This document shows, piece after piece, positions 1-35,794 of a DNA stretch of 35,794 nucleotides. Both the position numbers and the translations under genes were made by a program. Each line of letters starts with the position of its first letter. The first letter of the stretch is position 1. The stretch is from positions 1 through 35,794 of the forward strand of contig DYGR01000031.1 in assembly GCA_020724545.1 (NCBI GenBank). Reading direction: 5' to 3'. A model generated the notes under the pieces. That model searched no databases, had not been told where the DNA came from, and saw nothing but the letters and a program-made list of their open reading frames with translations. Origin of the DNA: Candidatus Methanoperedens nitratireducens (GTDB taxonomy: Archaea > Halobacteriota > Methanosarcinia > Methanosarcinales > Methanoperedenaceae).

Positions 1-6
1 ATAAGA

Positions 7-30
7 AAAGCATTCCCGAAAGCATTCCCG
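7..30. repeat. Two tandem copies of a 12-bp unit
   Basis: The unit AAAGCATTCCCG occurs twice head to tail at 7-18 and 19-30, before a GC-rich stretch. It lies in the non-coding leader upstream of mtxX. No function can be assigned. It could be the edge of a dispersed element that begins outside the window. Confidence 0.6.
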
Positions 31-53
31 CAAGGGAGCGCAGACGGGATAGA

Positions 54-71
54 GGGTGTAGGGCTACACCC
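54..71. other. Short perfect hairpin upstream of mtxX
   Basis: GGGTGTA (54-60) and TACACCC (65-71) form a perfect 7-bp stem around the 4-nt loop GGGC. The hairpin ends 50 bp before the mtxX start. It could be the terminator of an upstream gene, a leader structure, or part of the repeat-like sequence at 7-50. No U-tract follows it, so a simple terminator is not clearly supported. Confidence 0.4.
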
Positions 72-121
72 GGAAAGAGCAAATATCAAAATGATATTAT
101 CTTTTGAAGAGGTCTGTTAAC

Positions 122-946
122 ATGGTTAATAGAAATCATAGCCTACTTTCTGAGATTGAGAGAAAAGCAAGAATCAACCATGCGAGGATAGGACTTGGGG
201 TTGGTGAGGTCTCAGAGAAACTTATTAAAAGCGCGGAGAACGCATGTGAGTATGCTGAGGTTGTGCTTGTGGGTGATGAGGAAAAGATTAATGCAACAGG
301 TACCGGTCTTGAGGTAATCCATTCCACAGAGCCATCAAAGAGATTAATAGGGCTATTAGCAGAAGGTAAGATAGATGGGGCGGTCAGGGGGACTCTCAGT
401 GCCACAAAGACACTTTCTGCATTAAAAAAATCGCTGGGTATTAACCGATTATACAGGGTTGCGCTGCTGGAAACCGCAGATGGAATACCTTTTTTTCTGG
501 CACCTGTAGGAATCGATGAAGGAAATTCGATTGCAGATAAGATCGAGTTAATAAAACGGGGCGCAGAGTACATCGGGCGACTTGGTATAGAGGTAAGAGC
601 AGGTCTTCTCTCAGGGGGACGATTTGAGGATATAGGCAGGGATGAGCGTGTTGACAGAACGCTTGCAGATACAGAGCTTGTAACCAAGATGGTATGTGAT
701 AAGGGAATCAACGCAGGGCACTATTCAATCCTGATAGAAGATGCCATCAAAGAGGCTAACTTTATAGTGGCACCTGACGGGATATCAGGTAACCTTATCT
801 TCAGGACGCTTGTATTCCTTGGCGGTGGATACGGCTATGGAGCCCCTGTACTGATGGAGAAGGTATTTGTGGACACATCCAGGGCCAAAGACGATTCTAC
901 CAGGGCGATCATGCTTGCCAGCGCACTTAAAAATCCGAATATCTAA
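122..946 (+). CDS. mtxX: Methanogenesis marker protein 4 (MtxX-type)
   Basis: The 274-residue product looks like the MtxX / methanogenesis marker 4 family. This family is found in methanogens and relatives and is distantly related to phosphate acetyl/butyryltransferases; its biochemical role is not established. Family-like segments include a [11 protein letters not shown] stretch, [11 protein letters not shown], a central [19 protein letters not shown] block and a C-terminal [20 protein letters not shown] region. I chose ATG 122 rather than the in-frame TTG at 104 because AGAGGT at 107-112 is a well-spaced ribosome binding site for it. The stop overlaps the ATG of a truncated gene at 946 (TAATG), so the two were once translationally coupled. 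Confidence 0.82.
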
Positions 947-1026
947 TGTCCCTTAAGGATCTTCTAAAAGACAAACTACCGCAAGAAAAGATCTCTATTC
1001 TTCCCGGAGGCTTTGAGGTTAAATAG
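946..1026 (+). pseudogene. 5' fragment of a Trm5-like tRNA methyltransferase gene
   Basis: An ATG overlapping the mtxX stop opens a 26-codon frame that starts [14 protein letters not shown] and ends GGFEVK before a stop. This resembles the linker just before the methyltransferase core of archaeal Trm5 (m1G37 tRNA methyltransferase) proteins, where a '(F/Y)-(D/E)-V-(I/V)-G-D-(I/L)' strand follows. Here that strand is missing and the frame breaks off at about 1020. The break lies within 15 bp of the repeated promoter block starting at 1034, so it looks like a rearrangement scar. The family match rests on a short stretch recalled from memory. It could instead be a genuine 26-aa peptide. Confidence 0.45.
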
Positions 1027-1033
1027 AGGCATA

Positions 1034-1169
1034 TGTAGATGCTTGTCACAGAAAATATTTATAAACCTGGATTAGATTCTGTTTGATTGGAGGAAATATG
1101 AAGAAACAATTAGTATATGCTTTAATCGGCCTGCTCATGTTAAGCATGTTCGGTGGCTTGGCATCAAGC
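1034..1169 (+). repeat. 136-bp direct repeat, copy 1 (promoter + signal peptide)
   Basis: This segment recurs at 6407-6542 with two mismatches in 136 bp, in the same orientation, 5373 bp downstream. It spans an upstream box, a TATA element, the ribosome binding site, the start codon and the first 24 codons of the secreted-protein gene at 1098. Copy 1 is attached to an intact gene; copy 2 is not. Identity ends sharply at 1169, where the mature protein begins. Confidence 0.95.
1038..1065 (+). promoter_or_regulatory. Archaeal promoter with conserved upstream box
   Basis: TTTATAAA at 1058-1065 is a good archaeal TATA box, centred 36 bp before the ATG at 1098. That puts the predicted transcription start at about 1088, just at the GGAGG ribosome binding site (1089-1093). 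The sequence immediately upstream, GATGCTTGTCACAGA, is found again in front of TATA-like sequences at 5534 and 6411. It is therefore a candidate operator or BRE-proximal activator site. Confidence 0.6.
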
Positions 1170-2372
1170 CAATATGCCATGAAAGAAGTAAGAGCCGTGC
1201 CTGTAATGCAACCATCTGATGTCCAGAATTTCACAAAGCTTGAGATATCACCGCGTTACGGGAACCTGCAATTGCAGCCAGGTGAGAACAGGGAATTAAC
1301 AGTAACTATAAAAAATAAAGAGACAAAATCAATTACTGTATCGCCGCATGCAGAGATACCGCCGTATGGCGAGTATGTGATGGATAAGGAGTGGATAACC
1401 GTTACACCAGCCAACGCGGAGATACTGGCGGGCAGCAGTCAAAAGTTCACAATCAAAACTTCAGTGCCGAAAGACGCATCAATAGGCTATTACAATGCCA
1501 TGGTAGCATTCACTGACGAGACCGTTCCTTCGCCTTATCCCCAGCCGTTTCCGAATTATGTACACGCTTTCAGCCTGTCAATTAATGTCTGGGCGCCGCC
1601 AAAAGTTCAGATACAGAAGCCGTATATCACCGATCAACTGGAAGCTGGGAAAGAATACGATTACAAGATCAAATTGAAGAACACAGGTGATAAGGCGGTT
1701 GCCATAGACCCGAAGCTCAGCCAGCAGGATCGCATGTACGGTCCTTATGGGGCAATGGAATCCGCCTTCTCAGATGATGCAATTACAATAACCGCGCCAA
1801 AAGAAATAGCAGCAGGTCAAAGCACGGAAGTGAATATCCATGTTAAGGTTCCAGCCGATGCCAAGGGTAATTATCGCGGCGCTATCGACCTGGGAATAGA
1901 CGATCCATCATTTCGACGTGATGACTGGGCAAATATGGTGAGACTGGAATTTGGAATCTGGAAGCAGCCAACAGAACCTTTCGTGAAGATTTTTACAACA
2001 AAGGAGGCTGCGCCTGTGACCATAGAGATCAGTTCTAACCTGTTTGAAGGAATGTACAAGTACTTTGCTGCCAGCGGAGCAGGCACGAAAAACGCAAAAG
2101 AACCGTCCTTTACAGTAACACTGACAGGATCGGATAATAAGCCAATACTGCTGACAAAGACAAAAACAGTCATAAAAGGAGGCGTATCCCTCGGCGGCAT
2201 GAGCATGCTCCCTCCATGGGAGTCTGAGAGCGAGGGAATATATCAGGAAATGGGAACTCAGTACATAGAGACGTATACAGCAGATGTACCTGCCGGGGAT
2301 CTGGAACTTGGCATAATGCCGCAGAATACACAGCAGTTTGAGTACACCATCACCATGGGGAATAACAGATGA
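1098..2372 (+). CDS. Secreted beta-sandwich (NEW3/Ig-like) protein
   Basis: The 424-residue protein starts with a typical signal peptide: two lysines, a hydrophobic core (VYALIGLLMLSMFGGL), then a small-residue region around residues 22-27. Two beta-sandwich segments follow. The first (about 45-150) has the PGENRELTVTIKN and SSQKFTIKTSVPKDASIGYYNA pattern of NEW3/COG1470-like or DUF916-like domains. The second (about 175-265) has EYDYKIKLKNTGDKAV and VNIHVKVPADAKGNYRGAI. No C-terminal anchor is visible. GGAGG at 1089-1093 fixes ATG 1098. The gene overlaps the next by 4 bp (ATGA), suggesting that the small membrane protein is its partner or anchor. Exact function is unknown; a cell-surface role is inferred. 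Confidence 0.75.
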   Translation: MKKQLVYALIGLLMLSMFGGLASSQYAMKEVRAVPVMQPSDVQNFTKLEISPRYGNLQLQPGENRELTVTIKNKETKSITVSPHAEIPPYGEYVMDKEWITVTPANAEILAGSSQKFTIKTSVPKDASIGYYNAMVAFTDETVPSPYPQPFPNYVHAFSLSINVWAPPKVQIQKPYITDQLEAGKEYDYKIKLKNTGDKAVAIDPKLSQQDRMYGPYGAMESAFSDDAITITAPKEIAAGQSTEVNIHVKVPADAKGNYRGAIDLGIDDPSFRRDDWANMVRLEFGIWKQPTEPFVKIFTTKEAAPVTIEISSNLFEGMYKYFAASGAGTKNAKEPSFTVTLTGSDNKPILLTKTKTVIKGGVSLGGMSMLPPWESESEGIYQEMGTQYIETYTADVPAGDLELGIMPQNTQQFEYTITMGNNR

Positions 2373-2668
2373 AGGAGAACAGAGTTAATGGCCGGGAACT
2401 CGTTCTCGGATTGTTAATTATTTTATTCAGTATAGCCTTAAGTATCCTGATTCCTTTGGCTGCGCCAGTACTCGGAGTAGTGTTGTTAGTAGGTGGCATA
2501 TATGCTTACCGACACAGTACAGATGCTGGCATGCGTACTATTGCTATTGCAGCTATTGCCGGTGGCATAATACTAATCCTATTGATCATCTTAATATTGT
2601 TGTTTTTCACGACAGCGTCTACAAGTACGGGTTCCTTTATTGAGGATTATCCAGGGCGAGTATCATAA
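2369..2668 (+). CDS. Small membrane protein, coupled to the secreted protein
   Basis: The 99-residue protein has two or three hydrophobic segments: about 11-29 (LVLGLLIILFSIALSILIP), 31-46 and a long one at 57-82 rich in Ile and Leu. A short polar tail rich in Thr and Ser follows. It starts within the stop codon of the upstream gene (4-bp ATGA overlap), a strong sign of co-translation. No enzymatic motif is present. It is plausibly a membrane partner of the secreted beta-sandwich protein; that is inference from context only. Confidence 0.6.
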   Translation: MKENRVNGRELVLGLLIILFSIALSILIPLAAPVLGVVLLVGGIYAYRHSTDAGMRTIAIAAIAGGIILILLIILILLFFTTASTSTGSFIEDYPGRVS

Positions 2669-2701
2669 ATTTTAACTAAAGATAGGGCACAACCAAATAA
2701 G

Positions 2702-3460
2702 ATGAAGCTCAGCGACGGCATGGTTTTTGTAATATTTTTACTCCTTGCAGCCATGTACAACTCAAGCGTACACCCGGTTCAAAGAGGCGAGACCACTTAT
2801 ACTGTCATTCCTGCCAGTGATGAAATGATGGCCAATGAGACATATACAGGACCGCCTACAAGCAACATCGATTTCTGGCAGCTTCCCCTCTGGATACTGC
2901 TCGTGCAGCTCCAGCCCTTTTTTGAGTACTCGGTTCTAAGACAATTTGGAACTTTGCTGTCATATAAATGGCTGCATGGCGATCCTCTCGGCAATGAAAT
3001 CCGCCTTCACATTCTCGAATACATTAAAAAGAACCCGGGTGCACGATTCATCAATATTATCACGGAGACAAATATAAATCGCGGAACTGCCCTGTATCAC
3101 CTTGGAGTTCTTGAGTACTTTGATCTAATAACCAAGTTCAAAAGTGGAGGCTATACACTGTATTTTCAAAACAATGGAATGTACAGCAGCCGTGAAAAAA
3201 TAGTTTCATTAGCTTTACAGGAACAAACACAGCGGCGCATTATTGAATTTTTATCAAAAAATGAAGGTGCCACACGGGGAGATATAGCAAACGCTCTTGG
3301 TCTATCCGGTTCTACCATAACATGGCACGTTGCAATACTTAAAAAATATGCTATTATACAGACCGAAAAAGATAGAGCTAAAAAGAAGCATTACTTGAAC
3401 AAGGAAACTCTGCCAATCATAGAGAGATTGATAATGACAGGAACTGGACAGAAATTATAA
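2702..3460 (+). CDS. Membrane-anchored double winged-helix regulator
   Basis: The 252-residue protein has one hydrophobic segment at about 7-20, a polar loop of about 38 residues presumably outside the cell, and a second hydrophobic segment at about 58-76. Two winged-helix domains follow, at about 97-158 (RLHILEYIKKNPG, then the recognition-helix-like NRGTALYHLGVLEYF) and 168-235 (RRIIEFLSKNEGATRGDIA, then SGSTITWHVAILKKY). This is the architecture of a one-component transmembrane transcription regulator of the ArsR-like archaeal type. It follows the small membrane protein by 33 bp and precedes a CPBP protease gene. It may sense a surface signal and could be released by proteolysis (inference). 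Confidence 0.75.
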   Translation: MKLSDGMVFVIFLLLAAMYNSSVHPVQRGETTYTVIPASDEMMANETYTGPPTSNIDFWQLPLWILLVQLQPFFEYSVLRQFGTLLSYKWLHGDPLGNEIRLHILEYIKKNPGARFINIITETNINRGTALYHLGVLEYFDLITKFKSGGYTLYFQNNGMYSSREKIVSLALQEQTQRRIIEFLSKNEGATRGDIANALGLSGSTITWHVAILKKYAIIQTEKDRAKKKHYLNKETLPIIERLIMTGTGQKL

Positions 3461-3500
3461 ATCTGCAAAAGATTTGAACCGAATTCAAAGAATCTATCGT

Positions 3501-4145
3501 ATGAAACGAAACACTGCAGTAGCAATATTATACTGGTTGATTCTAATCTCCATTGTTTTCGCCCTCGGTAGTGTTCGTTCCTCGGATCCGAAGATATTAG
3601 CCGTTCTTGGTGCTACCTATGTTCTGCTCTCATGGTGTCCTTTGTTAATCGTAAAATATTTCGAACATAATCCAGTTGCTGAGTCGCTTGGTCTGCGCCT
3701 TAAATCTCCACTCCGTGCCGTACTGTGGGGGCTTGGCTCTTTTGCTCTGGTGTCAGTGTTTTTTGTTACTGAAACCTGGTACAGGATATTTTTACATGGG
3801 GAAGCGCTTGAATCGGCTGCACAACCTATCACGAATTTGCCTTTTGAGATTTTGTCTCAAATCTTGTGGATTGGTTTTCCTGAAGAGATCATTAATCGAG
3901 GATATTTGTTATCCCGGTTACGAGAAAGCTTTGGAACAAGCCCGGCTTTAATTGTTTCATCTGTTTTTTTTGGAGCCGGGCATCTTGCATTGGGCGACCT
4001 GCCTCGTGCAATCCAGGCCGGGCTGAGCGGTTTAGTTTACGGCTTTGCATTCCTCAAGACCGATAGCGTTTATGCCCCAGCACTCGCTCATATATCACAA
4101 AACCTATTTAGCTCTGCAATTGCAAAAACTATTCTTATGCGATGA
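3501..4145 (+). CDS. CPBP (CAAX/Abi-type) intramembrane metalloprotease
   Basis: The 214-residue protein has hydrophobic segments spread over its length and the complete CPBP signature. This consists of E128-E129 and R133 in FPEEIINRGYLL, H161 in FFGAGHL, and H197 with N201 in ALAHISQN. The family includes type II CAAX prenyl endopeptidases and bacterial proteins linked to bacteriocin immunity; archaeal members are largely uncharacterised. I chose ATG 3501 over the in-frame TTG at 3474 because the first transmembrane segment starts just after it. It lies 40 bp after the membrane-bound regulator, which makes that regulator a natural candidate substrate (inference). Confidence 0.85.
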   Translation: MKRNTAVAILYWLILISIVFALGSVRSSDPKILAVLGATYVLLSWCPLLIVKYFEHNPVAESLGLRLKSPLRAVLWGLGSFALVSVFFVTETWYRIFLHGEALESAAQPITNLPFEILSQILWIGFPEEIINRGYLLSRLRESFGTSPALIVSSVFFGAGHLALGDLPRAIQAGLSGLVYGFAFLKTDSVYAPALAHISQNLFSSAIAKTILMR

Positions 4146-4166
4146 TCGGGTTATATCAATTTTCTC

Positions 4167-5480
4167 CTACAGGAAGTTACGATATCTCCTGATTGACGTT
4201 TCCAGTTCTATCCTCTGCCATCCTCTTGTTAAGTTCGCAGGCACCATCATATCTTTTGATCTATCGTAATACGGGAAACCCATATTATAGCTGATGCCAA
4301 CTCCACTGTCCCTACCAAGCATCAGCCCAAGGAATTTTATCTCGCTGTCAGAATAGACCCAGATGCCTGTTTTTGGCATAATTTTAACAGGCGGTATCGC
4401 TGTAACATCGCCATCGAAGGGCTTGAAATCGCTCATGCTTAAACCGAAATCCTTCAAGTACTGACTAACCGCGCTATTGCTCCTTTTTGCACCATCAGGA
4501 TGCTTTGTGAAAATCAAAATGTTTCCTTTCCCTGTAACTTTCATTGCCTTTCCATACTCGGTATCTATTATTTCATAAGTTGCATTCCCAAAAATCTCGG
4601 TATCATCGTAAATATCAAGAACTGCTCCATTACTATCTATGAATACCGGAACGTAAACAGCTGCGGTTTTATTATCAGTGTCTATACTTACACCGCTTGC
4701 TGTTATCGCATATTCCCCGCCGCTGGTAAAAAGCACATAGGCATAAGAGAACAGCATAAACACAGCAATCCCGATTCCAAGCTTCCGTAGGATATTGAAA
4801 TACACCGACCTTGTATTTACCCTCGCTGCCTTCTCAAAACCCATGGCAATGGAAATAGACGAGCCAGCGATTCCAATTCCCACTGAAAATATCAGAGTCA
4901 CAAAGGCGGCTAACGATAATATAAGTACACTCGTAACAAAAGAGCCCATGCCCACGCCCATATCGAAGTTATTGATAAGGTAATTTATAACCTCTCTTTT
5001 CGGTTCCTTGATATAGTATATGAAATCAACTCCCTGCAAATAAACAAAGGTGCCAGCGGCGCCGCCGATAAAACCTGCCAGCGCAAGTATTGCCATACTC
5101 CGTTTTCCTGGAGCGCCGATCACTGCCCCCAGAGTGGTTAACACAAAAATATACAGTATATAATCGCCAGAGTCACCTTCTAAAAGCGGGGAATTAGTCT
5201 GAGTTAAAAATGCCGCTGCTGTGCCAATAATTACGCAAAGCGCCAGTGTGAGGTATAGCTCCCTTTTTTGCCCGCTCCGTATCGGACAGCCTACTGCCGC
5301 CCTGTAAACCAAGAAAACCGAGGCTATAATTAAAGCATAAATTACAGCATCCGATATAAAAGATTCAGGCAATACAAGTGAAGCCAACTGCTTCAGCAGA
5401 AGTCCTACTCCAAGACCTGCCAGCAGGGCGGTTGTACCCTGTAAAGCCCGTTCTTTGAGGCTTTGTATGCCTGCATCCAT
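4167..5480 (-). CDS. Multi-pass membrane protein with soluble C-terminal domain
   Basis: I do not recognise the family of this 437-residue protein. The first 270 residues contain about seven hydrophobic segments (for example LLAGLGVGLLLKQLASLVL, VIYALIIASVFLVYRAAV, LALCVIIGTAAAFL, ILALAGFIGGAAGTFVYL, VTSVLILSLAAFVTLIFSVG and IGIAVFMLFSYAYVLF). The last 165 residues are hydrophilic and beta-rich, with no recognisable catalytic motif. Topology suggests that the soluble domain faces outward, but this is a guess. It converges on the CPBP protease gene with a 21-bp gap, so it is in a separate transcription unit. It starts with ATG at 5480. Confidence 0.7.
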   Translation of the reverse strand: MDAGIQSLKERALQGTTALLAGLGVGLLLKQLASLVLPESFISDAVIYALIIASVFLVYRAAVGCPIRSGQKRELYLTLALCVIIGTAAAFLTQTNSPLLEGDSGDYILYIFVLTTLGAVIGAPGKRSMAILALAGFIGGAAGTFVYLQGVDFIYYIKEPKREVINYLINNFDMGVGMGSFVTSVLILSLAAFVTLIFSVGIGIAGSSISIAMGFEKAARVNTRSVYFNILRKLGIGIAVFMLFSYAYVLFTSGGEYAITASGVSIDTDNKTAAVYVPVFIDSNGAVLDIYDDTEIFGNATYEIIDTEYGKAMKVTGKGNILIFTKHPDGAKRSNSAVSQYLKDFGLSMSDFKPFDGDVTAIPPVKIMPKTGIWVYSDSEIKFLGLMLGRDSGVGISYNMGFPYYDRSKDMMVPANLTRGWQRIELETSIRRYRNFL

Positions 5481-5533
5481 GCTTCTTCTTACTGTTCCCT
5501 TTAAGGCATAAACTCAGCGGTCTCGAGCATGTC

Positions 5534-5557
5534 GATGCCTGTCACAGAGAATATTTA
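5534..5557 (+). promoter_or_regulatory. Third copy of the shared upstream box + TATA
   Basis: GATGCCTGTCACAGA followed by GAATATTTA matches the 1038-1061 promoter at 22 of 24 positions, while the flanking sequence is unrelated. That is the pattern expected of a conserved regulatory site rather than a duplication. It sits about 90-110 bp before the small gene at 5646. A predicted start about 27 bp downstream of the TATA would fall near 5581, next to a 22-codon frame (5577-5645) that ends exactly where the 5646 frame begins. Confidence 0.55.
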
Positions 5558-5645
5558 AAGTGAACTGCAATAATCGATGTACAGAGAACACTGGTTTCAT
5601 TTTTATGCAACCGTTTCACATATTGTCTTGCATAAAATGTATTAG

Positions 5646-5918
5646 TTGTTTCACCTGTTGGATAACTTAGAGCGCAAAATATGCGCTGTAGTTTGCGTTC
5701 TAATTTTATTGGCTATAGCATCGCTATATTTGGTTATAAAAAGTGAAAGTGCCAAAATCACTACCTTTGAAGAGTGTGAGAAAGCTGGTTGGCTTGTTCG
5801 TAGTATAAGGGTGTATGACGGCGACGGTCCTATTGAGAAAGAATGCGTGTTATGGAGTGATAAAAGCTTCGTTAAAGAATTGGGAAATAAAAAATGTAGT
5901 TCAATCAGACAATGTTAA
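5646..5918 (+). CDS. Membrane-anchored small protein with CEKAGW motif
   Basis: The 90-residue product has a signal-anchor helix at about 12-31 (ICAVVCVLILLAIASLYLVI). A short extracytoplasmic domain follows, with TTFEECEKAGW and a later cysteine before LWSDKSFVKEL. It resembles the small FEEC(x)AG ... C ... DGKTF domain common in archaeal and CPR secreted proteins, of unknown function. The start codon is uncertain: TTG 5646 gives the full frame, with another TTG at 5658, and neither has a good ribosome binding site. The frame ends 11 codons after a run of six A at 5889-5894. Skipping one A there would join it to the next ORF, so the two may be one gene. Confidence 0.5.
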   Translation: MFHLLDNLERKICAVVCVLILLAIASLYLVIKSESAKITTFEECEKAGWLVRSIRVYDGDGPIEKECVLWSDKSFVKELGNKKCSSIRQC

Positions 5919-5970
5919 TGTATTAGCTGCTCCTTTCTTTCCAACGCAAAAGGAACCTGCCACGAGTTAT

Positions 5971-6279
5971 ATGCAAGCGTTATTGGGAGCAGATAATCCG
6001 GAAGAATTGATAATAAAAGACGGTTGTCTTCGTGCTGGCGGCTTTTTGCTTGTATGGCCGTATGGTTTTTCATTAAGCGCCGATAACGGAACATTTCAGG
6101 TTATTGACAGCACTGGCCAGATTGTGGCGCGAGTGGGAGATAAAATTAAAGTTGGCGGAGGTACTGATGAAACGCCGGACGGACGCGTAGCCAGAGGTTA
6201 TTCCGCGCAACTGCCAAGTGGACGTTGTTCAGGACCTTACTGGATTGTCGGAGAAGTAATACAAGTGATTAAAAGCTAG
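5971..6279 (+). CDS. Small protein, possibly the second half of a frameshifted gene
   Basis: The conserved-looking part of this frame begins near ATG 5971 and encodes about 102 residues, with KDGCLRAGGFLLVWPYGFSL, TGQIVARVGDKIKVGGG and a C-terminal SGPYWIVGEV strand. This looks like a compact beta-barrel domain of a kind seen in secreted bacterial and archaeal proteins of unknown function. The open frame extends upstream to 5815, overlapping the previous ORF in another frame. It lacks a signal peptide of its own, whereas the preceding ORF supplies a signal anchor, which supports a single original gene. Alternatively it starts independently within 5890-5971. Confidence 0.5.
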   Translation: MQALLGADNPEELIIKDGCLRAGGFLLVWPYGFSLSADNGTFQVIDSTGQIVARVGDKIKVGGGTDETPDGRVARGYSAQLPSGRCSGPYWIVGEVIQVIKS

Positions 6280-6358
6280 GGAGGAGGCAATGTCTACTAT
6301 TTAATCCATTAAAGGGAGGAATGTGAATATTGACATGGATATTAAAAGAGACTGCTAT

Positions 6359-6380
6359 AACTACGAACCCATTCGTAGTT
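6359..6380. other. Perfect 9-bp inverted repeat
   Basis: AACTACGAA (6359-6367) and TTCGTAGTT (6372-6380) are perfect inverted arms around CCCA. The repeat lies 80 bp after the preceding gene and just upstream of the orphan promoter copy at 6407. It could be an operator, a transcription-end hairpin, or part of a 22-codon frame at 6335-6403. No T-run follows directly. Confidence 0.5.
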
Positions 6381-6406
6381 TAAGAAAATCTTTTATGAGT
6401 TAGATG

Positions 6407-6542
6407 TGTAGATGCTTGTCACAGAAAATATTTATAAACGTGGATTAGATTCTGTTTGATTGGAGGAAATATGAGGAAACAATTAGTATATGCTTTAATC
6501 GGCCTGCTCATGTTAAGCATGTTCGGTGGCTTGGCATCAAGC
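6407..6542 (+). repeat. 136-bp direct repeat, copy 2 (orphan promoter + leader)
   Basis: This is the copy of 1034-1169, with substitutions only in the spacer after the TATA (CCTGG to CGTGG) and in codon 2 (AAG to AGG). TATA, ribosome binding site, start codon and the signal-peptide hydrophobic core are all preserved. The similarity ends exactly after the codons for the signal region and runs into a stop. Confidence 0.95.
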
Positions 6543-6548
6543 AGATGA
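6471..6548 (+). pseudogene. Orphan 25-residue signal peptide (gene fragment)
   Basis: The frame reads MRKQLVYALIGLLMLSMFGG, then LASSR and a TGA stop. It has the same TATA box, GGAGG site and start as the intact gene at 1098. It encodes a complete signal-peptide core with no mature protein. Most likely it is the residue of a duplication in which the body of the gene was lost. A free hydrophobic peptide, or an active promoter recruited for the downstream kinase gene, cannot be excluded. Confidence 0.75.
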
Positions 6549-6625
6549 CCCATCTATTCGGTATTAGATATTTCTGCTTGAGCTTGAGTGCCCTAGTGCA
6601 TGAATCAAGGTAAGGTTTAAGTAAG

Positions 6626-6644
6626 GATGATATGTTATATCATC
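6626..6644. promoter_or_regulatory. Perfect palindrome upstream of the hybrid kinase
   Basis: GATGATAT (6626-6633) and ATATCATC (6637-6644) are perfect 8-bp arms with a GTT spacer. The palindrome ends 57 bp before the kinase ATG at 6702. The TTTAAG at 6616-6621 just before it could be a weak TATA, which would place the palindrome over the promoter, as expected for a dimeric regulator site. No bound protein is known. Confidence 0.45.
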
Positions 6645-6701
6645 ACACAGATAATGATGATGTAGTAAGAAGATGAAAAAAATCTGGTTGCAAGGAGCTT
6701 C

Positions 6702-9284
6702 ATGCAGTGGATGTTCGATGAACTGGATAAACTGATCACGGTCTTGATCGCTAAAAACTCAAACGGAGAAAAAAAAGGTATAAAATTCAGAATAAGAACC
6801 AAGATACTAGTAGCCTTCTTGGTACTTATTCTCATATCTCTTATCTCGTTCGGATATATTGCACTCAGCCACGTAAACAGGGTTGGGGACTATGCCATGG
6901 AAAGCAGCGCCTCTTTGGGTAACAGCTCGATAAAAGACGCAACACACGCTCTTGAAGCTCTCGGTGAAAAAATGATCGAGCAAAAGGCTAAGGACGTTGC
7001 CAAGCAGGTGGAAGTTTACATTAAGTTACACCCCAATATGACAATCTCTGATCTACAAAACGATCTGAAGTTTCAAAAAATTTCGGTTCAACCCGTTGGC
7101 GAGACGGGATATACTGCTCTCATGGATATCGATACAGGATATTTTTATTTCCATCCCCAAAAAAGGTTGATTAATACAGATTCTCACGTGTTTGAAGAAA
7201 AGCTTCCATTAGTATGGAAAATATTGAATCAAACAATTGGTAAATTTAAAGACTCTAGTGGATATTATGAATGGGAAGAGGCTGATGGGAGCATTAGACA
7301 AAAGTACATGACGTTGACAGTTGTAAATGGAACAACTGCAGATAAAAAGAATCTATTCATCGCAGCGACAACCTATATCGACGAGTTCTCAGGACCTGCC
7401 GAAGATATAAGAAAAGAAATCACAGCTAAAACTTTGCTCGCCAATGAACACATCAATAAAGAAATAAATGATATTCAGAATACCTTCATTGGGATTCTTT
7501 TTGTCATGATTTTTCTAATCTCTGGAATTTCCTTTCTAATCTCAAGAATGATCACAAACCCCATTGATACCCTTACAAAAGGTGCCAGGGCCGTAGGAAG
7601 GGGGGAGCTTGATTATGTGGTAGACGTAAAAACCGGTGATGAACTCGAAGAACTTGCAAAATCGTTTAATAAAATGACATTCGATTTAAAAAAACAGACC
7701 GAGTTACGTATAGCTAAAGAAGCTGCAGAAGAGGCAAACCGAACTAAGAGCCAGTTCCTCGCTAACATGAGCCATGAACTTCGAACTCCTCTAAATGCCA
7801 TCATAGGTTACAGCGAGATGCTGCAGGAGGATGCCAAAGACATGGGACAGGAGGAGTTCATACCTGATCTCCAGAGAATTCACTCAGCGGGCAAGCACCT
7901 GCTTGCGCTTATAAACGATGTTCTTGATATCTCGAAGATAGAAGCGGGTAAAATGGATTTGTTCCTTGAGGATTTTGATGTATCTACTATGATACAGGAA
8001 GTGGCGTCCACAATCAAACCTCTGGCAGAGAAGAACGCCAATACGCTGTTAGTAAATAATAAAAATGATACTGGCACAATGCACGCAGACCTGACAAGAG
8101 TCAGGCAGGTGCTGTTCAACCTTCTCTCGAACTCATGCAAGTTCACAGAGAAGGGCACCGTCACGCTGGATGTGGCACGTGAGTTTTCGGACGGCAGAGA
8201 TTGGATCATCTTCAGGGTAAGCGATACAGGCATAGGCATGACTCCTGAGCAGATGGGTAAGCTGTTCCAGGCCTTCTCACAGGCAGACGCCTCAACTACG
8301 CGCAAGTACGGCGGCACCGGGCTGGGACTGACTCTCAGCCGAAAATTCTGCCAGATGATGGGTGGAGACATCACGGTAGAGAGTGAATACGGCAAGGGTT
8401 CCATATTTACAGTCCGTGTCCCTGCAGTGGTTGTTAAACAGAAGGTTGATGAAACTGCGAAGTCTCCCAGGGGGACTGCTATCACGACTGCGCCTGTTAC
8501 GATATCGCCTGAGCCAAATACTGTTCTTGTGATTGACGACGATCCCGCGGTGCACGACCTGATAAAGCGCTTCCTTACAAAGGAGGGGTTCAATGTGGCA
8601 ACAGCATCAAGCGGAGAGGAAGGTCTCAGACTAGCTCGTGAACTGCGTCCTGTAGCTATCACCCTGGATGTAATGATGCCTCACATGGATGGCTGGGTTA
8701 TCCTTAAAGAATTGAAGGCAGATCCTGATCTTGCTGATATTCCGGTTATAATGGCATCGATGCTGGATGATAAGAACATGGGCTTTACCCTGGGGGCATC
8801 GGACTACCTGCTCAAACCCATCGACCACCAACTTGTCTCTGTCCTGAAAAAACACCTGAGTAAACAATCAACCCAATCTATTCTTGTGGTGGAGGATGAC
8901 CCCTCCTCTCGTGAGATGATAGTTCGCATGCTGAGAAAAGAGAATCTGTCTGTTACTGAAGCCGAGAATGGTCGTGTAGCGCTTGATCGTGTTGCCCAGA
9001 ACATGCCTGATTTGATTCTGCTTGATCTCATGATGCCTGAGATGGATGGGTTTGAGTTCATCATGCATCTCAGGAAGAACGAAGCATGGCGGTCGATTCC
9101 CATCGTGGTTGTAACAGCAAAGGAACTCACAGAGGAAGACCGCCTGCGATTGAACGGTCATGTTAAAAAGATTCTTCAGAAAGGAGCATTAAACCGTGAT
9201 GATCTGCTGCGTCAGATCTATGATCTGGTTGAGGGCTATACCCAGCATGGGAACAAGGAAAAAGGTGGTATAAAAAATGTCTAA
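6702..9284 (+). CDS. Hybrid sensor histidine kinase with two receiver domains
   Basis: The 860-residue protein has a transmembrane helix at about 35-56 and an extracytoplasmic Cache-like sensor at about 57-260 ([10 protein letters not shown] and GYFYFHPQ are typical). TM2 lies at about 261-281, followed by HAMP (282-333), HisKA with phospho-acceptor H358 in [11 protein letters not shown], and a HATPase domain with N473/N477, DTGIGM and GGTGLGL boxes. Two receivers follow: REC1 (about 607-718, acceptor D656) and REC2 (about 726-838, acceptor D775). AAGGAG at 6692-6697 supports ATG 6702. It overlaps the next gene by 8 bp and heads a three-gene signalling operon. The Cache fold suggests a small-molecule ligand; which one cannot be seen. 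Confidence 0.92.
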
Positions 9285-9642
9285 AATCTTATTAGTTGAA
9301 GATAACGAAATGAATCGTGATATGCTGCAGCGGCGTCTTGAGCGTAAGGGCTACCAGGTCGTCACTGCGGTTGATGGCAGGCAGGGTATCTCTATGGCTC
9401 AAACAGGATCGCCTGATCTGATATTGATGGACCTGAGCCTTCCTGAGATTGACGGCTGGGAGGCAACACGCCGACTTAAAGCCGATGCATTGACAAGGAG
9501 CATTCCAGTTATCGCTCTGACTGCACATGCAATGTCCGGGGATAAGGAAAAAGCGCTTGAAGCAGGCAGCGATGACTATGACACCAAGCCTATTGAATTG
9601 CCCCGGTTGCTTGGAAAGATAGAGGCATTATTGAAGAAGTAA
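9277..9642 (+). CDS. Single-domain response regulator (DivK-like)
   Basis: The 121-residue protein is one receiver domain: acidic pair E8-D9 in [13 protein letters not shown], acceptor D52 in [17 protein letters not shown], the Thr/Ala switch in VIALTAHAM and the KP pair near the end (DTKPIELP). There is no output domain, so it probably relays phosphate or regulates a partner by binding. It overlaps the kinase gene by 8 bp and is 2 bp from the next gene. The likely phosphate donors are the upstream kinase or the HisKA modules downstream. Confidence 0.92.
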
Positions 9643-9644
9643 AC

Positions 9645-11093
9645 ATGATGACCGACAAGGACCTATCCAATATAAGACATGACCTGCGCACACCAATAAA
9701 CCATATCCTGGGCTACAGCGAAATGCTGCAGGAGGATGCTGAAGATATGGGGCAGGCGGATTTCATACCCGATCTTCAGAATATCCACTCTTCTGGTAAG
9801 CACCTGCTTTTGCTTATCAACGATATGCTCGATACTTCGAATATCGATGCTGGTAAGATGAATATGGAGCAGGTGCGCCATGGGCTTGATGCGCCTTTGA
9901 ACCAGCTCATCGGATGCATTGAGATATTATTAAAAAAAGCCAAAGATAAAGGGCAGGCGGATTTCATACCCGATCTTGAGAAGATCCAGGCTGCAACCAA
10001 TCACTTTATCACGCTTGCTGATAGTTATCTTCTGAAAGCAGAAACTGATAAGATAGACAGGGCAGCAGATACCTCCAGGACACCTGTCCAGAGCACAGTG
10101 CCTACTGCCTTGCCTTCTGTTGAGGAGAAAGTCCCAAGCTCTCAGCATGCCTCTTTACTTGTCGTGGACGATAATGAGGCAAATCGTGACATGCTGTCCC
10201 GCCGCCTTGTCAAAGTTGGGTATGCAGCAATGGTCGCTGATGATGGGAAGCAAGCGATCGAGTTAATCAAGAAAAATGCCTTTGACGTGGTTCTTCTTGA
10301 TATTATGATGCCGGGTATAGACGGCATTCAGGTACTCAAGATCCTGCGTGAAACATATTCTATGACAGAGCTTCCGATCATTATGGTAACAGCGAAGGAT
10401 CAGAGCGAAGGGATAGTCGATGCCCTGAACCTGGGAGCAAACGATTATGTAACAAAACCTATCGACCTTCCAGTGACTTTAGCCCGGATCCGGACGCAGT
10501 TGTCCCTCAAGAGGGCAGAAGAGAAGATCAAAAAATATGCAAAAGAACTTGAAGAAAAACTGAAGCTTCTGGAGGATAAAGGAATCAGCAGATACGATTC
10601 TCTAATAAAAAGAAAGAATAGCTACATCATAAAAGAGAAGCGCTATGAAAAGAGCCTGGCGATATATTCTAATCTTACAAAATTCGGCATTGCCGGTCTT
10701 TGCATTACGATCTCCCATCCTGATGTACTCAGAGCGACCTACGACCTTAGCGAATGCAAAGGCAGATTCCTCTGGCTCTCTACATCTGCCGGTGAGGGAG
10801 ACGCAGTATCACCTACTAACCTTGTAGGCATCCATGGAAAAGTTATTGAACTTATAAAAAACAATAAGAACTCTGTTGTTCTTTTCTTCGGGCTGGAGAA
10901 CATAATAACTCTAAATGGATTTGAAAGGAGCCTGGGTTTTCTGAGCTCTTTTATCGACAGCATTATCATCAATGATTCGAGACTGATCATCTCTATCGAC
11001 CCGGCAGCCCTGAATCCAAGGGAGCTAAGCCTGATTGAGAAATCTATGATTGAAATAAAGGATGATGATTTAATCCGCCTTGGGTTAAACTAA
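9645..11093 (+). CDS. HisKA-HisKA-REC-DUF835 signalling protein without ATPase
   Basis: The 482-residue protein starts with a HisKA-type four-helix segment (H12 in RHDLRTPINHILGYSEML, about 1-70). A second, degenerate copy (about 72-125) has H79 in VRHGLDAPLNQLIG and shares GQADFIPDL with the first. A receiver follows at about 169-287 (acceptor D219 in VVLLDIMMPGIDG), then a lysine- and glutamate-rich coiled coil at about 288-340. The C-terminal DUF835 domain (about 345-470) has GLCITISHPD, WLSTSAGEG, NSVVLFFGLENIITLNGFER and RLIISIDPAALNPREL. No HATPase domain exists, so the histidines must be phosphorylated in trans or serve as docking or phosphotransfer sites. The first HisKA is closely similar to that of the kinase at 6702. 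The stop overlaps the convergent gene by 4 bp. Confidence 0.88.
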   Translation: MMTDKDLSNIRHDLRTPINHILGYSEMLQEDAEDMGQADFIPDLQNIHSSGKHLLLLINDMLDTSNIDAGKMNMEQVRHGLDAPLNQLIGCIEILLKKAKDKGQADFIPDLEKIQAATNHFITLADSYLLKAETDKIDRAADTSRTPVQSTVPTALPSVEEKVPSSQHASLLVVDDNEANRDMLSRRLVKVGYAAMVADDGKQAIELIKKNAFDVVLLDIMMPGIDGIQVLKILRETYSMTELPIIMVTAKDQSEGIVDALNLGANDYVTKPIDLPVTLARIRTQLSLKRAEEKIKKYAKELEEKLKLLEDKGISRYDSLIKRKNSYIIKEKRYEKSLAIYSNLTKFGIAGLCITISHPDVLRATYDLSECKGRFLWLSTSAGEGDAVSPTNLVGIHGKVIELIKNNKNSVVLFFGLENIITLNGFERSLGFLSSFIDSIIINDSRLIISIDPAALNPRELSLIEKSMIEIKDDDLIRLGLN

Positions 11094-11785
11094 AATACCT
11101 CTGATTCGGTGTGCACAACTATACCCTTGTCCGTTATGCTGTACGGCTTTATGGCCCTTGAATGGCGTGTTCTCCTCATCTTTGTTACTTCAATGGCAAG
11201 CGTGACTTCCTTCATATCTTTGGGTCTTATATACCTCAGTGAAATCACCCCGTCTGCAATATACTCAACAAGCCCGAACCTTGACTGATAGGGATTTTCG
11301 TGGCTTGCTTCAGATGTTAACATCGCCGTAATACCGGTTCCCTTAATAATCCGCGATAGATCAAAAAGCCGATTTCGCCTGTCTGAAACATCATCAAAGA
11401 GCATCTCAAACAGGGTTATGGAATCAATCACAAGCCGTTTTGTCCCGAATGCTTTCAGTTGAGAAGGCAGCTCGCTCTCTATCCTTATTACCGATGTTTT
11501 CACATCACCTGCGTTCAGGTGCAGCAGTGCGAGCTTTCGCTGCTCTATAAAAGGAGCAAGCTCCCATCCATAGAGCCTGGCGGTATCAAGAATAGCGCTC
11601 TCGCTCTCCTCAAGACTTATATAGACACACTGCTCACCCTGCTTTAATCCTGTACAGAGGTACTGGAGTGCAAAGGTGGTCTTGCCATTACCAAAGCCTC
11701 CGATCACCGTGACTATATTGTTCTCCGGTACTCCGCCGCCAAGCATTTCATCAAGGCCTGGTATCCCTGTGTTAATACGGTTCAT
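11090..11785 (-). CDS. KaiC-like RecA-superfamily ATPase
   Basis: The 231-residue single-domain KaiC-like protein opens with MNRINTGIPGLDEMLGGGVP. It has an intact Walker A (GGFGNGKTT, K35), the paired catalytic glutamates typical of KaiC (SLEESE, E59-E60) and a Walker B strand (KRLVIDSI). The C-terminal KMRRTRHSRAIKPYSITDKG is the usual KaiC/RadA-like end. Family members act as signalling or motor-associated ATPases in archaea (ArlH is a relative). It lies 2 bp downstream of a second KaiC-like gene and converges on the DUF835 gene. Such ATPases often sit beside DUF835 and two-component genes, which suggests an output role (inference). Confidence 0.88.
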   Translation of the reverse strand: MNRINTGIPGLDEMLGGGVPENNIVTVIGGFGNGKTTFALQYLCTGLKQGEQCVYISLEESESAILDTARLYGWELAPFIEQRKLALLHLNAGDVKTSVIRIESELPSQLKAFGTKRLVIDSITLFEMLFDDVSDRRNRLFDLSRIIKGTGITAMLTSEASHENPYQSRFGLVEYIADGVISLRYIRPKDMKEVTLAIEVTKMRRTRHSRAIKPYSITDKGIVVHTESEVF

Positions 11786-11787
11786 TT

Positions 11788-12675
11788 TTATCGTCCCATT
11801 ATCTGCCTTACCCTTAAGATCTCAAACCCGCTTCGTGAAGTGATGCGGGTTTCGAACTTCACTATGTTGTCCTGCTCAAGCTGCGGCAGTAGCGCCCTGA
11901 ACTTTCTTACATGCATGGTTCTCTGAATCTGTGATGCACCCGCTTCCCCCCATTTAAAAACAAGCACGCCATCGGCGCAATCCGCAATCTCTTCTTGCTT
12001 ATTATTTTCGAATATATTCGCGCTCAGCAGTGCATAGATTATCCCGTTCCACCGCTTAGATACCCTCTGCAGACCCCTCAGGAATGAGATAAAGTCCTGC
12101 CAGTTCGTATGCTCTGAGAAGTTCCGCACAAGTTCATTGAGCGAGTCGATTATCACAACACTGCTTGAGGCATTTGCATCAAGGTACGATACAAGCATCT
12201 CAAGAAGGCTTTTTTCTTTCTTTATCTTAAAATCAAAAGATGCAGGAGCAGCAGACGATGCCCATGAGAGCGGTACAGATGATCTCTGGAAATATATCTC
12301 CGAGAGATCATTGAACTCAAGGTGACTCTTCGCAGCTTCAGAATATTCTCTGGGCAGAGACGCATCCAGCTCATTCAGTACATCTTCCCTGGATCTTGTG
12401 ATTGAGACATAGCATATTTTTGAAGGAATACTGAAATCCTCTGTTAGCTTCTGTCCGCGCGAATGCATAAGCGAGAGCGACGCAGCCGAGGTATAAGCAA
12501 ATTCGGTATGACCTGCCCCCACATCGCCCATGAGCACGACAAGTGAGCCAGAAGGTAAGCCGCCTTTTATAGTCGCATCGAGGGACGCGATACCTGTGGG
12601 GATTTTTTTAAGCGCCATTGCATCACTTACTGAATAGGAGCAGGAGTTTATTGCAGCCTCACGCATTGTTTTCAA
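11788..12675 (-). CDS. KaiC-like protein with degenerate Walker A
   Basis: The 295-residue protein has the KaiC-like entry (KKIPTGIASLDATIKGGLPSG), but its P-loop reads GDVGAGHTE, with histidine 56 in place of the invariant lysine. The Walker B-like strand SSVVIIDSLNEL is kept. The segment from 80 to 150 is longer than in a minimal KaiC domain. The C-terminus (RKFRALLPQLEQDNIVKFET) keeps the KaiC-like basic strand. It is probably an ATPase-dead or ATP-binding-only partner of the intact KaiC-like protein encoded 2 bp downstream, perhaps as a heteromer. A second ATG (12666) is an alternative start. No clear ribosome binding site separates the two. Confidence 0.8.
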   Translation of the reverse strand: MKTMREAAINSCSYSVSDAMALKKIPTGIASLDATIKGGLPSGSLVVLMGDVGAGHTEFAYTSAASLSLMHSRGQKLTEDFSIPSKICYVSITRSREDVLNELDASLPREYSEAAKSHLEFNDLSEIYFQRSSVPLSWASSAAPASFDFKIKKEKSLLEMLVSYLDANASSSVVIIDSLNELVRNFSEHTNWQDFISFLRGLQRVSKRWNGIIYALLSANIFENNKQEEIADCADGVLVFKWGEAGASQIQRTMHVRKFRALLPQLEQDNIVKFETRITSRSGFEILRVRQIMGR

Positions 12676-12873
12676 TGATTATGAAGCTTACCATCATGAT
12701 AAGTAGCCTGTCCTATGGCGTCAATAAAGCTTCTGTATCCATTGACATGGGGGGGAATGTAAGCATCAGAGAGTATATACACAAATAGAGAAATACTGAA
12801 AAATATAAAAAGGTTGAAGCAAATAATCTACAAATATTATCTGCAAAAGAGGCCTTGGCTGGAGAAATAAATT

Positions 12874-12927
12874 ATGGAGTTATTCAATAGCATGGAAATG
12901 GTCTACTCATCTTGGGTATTTGGTTAA
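12874..12927 (+). pseudogene. 17-codon frame resembling the start of the next gene
   Basis: Within the 272-bp gap between 12676 and 12947, a GGAG at 12860-12863 precedes ATG 12874. The frame (MELFNSMEMVYSSWVFG, stop) echoes the N-terminus of the gene at 12948 (MEINSMELTIFWAK). It could be the broken start of a paralogous membrane protein or a leader peptide. Nothing else gene-like is visible in the gap. Confidence 0.3.
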
Positions 12928-12947
12928 TCTGGGTGAGTTGGTAAAGT

Positions 12948-13358
12948 ATGGAAATCAACAGCATGGAATTGACAATATTTTGGGCAAAAGTTATCGGGCT
13001 CTTTATGGTAATCGCTACCGCTTCGCAGCTTGTTCGCCGTCGCGAGTTTGCCCGCATAGAAAGGAACGTTTACGAAAATCCTGGCTTAGTGGCGGTTTCT
13101 GCGCTTCTCTTTGTGTTTATCGGTCTTCTTGTTGTCGCCAGTCATAATGTATGGGAATATAGTTGGCGCGTGATCATTACACTGGGAGGCTGGATATTCG
13201 TTCTTAGGGGGGCATTGCGTCTATTTGCGCCTGAGATAGATACTCGACTAGCGTTCAGTATCGACAAAGACGGTTCGTACAGTCGGTGGGCTACAATAAC
13301 CCTTATTGCCCTTCTTTTGTTCAATCTTTGGATTGTCTATATTGCCTTTACGGCGTAA
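12948..13358 (+). CDS. Small four-helix membrane protein
   Basis: The 136-residue protein has four hydrophobic segments, at about 8-25 (LTIFWAKVIGLFMVIATA), 46-64 (LVAVSALLFVFIGLLVVAS), 73-90 (VIITLGGWIFVLRGALRL) and 115-133 (ITLIALLLFNLWIVYIAF), with a basic loop RRREFARIER between the first two. It resembles small integral membrane proteins common in diverse bacteria and archaea without known function. GGTGAG at 12930-12935 is a possible ribosome binding site; ATG 12963 is an alternative start. It stands alone between the KaiC pair and tRNA-Gln. Confidence 0.6.
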   Translation: MEINSMELTIFWAKVIGLFMVIATASQLVRRREFARIERNVYENPGLVAVSALLFVFIGLLVVASHNVWEYSWRVIITLGGWIFVLRGALRLFAPEIDTRLAFSIDKDGSYSRWATITLIALLLFNLWIVYIAFTA

Positions 13359-13452
13359 CTTTTTTGCCGCCAAAGAAAAATGTTCCTAGTCCCAGAAACC
13401 CCACCCACATTCTATTACTATAGAACTGTACGGGTTTTTTACTAAAGATGGA

Positions 13453-13525
13453 TAGCCCGGCAAGGATTCGAACCTTGGTCGCAAGATCCAGAGCCTCGCA
13501 TGATTGACCGCTACACTACCGGGCT
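13453..13525 (-). tRNA. tRNA-Gln (anticodon CTG)
   Basis: Read on the minus strand, a 73-nt cloverleaf is visible. The acceptor AGCCCGG pairs with CCGGGCT, and the D arm begins GTGT-AGCGGTCAA. The anticodon stem CGAGG/TCTTG has loop CTCTGGA, giving CTG at positions 34-36. The T arm CAAGG-TTCGAAT-CCTTG is perfect. The discriminator is A, CCA is not encoded and there is no intron. The D stem is weak (three pairs). Confidence 0.93.
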
Positions 13526-13577
13526 TCTGGTGTTAATACTAACTTTTCACGTATTAATCTATCGGAGTCTGATGAAC

Positions 13578-14606
13578 TCAAAGATGCCAGTATTTGCTCT
13601 GGATTTTTTTTATCTGTTCTAACCGCGCTCTCACCTGCGGACCGGGCTTAACCGGTCCTTTCATATCCGGTTCTTTTCCCATAAACACTTCTATTATAGC
13701 CGCGACAGACCGTGCAAGAATCCCAAGATCATAACCTCCTTCAAGTGCAGCCGCTATTTTCACGTTGCTCTCTTTAGCTATTGATTTTACGATAAATGCA
13801 AGTCTTGCAAAACCACCTGAGCTCATTCTCATCCAGGCCAGTCCATCATCTGTGCCTGCATCCTGTCCTGCTGATATAAGCACTATATCGGGTCTGAACT
13901 CAAGCGCTGCAGGAGCAAGAATCTCCTCAAATGCTGCAATGAATCCTGCATCATCAGTCCCTGCTGGCAGAGGTACATTTATATTGTAACCAGTCCCTTC
14001 TCCAGCCCCGACCTCATCCAGCCATCCTGTTCCAGGATAATGAGGATACTGGTGGGTCGAGAAATACAGTACAGAAGGATCATCATAGAACGCATCCTGC
14101 GTCCCGTTACCGTGATGTACGTCCCAATCCACGATCAATACCCGTTTTTTCCCTTTTTTCTGCGCATGGCGTGCAGCGATCGCAATATTGTTGAAGATAC
14201 AGAATCCCATCCCCCTATCTGGCTCTGCATGGTGTCCAGGCGGTCTTACAAGTGCGAACGTACTCTCGGCTCTATCAGCAAGCACGGCATCAACGGCCGT
14301 TATGGCGCCTCCTGCCGCCAGCAACGCGACGCGGTATGAGTCTTTGCTCAGGATAGTCTCAGGATCAAGTGGAATCTTCAGTTCAGAGTATCTTTTTACC
14401 TTTTGGATATACTCAGGTGTATGGATATACTGGATCTCATCTAGCCCTGCATGTCTTGGCTCTATAAGATCCAGTTGCTCCATCAGTCCTGTTTTTTCAA
14501 GATGGGCGATTATTGATACTAAGCGCTCTTTTCTCTCAGGATGTAAACCTGTATCGTGCTTTAAATAATCGGGATGGTAGATTATCCCTGCTCTTTTCTG
14601 TGACAA
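13578..14606 (-). CDS. Histone deacetylase-family zinc deacetylase (AcuC/HDAC-like)
   Basis: The 342-residue, full-length arginase/HDAC-fold protein has the family start [20 protein letters not shown]. It has the catalytic His pair H125-H126 in [16 protein letters not shown], zinc ligands D162 and H164 in [10 protein letters not shown], and a third zinc ligand D249 in [10 protein letters not shown]. The active-site Tyr is Y292 in LEGGYDL. The usual SAGFDAH motif here reads SAGQDAG, so substrate choice may differ. Relatives deacetylate lysines (archaeal chromatin protein, acetyl-CoA synthetase), polyamines or small amides. The start is TTG 14606; no better start fits the conserved N-terminus. 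It is encoded alone just downstream of the FMN-binding-fold gene. Confidence 0.9.
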
Positions 14607-14633
14607 TCCTGTATAAAAATTGAAGAGATTTTA

Positions 14634-15032
14634 TTATGCGAGCCTCTTTCCTGCATTGGGTCCGTATGTCGCATCATATATCTCTTTCACATGAAAGATA
14701 AAGGCCGCTTTTCCTGGTAATTTCTTGGAATCTGCCATCGCCTTGGCAGTTGAAAATGTATCGCCCTTCTCTTCAATATCCACCACCCCTTTTATCTGGT
14801 ATGATTTCTTGGCATCACCATCATACGCCACGATCGCCATATTGGGGTTGGCCTCTATGTTCTTTCTTGTCTTGTTAAAAAAGTTATCCACGAACAGTAT
14901 ATTCTCATCGTCCAGTATCTTCCACATGGTAACGAATACCACGTTGGGCACCCCACCCTTGTCCGCGGTGGCTATGGGGAGGGGTTTTTGCTTTTCAACG
15001 ACATCTCTTATCTCAGGAGGCATTTTTACCAT
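14634..15032 (-). CDS. Pyridoxamine 5'-phosphate oxidase-fold (FMN-binding) protein
   Basis: The product is 132 residues from ATG 15032. AAAGGTGAT lies just upstream as the ribosome binding site, which is why I preferred it to the GTG at 15041. It has the PNPOx-like split-barrel pattern: an early strand LPIATADKGGVPNVVFVTMW, then DDENILFVDNFFNKTRKNI, ANPNMAIVAYD and SYQIKGVVDI. Such small archaeal proteins bind FMN or F420 and act on unknown substrates; they are not PdxH itself. It lies 27 bp upstream of the HDAC-family gene on the same strand and may be co-transcribed with it. Confidence 0.8.
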   Translation of the reverse strand: MVKMPPEIRDVVEKQKPLPIATADKGGVPNVVFVTMWKILDDENILFVDNFFNKTRKNIEANPNMAIVAYDGDAKKSYQIKGVVDIEEKGDTFSTAKAMADSKKLPGKAAFIFHVKEIYDATYGPNAGKRLA

Positions 15033-15228
15033 AATTATCACCTTTTTTCATTTAGTATGCCTTAGGTATAAAGGTTTTGATATGTATCGGCAATGGTTCT
15101 TGGGAATACAAGCAAATATATTACTGCGAGATCGTATTCAAACAAACAGCAGCTTGAAGAGATACTGCTTGATTTTCTTGAAAAAAATAATAGAACGTGA
15201 TGTGAAAGATCACATCACTTAAAATATT

Positions 15229-16209
15229 TTACTCACCGTCCATGAACGGACTCTTAACACCTGTCAAGACCGCCATTACGCGCACTCTGCCTGTGAGCTG
15301 GTCATCCACTTTTGCGCCCCAGATAACTCTCTTTGTGTTGGGGACCTTATCCATGATCAACTCACCTGTCACTGCGACCTCCTCAAGCGTCATGTCCTCG
15401 CCTCCCACGATGTGTATGAGCACACCGTATGTGGCAGACATATCGGATATATCAAGTAACGGCACAGCGAGCGCCTGAGAGACAGCTTTTGTTACCCTGT
15501 CCTCTCCGTCGCCTTCACCGATTCCGATCGAGGATATACCGCCGCGCTCCATGACCGCGCGCAGATCAGCGTAATCAAGGTTGATAAGGCTTGGCTGGGT
15601 GATCGTTTCAGTTATGTTTTTTACGAATGCGCCCACCAGTGCGTTTGCAACTGCAAGTGCCTCTTTTAACGGGAGGTTCCCTGCTACTTCCCTCAACTTT
15701 GAGTTATCGATCACGATCGTTGAGTCACAGCACTCTGTGAGGGCCTGTATCGCCTCTCTGGCCTTTTCTCTTCTGTACTGCTCTATCTTGAAAGGAATCG
15801 TGACACATGCGATTGTAAGTGCTCCGAGTTCTCTTGTCACTCCAGCAACTACAGGTATTGCTCCTGTGCCTGTTCCTCCGCCTAATCCAGCAACAAGGAA
15901 TACCAGATTTGTCCCTTCAAGTTCAGTTTTTATCTCTGATATATTCTCTTTGGTTGCCTGGGCACCCATCTCAGGATATCCGCCGCATCCGTGTCCTTTG
16001 CATAATTTCTCGCCAATTAAAATCAGCTTATCAGATTTACTCATTGTACTGAGGTGATTCACATCAGTATTAGCTGCGATTATCTTACCGCCTGCCATTC
16101 CTTTCTCTGCTATCCAAGTCGTAATATTGCACCCTGCACCACCAAGCCCGACAACAGCAACAGATGGTTTTGATGTTTTTACAAGCTCTGCTAACTTTTC
16201 GTCAACCAT
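15229..16209 (-). CDS. ftsZ: Cell-division tubulin homologue FtsZ
   Basis: The 326-residue protein is close to the minimal length for archaeal FtsZ. It has the GTP-binding core VVGLGGAGCNI (about 19-29), AANTDVNHL and the tubulin signature GGGTGTG at 110-116. The synergy-loop motif NLDYAD at 210-215 completes the GTPase site between subunits. It ends shortly after the C-terminal domain strand RVRVMAVLTGV, without a long tail for membrane anchors. GGAGG 8 bp upstream supports ATG 16209. Archaea usually carry FtsZ1 and FtsZ2; which this is cannot be settled by eye. It lies 91 bp downstream of cdhE but probably has its own promoter, because an AT-rich TATA-like stretch is present at 16240-16255. 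Confidence 0.95.
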   Translation of the reverse strand: MVDEKLAELVKTSKPSVAVVGLGGAGCNITTWIAEKGMAGGKIIAANTDVNHLSTMSKSDKLILIGEKLCKGHGCGGYPEMGAQATKENISEIKTELEGTNLVFLVAGLGGGTGTGAIPVVAGVTRELGALTIACVTIPFKIEQYRREKAREAIQALTECCDSTIVIDNSKLREVAGNLPLKEALAVANALVGAFVKNITETITQPSLINLDYADLRAVMERGGISSIGIGEGDGEDRVTKAVSQALAVPLLDISDMSATYGVLIHIVGGEDMTLEEVAVTGELIMDKVPNTKRVIWGAKVDDQLTGRVRVMAVLTGVKSPFMDGE

Positions 16210-16300
16210 ATATTTATAGCCTCCTTGACTAAATTGTGGCAGATATATTTACACTCTTAAAGTATATAGATATTATTGATGATTCCTGCTGGAAACAGGA

Positions 16301-17710
16301 TCATTTTGGTTTAGGAGGCCAGTTTTTTTCCATCCATCCGGGAATGCGTCCTGAATCAGGCGGGCCGATCATTACTCTCAGGCCTGTCACATCCTCAACA
16401 TCTCCCTGCAGCCGTGCTGCAAGACCTGGCAGTACCAGTGTACTATGGTCTGTCTTCTCCTTGAAGTCAAAGCTGGCCTTCTGGAAGGTATCTTTTATCT
16501 TGGCTGCAGTTAGCTGTCCGCCTGCTACTGCTGCTTCAACCCCTATGCCATCGGTATCCACTGCTGCAATATAGCAATTTATCTTATTGGAAGAAAGATC
16601 GCTTTCTACCGTATAATAGGTGAGAGCGAAGTTGGTTGTGACTATCACAGGCGAATCCTTTGTCGGCGAGCCGATCTCATTGACTCCGGGAGCGACTTTT
16701 ACAGGCGTCCTGGGATCTGTGTATATTGTATCCCGCAGGTGCACCTGTGGCAGCATGGCATACGGCTCAAGGCTGTGAAGAATCATTATATCAGCGTACC
16801 TGACTATGAAAACAGAAGCAAGAACTGTCTCCCAGTAAGAGGCTGTGACCGCATCCTTGTATACAAGCCATGAGCTCAGGGGAACTGCCATAATCGGAAG
16901 AGCAATGTCCTTCTGTCCCTCTTTTATCCCTGCACGGCGAAGCTTTATGCATCTCTCAAAGGTCTCTTTTAATTGCTTTCCCTGAGGATATGTACCCGGA
17001 TCAAGTATAAGCTCTTTTATTCCCATCTCCTGAAATGTCAGTGCAAGGGATCTAAGTTTATCCAGATCAGATGAGGACAGAACGACAGGAACTTTATAAT
17101 TTAATGCAAGCTCTGCCACCTCATCCCAGTTCTTCTCTGTTGCAGCGTATATAAGCGGATTTTTATCCTTTACAACCTCAAGCGCAGCCTTCAGTACTGC
17201 CGGGTCAAAAGAACAGAGCACAAGAGGAAGTTCTGTTGTCTCGCTGACCTTTTTTACCGCACTGGCAAACGTAAGTGCATCTCCTGAGACACACCTCACC
17301 GCAACCATGTCTACCTTCAAGAACTTTCCAACATAGAATTTCCTGAAGTTTGCAATCTTATTTATTCTGTCTACAAGTTCTGGTTCCGCCATTGTGTCCC
17401 AGACATCATAGGCAAACGCTGTAGGGTTAAAAAACGTCAACTGGTGGCGGTATAAAACATCGTCTCCGCCTATTTTCCTGGCATGCTCTCCCCTGCCTAC
17501 TGTGATCTCACGTACCTCTGGTGCCAGAAGCGACCCAAGTTCCAGATATTTTTTCTTGAACTCATCTTTAAGTAATGGAGGACAATCCTCCAGTTTTTTG
17601 GATCTGTCGATTAGATGTGCAGCAAAAGCCATGCAGGTTGCATCACCGCATTCGGCGCAGTTTATCTGGGGCAGGTATTTGTAGACCTGAAGTGGGCTGT
17701 TCAGTTTCAT
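16301..17710 (-). CDS. cdhE: Acetyl-CoA decarbonylase/synthase gamma subunit (corrinoid Fe-S protein, large)
   Basis: The 469-residue protein starts with the 4Fe-4S-binding module C18-x2-C21-x4-C26-x16-C43 (INCAECGDATCMAF ... DCPPL). A TIM-barrel and a C-terminal cobamide-binding domain follow (SPVIVTTNFALTYYTVESDL and DGIGVEAAVAGGQL). With CdhD it carries the methyl group on its corrinoid between tetrahydrosarcinapterin and the acetyl-CoA synthase centre of the ACDS complex. The start overlaps the cdhD stop by one base (TAATG), so the two are co-translated. No cdhA, cdhB or cdhC is present in the window. Confidence 0.95.
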   Translation of the reverse strand: MKLNSPLQVYKYLPQINCAECGDATCMAFAAHLIDRSKKLEDCPPLLKDEFKKKYLELGSLLAPEVREITVGRGEHARKIGGDDVLYRHQLTFFNPTAFAYDVWDTMAEPELVDRINKIANFRKFYVGKFLKVDMVAVRCVSGDALTFASAVKKVSETTELPLVLCSFDPAVLKAALEVVKDKNPLIYAATEKNWDEVAELALNYKVPVVLSSSDLDKLRSLALTFQEMGIKELILDPGTYPQGKQLKETFERCIKLRRAGIKEGQKDIALPIMAVPLSSWLVYKDAVTASYWETVLASVFIVRYADIMILHSLEPYAMLPQVHLRDTIYTDPRTPVKVAPGVNEIGSPTKDSPVIVTTNFALTYYTVESDLSSNKINCYIAAVDTDGIGVEAAVAGGQLTAAKIKDTFQKASFDFKEKTDHSTLVLPGLAARLQGDVEDVTGLRVMIGPPDSGRIPGWMEKNWPPKPK

Positions 17711-18996
17711 TATAACACCGCCGTTATCCAGTTATCGATATTTGCGGGTTCAGTTTCCTTTGAGCCATACAGTGTCTGGGTAATCTCTTTTAATACCTGG
17801 ACTGCTGTGGGATGCATCATCATGAATAGATCGTTCCCTGCAAGTGATAGCGTCAATCCTGTGATTATTTCCCATATCGGACCCCGGTACTCCCTTGGTC
17901 CCCAGTCTGAGTCTTCCTTTAGAGGCGAAGCCACCATCCATGCCTCGCGTGCACCCCATGCATTGGTAGTACCGCTTGACATTGGGAAATTGAGTTCTGC
18001 ATCGCCTGTCAGACCTGCCAGTCTTATCCGTTCCATATTTGTATAAGCATAATCAAGACCGTACCCAAGCGCAGCTGTCGTGGGGTCCATCAGGATATTC
18101 TCCCGTGTTACACCGCACTGCTTCATCAATTTTCGGTTGAGCTCCTTCTGCGCGTTTATCTCAAGCTGGGTCCATGAGAGCACAACATGATTATATTTCC
18201 TGGCTGCTTCTGCTATTCGCGCATAGTCAAGATTTAAGCTTGCAGATGCAAGAAGGCAGCGCTCACCTTCAGCCGCCTCTGCTGCTTTCTCTAACACAGC
18301 GGGGTCTTTCTCAGGATTGCCTGAGCCACCGATCACGATCGGCACGTCCACTGCCTGAAGAACCTCTTCCACTGTCTTTGCAGCCTCAGCAGGAGAGGTA
18401 TCTTTTATATTAGGATCTGTACTGATGAGGTGAACTGTAACCATATCTGCCCCAAAGTCGCGTACAACCTTCTTTGCCCATTCAGAGGGGCTGTTAATAA
18501 CATCCTCATAGTTGGATTTGACCGCTTTTGCCATGTTTATCGGCATATCAAAGACATCCATGGTTATGTAGTTGCGGTGAGGCATGAGATTGTCAAAATA
18601 ATAAGGAAGAGCATTCTCTCCTCCGAGTGTTACAGTGCTACTGCGAGAGCCGCCGTCCGATGAAGTAGCTCCAAGTGTGACCTCCTGTACAGGTGTTTTC
18701 CATTCCTCCATTCTACCCACACTGAATTTTGATTCAAGTAACCTGCCGGGCCTGGTCGGCTTCGCTGCTGTCCCACTAAACACCTGATCAACTGGATATC
18801 CCAGTATCCTAGAGATGTTTATTAAGTGATGAGCAATCTGGGCGGCCTCATGCCCTAATGCATATGCCATCTGCGGGTTTAGCATATGTCCTAGATCCAG
18901 CTCAACATCGCCTTCTATCTTTACTCCCTCAAGGGCTTCAATATCAAGACCCCCTAACAGGCTTCCAAGTTCAGAGAGTTTAATCTTTTTCGTCAT
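17710..18996 (-). CDS. cdhD: Acetyl-CoA decarbonylase/synthase delta subunit (corrinoid Fe-S protein, small)
   Basis: The 428-residue, full-length CdhD has family landmarks: [21 protein letters not shown] near residues 105-125, [14 protein letters not shown], a TIM-barrel stretch [15 protein letters not shown], and [20 protein letters not shown]. It partners CdhE in the methyl-carrying corrinoid protein of ACDS. The minus-strand start has AGGATG just upstream. AAATATATAT on the minus strand at 19051-19061 is a plausible TATA box about 60 bp before the start. cdhD-cdhE therefore looks like an independent two-gene operon running toward ftsZ. Confidence 0.95.
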
Positions 18997-19133
18997 TATA
19001 ACATCCTATTCAGCACTATTCTATTAACCATACCAGATAGGGCTGGCTACATATATATTTTTAGATGCAGGACTGTGAGCCTATCAGGAGCATGGAAAGA
19101 CTTTTCTATATCAACTCAATAGAAGATTGAAAA

Positions 19134-19322
19134 ATGGATAAAAAAAGCCCCTTCTTCACAGCTATCACTGCATCTATTCTATACTTTATTATTTTTATAC
19201 TGTTAAAGTATTTTCTGCAGATGAGAGCTATCGACTGGCAGGGAGCATTGCAGGGTGCCATTATCTTCTGGATTGTGATCTTCGTAGTGCACCAGTTCCT
19301 TAGAAAAAGGTATTCAGATTAG
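19134..19322 (+). CDS. Small two-helix membrane protein
   Basis: The 62-residue protein has hydrophobic helices at about 8-28 (FTAITASILYFIIFILLKYFL) and 38-55 (GALQGAIIFWIVIFVVHQFL), flanked by basic residues (MDKKSP and RKRYSD). There is no known family motif. It lies between the divergent cdhD and a convergent small membrane gene. Coding status rests on the clean hydrophobic pattern and ATG. Confidence 0.5.
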   Translation: MDKKSPFFTAITASILYFIIFILLKYFLQMRAIDWQGALQGAIIFWIVIFVVHQFLRKRYSD

Positions 19323-19330
19323 TTGATACA

Positions 19331-19498
19331 TCATAATAACCTGGTTAAAAGCCAATATATAAGATATACAACTATTAAGAAGAGTACTATTCGTAAAATA
19401 ACATTCAGGAATGCCAATAAAAATCCAAATACAAATAAAGCAATGATTACAGCAATGATTAAAATGATTAAATTCGTCAGTGTCATACCATTTACCAT
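19331..19498 (-). CDS. Small hydrophobic membrane protein
   Basis: From ATG 19498 this encodes 55 residues, nearly all in two hydrophobic helices (LIILIIAVIIALFVFGFLLA and VILRIVLFLIVVYLIYWLL). GGGAAAAAT lies just upstream; the longer frame to 19549 adds a polar N-terminus that looks non-coding. It converges on the previous small membrane gene with an 8-bp gap and is divergent from DUF2117. Function is unknown. A plus-strand frame over the same bases is rich in Ile, Asn and Lys and looks like a shadow. Confidence 0.45.
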   Translation of the reverse strand: MVNGMTLTNLIILIIAVIIALFVFGFLLAFLNVILRIVLFLIVVYLIYWLLTRLL

Positions 19499-19558
19499 AT
19501 TTTTCCCATTAATGTCATTATCCCTGGTACATAAATACCTTACCCTCATCTAAAACAT

Positions 19559-20674
19559 ATGCGTATAGGAATCATACTCCACGGTCCAGAAATCATTGAT
19601 GCAGGCTCAGCAGAGCGAATAATCGGAATATTCAAGCAGGAACATGAGGTCATAGTAAAGCTTGGCGGAACGATGGGGCGGACTGCTGTTCTGGATGCCG
19701 GGCTTGAGGATATCATCGATATCTCACATGGGCTTACACCAAGTGAGACCATCATAGCTCTTAAGGATAGTATCGATCTTGCAATACTTCTCAATCAGGG
19801 CAAAACACCACAAACAGGGCTGCATTTCGGGCGTATCATAGCATCGAAGCTTGGCCATCCTGATCTCCCGCCGCTTATCCATATTGAGAGCCCGGATCTC
19901 GGCGGCAGGATAATCTACTATAACCAGCGGGCTGCAAAGCATGCCGACTATGTAAAAAATGTACTTACCAGATATTATGGGAATTACGACCTGCCCATCG
20001 AATACTGCAGCTCTCTGCCGCTGGATATCAGATCTGAAGGCGATAAAATCATCCGCAGGCTATCTGGAGCGTTCCCAGGTGAGAACATACGCCTTGAGGG
20101 AGTAGTTATCGGGTATGCCACGCACGATACACCTGAAATAGTATGTAAGGGCGGTAAGGTAATTGAGCTCAGGGGAGGAAGAATAAAGCCCCACGGCCTT
20201 GAGAAGCTTGAGAACAGGAGAATCGACCTGTTCACTGCAAAGGTCAAGACAGGAAATATCAGGCGAACCCGGCATATAACCAGGGTAAAAAATATGCAGC
20301 CAGGAACATCGGCCAGGATAGCTATCATTGACCACTGCGCAGAATCCACATTCGAACTTATAAAAGATGCAGATCTTGTCATAACAGTAGGAGACGATAC
20401 TACAGCAATAACGGCGGATATACTTGTACGATTTGGCATTCCTGTTATAGGGATCACGGATGGTGACCTGGACTGCATACTTGAGGATTCAGCAGTGCCG
20501 GCAGGATCGGTGATCATCCGTGTCAGGGAAGGATTTGATGATATCGTGGGAAGGGAAGTGTTCGAGAAAATAATGTGCTGCAAACAGCAAATCCACATGC
20601 AGAGAAGAGATGAACTGCTTTCCAGGATACTTGCTCTGGCTGAAAAAGAAATGGTAAATATAAAATATTATTAA
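19559..20674 (+). CDS. DUF2117 family protein (methanogen-conserved)
   Basis: The 371-residue protein matches what I know of DUF2117, a family nearly confined to methanogenic archaea and relatives, with no demonstrated function. The N-terminus MRIGIILHGPEIIDAGSA, the central ILLNQGKTPQTGLHFG and IHIESPDLGGRIIYYN, and the C-terminal DLVITVGDDTTAITADIL are characteristic. ATG 19559 sits within ATATG with no obvious ribosome binding site, so a leaderless transcript is possible. It is not in an operon with neighbours. Confidence 0.8.
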   Translation: MRIGIILHGPEIIDAGSAERIIGIFKQEHEVIVKLGGTMGRTAVLDAGLEDIIDISHGLTPSETIIALKDSIDLAILLNQGKTPQTGLHFGRIIASKLGHPDLPPLIHIESPDLGGRIIYYNQRAAKHADYVKNVLTRYYGNYDLPIEYCSSLPLDIRSEGDKIIRRLSGAFPGENIRLEGVVIGYATHDTPEIVCKGGKVIELRGGRIKPHGLEKLENRRIDLFTAKVKTGNIRRTRHITRVKNMQPGTSARIAIIDHCAESTFELIKDADLVITVGDDTTAITADILVRFGIPVIGITDGDLDCILEDSAVPAGSVIIRVREGFDDIVGREVFEKIMCCKQQIHMQRRDELLSRILALAEKEMVNIKYY

Positions 20675-20699
20675 ATAAAAATTAATAAAAAGATATAAC

Positions 20700-21182
20700 T
20701 TAGATCAATGCAGACGTTATTCCTAATACACCTGCCTGAATAATAATTGCAACCGCTATTATTACTCCAGCCATCTCCAGTGCAACCGCAACATTTCCTT
20801 TCTTGAGTTCTCCAAATTCATCTATTCCCTTGGTCAGTTTAGCGAGTATATTTATCGCAAGATAGATAGCAGCTATAGCAAGTATTACTCCAAGTATTAA
20901 TTGAATTATGCTTGCTATTAAAGAGAATATATCGCCTGCCAGAGCATTGGATATCCCTATAGAAACTCCCGCAACTCCAGATTGCACTACTAGACCGATC
21001 GCGACAAATACTGATGCGACAAGAATGCCTATCGCAACATTACCACTAGCAATTTCCTTTTCTTCATTCATTCCTTTGGTTATCTTTCTTAACACAGAAA
21101 AGCCAATATACAATGCAATTACTGCCAGTATAATGGCAATAACCAACTGAATCAATCCTACTACTACGTTTTCTAAAGCCAT
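20700..21182 (-). CDS. Tandem DUF350-type membrane protein
   Basis: The 160-residue protein consists of two homologous halves, about 1-75 and 80-160. Each has a long hydrophobic helix (LVIAIILAVIALYIGFSVL and LILGVILAIAAIYLAINIL), a conserved loop ((I/L)TKG(M/I)(N/D)E, then (S/K)GNVA(I/V)) and a second helix (LVASVFVAIGLVVQSGV and MAGVIIAVAIIIQAGVL). Both halves fit DUF350, usually a single unit in small bacterial and archaeal membrane proteins of unknown role. GAGGTG precedes the ATG, and a perfect palindrome lies 10 bp upstream of the start. A small HTH gene is transcribed divergently. Confidence 0.75.
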   Translation of the reverse strand: MALENVVVGLIQLVIAIILAVIALYIGFSVLRKITKGMNEEKEIASGNVAIGILVASVFVAIGLVVQSGVAGVSIGISNALAGDIFSLIASIIQLILGVILAIAAIYLAINILAKLTKGIDEFGELKKGNVAVALEMAGVIIAVAIIIQAGVLGITSALI

Positions 21183-21192
21183 ATTCGCACCT

Positions 21193-21207
21193 CACGCTTA
21201 AAGCGTG
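21193..21207. promoter_or_regulatory. 15-bp perfect palindrome in front of the DUF350 gene
   Basis: CACGCTT (21193-21199) and AAGCGTG (21201-21207) surround a single A. On the minus strand the palindrome abuts the GAGGTG ribosome binding site of the DUF350 gene. It may act as an operator or a translation-control hairpin. The divergently encoded HTH protein is the nearest candidate ligand. Confidence 0.5.
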
Positions 21208-21366
21208 CATACGCATAATTGTAATGAGGTAATATAATGATTTTGATAGTTTTTAATTCATGCGTTGACAAGGTATTTATGTTCACAGGTACTAAGATTG
21301 GTTTTGTATAAAATGTGCAAAAACCGAGACTTCGGTTTTGATACAACAATAGAACATGAGGTTATT

Positions 21367-21738
21367 ATGCCAAGATCGATCCCTGAAATGATCCGGGGCG
21401 ACTTCAAATGCGAGGAAATCGCAAAGTGTGTCCTTGGACTTAAGGATATAGATATCGATGCCTATAAAATAATTGTAGCAAAAGGCCCTATGACTGCTGA
21501 ACATCTTGGAGAGCTTCTGAACAGGGAGCGAAGCACAGCTTACAGGTCATTGCAGAGTCTGGCGGGGTGCGGTCTTGTCCACCGCGAAACAAGAACGATC
21601 AGTTCCGGTGGCTATTATTACGAGTATATAGCACTTGACCCCTGTAAGATGAAAGAGATGATTCTTGAGAATATAGATGAATGGTACATTAAAATGAAAA
21701 AGCTGGTTATTGAGATCGATAAGGATATTATGAAATAG
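21367..21738 (+). CDS. Small TrmB-like winged-helix transcription regulator
   Basis: The 123-residue protein begins MPRSIPEMIRGDFKCEEIAK. Its winged helix (about 25-95) has the TrmB-like pattern DIDAYKIIVAKGPMTAEHLGELLNRERSTAYRSLQSLAGCGLVHRE, followed by the wing SSGGYYYEYIALDP and a C-terminal helix. It lacks a sugar-binding domain, so ligand and mode of sensing are unknown. The start is ATG 21367 with GAGGT 5 bp upstream; the longer frame to 21265 is unlikely. Its 3' end overlaps the convergent cobT by 11 bp. It may regulate the divergent DUF350 gene (inference). Confidence 0.75.
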   Translation: MPRSIPEMIRGDFKCEEIAKCVLGLKDIDIDAYKIIVAKGPMTAEHLGELLNRERSTAYRSLQSLAGCGLVHRETRTISSGGYYYEYIALDPCKMKEMILENIDEWYIKMKKLVIEIDKDIMK

Positions 21739-22756
21739 AGAAGATGCTATCGCATACCTCTTCCACTTTTTCCCTGAATTCTTTCTGAGAAAAACCCATC
21801 ATTGCCGCAGCAAACATGGCACCGCCTGCACCTACCCCTTCTTTTACATCACCCCTCTCATACATACGAAGTCCCCCGAGTCTTGAGCTTCCAAAGCCCG
21901 GGTCAGAGACAAATGCCTGATAGCCCAGGATATCCGCCATTTCCCCAAAATTGGCACTCGGGTCACTGGCAACATAACGGGTGGTAGCTATTGAGACATC
22001 CCTCTTCAATCCAAGAGCTTTTATTATACCCAGAACAGAGATCATCTGGGTCCCTCCAGCGAGGACTGTTTTTGTATCAAGCCCATCCACAAGTCCGGCT
22101 GCTGCTGCCATCATGGGATCGCCAAGACATTCGATAGCACGAAGAGGATCATTTTTTAAACTGCCAAAAGAGATCCCCGATCTCCTCATCCCCTCGCTTA
22201 CCACTTTATCCTTAATGGAAAGCGGGTTTTCGGGAAAACTGGATGAAACCTTACCATCATAGCCAAGAGCTCTCATCACGCCCATGGCTGTTGTAGTTCC
22301 ACCAGGCACGCTCTCACCTATTATCACAAAATCCGAGAGTTTTGTGATCTTCCTGCCAAGAGCCTCTGATTTTTTATATATATCGATAACCCCAGCAACT
22401 GCATGTCCTCCTCGAATATCCCCGCCGGGCTGTGCATTAATATCTATAGCAGGTATCCTGGGCCGAATGCGCAGCCCTGAGTTGATAAAAAGACATGGAA
22501 TCCCGGTAAGGAGCATTGATGCCCTGGTCAGTACTGCCGGAGTAGGAGCACCTGATGGCGTCATCGCTGGCTCACTGATACTGATAGGCCTGCCTGTTTC
22601 AACCAGTTCTGCATCAGCAGCAGGTGTATAATCAGTAAGCTCAGGGGATTTTCCTGCCGCTGAGATATTCGGGATTTTAGCAGTCTCTGTGTTAGCAAGG
22701 ATGCATATGAAAAGAGGTCTTTTGGGATTGAAATCTGGATAGGGTTCTATCCACAT
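21728..22756 (-). CDS. cobT: Archaeal CobT-like nicotinate-nucleotide phosphoribosyltransferase
   Basis: The 342-residue protein belongs to the archaeal branch of CobT-like proteins. These are thought to activate the lower-ligand base of cobamides by phosphoribosyl transfer from nicotinate mononucleotide. Typical segments are LTRASMLLTGIPCLFINSGLR, VIIGESVPGGTTTAMGVMRALG, GDPMMAAAAGLVDGL and VLAGGTQM. It starts 8 bp after dnaG on the same strand, so dnaG-cobT form an operon. A cobamide gene fits the corrinoid-dependent ACDS pathway encoded here. Archaeal members often work with a separate CobZ phosphatase, which is not in this window. Confidence 0.88.
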   Translation of the reverse strand: MWIEPYPDFNPKRPLFICILANTETAKIPNISAAGKSPELTDYTPAADAELVETGRPISISEPAMTPSGAPTPAVLTRASMLLTGIPCLFINSGLRIRPRIPAIDINAQPGGDIRGGHAVAGVIDIYKKSEALGRKITKLSDFVIIGESVPGGTTTAMGVMRALGYDGKVSSSFPENPLSIKDKVVSEGMRRSGISFGSLKNDPLRAIECLGDPMMAAAAGLVDGLDTKTVLAGGTQMISVLGIIKALGLKRDVSIATTRYVASDPSANFGEMADILGYQAFVSDPGFGSSRLGGLRMYERGDVKEGVGAGGAMFAAAMMGFSQKEFREKVEEVCDSIFSIS

Positions 22757-22764
22757 CTTAATCC

Positions 22765-24078
22765 CTACAGTTCACTTGATGCCTCAATATGCATCGATGC
22801 CGGGGTTTTTACCACGTTACCCATCTTTGCACCTATCAGATTTACTATTCCTTTCGCTGATGCAATATCTACTATCCTCTGGGTTATCACGCCATCAAAT
22901 ATCACACTTGTGATATGGCCGTTGGATCCCTTCAGTGCACTTGCAAGATCGCGAACAGGCACTTCATTTATGATGCTATTGCTCTCATCGAGCAAGCGCG
23001 CACTCAGAGTTCCGCTCAATTGCTCGATATGTTCCTGGAATATACTCTCCTTCTCCTCTTTTTCTATCTCTTCTCTACCTTCTCTGATTTCTTCACTTAT
23101 TTTAGATCTATCAGGCTCAGCAATCTGTTCTAACTCTATAAGCTCCTCTTTAACTGGTGTCAGCTCTATTTCTTCAGGAGCCACAGGTTCGCTCTTTCCG
23201 CCAATCTTCTTCCTTGTTGCCTCTATAATTGCAACTCTTCTCTTTTTGCTGACCTGGTAATAATCAAGTGCCTGCTCAACAGGTGCTTTCTGCCTTAATG
23301 ATTTCAGGATCTCCTTCTGCACAAGCTCTTCAACTCCCTTTCCATCAGGCGCGCGGGCAATATAATCCACATCCGCAACCTGAAGCAGCTCTTTGATTAT
23401 CAGCTCTCCTCCCCTATCACCATCAGTAAAAGCAGTGACAGTCTTTTTCTTGCATAATTCTATTACAGGCTGAGGCACATTGGTTCCGCCTACTGCAATG
23501 GCATTCTTGATCCCGTACCGCAGAAGATTCAACACATCTGCACGACCCTCAACTACAATTATAGCATCTGAATCAAGGACATTTGGCCCCATGGGGATAT
23601 TCTCTTTTCCGTATGCTGTGATCTCCTCGATCCTGAGGGACTGCCTCACTTCATCTGTGATCTCCTGGCTCTCAGGCAGCATCTCATCGAACATCTCATG
23701 AAGGATCTGCTTTGCGCGCTCTATGACTTTTTTTCTTTTTGAGGTTCTAACATCTTCTATCTTTGAGATGTTGATGTTGGCAATGCATGGCCCTATCCTG
23801 TCAATAGTCTCAAGACTGGATGCAAGGACTGCTGTCTCAACCTTATCAAGGCTTGATGGTATTTCTATCGTCCCTATTGATTTTCCCATATTTGACTTAA
23901 TGTTTACCTCCAGCCTTCCTATCCTGCCGCTCCTCTGGAGCTCTCTCAGGTCAAGGTCAGCACCGATTAAACCCTCTGTCTGTCCAAAGATCGCACCGAT
24001 AACATCCGGGCGCTCTATGACTCCGTCAGCTTTTATTCTAGCATGAATGATATATTTTGTTGTATCTGAATTTTGCAT
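22765..24078 (-). CDS. dnaG: Archaeal DnaG-type primase/exosome subunit
   Basis: The 437-residue protein starts with the archaeal DnaG N-terminal domain ([31 protein letters not shown]). A TOPRIM domain at about 170-250 has E177 in [11 protein letters not shown] and D219/D221 in FTDGDRGG. A charged Glu/Lys-rich linker and a conserved C-terminal segment ([16 protein letters not shown]) follow. In archaea this protein is an RNA-exosome component as well as a primase homologue. GGGAGG lies 10 bp upstream of ATG 24078. It is followed by cobT after 8 bp. Confidence 0.95.
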
Positions 24079-24407
24079 ATAATGTACCCTCCCTTCGAAT
24101 AGTAGTTAGAAAAAAAACTCTGTTAGCCTGCACTTGGCGAGCCAGTTATGGCATCCTTTATAATGAACTAATGAGTACTACATTAGTATTCGCCATCATT
24201 ATTTTTCATCTCGAACTGGAAATGACATTCAATTTTGTAATATCAAGTCACAATTGTACGTTGATTTTGCGTAATTATAAATATCTAACTACTTTTCTCT
24301 GGATGATTATTTGCATTGATGAATATCTAATTGCACCTATGCAAGTCACCTTATAATAGTATGAATACCTTTAAAAACGTTGTGGTTTTAAATTTTCTTG
24401 TGAATTC
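24079..24407. other. Intergenic stretch without a supported gene
   Basis: This 329-bp AT-rich gap separates dnaG from the TOPRIM gene, both on the minus strand. The plus-strand frame across it has no ribosome binding site, no recognisable motif and low-complexity composition. It probably holds the dnaG promoter; I see no RNA gene or repeat. Confidence 0.5.
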
Positions 24408-24827
24408 CTATTTTTTATCATGTAGTTCGTATCTTAGCTTATTAACGTAATTATTAAGACTTTCAACATCTTTAATTCTTTTTTTCACAAGATTTCGTAT
24501 CCTTGAGCGAATATCTGTATTTGGCATAATACCGTAGGTCAGAAGATAATCTATTATCTTCCGAGCCATTATACCACCTTTTTTATCCCAGTCTGTCAAT
24601 AGAATAATCTCTTTTCTGCTCTTTGATAACAGTTCTGTGAATTCAAGCAATGGCTGCTGGGAAGCAAGCCTTATATCACCTTTTATGCCAAGAGACCGCA
24701 GCGATTTTACATCCCGTCTTCCCTCAACTACAATGATCGCCCCGCTGTCAGCAAGTGTTTTAAGCTCTAAAATAATTTCTTCTATGCTTTCAAGACGTTC
24801 AATATCTTCGAGTGTTTTAATATTCAT
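24408..24827 (-). CDS. Stand-alone TOPRIM-domain protein (UPF0292 type)
   Basis: The 139-residue protein is essentially one TOPRIM domain: E35 in IIVVEGRRDVKSLRSLG and the D79/D81 pair in IILLTDWDKKGG. A basic C-terminal helical region follows (RSRIRNLVKKRIKDVESL). UPF0292 proteins are conserved in euryarchaea. They are related to the TOPRIM of DnaG and 5S rRNA maturases, and their reaction is unknown. It overlaps the upstream DUF167 gene by 4 bp, so they form an operon that may continue toward dnaG. Confidence 0.85.
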   Translation of the reverse strand: MNIKTLEDIERLESIEEIILELKTLADSGAIIVVEGRRDVKSLRSLGIKGDIRLASQQPLLEFTELLSKSRKEIILLTDWDKKGGIMARKIIDYLLTYGIMPNTDIRSRIRNLVKKRIKDVESLNNYVNKLRYELHDKK

Positions 24828-25123
24828 CTTTCAGTTAAAACCTTCAAAATCTCCTGCGCCCTTACTCCGATTATCTTCACCGATTTTCGACTACTGGTTA
24901 AACCTGCGACTATTTGAATATTTCTGGAGCTAACATTCAATAGACCTGATAAAAACGATACAAGCTGGTCATTCGCTCTTCCTTTCTCTGCTCTCTCTGA
25001 TAATCGGATCTCTATACGTTTGCGCCATGGATTATATCCACTCACATCAGTCTCTTTCGCACCTGGTGAGATCTCAAGGTCAAGTATGACACCATCCTTG
25101 ACCTGTTTAACTGCATCTTTCAT
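24824..25123 (-). CDS. DUF167 (YggU) family protein
   Basis: From ATG 25123 the product is 99 residues and has the DUF167 pattern: LDLEISPGAKETDVSGYNPW, then RIEIRLSERAEKGRANDQLVSFLSGLL and a final SSRKSVKIIGV. The family is widespread, small and without a proven function. Alternative starts exist upstream (25132, 25135 and TTG 25141). I prefer 25123 because the palindromic TATA box centred at about 25149.5 lies 26-27 bp away, the normal archaeal spacing, which implies a leaderless transcript. It overlaps the TOPRIM gene by 4 bp. Confidence 0.8.
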   Translation of the reverse strand: MKDAVKQVKDGVILDLEISPGAKETDVSGYNPWRKRIEIRLSERAEKGRANDQLVSFLSGLLNVSSRNIQIVAGLTSSRKSVKIIGVRAQEILKVLTER

Positions 25124-25143
25124 TAGGCACATCATCAACAAAC

Positions 25144-25153
25144 TAATATATAC
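25144..25153. promoter_or_regulatory. Palindromic TATA box shared by two divergent leaderless genes
   Basis: The core TATATA (25147-25152) is self-complementary. Its centre is 27.5 bp from the mqnA ATG at 25177 and 26.5 bp from the DUF167 ATG at 25123. Both distances equal the usual gap from TATA to transcription start in archaea, so each start codon would lie at +1. One TATA box could therefore direct transcription both ways. Confidence 0.55.
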
Positions 25154-25176
25154 AGCTATTCCAAATCTAATAGATT

Positions 25177-26001
25177 ATGATTCATCTTGGCAAGATCGCC
25201 TTTGCTAACTGTGATTTCCCCTATTATGCCATTGAGCACGGCAGGATAGAAGTACCTGATATCAGCATCACGCAGGCACACCCGGTCGAGCTTGCGCGCA
25301 GGCTGTTTAAAAGCGAACTTGATATCAGCCCCATCTCCTCGATCATGTACGGAAAACGAGATGATCTTCTCATACTGCCTGACCTTTCCATTACATCCAA
25401 TGATTTCACTAAGAGCGTATTGATATGCTCAAATGGAAAGCTTGAGCTCTCGGATCTTGAGGGAAAAACACTTTGTATTCCTCAAACAACTGCGAGTTCG
25501 GCTGCATTGATCAAAATTATACTATCGCTTAAGGACATAGATGTTAAAATCAAGCACTGTTCTGGAACAGATATAGATCTGATGTTGAAGAAAGGGGATG
25601 CAGCTCTGTTGATTGGCGATAGCGCGATTCATGCCATAGGAAAATATCGTATTATCGCAGATCTGGGCAACGAATGGAAGAAGATAACAGGTAAAAAAAT
25701 GGTTTATGCATTATGGATCGTCAGGGAGGACTTCGCAATGCACCATCCGGATAAGGTGAAAGGTGTGCTGAAAGCACTTCTTGAATCAAAGGAGTATGCT
25801 TATAAAAACATTAATGAAATAGCTAATTTTATAGCCAATGAGAAAAATATTGATTGCGGATTTATGCGAGAATACCTCCATACATTGAATTACGATCTGG
25901 ATGCCGAGAGTATAGAGAGCCTTAGGCTTTATTTTAAACACGCAGAGGATTGCGGGATTATAGATGATGTTAAACTCAGGTTTTTTAATAACCTGGATTG
26001 A
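25177..26001 (+). CDS. mqnA: MqnA-like chorismate dehydratase (futalosine menaquinone pathway)
   Basis: The 274-residue periplasmic-binding-protein-fold protein has the MqnA/MqnD pattern: GKIAFANCDFPYYAIEHG at the start, VELARRLFKSELDISPISSIMY, LPDLSITSNDFTKSVLICS and CIPQTTASSAALIKIIL. MqnA removes water from chorismate to give 3-[(1-carboxyvinyl)oxy]benzoate, the first step of the futalosine route to menaquinone. There is no signal peptide, as expected for the cytoplasmic enzyme. The close paralogue MqnD or an unassigned binding protein is possible. No other mqn gene is in the window. It appears leaderless from the shared TATA box. Menaquinone would fit an anaerobic methane oxidiser rather than most methanogens. 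Confidence 0.72.
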   Translation: MIHLGKIAFANCDFPYYAIEHGRIEVPDISITQAHPVELARRLFKSELDISPISSIMYGKRDDLLILPDLSITSNDFTKSVLICSNGKLELSDLEGKTLCIPQTTASSAALIKIILSLKDIDVKIKHCSGTDIDLMLKKGDAALLIGDSAIHAIGKYRIIADLGNEWKKITGKKMVYALWIVREDFAMHHPDKVKGVLKALLESKEYAYKNINEIANFIANEKNIDCGFMREYLHTLNYDLDAESIESLRLYFKHAEDCGIIDDVKLRFFNNLD

Positions 26002-26049
26002 GATATTGATTGATAACTATATATTTCATAACCTTTATCATTGTATATA

Positions 26050-27177
26050 ATGCTTGATCTACTTGATTGTTTAATACTTCAGGATATAGAACAGGTTGGC
26101 TCTGAGATAATTTTAGAATTAAATAGTAGATTTGAATCTATAGATGATATCTGGGAGAGCTCCCGATCAGAACTTGAGGATATAATTGGCAGAGGTGAAG
26201 TAGTTAATAATATCTTAAAATCAAAATCTATTGATAAGAAGAAGTATGCCTTATCCATCAATCTGGCAAGAGGGAAGGGTATTCAGATATACTGCATTTT
26301 TGATGAAGAGTATCCAGGCGTACTTAAAGAATTAAAAGACCCACCTCCTGTATTGTATCTCAAAGGAGAACTACCTGAAGATATTAATAAGAATATTGCT
26401 ATTATAGGGACCAGAAATACTACCCATCATGGGAACCGATTGACAAGAGATTGCAGCAAAACCCTTGCTAAGAATGGATATATTGTTATTAGTGGATTAT
26501 CCAGGGGAGCCGATACTGCCGCACATTTAGGCGCACTGGATGGAGGAGGAAGGACAATAGCAGTATTAGGTAGCGGGATCGATGAGATATACCCATCTGA
26601 GAATGATGAACTATCAAAAGACATAGTTAATAATGGAGGTGCTCTGATCTCAGAATCACCACTGGGTGCCAGATGTCAGGATCTCAGGTTAAAAGAAAGA
26701 AATAGACTCATTAGCTGTTTGAGTAAGGCTGTAATTGCCGCTGAGGCTAAAGAAAAAACAGGAACCTCAATCGCAGTGCAGCATGCTGTTCAACTTGGAA
26801 GAAAAATATTCGTAATACCTGCCCTGAGGGAATCAAGTATCAATTATACAAATTATCAGAAAGATCTTGTTTATCTGGGAGCAATCAATGTTTTAGACCC
26901 GGCCGATGTATTAAATAATCTTCTTAATGATAGAGGATATATAGAGACCAGTGATTTCCTCCATTTTATAAGCAATGATTTTAAAATTAATTATAACGAA
27001 ATAGCAGAGAAAGAGACCAAATTAAATAGCATCCCTGAAACAGATGATAACAATGAGCGGTTTATTCTAAAGGACAGTATCAGCAGCACAAAGAAGGAAG
27101 ATAAAAGAAAAGGAAAGAAGAAACATATAGAGGGAGATAAAATAACAAAGCTGTCTATGTACTCAGAGGCAGAATAG
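26050..27177 (+). CDS. dprA: DprA/Smf-type DNA-processing protein
   Basis: The 375-residue protein has an N-terminal helix-hairpin-helix-like segment (about 1-60, SIDDIWESSRSELEDIIG). The DprA Rossmann core spans about 75-290: IAIIGTRNTTHHGNRL, VISGLSRGADTAAHLGAL, TIAVLGSGIDEIYPSEN, LISESPLG, ERNRLISCLSKAVIAAEA and GRKIFVIP. In bacteria DprA loads RecA on incoming ssDNA; the archaeal role is untested. The usual C-terminal winged helix is not obvious and the tail is Lys-rich (STKKEDKRKGKKKHIEG). TATATATT centred at about 26021 is about 28 bp before the ATG, suggesting a leaderless mRNA. The 3' end overlaps the convergent gene by 23 bp. Confidence 0.9.
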   Translation: MLDLLDCLILQDIEQVGSEIILELNSRFESIDDIWESSRSELEDIIGRGEVVNNILKSKSIDKKKYALSINLARGKGIQIYCIFDEEYPGVLKELKDPPPVLYLKGELPEDINKNIAIIGTRNTTHHGNRLTRDCSKTLAKNGYIVISGLSRGADTAAHLGALDGGGRTIAVLGSGIDEIYPSENDELSKDIVNNGGALISESPLGARCQDLRLKERNRLISCLSKAVIAAEAKEKTGTSIAVQHAVQLGRKIFVIPALRESSINYTNYQKDLVYLGAINVLDPADVLNNLLNDRGYIETSDFLHFISNDFKINYNEIAEKETKLNSIPETDDNNERFILKDSISSTKKEDKRKGKKKHIEGDKITKLSMYSEAE

Positions 27178-28567
27178 AATTCTCTTTCTTCAAAATCCCT
27201 CTCCCTGCAATAACACCCGTAGCCGCAGCATTCACTATATCCCGCGACAGACCTGCACCGTCCCCTGCTGCGAACAGGTTCTTGATCGTGGTTTCCATAT
27301 TCCTGTCAACCAGAACCTGCATAGAATAGAACTTGACCTCGGGTGCGTACAGAAGGGTTGAATCAGATGCAACCCCAGGTATTATCTCATTCAGTACCTC
27401 AAGCCCTTCCCTTATATCAGTAACTATACGATGCGGCAGAGCCATGGAAATATCTCCTGGCGTCACGTCCTTTAGTGTATTTATCACAGGGTTCTTTTTA
27501 AGCCTCTCTCCTGTACTTCGCCTGCCGCGCCTGAGGTCGCCCATCCTCTGCAGTACAGGTTTTCCTCCGCCTATGGTGGTGGCCAGTTTGGCGATCGATC
27601 TGCCGTAACGTACAGTGTTCTCCATGGGTTCTGTGAGATCAATCCTCACAAGGAAAGCGAAATTAGTATTATCAGACTGCATATTCCTCATGGAGTGCCC
27701 GTTTGTAGCTATGAATCCCTCGTACTCCTCCTTGACAACAAAACCATGCTCGTTGGTACAGAATGTCCTTACAAAATCATCATAGGTTTTTGTCTGGATA
27801 TGGAATTTTGGATCGCGGTTGATCCTGGTAATCGGGTCCATGACAATCGCAGGGACCTCAACCCTCACACCCACATCGATCGGAGCGTATTTTGCCCCTA
27901 TTTTATGTTTCTTCACAAGCCCATCTATCCATGTTGCTCCAACCCTGCCGGGCGAGATAATAGTAGAGCGAGATCCTATCTCCAGTCCATTTTTTAATAT
28001 TACACCTGTGCAGGCATCATTTTTGATGATCAGATCATCCACTGAAGTATTAAGCAGGAACTCAATGCCTCTATCTTTCAGGTCTTTCTCAAAGCTGCCG
28101 ATCACCCTCTGGGCATTATCGGACCCCATATGTCTCTGTGTTATTTCAATAAACCTTGCTCCAAAAGCCGCAGCACGACGCTTCAGGTGCTCAACCTCTT
28201 CTCCCCTGGGAATATACAGTTGCTCAGGCGCACCGTACTTAACGAATACCTTATCTACATGATCAACCAGTTTCCAGGCATACCCGTGATCTTGTACCTG
28301 CAAAGCCAGGTCACCGCCTACATCAGGCCGAAGATTCAGGGTTCCGTCAGAGTAAGTCCCGGCTCCTCCCACACCGCACATTATATCGCACGGGCTGCAG
28401 TGGGTACAGATTCCCTGGCGCTTCATCTTACATTCACGCTCATCTATACTGCGTCCCTGATCGATGATCAGAACATCCTTTTTTCCCGCAAGTTCATCTG
28501 CAGCGAACATGCCAGCAGGCCCTGCTCCCACGATTATAACATCATATTCCTGCTTTTGCGGTCTCAC
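27155..28567 (-). CDS. FAD-dependent dehydrogenase (COG2509 type)
   Basis: The 470-residue flavoprotein has the dinucleotide motif VGAGPAGMFAADEL (G14, G16, G19). A cysteine cluster follows (C46, C54, C57, C60, C64 in the KRQGICTHCSPCDIMCG region), then GGAGTYSDGTLNLR. A C-terminal FAD-contacting segment reads LFAAGDGAGLSRDIVNAAATG. COG2509 proteins are conserved in archaea and bacteria; the natural substrate is unknown. The cysteines suggest metal or Fe-S binding, unproven. It starts within the purP stop (4-bp overlap), so the two are co-transcribed. Confidence 0.85.
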   Translation of the reverse strand: MRPQKQEYDVIIVGAGPAGMFAADELAGKKDVLIIDQGRSIDERECKMKRQGICTHCSPCDIMCGVGGAGTYSDGTLNLRPDVGGDLALQVQDHGYAWKLVDHVDKVFVKYGAPEQLYIPRGEEVEHLKRRAAAFGARFIEITQRHMGSDNAQRVIGSFEKDLKDRGIEFLLNTSVDDLIIKNDACTGVILKNGLEIGSRSTIISPGRVGATWIDGLVKKHKIGAKYAPIDVGVRVEVPAIVMDPITRINRDPKFHIQTKTYDDFVRTFCTNEHGFVVKEEYEGFIATNGHSMRNMQSDNTNFAFLVRIDLTEPMENTVRYGRSIAKLATTIGGGKPVLQRMGDLRRGRRSTGERLKKNPVINTLKDVTPGDISMALPHRIVTDIREGLEVLNEIIPGVASDSTLLYAPEVKFYSMQVLVDRNMETTIKNLFAAGDGAGLSRDIVNAAATGVIAGRGILKKENSILPLST

Positions 28568-29637
28568 GATATCACCTCTGGAAGTAAATTCATATCACGG
28601 GCCGTCTTGATCTCACGGGCGATACGCCGTCCTGTTGAAAGTCCCTCATCCACCAGATCCGCATAAGGCGAGCCTGAAATAAACAGGTTTGTCCCTGCAA
28701 CGATGCGTGCTGAGATCTCAAAGACCTTCAACTCAAGCGTGTCGGTTACTACGGTCTCAAGGCAGAAAGGACCGATCATTCCTCCAAACAATTCAAGCGA
28801 TTTCTCAACAACCTGCTCTCCCATCTCAAAGACCTTGGGGAGAAGTGACTCCCTTACGATAAGTGGCAGGTTGCCTGTTACAACAAACGTTGGATAAATC
28901 CCGGCCCCGGCCAGCTCAGTCGGTGAGCCGATCCTGAAGATCTCATCAGCGTTTGATTCCACGCGCCTGTCTATACCCAGGAGCTCAAGTGTGCCCTTAC
29001 TCAATGCATAGCCCTCATGCTTGATAGGTGAATAGAAATAATGCAGGTAATAACGTGTTCCAAGAACGAATTCCTGGATGGTGTATTTTTCAGCCGGGTT
29101 AATCCTCTTCTGAAAATCCGAATAATTCTTCACTACAAAGAAACCCATGCCGCCCTTTGCACCGTAATACTTTACCATCATGGGTGAATCGATATCCTCA
29201 GGGTTCTTTATCTGCCTGGGCATTTTTATACCCGCAGCTTCAAGCCACATCCGGCTCATATCCCGGTCAGATTCCCACTCAAGCACACGGCGGTTGCCAA
29301 ACGTGGGGAGACGAAGCTTATTGAAATTAGCTGCTCCGAGGTATTCAACAAAAGAGCCGTGCGGGATTATTATGGCATTTTTTTCCGCCAGTTCATCTGT
29401 TTTTGAAAGGATCTCTTTATAATCTTTCACAGTGAAAAATTCATCAGGTTTGGCCTTCGGGAAAGCGTCATAGAACCTTGGTGGCGCATTTATGCAGATC
29501 CCAATGGTTTTGAAGCCCTCTTTTCTTGCCCCGTCAAAGATCTGAAGACTGCTGTGCGAGCAGACCGTGGCAATGGCTAGTTTATCTTTATCGTAACTCT
29601 CTAAAATTTCAAGAATCTCCTGTTTTGTGACCATCAT
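28564..29637 (-). CDS. purP: PurP, formate-dependent FAICAR synthetase
   Basis: The 357-residue archaeal PurP is an ATP-grasp enzyme that makes 5-formaminoimidazole-4-carboxamide ribonucleotide from AICAR, formate and ATP in purine synthesis. Landmarks are the N-terminal LAIATVCSHSSLQIFDGARKEG, HGSFVEYLG, KYYGAKGGMGFFV and EFVLGTRYYLHYFYSP. The active-site-like GPFCLE and the C-terminal SARIVAGTNLF are also present. The minus-strand TATA AAAATATATAG (29659-29669) is centred about 27 bp before ATG 29637, again suggesting a leaderless message. Confidence 0.95.
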   Translation of the reverse strand: MMVTKQEILEILESYDKDKLAIATVCSHSSLQIFDGARKEGFKTIGICINAPPRFYDAFPKAKPDEFFTVKDYKEILSKTDELAEKNAIIIPHGSFVEYLGAANFNKLRLPTFGNRRVLEWESDRDMSRMWLEAAGIKMPRQIKNPEDIDSPMMVKYYGAKGGMGFFVVKNYSDFQKRINPAEKYTIQEFVLGTRYYLHYFYSPIKHEGYALSKGTLELLGIDRRVESNADEIFRIGSPTELAGAGIYPTFVVTGNLPLIVRESLLPKVFEMGEQVVEKSLELFGGMIGPFCLETVVTDTLELKVFEISARIVAGTNLFISGSPYADLVDEGLSTGRRIAREIKTARDMNLLPEVIS

Positions 29638-29803
29638 GTATTTACGTAGTGCAACTGCTATATATTTTGCTGAGCTAATTAATCTTTTGGAGATGTTGGC
29701 TTGTTTAGTTGAAAGCCCGAGGTGATGGTTTACTCAGTGAACATGAGCAGATAAAGTTTATGTGCTAGAGAGTGTAACTTTGAGTAATGGGAGTGATTAT
29801 AAT

Positions 29804-31303
29804 ATGAATATCTTTCCAAGAGATTTTACTCATACTTTAACTGGTTTTGGTGGTGACCCGAACATGAATAAGGAACAGCATAGGGCTTCTATAAAAAAAG
29901 CCCCGGTAGTCCTGATACATGGAAACGCTGCGCATGTAGCTCATCCGATGTTTGGTTGGGATACCATGAAACGTTTTCTAAAGGAGGAAGGGTATCAGGA
30001 TAGTGAGATCTGGGCGATGGATTATTTAGGTGAAAATAATTTTCGTCCAGATATGCCCACACCTGTTAGAAACCATATAGATGATCTAAGAAAGTTTATT
30101 GATGATGTTATAGACTATTTAAATGTTGAAAGAATAGATATTATCTGCCATTCTCTTGGTGGTATGATGACCTGTGCCTATATGAGAGGTTATAGGTCAG
30201 ATGGTACATTCGATAATGCGAACCACAGGCTTGACAATATCGGGACTGCCGTATTTCTTGCTACTGCCAATTTTGGTTTGGGTATGAATTCGGTTGGAGA
30301 ATTTCTGACTGGTGGTAGTTTTGAAGTGAATTCTCATATATTCAATGGGGTTAAAGATGATACTCCCAGAGGAACAGACGATCCAAAGCAGATGGTTATT
30401 CCTGAGGAGGCAAAAACGTGTCAGCGCGAAAGTGAAGAAAGTCAAGGTGCAAATGATCCAAAGCAGATGATCGCGGAGATGGCTGCCCTTGAGGAGAGCT
30501 GGAAAGTTAAAACCGATTTGGATGTAGGTACATTACCTCCTCAAAATGTGTATGTCGCTATTACAGCGACAGGTGACTTTGTTGATAAACAAAATAAAGA
30601 TACTGGCAGGTTGGAGGGTGCTCATTGTAATTTAAGATTTAATTTAGGTCCAAATATAATGGGACACTCACAAATCCTTAAGCAAAGAGGGGTTTTTGAT
30701 GCTTTTAAAGAGTGTTTAAATAAGCATCCGCCTGGTATTCCAGTTTCTGCATTCCAGAGAATTGCTGTTAGTCCTGTTTCTATAAGGGTCAGTGAGAGTA
30801 CCCCTATAAAGGTTAGCGAGATAGGTGAGATTTCCCCTAAGCCTTTGTCAGTTACTGTAAATGTTACTCCGACAGATATGGTTGTCTCTTATGCTACAAA
30901 GCGTGTAACTAAAGAATATCAGGCAGGTTATATTATAGAAAATGTTGCAGAGACCTGTAGTGGTAAATTAAGAAACGGGGAAGGACTTACTCTATCTAAA
31001 GATGGGATATGGGATGTTACTTTTTCAGGTCCTGGTGTGAGCGATATTAAGAGAATGTATGGTGTTTCTGTAATTAAGCCTACAGTAGAAATAGAGACTC
31101 CTGATAGACCTAAATTTACTGATTCTCTTGAAGTTAAAGCTAAAGCTTCGAGTGGTAATCTATATTTTTCTTTTGATGGCATGCATTTTAATGAGGGAAA
31201 TAAAGTAAAGATCTCCGAAACTAACACTGTATATTTTATTGCTATTGATAAAGGAAATGCTTCCGAAGTTGTTTATCGTTTTTATGAAAAGGAGGCAGTG
31301 TGA
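29804..31303 (+). CDS. Lipase-like alpha/beta hydrolase with beta-sandwich tail
   Basis: The product is 499 residues from ATG 29804, preferred because GGGAGTGAT at 29789-29797 is a good ribosome binding site; a GTG at 29762 would add 14 residues. The hydrolase domain has the oxyanion strand VVLIHGNAAHVAHP and the nucleophile Ser in ICHSLGGMM (S117). A likely Asp lies in ITATGDFVD and a likely His in IMGHSQILK. This is the layout of Lip/PGAP1-like lipases. A Thr/Val-rich beta region follows (PISIRVSESTPIKVSEIGE-like). The final segment (about 440-495) resembles the chitobiase C-terminal or bacterial Ig domain (SGNLYFSFDGMHFNEGNKVKI). No signal peptide is seen. It is followed 58 bp later by the I9-type gene. 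Confidence 0.75.
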   Translation: MNIFPRDFTHTLTGFGGDPNMNKEQHRASIKKAPVVLIHGNAAHVAHPMFGWDTMKRFLKEEGYQDSEIWAMDYLGENNFRPDMPTPVRNHIDDLRKFIDDVIDYLNVERIDIICHSLGGMMTCAYMRGYRSDGTFDNANHRLDNIGTAVFLATANFGLGMNSVGEFLTGGSFEVNSHIFNGVKDDTPRGTDDPKQMVIPEEAKTCQRESEESQGANDPKQMIAEMAALEESWKVKTDLDVGTLPPQNVYVAITATGDFVDKQNKDTGRLEGAHCNLRFNLGPNIMGHSQILKQRGVFDAFKECLNKHPPGIPVSAFQRIAVSPVSIRVSESTPIKVSEIGEISPKPLSVTVNVTPTDMVVSYATKRVTKEYQAGYIIENVAETCSGKLRNGEGLTLSKDGIWDVTFSGPGVSDIKRMYGVSVIKPTVEIETPDRPKFTDSLEVKAKASSGNLYFSFDGMHFNEGNKVKISETNTVYFIAIDKGNASEVVYRFYEKEAV

Positions 31304-31361
31304 ACAATAAATTGACAAAAAATTTAAACTTATGGAGACCCTATTAAACAATGGAGTGAAG

Positions 31362-31622
31362 ATGTCAAAAATTACTGAAGAACTCTTAAAGAAGATAGAA
31401 GAAGCAGAGAAAATAGATCCAAACCAGAAAATACCTGTCATAGTTACATTTGATCCTGATTTAGATATTTCAACCCTTGAGAAAATGGGCTTACATATTG
31501 AGAAAAAATTCCCTGAGATAAATGCTGTTTCAGGAACGGTTACAGCAAGTGCTGCAAAGAGACTCTCTGAGCTTAAGGGTGTAAAGATCATAGAATACGA
31601 TTCCAGGGTCTACGCCCTTTAA
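31362..31622 (+). CDS. Stand-alone I9 (subtilisin propeptide-like) protein
   Basis: The 86-residue protein starts at ATG 31362, with GGAGTGA 3-9 bp upstream. It has a helical N-terminus (ITEELLKKIEEAEKID) and then the inhibitor-I9/propeptide fold: KIPVIVTFDPD, STLEKMGLHIEKKFPEINAV, SGTVTASAAKRLSELKGVKIIEYDSRVY. There is no protease domain and no signal peptide. Stand-alone I9 proteins in fungi and yeast inhibit or fold subtilisin-type proteases. Here a subtilase gene lies 45 bp away on the opposite strand, an obvious candidate target. Its C-terminus, EYDSRVYAL, resembles the EPDGKCYAL at the end of that subtilase's own prodomain. Confidence 0.8.
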   Translation: MSKITEELLKKIEEAEKIDPNQKIPVIVTFDPDLDISTLEKMGLHIEKKFPEINAVSGTVTASAAKRLSELKGVKIIEYDSRVYAL

Positions 31623-31667
31623 TTTCACTCAAAAATGGCCTTAGACAAAAAAGAAAAAAGTATAAGA

Positions 31668-32867
31668 CTATGGTAGTCCTGGAACCGCGGGAGGCACTTC
31701 GAGCCTGAATGCTGCTTCGTCTGCATTCACCCTGCCGAAACCATACTCTTCATCACGGCCTGGTCTGCCCAGGTTTTCCGCTGTAGAGGCAAGCAGCCTT
31801 CTGATAGCGACGTTTTGAGCCACACCAGAGGGTGCCCATCTATGTGAAGATAACGCAAGTGCAGCAGCACCAGCCACATGAGGACATGCCATGCTTGTTC
31901 CACTCAATGTGCCATATCTATTTCCCGGTAGAGTTGATAGAACATCTACGCCCGGGGCGCACAGCTCAACCTCGGGACCTCTACTGCTGAACCGTGCTAT
32001 CACGTTGGCACTATCTATGGCAGATACGGCTATGACGGATTCATATTTTGCAGGGAAGTTTACTGGTCCTCTGTCGTTTCCGGCCGCCGCAACCAGTATT
32101 AATCCTCTCCTCCATGCCAGATTGCACATTCTCTCTAATGCTGTAGTAGGTGCCGAAGAAGCACCAAGGCTCATATTAAGTACATGCATGCCATTCCTGA
32201 TACACCAGTCTATACCCGCGATTATCCAGCTAAAATTTCCTGAACCATCACTGCCGAGTACCTTTACAGCATACAGGTATGCAGATGGTGCAACCCCTAT
32301 TACACCAAATCCATTCATTGCTGCCCCGATGGTGCCTGCCACATGGGTTCCATGTCCGTTAAAATCCTTTGGACCTGTTTCTGCTGGTACAAAGCTTATC
32401 CCGCCTCTGTAGTTTGGACTTAAGTCCGTATGTGTAAAATCTATGCCCGTGTCACAGACCGCGACCTTTATGCCCTTACCTTTAGTTATATCCCAGGCTT
32501 GAGGTGCCTTTATTCTATCTATACCCCATGGAATAGTCTCAACCTCAGGCGATGGCTGACCTTCTACTACAGGCAGTGCATAACATTTTCCATCTGGTTC
32601 AACAGCTTCCACATCTGGGTCTTTTTTTAGAGCTGCAACATCATCATCCGTGAGTTGAGCTGAGATTATCGGTGCCTCATACTCATTTATATCGAATGCT
32701 ATATTCTCCACAGGTACATAAGCAGGCACTCTTAGAGCCGAAGCAGCCTCTATAACATTCACAGGTGATTTGATCGCACTCCTAAATATTTCCACCTTAT
32801 CGCTTTCCTTATCCGTCCTTTCGTTCTTAGCCTTAAAAGTGACTATATATGAAACTCTCTCTACCAA
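31668..32867 (-). CDS. Subtilisin-like serine protease without signal peptide
   Basis: The 399-residue S8 protease has a prodomain at about 1-98 (VSYIVTFKAKNERT ... LTDDDVAALKKDPDVEAVEPDG). The catalytic domain has D139 in KVAVCDTGIDFTHTDL, H172 in DFNGHGTHVAGT, oxyanion N264 in VAAAGNDRG and S325 in LSGTSMACPHVAG. All active-site residues are present. There is no signal sequence before the prodomain, so it is either cytoplasmic or exported by another route. The start is TTG 32867 behind GGGGGG; an AT-rich TATA-like AGTATAAATAG lies about 50 bp upstream. It converges on the I9-type inhibitor gene. Confidence 0.93.
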   Translation of the reverse strand: MVERVSYIVTFKAKNERTDKESDKVEIFRSAIKSPVNVIEAASALRVPAYVPVENIAFDINEYEAPIISAQLTDDDVAALKKDPDVEAVEPDGKCYALPVVEGQPSPEVETIPWGIDRIKAPQAWDITKGKGIKVAVCDTGIDFTHTDLSPNYRGGISFVPAETGPKDFNGHGTHVAGTIGAAMNGFGVIGVAPSAYLYAVKVLGSDGSGNFSWIIAGIDWCIRNGMHVLNMSLGASSAPTTALERMCNLAWRRGLILVAAAGNDRGPVNFPAKYESVIAVSAIDSANVIARFSSRGPEVELCAPGVDVLSTLPGNRYGTLSGTSMACPHVAGAAALALSSHRWAPSGVAQNVAIRRLLASTAENLGRPGRDEEYGFGRVNADEAAFRLEVPPAVPGLP

Positions 32868-33062
32868 TTTAATAACCCCCCAAATAGTAATTTCATTACA
32901 GATTTATTCTATTTATACTTTATGGTTTACATTTCTGCAAGTACAATCAGTATATGAAAGATTACGTGCGCCTGTCTCCCTGGGAGCATAATAGAGGAGT
33001 GCATATAAACTCAGGCATCCCGAACCGTGCATTCTGCATTACTGCAATGGAGATCGGCGGGT

Positions 33063-33240
33063 ATGCATGGGAGAAGGCTGGTAGAATCTGGTATGCGTAC
33101 GGCGGTTACACTGGATACGGATACGCTTCCTCCTGAAGAGGCGCGTAAGCTGCAGGAGATGGTAGATGCAGCTAATTTTTTCAACCCCTGCAACGCTGCG
33201 ACCCCTGCTTCAATCACTGTTGGCGTATGCAAGGAAGTAA
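33063..33240 (+). pseudogene. Decayed emfourin-like protease inhibitor gene
   Basis: The frame from ATG 33063 (open from 33027) encodes AVTLDTDTLPPEEARKLQEM, then VDAANFF. This matches the N-terminal half of emfourin (M4in), an inhibitor of protealysin-type metalloproteases. A run of six T follows at 33176-33181. Removing one T gives STPATLRPLLQSLLAYARK and a stop at 33238, which matches the emfourin C-terminus (the ALRPLL ... helix). The central ITVE beta-strands normally between the halves are missing. So this looks like an inhibitor gene that has lost its middle and acquired a frameshift. The original frame runs on without conserved features to 33356. Family recognition is from memory of these motifs. 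Confidence 0.55.
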
Positions 33241-33575
33241 GGTATTCAGAAGAGCCTATCCTTCGTGGCAAGTATCAAACAGGGCTAGGAAGCCCAAATT
33301 CAGATGTCAAAGGCGATGCATGGATATTCAATTTATGGAAATCCATGCTAAAATGACAGACTTACGCAGTTCGTCGGCCTGCCCAGTAGGTGTATCGTGA
33401 CCACGAATGCTTAAGATAGATATATATATGAGTATGCGCTTATGCTTTACAGGCGACAAACGCGTAATCATTGGTTGGTTCACGCTCTGCATGCTGGCTG
33501 TTGCTGGCCACCTATTTGCAGTCAACTACGTTCATGCTTGATTCGCAGTCTACAACGAGAGGGAAGATTAGCATC

Positions 33576-33860
33576 ATGTGGGGTGACACTATTTCGGTCA
33601 AAGACTTGGCAAAGCTTACAGAAACTCTGACCGATATCATACAACGGATCAGGTCACTAGAGGAGCTTGAGGGTTGGTTAAGATCACAACATTGTGTCAA
33701 GTCTGTCAGAACGGCAGATTACCTTATCAAGACCATGCCCCCGCGCAAGGAATTATTGGTTGCCTTCAAGATGGATGATGGCTCGACTATTACGAAGGTC
33801 ATCGATATCATACTTTATCCAAATCATACCCTTGGTCTGGCTGGAGTGCATGAACCATAG
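33576..33860 (+). CDS. Small hypothetical protein
   Basis: I do not recognise this 94-residue protein. From ATG 33576 it has a helical N-terminus (SVKDLAKLTETLTDIIQRI, SLEELEGWLRSQHCV). A beta-rich second half follows (KELLVAFKMDDGSTITKVIDIILYPNHTLGLAGVHEP). It has no signal peptide, membrane segment or catalytic motif. AGAGGGAAGA 15 bp upstream is a loose ribosome binding site. The open frame extends to 33471, but that part looks non-coding. It lies between the inhibitor remnant and the trypsin-like protease gene, so an inhibitor or chaperone role is possible but unsupported. Confidence 0.45.
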   Translation: MWGDTISVKDLAKLTETLTDIIQRIRSLEELEGWLRSQHCVKSVRTADYLIKTMPPRKELLVAFKMDDGSTITKVIDIILYPNHTLGLAGVHEP

Positions 33861-33990
33861 TCATACAGCGAGACAATCTGTGAAGGATTGATTTTGTAAA
33901 AACTGTTAGCAGATGGACTCAATTTGAGCGACACGTTTATATACCAAAAAGAATACTATATTAATAAGTGGGACTTAAAGCGGGATTTAA

Positions 33991-35259
33991 ATGTCTGGTG
34001 AAAAAATTGATTTAATTAAAAAATTGAATAGTTTTGAAGCGCATGAACTATTGCAGGAGTTAAGGTCTCGTCAGAAGAAAGCAAAATCCAGCGAATCTAT
34101 TCAAGATGTTGATTCAGCTACGATAGCTAAAGTATTGAAAGGTAAACAAAAGGTAATATATGAGGTAGATAATAGGCAAGATATATTTCTAGTTAGCAAT
34201 CCAAAAATTCTTGCTAATGCCGATTGTGTGGTAAGTTTATTTCGCGCTAGAGATGTTATAGATAATGGTGATGACACATCTACACTTACAACACAAAATT
34301 TTGGTACACAAAATAACTTATGCAATACTGAACGTTTTAGAGATCAACTAACTGGAGCCTTTTGTTCTGGTTTTCTGGTAGCTCCAGACATTATAGCTAC
34401 TGCAGGACATTGTGTCAATTCAAGTAACGTAACTAATATACGATTCGTCTTTGGGTTTAGAATGCTAGATGCAACAACACCACAGACTGTTATCGATAAC
34501 AATGAAATCTACCAAGGTATAAATGTAATAGATCGAAGAGAAACAGCCGGTGGTGCTGACTGGGCACTTGTCAGATTAGATAGAGCAGTAACAAATCATA
34601 CGATTGCTGAGCTTAGAAGAACTGGAATAATACAGGATAATCAAGCTGTTCATGTAATCGGGCATCCATCTGGACTTCCGATTAAATTTGCAGATGGATC
34701 GAAAGTTCGTGATAACACACCCAATGAATTTTTTGTTGCGAATTTAGATACTTATGGAGGCAATTCAGGTTCGCCAGTTTTCAATAGTGATACCCTTCAG
34801 GTTGAAGGAATCTTAGTAAGAGGAGAAGCAGATTTTGTCAGAGCTAACGGTTGCAACATTTCTCTTGTATGTCCAAGTACAGGCTGTAGGGGTGAAGACT
34901 GTACAAGAACCACTGAATTTTCAACTTTAGTGCCAGAAGGTGGGCCAGAAGTTATTTTGTTAAATACGACAATTTCATCCACGCTACCTGCTAAAGACAG
35001 CATTAAAGAATATGTTATTAAAGGAATTGAAAGTGGTAAAAAACTCATTATAAATTTAGTGGGGTCAGAAGAAGACCAGGATTTTGACTTATATGTTAAA
35101 TTCGGGTCACCTGCAAAGGTTGATGAATGGGATTACCGTGGTTATACTTCTACCTCCAATGAAGAAATAGTAATTGACCCAACCAAACAAGGAGATTACT
35201 ATATCACAGTGCACTCTTTTGCTGGTAAAGGTAATTTTAATCTTAAAGCCCAGGATTAA
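33991..35259 (+). CDS. Trypsin-fold serine protease with PPC domain
   Basis: The 422-residue protein has a charged helical N-terminal segment at about 1-50 (MSGEKIDLIKKLNSFEAHEL), which looks like a small interaction domain rather than a signal peptide. The S1 domain follows (about 75-315) with H140 in IIATAGHCVNS, D190 in GGADWALVRLD and S259 in TYGGNSGSPVF. A cysteine-rich insert reads NGCNISLVCPSTGCRGEDC. The C-terminal PPC beta-sandwich (about 336-422) has SGKKLIINLVGSEEDQDFDLY and GDYYITVHSFAGKGNFNL. PPC domains usually occur on secreted peptidases, so absence of an export signal is odd. TTTATATA lies about 55 bp before ATG 33991. Codon use is strongly A/T-biased compared with the housekeeping genes. 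Confidence 0.85.
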   Translation: MSGEKIDLIKKLNSFEAHELLQELRSRQKKAKSSESIQDVDSATIAKVLKGKQKVIYEVDNRQDIFLVSNPKILANADCVVSLFRARDVIDNGDDTSTLTTQNFGTQNNLCNTERFRDQLTGAFCSGFLVAPDIIATAGHCVNSSNVTNIRFVFGFRMLDATTPQTVIDNNEIYQGINVIDRRETAGGADWALVRLDRAVTNHTIAELRRTGIIQDNQAVHVIGHPSGLPIKFADGSKVRDNTPNEFFVANLDTYGGNSGSPVFNSDTLQVEGILVRGEADFVRANGCNISLVCPSTGCRGEDCTRTTEFSTLVPEGGPEVILLNTTISSTLPAKDSIKEYVIKGIESGKKLIINLVGSEEDQDFDLYVKFGSPAKVDEWDYRGYTSTSNEEIVIDPTKQGDYYITVHSFAGKGNFNLKAQD

Positions 35260-35794
35260 TACCATGTCAAGTCAAAACTTACAGAAAATACGAGCATCTG
35301 ATTTGAAAAGTTGGAATTATTGGGGTGGTTACCAATTCATGAGTTAGTCATTTAAATCTAACTGTTTTTTACGTATGCTGTAAAATTAAAGTGTTCATTT
35401 CCCCTTTTATATTAACTATCAACTCAACGAGGAAACCCACATTCAAGAGGTAGCCATCGATAAATAACATTTTTCGCATGTATTTGACGTGCAGTTCAAT
35501 ATTGTGAGAATAGAAATAAAGTTTTAGAAACAGTGAACTTGGATTTTAAAGATTGGAATGTACTACAAGACATCACAAAGGCAAACAGTTATGTAAAAAC
35601 TCAGATGTTCCACTCAACCTGCTTGTTTATTAATATGCAAGATGTGATCTTAGGTAATCTAAGCTGGTTGTTGATATATCTGCATATCAAAACCAAACAT
35701 AGACACGACAGATTGTGTAAAAACTATTTTTTTATAATTTCCAGACTACCCAATAAAACACAGTTTGTTATCTGATATCCTCCGTTCCAAAGGA
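35260..35794. other. AT-rich end of window without a supported gene
   Basis: These 535 bp hold only a 27-codon frame (35264-35347) and an 80-codon GTG frame (35533-35775). Neither has a convincing ribosome binding site, domain or composition. I see no tRNA, inverted repeat pair or transposase remnant. The next real gene is probably beyond the window. Confidence 0.5.

Follow-up and report, generated by a model that had tools for sequence, protein, structure and literature searches.

A signal-less trypsin and its candidate Bowman–Birk-like inhibitor among the hydrolase genes of a Methanoperedens archaeon

In the protealysin–emfourin operon, the gene of an intracellular protease adjoins that of its inhibitor, and the culture density of an emfourin-deletion strain is reported to drop earlier (PMC9505478). 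For the Bacillus intracellular subtilisin Isp1, a protein inhibitor, IPI, is reported (PMC3901451). Nuclease–trypsin antiviral pairs combine a trypsin-like protease with the product of a neighbouring gene, an MBL-fold pro-nuclease, the protease being fused to a defence enzyme (PMC12799240). Bowman–Birk inhibitor loops follow the pattern C-T-P1-S-X-P-P-X-C, and the frog analogues mostly have Lys at P1 (PMC7760496).

We have analysed a 35,794-nt stretch of DNA from Candidatus Methanoperedens nitratireducens (the window), the best-supported unit of which is probably a two-gene pair of a signal-less trypsin zymogen and its cognate 94-amino-acid inhibitor. As in the protealysin–emfourin operon, an intracellular protease adjoins an inhibitor gene, here a candidate one; as with Isp1 and IPI, an intracellular serine protease has a protein inhibitor, again a candidate here. 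The components differ: protealysin is an M4 metalloprotease and emfourin an unrelated inhibitor, a pairing that survives in the window just as a relict, while Isp1 is a subtilisin and IPI has an Ig-like fold (PMC3901451). With the nuclease–trypsin pairs, the window pair shares a trypsin-like protease beside a likely working partner, but the upstream neighbour has no Pfam match and the protease carries PPC only.

The earlier note on this DNA had described an island of six genes, encoding a lipase-like hydrolase, an I9-like protein, an S8 subtilase, a broken emfourin, a small protein and a trypsin-PPC protease, and we confirm both the genes and their coordinates (Table 1).

Table 1. Features of the hydrolase island, in window coordinates
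Feature	Position	Strand	Remarks
Lipase_2-type alpha/beta hydrolase with C-terminal extension, signal-less	29762 (GTG) or 29804 (ATG)–31303	+	
Stand-alone I9/Tk-subtilisin-propeptide-like protein, 86 aa	31362–31622	+	alternative start 31332 (86–96 aa)
Signal-less S8 subtilase, N-terminal I9 propeptide included	31668–32867	-	Peptidase_S8 5.8e-66; I9 1.8e-6
Relict of an M4 metalloprotease–emfourin pair	32910–33241	+	four collinear pieces, internal deletions
Emfourin fragment	within ORF 33027–33356	+	profile positions 12–49 of 91; 28.9 bits, cut-off 27
Small partner protein, 94 aa, candidate canonical trypsin inhibitor	33576–33860	+	listed ORF starts upstream, at 33471
Proposed reactive loop K-T-M-P-P, codons 52–56 of the small partner	33729–33743	+	
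Trypsin_2 protease with C-terminal PPC, signal-less	33991–35259	+	triad H140, D190, S259
Proposed helical prodomain of the trypsin, residues 1–54	33991–34152	+	ELxxELRxR-type motif; ends at Lys before V-I-Y
Asp253 of the trypsin	34747–34749	+	six residues before the catalytic Ser

The hydrolases had also been said to lack signal peptides, and this holds: the best 12-residue N-terminal hydropathy of the island proteins, by a simple hydropathy rule applied with in-frame upstream codons included, is 0.17–1.36, as compared with 2.41 for a control gene from the window whose leader is hydrophobic and 2.64 for a paralogue of S8 from the same genome. A claim that the plus-strand genes are AT-rich is correct for the lipase, I9 and trypsin genes (GC 0.36–0.39, GC3 0.22–0.32; 18 of the 20 other window genes lie at 0.41–0.49) but not for the small protein (GC 0.453); the S8 gene (0.479) is not AT-rich either, and dprA and a toprim gene, both ordinary genes of the window, are equally low (0.355–0.366). 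Plasmid and viral origins were considered and rejected: plasmids gave one weak lipase match and seven trypsin records, all bacterial, while viral contigs contained nothing related to the lipase and a single relative of the trypsin (43%, in the catalytic part).

Lipase, I9 and S8 genes are found together again in one close relative only, G015, with a lipase 92% and a stand-alone I9-like protein 88% identical to those of the window, and with an intact M4 protease–emfourin pair between the two. M4 and emfourin genes are both present also in G005 (downstream of an N-terminal lipase fragment), G007 and G009; the window relict consists of pieces 87–95% identical to a second M4–emfourin pair of G015. 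The inhibitor that the earlier note called a broken emfourin is broken indeed, as part of a relict, and the best inhibitor candidate is instead the small protein that it had left as unknown. The stand-alone I9-like protein scores below the Pfam cut-offs (I9 18.2 bits against 21.2; Tk-SP_N-pro 22.1 against 26.5) and matches the Tk-subtilisin propeptide with an E value of 0.09. Among 392 genomes of the phylum, I9-like matches occur in 24 (27 rows), and just two of these rows, the window copy aside, fall in frames shorter than 130 amino acids (G405, close to a contig end, and G383); lipase matches occur in three, the window's genome and two partial matches at 28–32%. A general role for stand-alone I9 proteins as S8 partners was discarded; the 13 kb inspected around the G383 copy contain no relative of S8. 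Lipase, I9 and S8 form a separate block, whose M4–emfourin neighbours survive in G015 and here persist only as a relict.

The pairing of proteases with inhibitors that had been suggested is real, as M4 with emfourin in relatives and as trypsin with the small protein across domains; the proposal that the lipase, S8, I9, M4–emfourin and trypsin genes constitute one regulated intracellular self-damage or conflict module fared worse, and we consider it very unlikely. The window's lipase, I9 and S8 genes do recur around the M4–emfourin pair in G015, S8, M4 and emfourin are consecutive genes in G007 and G009, and of five bacterial plasmid regions inspected one, from Streptomyces, has lipase and S8 genes adjoining M4–emfourin; however, G015 lacks the trypsin, and the M4–emfourin pair has decayed in the window. 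The earlier note had called for a count of co-occurrence within 10 kb. In 31 signal-less-trypsin loci, read up to 10 kb on each side where contigs, many of them shorter, allowed and with the window excluded, S8 relatives lie close to the trypsin in seven, as against 5 of 53 secreted-trypsin loci, which favours a single module, but lipase, I9, M4 and emfourin occur in none. Among 40 genomes including the window's, a full lipase is present in two and the trypsin in three, and the window's genome alone has the two together. The trypsin forms, with the small protein, a unit apart from lipase, I9 and S8, and the stretch as a whole is probably no single system but a patchwork of hydrolases that were acquired separately and are retained in the cytoplasm.

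An extracellular contractile injection system might carry the hydrolases as cargo, with the small proteins as immunity factors; an M4–emfourin pair of G015 lies about 7 kb from a tail-sheath gene. A sheath relative is present in 17 of 24 genomes of the genus (window's included), among them all six with emfourin and all three with the trypsin, but this co-presence is weak (8/8 versus 17/24, p about 0.03 by hand arithmetic with genome size uncontrolled). Moreover, the window genes and the sheath are on different contigs, conservation of the G015 block in the window's genome stops at a break before the M4 gene, and the sheath regions read in seven genomes besides G015 hold no relatives of the lipase, I9, S8, trypsin, M4 or emfourin genes. 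We regard such a function as most improbable.

The window protease matches Pfam Trypsin_2 (1.3e-16) with PPC as its only further domain, and Foldseek supports a trypsin fold for its model (5.7e-12), with staphylococcal V8/Esp and Vibrio VesB proteases as neighbours. Those are secreted enzymes, whereas the window protease is signal-less and has an Asp253 that suggests Lys/Arg specificity; its place is that of chymotrypsin Asp189, the position setting Lys/Arg specificity. Among 16 trypsins aligned the triad is invariant and Asp stands at the 189 place in all, as it does, where the motif can be read, in 23 of 24 relatives without a signal and in 52 of 52 secreted ones. The relatives behind the loci are 80 of 167 matches listed, divided into signal-less and secreted by their N-termini, with L098 and L142 (signal peptide plus helix motif) counted as secreted and L138 and L147, which had no ORF, left out. 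In a tree of 29 signal-less and 12 of the 53 secreted rows the two clades split at 98/91, and the window trypsin falls in the signal-less clade, which is spread over Archaea and Bacteria. Structure prediction, run on 16 trypsins and on 7 of 9 partner sequences, places helices at residues 3–13, 17–28 and 42–53 of the window trypsin, with pLDDT below 50 at 54–59. Wherever the motif is readable in signal-less rows, 22 of 22, x-I-Y-G is preceded by Lys or Arg, compared with 38 of 52 secreted rows.

Signal-less loci also differ in their neighbours: radical-SAM genes lie in 6 of 28 (two of them Methanoperedens) versus 1 of 53 secreted loci, a weakly LodA-like family in 6 of 28 versus 0 of 53 and a ferritin-like/LodA_C family in 5 of 28 versus 0 of 53. 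The trypsin could serve in the maturation of a redox enzyme or peptide made by nearby radical-SAM clusters, but no such gene was recognised beside the window trypsin or, by eye, in three partner-bearing archaeal loci, and we think this quite unlikely.

A profile of the small partner gives strong matches in 8 of 28 signal-less-trypsin loci, four of which were seeds of the profile, and in 0 of 53 secreted-trypsin loci. When 392 genomes of the phylum were searched with the partner only, matches were found in four, the window's and three new ones, and all three new copies adjoin a trypsin 62–63% identical to the window's. A search of 265 genomes from a single bacterial genus gave two partner matches, each adjoining a trypsin; neither is likely to be new, because one is L087 and the other shares its match figures with L037. 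In the 23 genomes of the signal-less loci, six strong matches were all adjacent copies already known, with no second strong copy, and a seventh match (E 0.004) has no trypsin. Twelve aligned pairs, most of them gathered via the trypsin, lie 85–461 bp apart in three arrangements and about seven lineages, and partner distances correlate with protease distances (r 0.94 for 12 pairs; 0.73 for seven representatives, permutation p 0.004). Another family of small neighbours (GGCxxHxF) turned up at two loci only.

The only residues invariant in the 12 partner copies are a Lys and two Pro, and Ser or Thr follows the Lys in all 12 (Thr in five), giving a loop K-[S/T]-x-P-P. The predicted fold has two helices followed by four strands, with the loop connecting strands 41–51 and 57–65 as a hairpin (model pLDDT 84). 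Plant Bowman–Birk inhibitors and frog-skin Bowman–Birk-like peptides likewise have P1(Lys)-Ser/Thr-x-Pro-Pro on a hairpin (PMC7760496); in the partner the hairpin is a predicted one. Unlike them, the partner lacks the disulfide-bridged, cysteine-rich loop (the window copy has one Cys, and no cysteine pair is conserved), has a larger predicted fold and is prokaryotic and encoded beside its proposed target. The resemblance is convergence and not membership of the family. No Pfam, NCBIfam, PADLOC or PHROG model matches the window partner, a fold search gave nothing above noise, which is no proof of a new fold, and PDB sequence searches returned seven rows without an inhibitor for the partner profile and no match for the loop region of another copy. 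Literature searches found no work combining Bowman–Birk with the plant loop string, no title on a prokaryotic inhibitor among the Bowman–Birk matches listed and only unrelated works on Methanosarcina and trypsin-like proteases.

The same adjacency would arise if the partner were a substrate or activator, cut by the protease between Lys52 and Ser/Thr53 to switch its activity, as in bacterial protease–proenzyme immune pairs. Protease-activated nuclease pairs exist (PMC12799240), and in PADLOC the protease scores against defence proteins that contain a trypsin (RT-Protease_XI 6.1e-9, LmuA 3.6e-5). Nevertheless, the window partner has no recognisable domain, nor by Pfam do six of seven relatives (the seventh has a sub-cut-off Sec7 match), neither a nuclease nor a fused defence enzyme could be recognised next to the window trypsin, and Pro-Pro at P3'–P4' is the Bowman–Birk pattern. 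We therefore find a substrate or activator role doubtful.

For a zymogen–inhibitor pair, we infer the following from the sequences and models. The helical N-terminal segment, residues 1–54, would hold the trypsin latent, and a cut after Lys54, a possible self-processing site, would release the V-I-Y terminus, thereby activating the protease. The partner would display its loop on the beta-hairpin, with the Lys as P1 entering the Asp253-lined S1 pocket, and would stop premature activity by a standard, Bowman–Birk-like mechanism. The sequences themselves show the pairing, the conserved loop, triad and Asp, and the signal-less clade; activation of the zymogen, inhibition, substrate and physiological role are inferred.

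Protease–inhibitor pairs are a known idea; what is added here is a signal-less trypsin with a candidate loop-type inhibitor common to archaea and several bacterial phyla. If the partner is indeed an inhibitor, it would represent a new family of inhibitors and one more case of convergence on the Bowman–Birk loop. It is conceivable, though rather unlikely, that prokaryotes of both domains independently invented a cysteine-free Bowman–Birk-type inhibitor and pass it around together with a cytoplasmic trypsin zymogen, the two genes forming a portable switch by which the cell, or a rival, is killed or remodelled once the inhibitor is lost or degraded. A loop-bearing partner could explain how a trypsin is kept safely inside its own cell, and the pair, being two small genes testable in vitro, may offer a handle on why microbes retain trypsins intracellularly.

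The genome that contains the window, as contig C73, is archaeal (genus Methanoperedens) and 2.9 Mb in size. All six island items listed in the earlier note are present and none of their products has a hydrophobic N-terminus, even when in-frame upstream codons are added for alternative starts; such an N-terminus is seen in both positive controls, another gene from the window and an S8 paralogue encoded in this genome. The AT-richness taken there as a hint of transfer holds for three of the five intact genes and fails for the other two. The underlying observation is sound, but its reading as a single intracellular self-damage or conflict module is not borne out; the trypsin and the small protein upstream of it (the partner) form a unit separate from the lipase/I9/S8 part.

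Counterparts of that part occur in G015, a relative among the 40 genomes compared, with DNA identity to the window of 94% over the lipase stretch and 91% over the I9/S8 stretch. There, lipase, a protealysin-like M4 peptidase, emfourin and the I9 protein follow one another on one strand, with the S8 gene convergent; unlike G015, the window has no M4–emfourin pair between lipase and I9. A second M4–emfourin pair of G015 lies on a different contig from this block, and the window carries four collinear pieces 87–95% identical to it. Because only these pieces remain, the window's emfourin is a relict. In G015, S8 and the second M4–emfourin pair each adjoin a run of 100 N (probably a scaffold gap) with the same repeat on its flanks, so the true order of both places is uncertain. 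A CRISPR-like repeat array with cas1/cas2-like genes (by eye) adjoins the G015 block. Methanoperedens also carries genes for a tail sheath of the contractile-injection type, together with a Pvc16-like cap and an AAA ATPase (names by eye); relatives of the sheath occur in 20 of the 40 genomes.

The full lipase was found in two of the 40 genomes, plus one fragment, and emfourin in six, the window's counted. M4–emfourin pairs lie behind the lipase fragment in G005 and directly behind a signal-less S8 in both G007 and G009. They are already known as a pair from the Serratia protealysin–emfourin operon (PMC9505478). Both are annotated in three of five plasmid regions viewed; one of these, a Streptomyces region, has in addition a lipase gene and an S8 gene close by. 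In G003 emfourin adjoins a tyrosinase whose C-terminal domain is of PPC/DVUA0089 type; close by are a B12 radical-SAM protein and a protein of 113 aa that contains three VADPAP-type repeats and looks, by eye, multi-core peptide-like. A second stand-alone I9-like protein (100 aa) occurs in G383, of the same order as the window's organism, and the 13 kb read around it contain no S8 relative.

Coordinates of the features discussed
Feature	Sequence	Coordinates
M4–emfourin relict (four pieces)	window	32910-33241
Small protein (partner, 94 aa)	window	33576-33860 (+)
Trypsin-PPC protease	window	33991-35259 (+)
N run	L023	11315-11414
N run	L053 (G015 contig 7)	8646-8745
CRISPR-like array, cas1/cas2-like genes	L023	about 8750-10260
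Contractile-injection-type genes, Methanoperedens	L053 (G015 contig 7)	215-5203
Contractile-injection-type genes, Methanoperedens	G000 (window's genome)	C86:63182-64666
Genes around G003 emfourin	L054 (G003 contig 47)	5673-9664
Second I9-like protein	G383 (L203)	C11:55540-55809 (6532-6834)
GGCxxHxF protein	L081	11802-12173
GGCxxHxF protein	L096	3-302
Genes downstream of G022 trypsin	L039 (G022 contig 14)	10570-18330

Among the 40 genomes the trypsin was found in the window's, G018 and G022, with the small gene just upstream each time. A wider scan covered 84,980 species, each represented by a single genome, and the best 80 of 167 relatives were taken. Among the matches listed, N-termini are of two kinds, a classical signal peptide or a segment of ~50 residues that carries an ELxxELRxR-type motif and leads into K-x-I-Y-G. 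Signal-less and secreted trypsins separate in a tree of 41 rows (support 98/91), and members of the signal-less clade come from archaea as well as from Chloroflexota, Actinomycetota, Pseudomonadota, Cyanobacteriota and Planctomycetota, a mixture that points to spread by transfer. Since two relatives (L098, L142) have the helix motif alongside a signal peptide, we read the segment as a probable prodomain and not as a targeting signal.

The partner is linked to the signal-less trypsins. Among the matches listed, an iterated small-protein profile placed it beside 8 of 28 signal-less trypsins and gave a strong match at none of 53 secreted loci. Partner-first searches tested the linkage from the opposite side. 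Within the window's phylum the partner occurs in 4 of 392 genomes; the three new copies, from one genus of the window's order, each adjoin a signal-less trypsin 62–63% identical to the window's. One bacterial genus (265 genomes) has it in two, neither likely new, with the trypsin adjacent in both. The 23 genomes of signal-less loci gave six strong matches, all already-known adjacent copies, and none away from a trypsin. In 12 aligned pairs the gap is 85–461 bp and the partner gene lies upstream, downstream or divergent, so the linked genes do not keep to one operon arrangement.

The signal-less trypsins of one actinobacterium and one Nitrosocosmicus adjoin members of another small-protein family (GGCxxHxF), a possible alternative partner; the L096 copy matches NigD_C. 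Downstream of the G022 trypsin are a vWA protein, an M10/astacin-like protease and, by eye, a B12 radical-SAM gene, a 72-aa Cys-rich precursor-like protein and a second radical-SAM gene. Bacterial clusters (L036, L037, L080, L089–L091) pair signal-less trypsins with weakly LodA-like, ferritin-like/LodA_C and radical-SAM proteins; L036 and L037 include a C25 peptidase and an 80-aa hypothetical protein.

Lys or Arg precedes x-I-Y-G in 22/22 signal-less and 38/52 secreted rows with a readable motif, among the matches listed; the window's trypsin has K-V-I-Y-E at this proposed processing site. Its model places a low-confidence link (54–59) after three helices, as expected of a self-processed zymogen, and we infer that the protease would be processed in this way. 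An Asp lies six residues ahead of the catalytic Ser, as in trypsin, which we take to specify cleavage after Lys/Arg; given this Asp, the protease should cut there and accept Lys52 of the partner as P1.

The loop bearing this Lys is conserved: K52, P55 and P56 are the only invariant columns in 12 aligned partners, with S/T at 53 in all 12, and three archaeal partners and that of Noviherbaspirillum have K-S-N-P-P-Q. In the AlphaFold model (pLDDT 84; two helices and four strands), K52–P56 are in the turn joining the first two strands. Plant Bowman-Birk inhibitors share a C-T-P1-S-X-P-P-X-C loop, and P1 in their frog analogues is usually Lys (PMC7760496). The locus ORFs, partners included, total 379,114 residues and contain K[ST].PP 16 times, so it is rare per protein; it also occurs nine times, presumably by chance, in unselected frames near secreted trypsins, so the motif proves nothing without conservation. 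Linkage, conservation and the existence of a signal-less clade are shown by sequence; we infer that the partner would inhibit the protease, as we infer any role of the pair. The small protein, left unnamed in the earlier note, looks like a new loop-type inhibitor of the signal-less trypsin and is the most valuable part of the island.
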